Positions 1-11,104 of a stretch of DNA of 11,104 bases are shown piece after piece (positions within the stretch are counted from its first letter, which is position 1; each line of letters opens with the position of its first letter). Source of the DNA: Firmicutes bacterium AM55-24TS. GTDB taxonomy: Bacteria; Bacillota; Clostridia; UBA1381. The position numbers and the translations under genes were made by a program. The DNA lies in contig QTVU01000069.1 in the NCBI GenBank assembly GCA_003460745.1, positions 1 through 11,104 on the forward strand. The letters run 5' to 3'. The notes under the pieces are model-generated. The model did no database searches. It saw only the letters and a program-made list of their open reading frames with translations, and was not told the DNA's origin.

Positions 1-81
1 TATAATACAAAACGAATCAAGCAGTCACTGGGCTATATGAGTCCGGCAGAGTACAGACATAGTCTTGGATTAACAGCATAA
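1..81 (+). CDS. IS3-family transposase OrfB, C-terminal end (partial)
   Basis: This is the 3' end of a gene that enters from the left edge in frame 1; 26 residues and a stop are visible. The peptide includes the stretch RIKQSLGYMSPAEYR. The 'R-K-LGYMSP-EYR' pattern closes the DDE integrase domain (rve_3) of IS3-family OrfB proteins, which catalyse strand transfer of the circularised IS after an OrfA-OrfB frameshift. The catalytic D, D and E residues lie upstream, outside the window, so integrity cannot be judged. The stop is at 79-81 and the probable IS end lies about 23 bases further on. Confidence 0.85.
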   Translation, partial: YNTKRIKQSLGYMSPAEYRHSLGLTA

Positions 82-104
82 AATAGTCCAAGAATATGTC
101 CGCA
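1..104 (+). mobile_element. Right end of an IS3-family insertion sequence
   Basis: Only the last ~100 bases of the element are in the window: the end of the OrfB transposase plus a short non-coding tail. The tail after the stop codon reads AGTCCAAGAATATGTCCGCA, which resembles the subterminal part of IS3-family right ends. The element probably stops at the CA at 103-104, since IS3-family elements begin TG and end CA. The matching left end is outside the window, so neither the inverted repeat nor a target duplication can be verified. The family comes from the transposase tail; the exact end is inferred. Confidence 0.6.
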
Positions 105-122
105 CCTCCCTCTCCCATTTTG

Positions 123-146
123 TATTTACACAAAACTTGAAGAATA
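123..146. other. Short AT-rich motif shared with the IS21 left flank
   Basis: TATTTACACAAAACTTGA here recurs, in opposite orientation, at about 3781-3797 (there ATTTACACAAAAACTTGA when read on the minus strand). Both copies sit beside insertion sequences. The string resembles the outer ends of clostridial IS256-type elements (TTTACACAAAA followed by CTTGAC), but no IS256 transposase is present. It may be leftover IS end sequence or chance in AT-rich DNA. Confidence 0.25.
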
Positions 147-163
147 CTCAATTCCGTCCGCTT

Positions 164-301
164 TTACGTTATTTTATCAAACATTTCCTCTAATTCTATA
201 CATTTCAATCTCGCCTTCATGTCAGAATTACTTTCCTGCATAAAATGTCACTCATTTAAAATATCTGCAATTTTTGATAATGTAATTTCTTTCCTATCCA
301 T
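164..301 (-). pseudogene. Small ORF with an in-frame TGA (about 45 codons)
   Basis: On the minus strand an ATG at 301 follows GGAAGG by 10 bases and opens a frame starting MDRKEITLSKIADILNE. It hits TGA at 248-250, then continues in the same frame through a helical, charged stretch (MQESNSDMKARLKCIELEE and on) to TAA at 164. The two halves read as one small helical protein, so a single sense-to-TGA change is the simplest explanation. I do not recognise the family. It lies downstream of the TOPRIM gene on the same strand and may be an accessory protein of the host mobile element. A very short intact peptide of 17 residues is possible but less likely. Confidence 0.35.
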
Positions 302-343
302 AATAATCATTCCTTCCTTTTTACCCAATCTACTACACCGCTT

Positions 344-372
344 TATATATCCTATTTACCTTTTCCTGACAA
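344..372 (-). promoter_or_regulatory. Possible sigma-A promoter for the small minus-strand ORF
   Basis: Read on the minus strand, TTGTCA (367-372) is followed after 17 bases by TATATA (344-349). It lies after the TOPRIM stop and about 43 bases before the small ORF start. The boxes are moderately good, but the region is AT-rich, so chance is a real alternative. The rest of the 302-408 gap shows no terminator or other structure. Confidence 0.3.
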
Positions 373-408
373 CAAAGCCACTGTTTCCAAAGTTTAACCA
401 CTATACAA

Positions 409-1113
409 TTATTTATCTATACATTCAGCATTAGTCAAAAAATACAGTCCAAAATTTGTATTTCTCTCTAATGAATGCAAATCTTGTTTTATGTATTCCC
501 ACGATTCATGGTATCCATTAACGACAGAAAAATCTGACTTTGTGATAAAAGTTATAAATTCATTTATTTTATCTTTATATTCTTTCACAAATCTAATAGC
601 ATCTCTTTCTTTATCTTCGTCACTGCTATTCAGCTTATTGTAAAATACATGATCCAAGTTACATGACATATAGTAGCATGAATAAGGTATTGTACTCCAT
701 ACAGTTTTGCAACATGATAATTTATCTAATATACTGGATTTTTGTATGTTTCTGCTGATTATTTTATTTTTATCATCAGACTTTATATTGACTAAACTAT
801 AAATAGGTTTAGCCGCATCTTTATCCTCTAATATATGTTCGTCATCTATATATGCACCGTCCATATCCACAATATGAATGACTTCTTTAAAATCAGATTT
901 TTTAAAATGGTTATTTTTGGCATAATTTTGAACAATAGTGCCTATTTTTGCAAGTATATTTGAATTTGTTACACCATGTTGAGTTGTTATATCACCATGA
1001 ATAATTTGTACATACACTTCATTCTTATCTAACATCCTACTAAGCATTGTACCAATAACTTCATCATCAGAAGGGCCTTCAACTATTACAAAAACAATTT
1101 TCTTACGAGCCAC
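409..1113 (-). CDS. TOPRIM-type protein, probable nuclease partner of an ATPase defence pair
   Basis: A 234-residue protein from a GTG start. The N-terminus has a hydrophobic strand then VEGPSDDEVIG (glutamate near residue 12), and IVDMDGAY follows at residues 81-88 (D83, D85). A strand-E-G motif followed by a D-x-D strand is the metal-binding signature of TOPRIM domains, as in OLD, Gabija and PARIS AriB nucleases. The C-terminal half is cysteine- and tyrosine-rich (MSCNLDHVFYN) and I cannot assign it. GTG at 1111-1113 was chosen because AGGTGA lies 5 bases upstream and the start overlaps the ATPase stop by 11 bases; a TTG at 1140 is also open but would overlap more. The tight overlap implies translational coupling with the ATPase. 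Nuclease activity is inferred from the fold motif. It could instead be a non-catalytic TOPRIM-like sensor. I cannot name a precise family. Confidence 0.75.
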   Translation of the reverse strand: MARKKIVFVIVEGPSDDEVIGTMLSRMLDKNEVYVQIIHGDITTQHGVTNSNILAKIGTIVQNYAKNNHFKKSDFKEVIHIVDMDGAYIDDEHILEDKDAAKPIYSLVNIKSDDKNKIISRNIQKSSILDKLSCCKTVWSTIPYSCYYMSCNLDHVFYNKLNSSDEDKERDAIRFVKEYKDKINEFITFITKSDFSVVNGYHESWEYIKQDLHSLERNTNFGLYFLTNAECIDK

Positions 1114-2512
1114 TAATATCACCTGCCTCTCTGAATGCAAGTGCTATCTCATAGTTATTTGTAGTTTCATAAACCGGTTCATCTTGTTCACCCAATATAA
1201 TATCTCTGTAATAAAAATCTCTAAGATTATTATTATTTTTTACATTACTGAATCGTATATATCTGTTATTCACATTCGTTGTTGTAAACGCTATGAATCC
1301 CTTATCTATAGTTTCTAATGGGCGTAAATTATGTGATGTGAATATAAGTTGCCCATTTCCTTTTTCCGAAATTATTCTTAAGATTTCACCTAATAAATAC
1401 TCAAAAATTCCCGAATCCAATTCATCGATTGCAACTGTTATAGAATCATTATTATATACAACTATAAGAAGTTGTAATATAGATACAATCTTTTTTATTC
1501 CTTCCGATTCATAACGCAATGCAATTTCTTTTTTATTTTTCTTTGAGATTAATTCAATAATATAACCAGTTTCACCATTTTTCATTGTTTGAGTTCCGAT
1601 TACTTTTATGCCGATAGTTAAATTCGGAATAAGCTGTTCCAACACTATATTCATATTTTTAATAACATTATTTACAACTTCAAATGCTTGTTCGGGTATC
1701 ACTCCTGAACCATTTAGCGGAATCGGTAAATTGCCAACTGCATTTCCTCTTTTATTTGAATACTTAAAAAATAACGGTAATGCGTCAAAACTAATAAGTC
1801 CCGAATTTTTTACATCGATAATAAAAAGTTCAAAATTTCCAAATTTAGTTAATGCATCAAATAAAAAAACATGATATTTTTCTTCACAGTTTTTCCTTAT
1901 GCAGTTTAATAATTCTTTTGAAAACACAAACGATTTGGATGTCGCTAACGCAATTTTCTTCGCCACAAACAAATCCTTTTCATCCTCATTTCCTGTCAAC
2001 ACATTATATTTTGATTTAGGCAAAAAAACATCTGATGTTCTGGTATTGATAATTGGCATTTTTCTAATTTTTTTATCTCCGCATTCATATGAATAACTTA
2101 AAACCTCATCAACAATAACAGCCTTTTCTTCTTCAGCAACTTCCAAACTGTTATCATCGATATTAACCGCATTTTTTTCTATTTCTTTTTTTAAACTAAA
2201 TGAATAATTTACATTATACTCAGCTTTTTTATCAATATCCTTAACGGTAAACTCATATTCCAATGTGGCTGCGTCTGCGTCAACATTTACAAAATCTGCA
2301 TATTGTTTAGGAATCGGTCTACCACAAAGAGCAAATTTCAGCAAAGCTATAGCGTCAATTAATGCTGTTTTACCCGAACCATTCTGTCCATACAAACCAA
2401 GAACGCTGGCTTTATAATTTTTTCTGTGATTTTCAAGCAGAAGACTTCCGTTTACAACATTTTTCCAATTTTTTATAGTAATCTTTTTTATACGAATTAC
2501 TGACTTGCCCAT
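1103..2512 (-). CDS. ABC-type/AAA15-like ATPase (OLD/AriA-like), probable defence sensor
   Basis: About 469 residues, intact. The N-terminus is a short strand region (IRIKKITIKNWKNV) leading to a Walker A loop GQNGSGKT at residues 42-49. The C-terminal half has a signature-like SEGIKK, a Walker B strand ending in IDELDSG (D363, E364) and an H-loop FTSHNLRP (H394). This SMC/RecF-like layout with a long insert between Walker A and B is typical of AAA15/OLD-type ATPases that pair with TOPRIM nucleases in phage defence. Starts at GTG 2527 and ATG 2521, 2518 and 2512 are all possible; 2512 is chosen because GGGG lies 9 bases upstream. It has its own promoter (2557-2585) and runs directly into the TOPRIM gene. 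ATP binding is well supported; a role in sensing phage is inferred from context. Confidence 0.85.
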   Translation of the reverse strand: MGKSVIRIKKITIKNWKNVVNGSLLLENHRKNYKASVLGLYGQNGSGKTALIDAIALLKFALCGRPIPKQYADFVNVDADAATLEYEFTVKDIDKKAEYNVNYSFSLKKEIEKNAVNIDDNSLEVAEEEKAVIVDEVLSYSYECGDKKIRKMPIINTRTSDVFLPKSKYNVLTGNEDEKDLFVAKKIALATSKSFVFSKELLNCIRKNCEEKYHVFLFDALTKFGNFELFIIDVKNSGLISFDALPLFFKYSNKRGNAVGNLPIPLNGSGVIPEQAFEVVNNVIKNMNIVLEQLIPNLTIGIKVIGTQTMKNGETGYIIELISKKNKKEIALRYESEGIKKIVSILQLLIVVYNNDSITVAIDELDSGIFEYLLGEILRIISEKGNGQLIFTSHNLRPLETIDKGFIAFTTTNVNNRYIRFSNVKNNNNLRDFYYRDIILGEQDEPVYETTNNYEIALAFREAGDISGS

Positions 2513-2528
2513 ATTCATCATCCCCACA

Positions 2529-2804
2529 TCATATAAGTTTAATTAATATCACATATAGTATAACACATGTTCTCCAAATTATCAATATGAAATATAAAAA
2601 ATCGAACATTTTGTTCCTTTTTTGTATTTCAATAATATCATTTTTGCCATTTATCATAACATAATCTTCAAGAGGTATTATGCTATCCCATCTGCAGTTA
2701 GTTGTTCCATAAGGTAGGTCTGTGAATATCATATCAACTGATTTATCAGGAATATCTTTCATCAGTTCAAGACAATCGCCTTGCCATAATTTAATGTCGC
2801 TCAT
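2529..2804 (-). pseudogene. DNA methyltransferase, N-terminal fragment
   Basis: The ORF has 91 codons with a good ribosome site (GTGAGG, 7 bases before ATG 2804). The first ~47 residues are clearly the start of an N6-adenine/N4-cytosine methyltransferase: WQGDCLELMKDIPDKSVDMI followed by FTDLPYGTTNCRWDSIIPLE. DLPYG is the DPPY-type catalytic motif IV, and GDCLELM precedes it as in beta-class enzymes. After about residue 47 the sequence stops looking like a methyltransferase and becomes AT-rich, ending in a hydrophobic tail; family members are usually well over 200 residues. The AdoMet-binding FxGxG region is missing, so it should be inactive. It follows the HTH gene by 9 bases. The break point near 2660 is probably where the ATPase/TOPRIM unit replaced the 3' part. 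Confidence 0.75.
2557..2585 (-). promoter_or_regulatory. Sigma-A promoter of the ATPase/TOPRIM unit
   Basis: On the minus strand TTGATA (2580-2585) and TATACT (2557-2562) are separated by exactly 17 bases, a near-consensus housekeeping promoter. Transcription would begin near 2550, giving a leader of about 38 bases before the ATPase start at 2512. It lies inside the tail of the truncated methyltransferase ORF, so it probably arrived with the defence unit and lets the unit be expressed independently of the upstream genes. Confidence 0.6.
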
Positions 2805-2813
2805 ACCAAAACC

Positions 2814-3779
2814 TCACTTTGCTATGTTTTTAAGCACTTTTCTCGAATAGTTGTTTGCATAATATACTTCGGTCCTTGTTGGATTGAGGATTATCTTGCT
2901 TGCTTTAGCTTCAAGCAAGCCGAAAAAGACCATACATAATTCTTTTTCGGCAGGGGATAAGACTTGATTAATTTTTGAAGCAATTTCTTTTAGATTTTCC
3001 GGTGATAAATCTTCGGACAATAGAGTTGCTTCGATTATTGCGTTTGTTTCAACTGTTTCATTTGTTTCGGCTGTTTCGTTTACATTCTCAACTACTTTGT
3101 CAGATTTAGCTATTATTTCAGTGTTATTGACTTCTGAAATTTGTTCCGGTTCTTTTATATTCTCAAAGTCAGGAATAGAATCATATTTTTCTTCGGTAAA
3201 TGTATCAAGTTCATACTGATACGATTCCTCTATTTCTGTACAAGAATGCACTCTAAAACCTATAACCTTTTTTGAATCTGGAGAAGCATATACTTTAGAA
3301 ACAAAGCCACAATCAAGTAATTTAGCCAAAATTCTATCTAATTGGCGAACTGACATATTTAATCTTTTTGCTATGTATGCTTTTGTACCTTTATAACAAC
3401 CGATATGACTGTTACTAAAACTGTATAATAAAGCATAGACTGTAAGTGAATGACCGGATAAATTCAATTTTGACATCATCCAATCATAAATAGTGAAAAA
3501 TGCCGGTTTATCAATAAAATCACCGTTCTCATCAGTTATGCCTTTGGCTATCAAAACATCCGGTGAATGGCGATAACTAACATATTTAATACCGTTTTTG
3601 TACTTCCATGTCTTTAGCAAATATCCCTTTTTCACCAATTCATTAAGTGAACGAATTACTGTTGTACGGGATATATGAATACGCCTGCAAAGGTATTCAA
3701 TGCTGCCACGATAGATTCCACCCTTGATTCGAGAAAAGCTGTAAATCAAAGCAAATATCAGTAATTCATATTTTTTAAG
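2814..3779 (-). pseudogene. Two-HTH replication-initiator-like protein, 5' end lost at the IS21 insertion
   Basis: The frame is open from 3779 to the stop at 2814 (about 321 codons). It begins mid-protein with LKKYELLIFALIYSFSR, and a stop codon (3780-3782) lies immediately upstream. Two winged-helix segments are visible: YLCRRIHISRTTVIRSLNEL and, about 100 residues later, YIAKRLNMSVRQLDRILAKL. An acidic linker with NETAETNETVETN-like repeats and a C-terminal helical piece follow. This resembles the helix-turn-helix replication/RepA-like proteins encoded beside DNA methylases in clostridial conjugative elements. There is no start codon with a ribosome site; TTG at 3749 is the first possible start but has no Shine-Dalgarno. 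The N-terminus has probably been removed by the adjacent IS21 element. Its role in replication is inferred from family resemblance only. Confidence 0.65.
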
Positions 3780-3796
3780 TCAAGTTTTTGTGTAAA

Positions 3797-3846
3797 TGTC
3801 AAGTGAAAATGTACAAAAAGGGCAAATGAAAATGTACAATTTTGGC
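3797..3846 (+). repeat. IS21 inverted repeat, left end
   Basis: It begins TGTCAAGTGAAAATGTACA and ends ATTTTGGC, matching the reverse complement of 5981-6031 with scattered mismatches and one gap. Two GAAAATGTACA copies (3805-3815 and 3828-3838) are spaced 23 bases apart, likely transposase binding sites. Confidence 0.8.
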
Positions 3847-3937
3847 GGAAGCATATTTCGTAACATTCATCAAAGGATAAACAAGCATCTCTGCTGCTTT
3901 CGATGAATATCATGTCATATGCGTTGTATAACTACTG

Positions 3938-3953
3938 GGCGAATAAATTCGCC
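3938..3953. other. Small perfect hairpin downstream of istB
   Basis: GGCGAAT, AA, ATTCGCC forms a 7-base stem just after the istB stop (3966 on the minus strand). There is no T-run after it on either strand, so it is not a convincing terminator. It lies inside the IS21 element, in the ~120-base non-coding stretch between istB and the inverted repeat. Confidence 0.35.
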
Positions 3954-3965
3954 TCCCAATTAAAA

Positions 3966-4729
3966 TCAGCTCCTGGTTTCAGCGTCTTCATCAAAAAGAT
4001 TTCGGTCCTTTACCCTGTAGGAGTGCCCCGTGATTTTAATGATTTCACAGTGATGTACCAACCTGTCAATGATTGCGTTTGCAATTACTGCATCTCCAAA
4101 AACATCCGGCCATTTTGAAAAAGACTGATTTGTCGTAAGGATGGTTGGTCTGAATTCATATCTTGCTGCGATTAATTGGAAAAATCCATACGCCGCAGCT
4201 TTGTCAACCGGAAGATATCCGATTTCATCAATTATCAAAACTGTGTATTTGAGATAGTGTTTCACAACCTGCTCTACACGGTTTTCCTTTGATGCCTGCT
4301 TCAATTTCTCCATCAGTTTGGCAAAATTGATGAAATATGTAGATATTCTTTGGCTTGCTGCTTCAATTCCTATGGCTGTAGCAAGATGTGTTTTTCCTAC
4401 TCCGCTTGAGCCAATAAAGATAATATTTGTTTTCGTTTCTATGAATCTCAAACTTGTTAAATCTGCATTTGCTCTTTGTTTACTGATGGCTGGTATGAAA
4501 AATCAAAATCCTTAAACGTTTTATGTACGGAAAATGTGATGTCGTAATATTAATCTTTTTTGCTCTTTCTGCACGAAATTCAATCTCTGCATTTGTAAGC
4601 TCAAGTAAAGAGTCTACAAGAGATGTTTTGTTTTTTTGTTGATTTATCAATAACGTTCGGAAGAATTTCAAGCATCTTGGTAAGTGCAAGCTCTTCCATG
4701 TTGTTTTTTAATACATTAAAGCTTGTCAT
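3966..4729 (-). pseudogene. istB: IstB, IS21 helper ATPase, frameshifted
   Basis: IstB is the AAA+ regulator that directs the IstA transposase. The start (ATG at 4729) overlaps the istA end by 14 bases, giving MTSFNVLKNNMEELALTKML. The conserved sequence then changes frame three times. The first is at the A-rich run near 4626-4640. The second is near 4529 (the sequence should continue HFPYIKTFKDFDFSYQ). The third is near 4490, where a short GCCA repeat may have been lost. The remaining long frame (3966-4451) carries the core: Walker A GSSGVGKTHLA, Walker B VLIIDEIGYLP, TTNQSFSKW and the arginine-containing IIDRLVHH. The core is intact, but the N-terminal IstA-interaction part cannot be made in one piece, so the element is probably immobile unless helped in trans. 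Confidence 0.85.
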
Positions 4730-5942
4730 ATATCTCAAGATTCCTTTCTGCAACAGCTGTAATTTCATCATCGGAAAGCCTTCTCAAAGAGCTACATCTT
4801 GCAATTTCCATATAGTCCTGATGATTGAAATTTGTAATCTTTGATGTTTTATCCCAATGGCGTATAAAATGTCCGTCAAAGGTAATATTGAAGCCTATAC
4901 CATCATCTTCAATATCTAAATATTTGCCGATGTATTTAGGCGGTACAGAATACTTTCTGCCCTCATAGGTAATCAATGATTCAACACTAACTTTCCTTTT
5001 GATGGTTTCCTTGAAATATCCTGAAAGAATATCAAGGTCTGTTTGTATCAGATATGGTTTTTCAATATCAAGTAATTCAAACGGCGGTTTATCTGTTGCC
5101 TGACATTTTTCAGAATTGATTTGTTCATTAAGCTCCATCGTTATTCTTTTAATGTCATCAAAGCAGGTTATGTCTCCGCTGTAAACCTTTAATCTGTTCA
5201 CAAGCTTTGCAGTAACTTCAACTTTGCCCTTTGTTTCGGGACGGTATGCCACACAGGCTTTTGGAATGAACCCGCAATCAGAGGAGAACATACTGAATTC
5301 ATCATTAAACACAGGTTCATTGTACTGTGTACGTGCCTTATCAATTATTGAACGCATATTATCAAAGAGGATTTCATGAGGTACTCCACCTATGTATTTA
5401 AACGCTTTAACAAGACATTCTTCTACTGTATGTAAATCTTTTGTTTCTGTAACACAAAGAAACTTAGTTCTTGAAAAGCCGAGGATTAGTAAAAATACAT
5501 TAAATTTTATTGTATCACCGTCTTTGGTTTTGAAATTCATTGACTCTTTCCAATCCACCTGAGCCTGAATACCCGGATTTGTTTCAAAACGGATAACAGC
5601 TTGCTTTTGTTTTTCAAGGTTAAGCTTTCGGATATAGTCTTTAATTGTGGTATATGAGCCTGTATATCCATGATGCTTCGTGATGTAGTTACAGATAGCA
5701 ATAGCGGGAGCACCGGTTTTTAATTTTTCTTCTATTATCAATTCGAAGCCATCAGTTTTTCTGGGTTTATTTACTTTCGGCTGGGGCAGATTGTTTTTCA
5801 CAGCATTGATAGCTTTAGAAACGGTTCTGCGGTCACAACCGTACTGACGAGCAAGCTTTGAACAGTTAATATTTACTTGTGTGTTATCTTTAAGCATAAA
5901 CTTCACCTTCTCATAAATGTCTTTTCTGTAATTCATTTTCAT
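4716..5942 (-). CDS. istA: IstA, IS21-family DDE transposase
   Basis: About 408 residues and uninterrupted. An N-terminal HTH (CSKLARQYGCDRRTVSKAI, residues ~27-45) is followed by a second DNA-binding segment, then an RNase H-like catalytic core. Catalytic candidates are D130 (QAQVDWKE), D194 (ILFDNMRS) and E242 (PETKGKVE), with the usual IS21 spacing. A C-terminal Mu-type beta-barrel segment (YEGRKYSVPPKYIGKYL) follows. ATG at 5942 or 5936 is the likely start; GTG at 5945 is also open. No clear Shine-Dalgarno is present: the start lies inside or beside a perfect 38-base palindrome that could hide it in RNA. IstA cuts and joins the IS ends with IstB. Since istB is broken here, activity would need a second copy elsewhere. 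Confidence 0.92.
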   Translation of the reverse strand: MKMNYRKDIYEKVKFMLKDNTQVNINCSKLARQYGCDRRTVSKAINAVKNNLPQPKVNKPRKTDGFELIIEEKLKTGAPAIAICNYITKHHGYTGSYTTIKDYIRKLNLEKQKQAVIRFETNPGIQAQVDWKESMNFKTKDGDTIKFNVFLLILGFSRTKFLCVTETKDLHTVEECLVKAFKYIGGVPHEILFDNMRSIIDKARTQYNEPVFNDEFSMFSSDCGFIPKACVAYRPETKGKVEVTAKLVNRLKVYSGDITCFDDIKRITMELNEQINSEKCQATDKPPFELLDIEKPYLIQTDLDILSGYFKETIKRKVSVESLITYEGRKYSVPPKYIGKYLDIEDDGIGFNITFDGHFIRHWDKTSKITNFNHQDYMEIARCSSLRRLSDDEITAVAERNLEIYDKL

Positions 5943-5978
5943 CACTTTTGAATAGAGTATACTCTATTCAAAAGTGAT
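5941..5978. promoter_or_regulatory. Perfect 38-base palindrome over the istA start
   Basis: Each half is ATCACTTTTGAATAGAGTA and the two halves are exact reverse complements with no loop and no mismatch. The istA start codons at 5942 and 5945 lie inside it, so in an istA transcript the hairpin would bury the start region. It could act as a translational block against read-through transcripts entering the IS, as a terminator-like hairpin, or as a repressor operator. Confidence 0.85.
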
Positions 5979-5980
5979 TT

Positions 5981-6031
5981 GCCAGAATTGTACATTTTGA
6001 GTTGGCGTTTTTGTACATTTTTATTTTAACA
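5981..6031 (-). repeat. IS21 inverted repeat, right end
   Basis: Reverse complement of the 3797-3846 end. It contains TGTACATTTT at 5989-5998 and again at 6012-6021. It lies directly upstream of istA and abuts the TnpB fragment. Confidence 0.8.
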
Positions 6032-6032
6032 T

Positions 6033-6266
6033 TTATATGATGGAACTTATCAGAAGAAAACATTGTCTCAAAGATGGAATGATTTCAATGGAATTAAGGT
6101 GCAAAGAGATTTGTATTCAGCTTTCTTAATAATGAATATAGCAAGTGATTTAAAGAGTTTTGATATTGATAAATGTAACGAAAGATTTGAGAACTTTTAT
6201 CGACTTCACAATTTGGAAGTAGATAGATTAACTGGGCATAAGAATTTAAGTAGTATAGCAATTTAA
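6033..6266 (+). pseudogene. TnpB-like transposase, C-terminal fragment
   Basis: The frame runs out of the IS21 right end as LYDGTYQKKTLSQRW, then continues KVQRDLYSAFLIMN and RLHNLEVDRLTGHKN to a stop at 6266. The 'QRDLYSAFLI' piece resembles the last RuvC-like motif of TnpB-type proteins of IS200/IS605-like elements (conserved D before a small-residue helix). Only about 77 residues remain of a protein normally near 400; the RuvC I and II motifs and zinc-finger cysteines are absent. The 5' part was lost at the IS21 junction. The family call is from memory of related clostridial transposases and the TnpB-like right-end hairpin downstream; another zinc-ribbon transposase family is possible. Confidence 0.55.
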
Positions 6267-6435
6267 AAAAGAATATATAAAAGGTTTTGATACGAGCCTT
6301 ATACTATCGTTAAACAAGCGTTAGCGAGTTTGGTAGTGAAAGTCTTATAGAAACAGATTAGTCTTATATGCTTTCGAGTATATTTGGAAGTCTATGTATA
6401 TAAGAACCCAACGTGCTTTAGCTGTTGGAGTATCA
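6267..6435 (+). ncRNA. Structured TnpB right-end region, candidate omega RNA remnant
   Basis: TnpB elements encode a guide RNA scaffold that runs from the end of the gene through the right end. Here several nested hairpins are visible. ACTATC near 6303-6308 can pair with GGTAGT near 6331-6336, enclosing AAAC...GTTT and GCG...CGC-type stems. At 6408-6428 CCAAC-GTGCTTTAGCT-GTTGG forms a stem closely like the right-end hairpins of IS605-type elements, followed by GGAGTATCA. With TnpB truncated it should have no partner here. Transcription and exact ends are not shown by the sequence. Confidence 0.35.
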
Positions 6436-6445
6436 GTTATATTTT

Positions 6446-6480
6446 GGCATCTATTAAGTTAGATGCCTTATTTCATTTTT
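6446..6480 (+). terminator. Intrinsic terminator-like hairpin after the TnpB right end
   Basis: GGCATCTA (6446-6453), loop TTAAGT, TAGATGCC (6460-6467) is a perfect 8-base stem followed by TTATTTCATTTTT. It would stop + strand transcripts leaving the TnpB remnant. Confidence 0.55.
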
Positions 6481-6529
6481 AGGAGTGTCAAATAACCTTT
6501 GGCGAGAAAATTAAAAGTAAAAAATTATA

Positions 6530-6557
6530 TTGACTTTTTTTACGAGTGTGATACAAT
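6530..6557 (+). promoter_or_regulatory. Sigma-A promoter of the small structured RNA
   Basis: TTGACT (6530-6535) and TACAAT (6552-6557) are separated by 16 bases, predicting a start near 6564. No ORF with a ribosome site follows before the strong terminator at 6622-6673, so the product would be a ~110-base RNA. Confidence 0.6.
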
Positions 6558-6563
6558 ATAATT

Positions 6564-6673
6564 AATAAATATGAAGTTTATGGGACATGGTTATGCCATG
6601 TTCTCCTGTTATTAATAGTTTAGAACAGATTTAGAAAACCATTAATGGTTATAAGTCTGTTCTTTTTTTTTTA
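6564..6673 (+). ncRNA. Unassigned small structured RNA with its own promoter and terminator
   Basis: The predicted transcript starts near 6564, just after the 6530-6557 promoter. The first hairpin is GGACATGG, loop TTATG, CCATGTTC (6583-6603), followed by an unpaired TCCTGTTATTAATAGTT. The second structure is the long terminator hairpin. There is no start codon with a Shine-Dalgarno. It lies 270 bases upstream of the IS110 transposase. It could be the guide (bridge) RNA made from the non-coding left end of an IS110 element, an attenuator left from a lost gene, or a regulator of the mobile element. I cannot place it in a known family. Confidence 0.45.
6622..6673 (+). terminator. Very strong intrinsic terminator
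   Basis: A 12-base stem (AGAACAGATTTA at 6622-6633 with TAAGTCTGTTCT at 6652-6663, one G-T pair) is topped by a second palindrome AACCATTAATGGTT. It is followed by a run of about ten T. Confidence 0.85.
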
Positions 6674-6747
6674 TTTTCTTTATAACAGCAAATAGCTGAT
6701 TAGATATATTTTTAAGGAGCATTCCTGTTAAGTAAGAAAAACGAAGT

Positions 6748-6777
6748 TTGACAAAAAAGAATACCTTCCAATATAAT
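6748..6777 (+). promoter_or_regulatory. Consensus sigma-A promoter of the IS110 transposase
   Basis: A perfect -35 TTGACA (6748-6753) and a perfect -10 TATAAT (6772-6777) are separated by 18 bases. The predicted start near 6784 gives a ~46-base leader containing GGAGG (6816-6820), 9 bases before the transposase ATG. Such a strong full promoter is unusual for a solitary IS. IS110-type elements are known to create strong promoters at the junction of their circular form. Confidence 0.75.
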
Positions 6778-6829
6778 CAGTGTAGTTGGTGACAACAACA
6801 AACACAAAAAATACTGGAGGTATCCTAAA

Positions 6830-8106
6830 ATGAATTTTACACAAAATGAGAAGATTAGTCAAGTAACAAACGAAACTTTAGTGGTAGGAATTGATATTTC
6901 GAGTGAAAACCACTATGTAAGAGCCTTTGATTGGCGAGGAATTGAATTATCCAAAACATTTAAGTTTGAAAGCACAAGCTATGGTTTTAAGCGGTTAATG
7001 GAATGGTTAGACGAAACCTGTAAGTCCAACAGCAAAACAAAAGTTATCATGGGTGCAGAACCCACAGGTCACTATTGGTTCACTTTAGCTGAATATCTAA
7101 AAGAAAACAATATAAAGTTTGTATTTGTTAATCCGATGCACGTAAAGCGTACAAAGGAGCTTGACGATAATCATCCAAGCAAGAATGACAGAAAAGACAC
7201 AAAGGTCATAGCAAAGCTGGTAATCGAGGGTCGATACCTGATACCGTACATTCCTGAGGATATCTACGCAGAGCTTCGGGTTGCAAACGAAAGAAGAATG
7301 CGTATTACAAGAGAAATAGTTGCAATTAAAAACCGCATACAGAGATGGTTTGCAATATATTTCCCTGAATATACTCATGTGTTTGGCAGTTGGGAATGCG
7401 ATAGCAGTATTGAGGTATTAAGAAATTGTCCGTTACCGGCAGATGTTATGAGTTTGGGTGCAGAAGACATAAATCAATTATGGAGAGAAAAGAAAATCCG
7501 TGCTGTTGGTATTAAAAGAGCGAATGCTTAATAGAAACAGCAAAAACAAGTGTTGGTGTTAAAAACGGAGCAAATGCAGCAAGGTTTGAAATGTCAATGC
7601 TGATAGAGGATTATCTGATTAAAAAGGAACAGGAAGCAAGGATTATTGAGATACTTAAAACTCTTTGTATTCAGGTTCCGAATAGTGAAAAATTGTTAAG
7701 TATTAAAGGTATAGGTATATTGACGGTTGCGAGCTTTTTCGGTGAGGTTGGTGATATTAGACGCTTTGAATCACCAAAACAAATACAAAAGCTTGCTGGA
7801 TTAGCAATTGCCAATGATGATTCTGGCAAGCACAGAGGAAAAGCAGGGATAAGTAAGCGTGGCAGAAAATTACTAAGATATACACTGTTCCAAGCTGTTA
7901 TATCACTTCTTATGCATTCGCCAGAATTTAGATACCTACACCATTACTATACAACAAGGTCAAATAATCCATTAAAAGGGAAACAATCAAAAATTGCTTT
8001 GTGCTGTAAGCTAATACGAGTCTTTTATGCCATACTAACAAAAGGTGTGGAATATGACAGCGAAAAGCTGTTGTATGACATTGTAAGACCAGAATTAGCT
8101 GCATAA
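6830..8106 (+). pseudogene. IS110-family transposase (DEDD recombinase) with one frameshift
   Basis: The N-terminal half (6830-7531, 233 residues) has the DEDD RuvC-like domain: D22 in VVGIDISSENH, E77 in GAEPTGHYW, and D120/D123 in NDRKDTKVIAKL. The frame stops at TAA 7529-7531. One base back, the -1 frame continues LIETAKTSVGVKNGANAARFE and then the Transposase_20 domain: a helix-hairpin-helix (LLSIKGIGILTVASFFGEVG) and SGKHRGKAGISKRGRKLLR with the presumed catalytic serine, ending at 8106. Joined, the protein would be about 425 residues, normal for the family. GAATGCTTAA is not a classic slippery heptamer, so a one-base deletion is more likely than programmed frameshifting. GGAGG lies 9 bases before ATG 6830. 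The family enzyme exchanges DNA strands guided by a bridge RNA. Confidence 0.9.
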
Positions 8107-8365
8107 GCAACATTAAGTAAAACAAGCTTAATAGGAAAAGCGTCCTCATAATTGAGCCTGTAATAGCTTACGAGATTAAAATTAACAAACAATGAGCAGG
8201 TAGTTGGTCACAGAATCACACCATCAGAGCAATGACTCGGTAATGGAGCAAAGACTGACACCACCTTATGGATAGGCGGAACGAAGGAATTTAGGGAAAA
8301 TACCCTGTTAGATGTGGGAGGTTTTGCCGCTGTAAGAAATGTGGGATACCAAAGTGCCATTCAAA
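8107..8365 (+). other. Non-coding 3' region of the IS110 element
   Basis: This 259-base stretch has no plausible gene. It is rich in G/A-purine tracts and short hairpins (for example TAGGG, AAAA, TACCCTG near 8291-8306). IS110-family members of the IS1111 group carry their bridge RNA gene downstream of the transposase, so this is a second candidate location for the guide RNA. No promoter stands out. Confidence 0.35.
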
Positions 8366-8404
8366 AAAACAACGACGCTTTTGTTTTTATACCCAGATTT
8401 CTTA

Positions 8405-8484
8405 AAAATCGTACTAAAAACAATCTGATGCAATGATTTTATCCATAAACCACTGTTTGAGATTTTAAAATCGTAAGAAAAACA
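8405..8484 (+). repeat. Pair of 18-base direct repeats upstream of the integrase
   Basis: AAAATCGTACTAAAAACA at 8405-8422 and AAAATCGTAAGAAAAACA at 8467-8484 match at 16 of 18 positions and are 62 bases apart in the same orientation. Tn916 integrases use an N-terminal domain to bind short direct repeats inside the element ends, so these could be integrase arm sites; alternatively they are regulator sites for int. The remaining sequence from 8366 to 8534 is AT-rich and shows nothing else. Confidence 0.5.
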
Positions 8485-8534
8485 GAGTAAATTAAAGAAA
8501 ACCTAAGATTATATAGGGAGGGAGGTTTTTAATT

Positions 8535-9634
8535 ATGCCACGAAAAGGTGAAAACATATATAAGCGGCAGGACGGTCGCTACGAGGGACGATATATCAAG
8601 AATATGGTTTAGACGGCAAGGCTAAATACAGATATATTTACGGAAAAACATATTCCGATGTTAAGGAGCGTCTTATACGATTAAAAGCTGAGCCTAAAAA
8701 CGCAGGAAAAACAGTGTCCTCAAACTTGAAAATATCAGAGTGGTTTGATATATGGTATGATAGTCAGACACATATCAAGCAGTCTACAAAGAGCATCTAT
8801 CAGTCATATGCAAACAAACATCTAAAACCCAAAATGGGGACGGTAAGACTGAAAAAACTCAGCAGAGATTTAATTCAGCAGTTTATTGACGAGCTTAGCA
8901 TCGAGCTTTCACCAAAAACAGTACGAGCTGTGTATTCAATGCTGAAGCTGTGTTTGACAGCAGCATATGAAAAGCATCTTATTGGTAATGTTGTTGATAA
9001 AATATGTCTGCCTAAGACCGTATCTAAAGATGTAAAGGTATTAACAAAACAAGAACAGAAGCGACTTGAGCAAGTTATTGAAGCTGAAAACAAAGAAAAC
9101 GATATTGGAATTTTAATATGCTTATACACCGGAATCCGTATCGGTGAGCTGTGCGCTCTAAAATGGGAAAATATCAATCTCGACAGAAAAATAATGACAA
9201 TAGATAAAACAATGTATAGTGTACAGTCCAATGATGGAAAATGCAAGACGAAAATAATATTAAGCTCACCCAAAAGCGTCAATTCGGAGAGGGATATTCC
9301 AATAGCTGAGTTATTGTCTGAAAAATTATCAAAAATACAGAAATCGGAAGGCTTTGTAATCAACAGGAACGGAAAGTATATTGAACCCGCCGTATATAGC
9401 AGGAGATATAAAAAGCTTCTTGAAAAAGCCGGAATTGAATATATGATGTTTCATTCCACGCGTCATACATTTAGCGTTCGAGCTCGGGAGCTTGGAGTTG
9501 ACGTTCAGACGCTCAGCGAAATTCTGGGGCATTCGTCAGTATCTACCACGCTGAATTTTTACGGGCATTCTCTGCCGGAGCATAAGCACAATCAAATGGA
9601 ACGGATCGGCGGCTTGTTTTCGCAGTCAAAATAA
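8535..9634 (+). pseudogene. int: Tn916-type tyrosine integrase with an early frameshift
   Basis: ATG 8535 is preceded by GGGAGGGAGG at a 9-base gap and gives MPRKGENIYKRQDGRYEGRY, the N-terminal DNA-binding domain of Tn916-type integrases. Near 8600 the frame stops (IKNMV-stop), but one frame over it continues EYGLDGKAKYRYIYGKTY and the whole of the rest to 9634. A lost G (AAGAAT from AAGGAAT) explains it. The downstream part has the SAM-like core-binding domain and a complete catalytic set: R (YTGIRIGE), K (SSPKS), H-x-x-R (FHSTRHTF), H (LGHSS) and Y (LNFYGHS). A GTG at 8714 could start a 306-residue protein lacking the arm-binding domain, but it has only a weak ribosome site. Full length would be about 366 residues. 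No excisionase gene is upstream, since the IS110 element occupies that position. Confidence 0.88.
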
Positions 9635-9681
9635 GCCGTCAGAAAATTGAAAACATGAATTATATAGCGGACTTCAAGAAA

Positions 9682-9712
9682 AAAGTCATTAAATTATAAA
9701 CTTAATGACTTT
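9682..9712. terminator. Hairpin terminator downstream of the integrase
   Basis: AAAGTCATTAA (9682-9692), a 9-base loop, and TTAATGACTTT (9702-9712) form an 11-base perfect stem. The + strand tail is TTATTG, only mildly T-rich; on the minus strand a T-rich tail (CTTTTTTCTTG) follows, so it may work in both directions. The 9635-9825 gap otherwise holds no gene and might contain the element's attachment junction. Confidence 0.6.
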
Positions 9713-9825
9713 ATTGTAGGCTAATTGCTGTGGAATATTTATAAAAATACTGCTCCCAAATAAGGCATAATGACGAAAAATAGGAAAAAAACAAAAATTA
9801 TATGCTTATTTTATGAAAAATAGTT

Positions 9826-9831
9826 TATAAT
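9826..9831 (+). promoter_or_regulatory. Possible -10 box of the agr-like operon
   Basis: TATAAT lies 35 bases before ATG 9867. No good -35 is visible at 16-18 bases upstream, as expected for an activator-dependent promoter, but no LytTR-type repeat pair was found either. If used, transcription would begin near 9838 and remove the ribosome site for the alternative ATG at 9846, favouring 9867. Confidence 0.3.
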
Positions 9832-9866
9832 GGAAAGGAGAATCAATGCTTAAGGGGGAACTTGAT

Positions 9867-10577
9867 ATGCGTATTGCTATCTGCGATGATGAGAAAGACG
9901 CATTACAACAAACTATAAATATTGTAAACAATGTGTTTTATGAAATGAATATACAGTGTTATATAGATCAATTTACTAATGCCCTTGATTTGGTGCAGTG
10001 CAAAAAGCAATATGATGTAATCTTTTTGGATATAGAACTTAAAGAACACGACAAAAATGGTGTATGGGCAGCCAAAATGACAAAGCAGAAAAATCCTGAG
10101 AGTATTATTATATTTACAACAAACCATGAGGAGTATATTGATGACGTTATTGAAAAATATGCGTTTAGATACTGTTCTAAACCTATAGACGAATATCGTT
10201 TAAAAAAGAGTATGCAAGTTATTCTTGACCGTATGCAGGTAATAAAAGTAGAGATATACGAAGGCAGGGATAATATTGCGTTGCCGCTTTGTAATATTAT
10301 ATACATTACACCGGAAGGGAAACATTGCAAAATAGTGACAATTAAAGGGGAATACATAGCCACAAAATCTTTTAAGGAAATTAAAGAACATCTTACTGCA
10401 AAGGATTTTTGTGAATGTCATGGCAGTTACTATGTAAATCTTAACTATGTTGAAAAATATTCTAATACAGAGGTTTATTTGAAGTATAAATCGCACGAAT
10501 ACAAAGTACATATGTCAAGACGGCTTTATTCTATTTTCAAAGAACGAATGTTTATTGTGGGAGGCGAAAAAATATGA
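9867..10577 (+). CDS. AgrA-like LytTR response regulator
   Basis: A 236-residue intact protein. Residues 1-120 form a receiver domain with the acidic pair D7/D8 (MRIAICDDE), phospho-acceptor D55 (VIFLDIEL), T84/T85 (IIIFTTNHEEY) and K104 (RYCSKPID). Residues ~128-232 form a LytTR DNA-binding domain (ITPEGKHCKIVT, CHGSYYVNLNYVEKY, VHMSRRLY). ATG 9867 is preferred because AGGGGG lies 8 bases upstream and family members begin MRIAICDDE. ATG 9846, with its own GGAAAGGAG site, would add seven residues. The stop overlaps the next start (ATGA), so the downstream sensor is translationally coupled, as in agr and related peptide-signalling or bacteriocin operons. It would activate target promoters when phosphorylated by that sensor. 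The signal peptide gene is not in the window. Confidence 0.9.
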   Translation: MRIAICDDEKDALQQTINIVNNVFYEMNIQCYIDQFTNALDLVQCKKQYDVIFLDIELKEHDKNGVWAAKMTKQKNPESIIIFTTNHEEYIDDVIEKYAFRYCSKPIDEYRLKKSMQVILDRMQVIKVEIYEGRDNIALPLCNIIYITPEGKHCKIVTIKGEYIATKSFKEIKEHLTAKDFCECHGSYYVNLNYVEKYSNTEVYLKYKSHEYKVHMSRRLYSIFKERMFIVGGEKI

Positions 10578-11104
10578 TAGACAAAATAGATATGATTATA
10601 GCGATTGTATTATCATGTTTGGTATTCATATTTTATACGAATTCGACAATGCCGCAAAGAAAAAACTATATTATGTCTAATATAAGCATAATTTTAGGAT
10701 ATATACTTATTTATGCTGTTTCCTTATATAATATACAATACATAAACATTGCGGTGTCTGTTGCTGTTAACTTTTTTCTTATATATCTATGTTTTAAAAC
10801 AAATATAAAAAATGCAATTATTCAGTCATTGCTTTTGGTGGCAATTATGATGATTTCAGAAGGCATTATATCTATGTTTACCGATATATGCTCTGAAGTC
10901 AATGGATTATCAGGAAAATCATTGGGAGTGAAAATGATTCATGCCGTAGTATCTAAGCTGATATATTTTACAGGAATAGTTATCGTTAAAATTTATAATC
11001 AAAAAGGTAAATCAAAAAAATGAAAATTATAGCGTTTTTTTTTAGCTTGTTGACTTTTCCTGTATTTACGATGTTTATTTATTAGTGGAATAATGCTGAT
11101 ATTT
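10574..11104 (+). pseudogene. AgrC-like sensor kinase, membrane domain, frameshifted and cut by the window end
   Basis: The first frame (149 residues to TGA 11021-11023) is almost all membrane: helices at about residues 5-21, 33-50, 57-75, 83-103 and 120-140. This is the sensor half of AgrC-type kinases. Those proteins continue to roughly 430 residues with a sixth helix, a DHp helix and a HATPase_c domain. Here the sixth helix continues in another frame after a run of seven A (MKIIAFFFSLLTFPVFTM) and returns to the first frame at about 11081 (ISGIMLIF). GGGAGG lies 9 bases before ATG 10574. Either the gene is decayed, or the two homopolymer-linked shifts are sequencing errors. The kinase domain, if present, is beyond the window. 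Confidence 0.6.

Follow-up and report, generated by a model that had tools for sequence, protein, structure and literature searches.

The window, an 11,104-nt stretch of contig QTVU01000069.1 from Firmicutes bacterium AM55-24TS, carries on its minus strand two intact, overlapping genes (positions 409-2518), called here the window pair. The upstream gene (1103..2518) begins with ATG and encodes an ABC/Rad50-type ATPase of 471 residues whose best model is AbiLi, and the downstream gene (409..1113) begins with GTG and encodes a candidate effector of the TOPRIM type with 234 residues, both sets of coordinates including the stop codon. The stop of the ATPase gene and the start of the TOPRIM gene overlap by 11 nt (1103..1113), as described in the initial annotation, and translational coupling is likely.

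The ATPase has (i) a Walker A motif, GQNGSGKT (residues 44-51; 2366..2389, minus strand), in which G44, Q45, N46, G47, G49 and K50 are invariant in the 69 aligned rows over which its residues were counted, (ii) a signature-like YESEGIKK (residues 336-343; 1490..1513, minus strand) with invariant E337, S338, G340 and K343, which we take to be the signature motif, (iii) a Walker B and D-loop, VAIDELDSG (residues 362-370; 1409..1435, minus strand), where D365 and D368 are invariant and E366 nearly so, and (iv) an invariant H-loop, S-H-N (residues 395-397; 1328..1336, minus strand). The Walker motifs and the H-loop, like VEGPSD and DMDG in the small protein, lie where the initial annotation had placed them.

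Upstream of the ATPase gene lies a sigma-70-like promoter candidate (2557..2585, minus strand), TTGATA-17-TATACT with TG before the second hexamer, matching the consensus at 10 of 12 positions. Positions 1-2830 hold 14 promoter-like sites against a mean of 19.1 (sd 3.8) in shuffled sequence; the 10/12 site claimed for the pair exists, but such sites are no commoner than in shuffles, so a private promoter is plausible at this level. By eye, transposase, integrase and truncated genes form a patchwork around the pair, in keeping with its description as an intact unit among decayed genes in a mobile element.

The TOPRIM protein and its active site

The small protein carries the motifs of a TOPRIM domain. 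VEGPSD (residues 11-16; 1066..1083, minus strand) supplies the catalytic glutamate, E12, together with D16, and DMDG (residues 83-86; 856..867, minus strand) the DxD pair, D83 and D85. Among 124 aligned rows, E12, G13, D41, D83, D85, Y105 and K125 are identical throughout, as are Y144, H155, K168, F175, W205 and S214, while position 16 is D in 117 rows and E in the remaining 7. The AlphaFold model (mean pLDDT 91.7) places strands at residues 5-11, 31-37, 75-83 and 142-149 and helices at 14-27 and 53-67. The predicted order of elements is that of the beta-alpha-beta-alpha-beta TOPRIM core, with E12 after strand 1 and D83/D85 at strand 3. The TOPRIM assignment made from the sequence thus agrees with motifs and model, but profile searches leave it below the cut-off: the Toprim family PF01751 gives 10.2 bits against 23.1 required and, of 121 family rows, 10 match it at E ≤ 0.01 (best 4.2e-4). 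None of the curated models in the libraries scanned is matched above its cut-off by the window protein.

After strand 4 follows the SCNLDH motif (S150, N152, D154, H155; 649..666, minus strand), a candidate second-metal site. Its conserved core over the 124 rows is S-x-N-L-(D/E)-H: S150 and N152 are each kept in 123 rows, and at position 154 the rows have D (119) or E (5). The initial annotation had drawn attention to a Cys/Tyr-rich C-terminal half around this motif; the core stands as a conserved feature, but the cysteines vary (C151 in 98 of 124 rows, C135 in 42, C134 in 6), and the idea of a cysteine metal site was dropped, C151 not being invariant. In TsOLD, E377, D431 and D433 are described as aligning with metal A ligands and D381, S478 and E480 with metal B ligands (PMC7049728). 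The family keeps the metal A triad as E12, D83 and D85, together with an acid at E+4, and after strand 4 shows S-x-N with D/E154 and the invariant histidine adjoining, the equivalence to the OLD metal sites being drawn from sequence order and the predicted strand rather than from superposition.

Pairing, mobility and decay

Homologues of the TOPRIM protein are numerous (1167 proteins at E ≤ 0.001 in the protein search, the best 120 of them listed), and wherever rows carry any name at all (4 of 120; 10 of 40) it is 'hypothetical protein'. A scan of species genomes found at least 254 encoded relatives, and the best 80 loci were fetched. In 77 of these the TOPRIM gene directly follows an ATPase homologue on the same strand; in the other three the TOPRIM gene is at the contig end or at most 235 nt from it, one of them (L027) with an ATPase remnant. 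Both genes are open and adjacent in 71 of the best 80 loci, where open means a stop-free frame and the count combines 70 loci under the strict rule with L040, one profile position short. In seven loci the ATPase is cut at the contig end (the L027 frame closes 15 nt before it), and in two (L067, early in the frame, and L073) a stop interrupts the TOPRIM frame next to an intact ATPase. The genes are therefore found together elsewhere, as the initial annotation's idea of a two-gene unit supposed.

The overlap is shared too. Among the 70 loci where both references are full, alignment shows the 11-nt overlap, in different frames, in 61, and 59 of these 61 have ATG, GTG or TTG at that place. Across 77 TOPRIM starts placed by alignment, GTG is the most frequent (30), followed by TTG (22) and ATG (20), with none of these in 5; such common weak starts would suit a dangerous TOPRIM protein. 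When the survey is anchored on the ATPase instead, 35 of 37 loci have the TOPRIM gene or its remnant next in line. Around 70 loci, 46 of them with a full 3 kb to either side, a third gene family within that distance is shared by 4 at most. Distances on the ATPase tree track those on the TOPRIM tree (r 0.885 over 73 pairs; maximum of 1000 permutations 0.397), a correlation explained by joint descent alone. The two genes form a conserved, self-contained unit that is inherited together.

Judged by record titles, many of them those of metagenome bins, 61 of 70 members belong to Bacillota, 2 to Pseudomonadota and 1 each to Spirochaetota, Synergistota, Actinomycetota and Fibrobacterota, with 3 lacking an assignment. 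The pair is mobile. The ATPase is matched in eight plasmid records, in six of them across 80% or more of its length; among the five plasmid loci opened, the TOPRIM gene adjoins the ATPase in two (L002, L003) and was not found in the other three (L001, L004, L005). Clostridioides phage pCD1602_4 is one phage record with the pair, and the whole pair is present in the phage genomes L006, L230 and L231. Four IMG/VR contigs encode a relative: L230 and L231 carry the pair among genes for tape-measure, portal and terminase-like proteins (by eye), L233 has broken copies of both, and in L232 a distant TOPRIM gene (30% identity) is open and the ATPase reduced to its end.

The 119 genes near 19 loci match 95 PADLOC models at E ≤ 1e-15, against 19 for 119 control genes from the same contigs, and the first 25 models listed include a UG5-nitrilase reverse transcriptase, DrmD and mad3. 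This excess is suggestive only, because a single protein may be counted under many models, and several control matches are presumably to housekeeping or transposon genes. In Pfam scans of the same gene sets, the 25 families listed for each (of 114 and of 141) mostly belong to metabolism or to other functions outside defence.

The two genes do not decay alike. The survey covered 299 genomes of the family of Eisenbergiella tayi (G003), which we take to be Lachnospiraceae, with one search per profile and each result checked on the DNA. A trace of the TOPRIM gene is present in 36 genomes, about one in eight, and 39 loci have one or both genes, both being intact in 27. In seven further loci the ATPase is intact and the TOPRIM gene truncated, interrupted or absent (G023, G093, G176, G137, G212, G291, G121), whereas none of the 27 intact TOPRIM genes in the 299 genomes lacks an intact ATPase; neither gene is whole in five (G214, G280, G202, G264 and G152, where the ATPase runs into the contig end). 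With seven cases on one side and none on the other, a two-sided sign test gives p 0.016, and if hits fell by gene length, the TOPRIM gene making up a third of the total, all seven would fall in it with a probability of about 4e-4. TOPRIM remnants follow the ATPase in six of the seven loci, so partner swapping was dropped as the cause of the missing genes, with G121, which has no remnant, a possible exception. Outside the survey, L067, L073, L001 and L004 point in the same direction and L232 in the opposite one, a counter-example which makes the asymmetry less than an absolute rule. Such a pattern is expected if the ATPase restrains a toxic TOPRIM protein, and it fits what an effector and its restrainer would tend to leave, but the events are few and the TOPRIM gene is always downstream.

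A probable guarded nuclease and its alternatives

The window pair is probably a phage-defence cassette. Taken together, the decay asymmetry, the conserved overlap, the mobile carriage and the precedents of PARIS and NetFlax make an ATPase-guarded TOPRIM nuclease the best reading. In PARIS, an AriA hexamer is described as keeping AriB in an inactive state, from which a phage protein triggers its release to cut tRNAs (PMC12409363). The NetFlax work reports that in E. coli the AAA ATPases of two pairs (C. algidicarnis, S. agalactiae) neutralise TOPRIM_OLD toxins (PMC10440598). By analogy, we consider it fairly likely that the window pair is a mobile guarded-effector cassette working by abortive infection, similar to AbiL and PARIS but of a separate sequence family. 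The ATPase would form an oligomer that both keeps the TOPRIM protein switched off and detects infection, and a phage trigger would alter the ATPase so that the nuclease is released or activated. The nuclease might then cut tRNA or another RNA, as AriB does, or DNA, as OLD does, and cleavage would stop the growth of the infected cell. For the window pair we infer the trigger, the substrate and the defence phenotype. One published result weighs against a simple guard: F. nucleatum AbiLii is described as toxic in E. coli, and its AbiLi as giving no antitoxicity (PMC3985639). If this reading is true, common gut bacteria have a further family of guard and effector, with ready questions for study: whether the small protein is toxic, what it attacks, and which phage trigger its AbiL-like ATPase senses.

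A bolder version is possible, though we lean against it. It would make the pair a distinct guarded-nuclease family in which the second-metal S/T/D-x-E of OLD is replaced by S-x-N-L-(D/E)-H, with its invariant histidine and the additional invariant D41, which would imply that the metals are arranged differently or that the substrate is another one, such as a specific RNA. Its triggers would be phages of gut Clostridia, some of which would themselves carry the pair against rivals.

Mobile carriage and uneven decay could also be had from a plain toxin-antitoxin module that stabilises mobile elements by addiction, without phage sensing. The ATPase does occur on plasmids and the pair in phage contigs and patchwork mobile regions, and a toxin with its antitoxin would fit the asymmetry. 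In our judgement, however, a 471-residue ATPase with invariant ABC motifs seems costly for an antitoxin, and defence is the role described for its nearest relatives, AbiL and PARIS (PMC10440598, PMC12409363), leaving addiction an unlikely explanation. More improbable still is a repair or recombination pair serving mobile elements, a Rad50/RecF-like ATPase with a TOPRIM partner in the style of RecF-RecR: traces in just 36 of 299 related genomes, the lack of a fixed neighbour and the asymmetric loss speak against it, as does the presence of the same ATPase fold in PtuA of solved retron and Septu complexes.

The remaining alternative is that the pair is simply AbiL, its ATPase being AbiLi and its TOPRIM protein a diverged AbiLii (RloB). 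AbiLi is the best PADLOC model for the window ATPase (94.5 bits, E 1.6e-27), ahead of AriA (59.1 bits, E 1.6e-16), and the ATPases of all 64 aligned members match both models at E ≤ 1e-10. Gene order is the same and sizes are similar, and among the 50 viral-fold rows listed an RloB-like protein comes third by E (0.014) and has the top probability (0.87). Set against this are the scores of true RloB pairs, whose RloB genes were drawn from related genomes (41 of 150 over cut-off): the AbiLi model gives 253-285 bits on three RloB-paired ATPases, and AbiLii gives 104-107 on two RloBs. For the window TOPRIM protein no AbiLii (PDLC02337) or RloB (PF13707) match is reported, in searches whose filters drop most matches with E above 0.1; PF13707 is absent from the seven Pfam families that any of 121 rows reach at E ≤ 0.01, and hhalign of the family to RloB gives 3.5%. 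A profile built on the window-family ATPases scores 617-744 bits on 8 close pairs and about 340-475 on more diverged pairs with a matching TOPRIM gene, but 18-56 at 26 of 30 RloB loci, with no match at the other four. Both the calibration and the profile gap indicate that the pair is a relative of AbiL rather than AbiL itself, and we regard outright identity as improbable.

Comparison with known systems

AbiL, first described in Lactococcus, shares with the guarded pair proposed here its two genes, with the ATPase first and a small TOPRIM-class protein second; it differs in that the window ATPase scores for AbiLi about a third of what the three RloB-paired ATPases do, and in the partner, which has no reported match to AbiLii or RloB. 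PARIS likewise joins a separate ABC ATPase guard, AriA, to a TOPRIM effector, AriB, which is DUF4435. The window ATPase matches AriA but is nearer AbiLi, and its partner has no reported match to AriB or DUF4435 (PF14491), HMMER filters dropping most matches with E above 0.1; nor is PF14491 among the Pfam families reached by the 121 rows at E ≤ 0.01. These negatives agree with the view of the initial annotation that the small protein does not match the RloB or DUF4435 patterns. In 120 genomes of the family surveyed for decay, DUF4435 exceeds its cut-off in 1 and DUF4276 in 6.

The OLD nucleases (P2 Old, TsOLD and B. pseudomallei OLD, with GajA in class 2) also combine an ABC ATPase with a TOPRIM domain of the E...DxD type, and D16 at E12+4 mirrors E377/D381 of the Ts protein (PMC7049728). 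They are single polypeptides, whereas the window pair is two overlapping genes, and where the window family has S-x-N, three OLD proteins are given with S/T/D-x-E (Ts S478/E480, Bp T506/E508, P2 D541/E543; PMC7049728). The NetFlax pairs of AAA D29 with TOPRIM_OLD D44 or D60 (C. algidicarnis, S. agalactiae) resemble the window pair in that an AAA ATPase neutralises a TOPRIM toxin (PMC10440598); D44, however, is RloB, a family related to OLD_TOPRIM by HHpred in the same report, and D60 or M70 might belong to the window family.

MAD3/MAD4 of MADS and the PADLOC candidates HEC-01 and PDC-M12 likewise pair an ATPase with a small B protein. Marginal B-protein matches at E ≤ 0.01 reach mad4 in 16 of 121 rows, the HEC-01B model PDLC04196 in 13 and PDC-M12B in 7, but the best is 1.7e-4, and they are hints only because models that seem unrelated, an oligonucleotide cyclase for one (6e-5), match equally well in two or three rows. 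Gabija would bring a GajB helicase, which is not seen by eye beside the window pair, and within 3 kb no neighbouring family is shared by more than 4 of the 70 loci; the position of the HNH protein PtuB of Septu beside the ATPase is taken by the TOPRIM gene or its remnant in 35 of 37 loci. Literature titles, abstracts and text passages, subscription papers lying outside the scope, yielded no description of the family. The initial annotation could name no family for the pair; this stands for the TOPRIM half, which is unnamed in the libraries scanned, but not for the ATPase, which matches AbiLi and AriA, and the layout of separate genes is known from AbiL and PARIS. By sequence, then, the pair is a new family, an unnamed relative of AbiL and PARIS within a general design already known, and possibly new in the detail of its active site as well.

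Diverged relatives of the pair

More diverged ATPase and TOPRIM pairs, related to that of the window, are found at loci L103-L121, where the TOPRIM proteins score about 175-250 bits and the ATPases about 340-470 bits against the respective profiles of the window family. These loci may represent one or more sister clades.

Loci with one gene absent or reduced, and a phage contig with a second ATPase gene

In the viral contig L232 (2303-3380, + strand), the frame of a distant TOPRIM gene is open, while the ATPase is represented by only the last 53 profile positions; this is an intact TOPRIM gene without its ATPase. Phage tail genes lie upstream of the TOPRIM gene and ATPase remnant. In genome G176 (locus L221), the TOPRIM gene downstream of the ATPase is cut down to about 24 residues. 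After the remnant comes a gene for a 631-residue protein, named by eye as DUF262-like; this gene may be a further defence gene at that locus. A distant ATPase relative (127 bits) is encoded without a TOPRIM gene at 5143-6492 of the Cetobacterium plasmid locus L005; nucleotidyltransferase and HepT-like genes adjoin it, with cas13c annotations close by.

The phage contig L230 has a second, different AAA-type ATPase gene (8939-10264, + strand, by eye), which perhaps forms a small phage defence cluster with the ATPase and TOPRIM pair. The order along the contig is the pair, the second ATPase gene and then tail genes.

Surroundings of the pair in the window

Positions 1-81 (+ strand) look by eye like the C terminus of an IS3-like transposase, so that an insertion-sequence remnant borders the pair. 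Directly upstream of the pair, also by eye, lies a truncated DNA methyltransferase-like copy, a 91-residue ORF (2529-2804, − strand) with a methyltransferase-like beginning followed by unrelated residues. Further along are an IS21-like pair (3966-5945, − strand), an IS110-like transposase (6830-8106, + strand) broken into two ORFs (6830-7531 and 7591-8106), and a tyrosine integrase (8714-9634, + strand), all named by eye. At the far end (9846-11023, + strand), a LytTR-type response regulator gene is followed by that of a predicted membrane protein, an arrangement that, by eye, looks like an agr-like regulatory operon.
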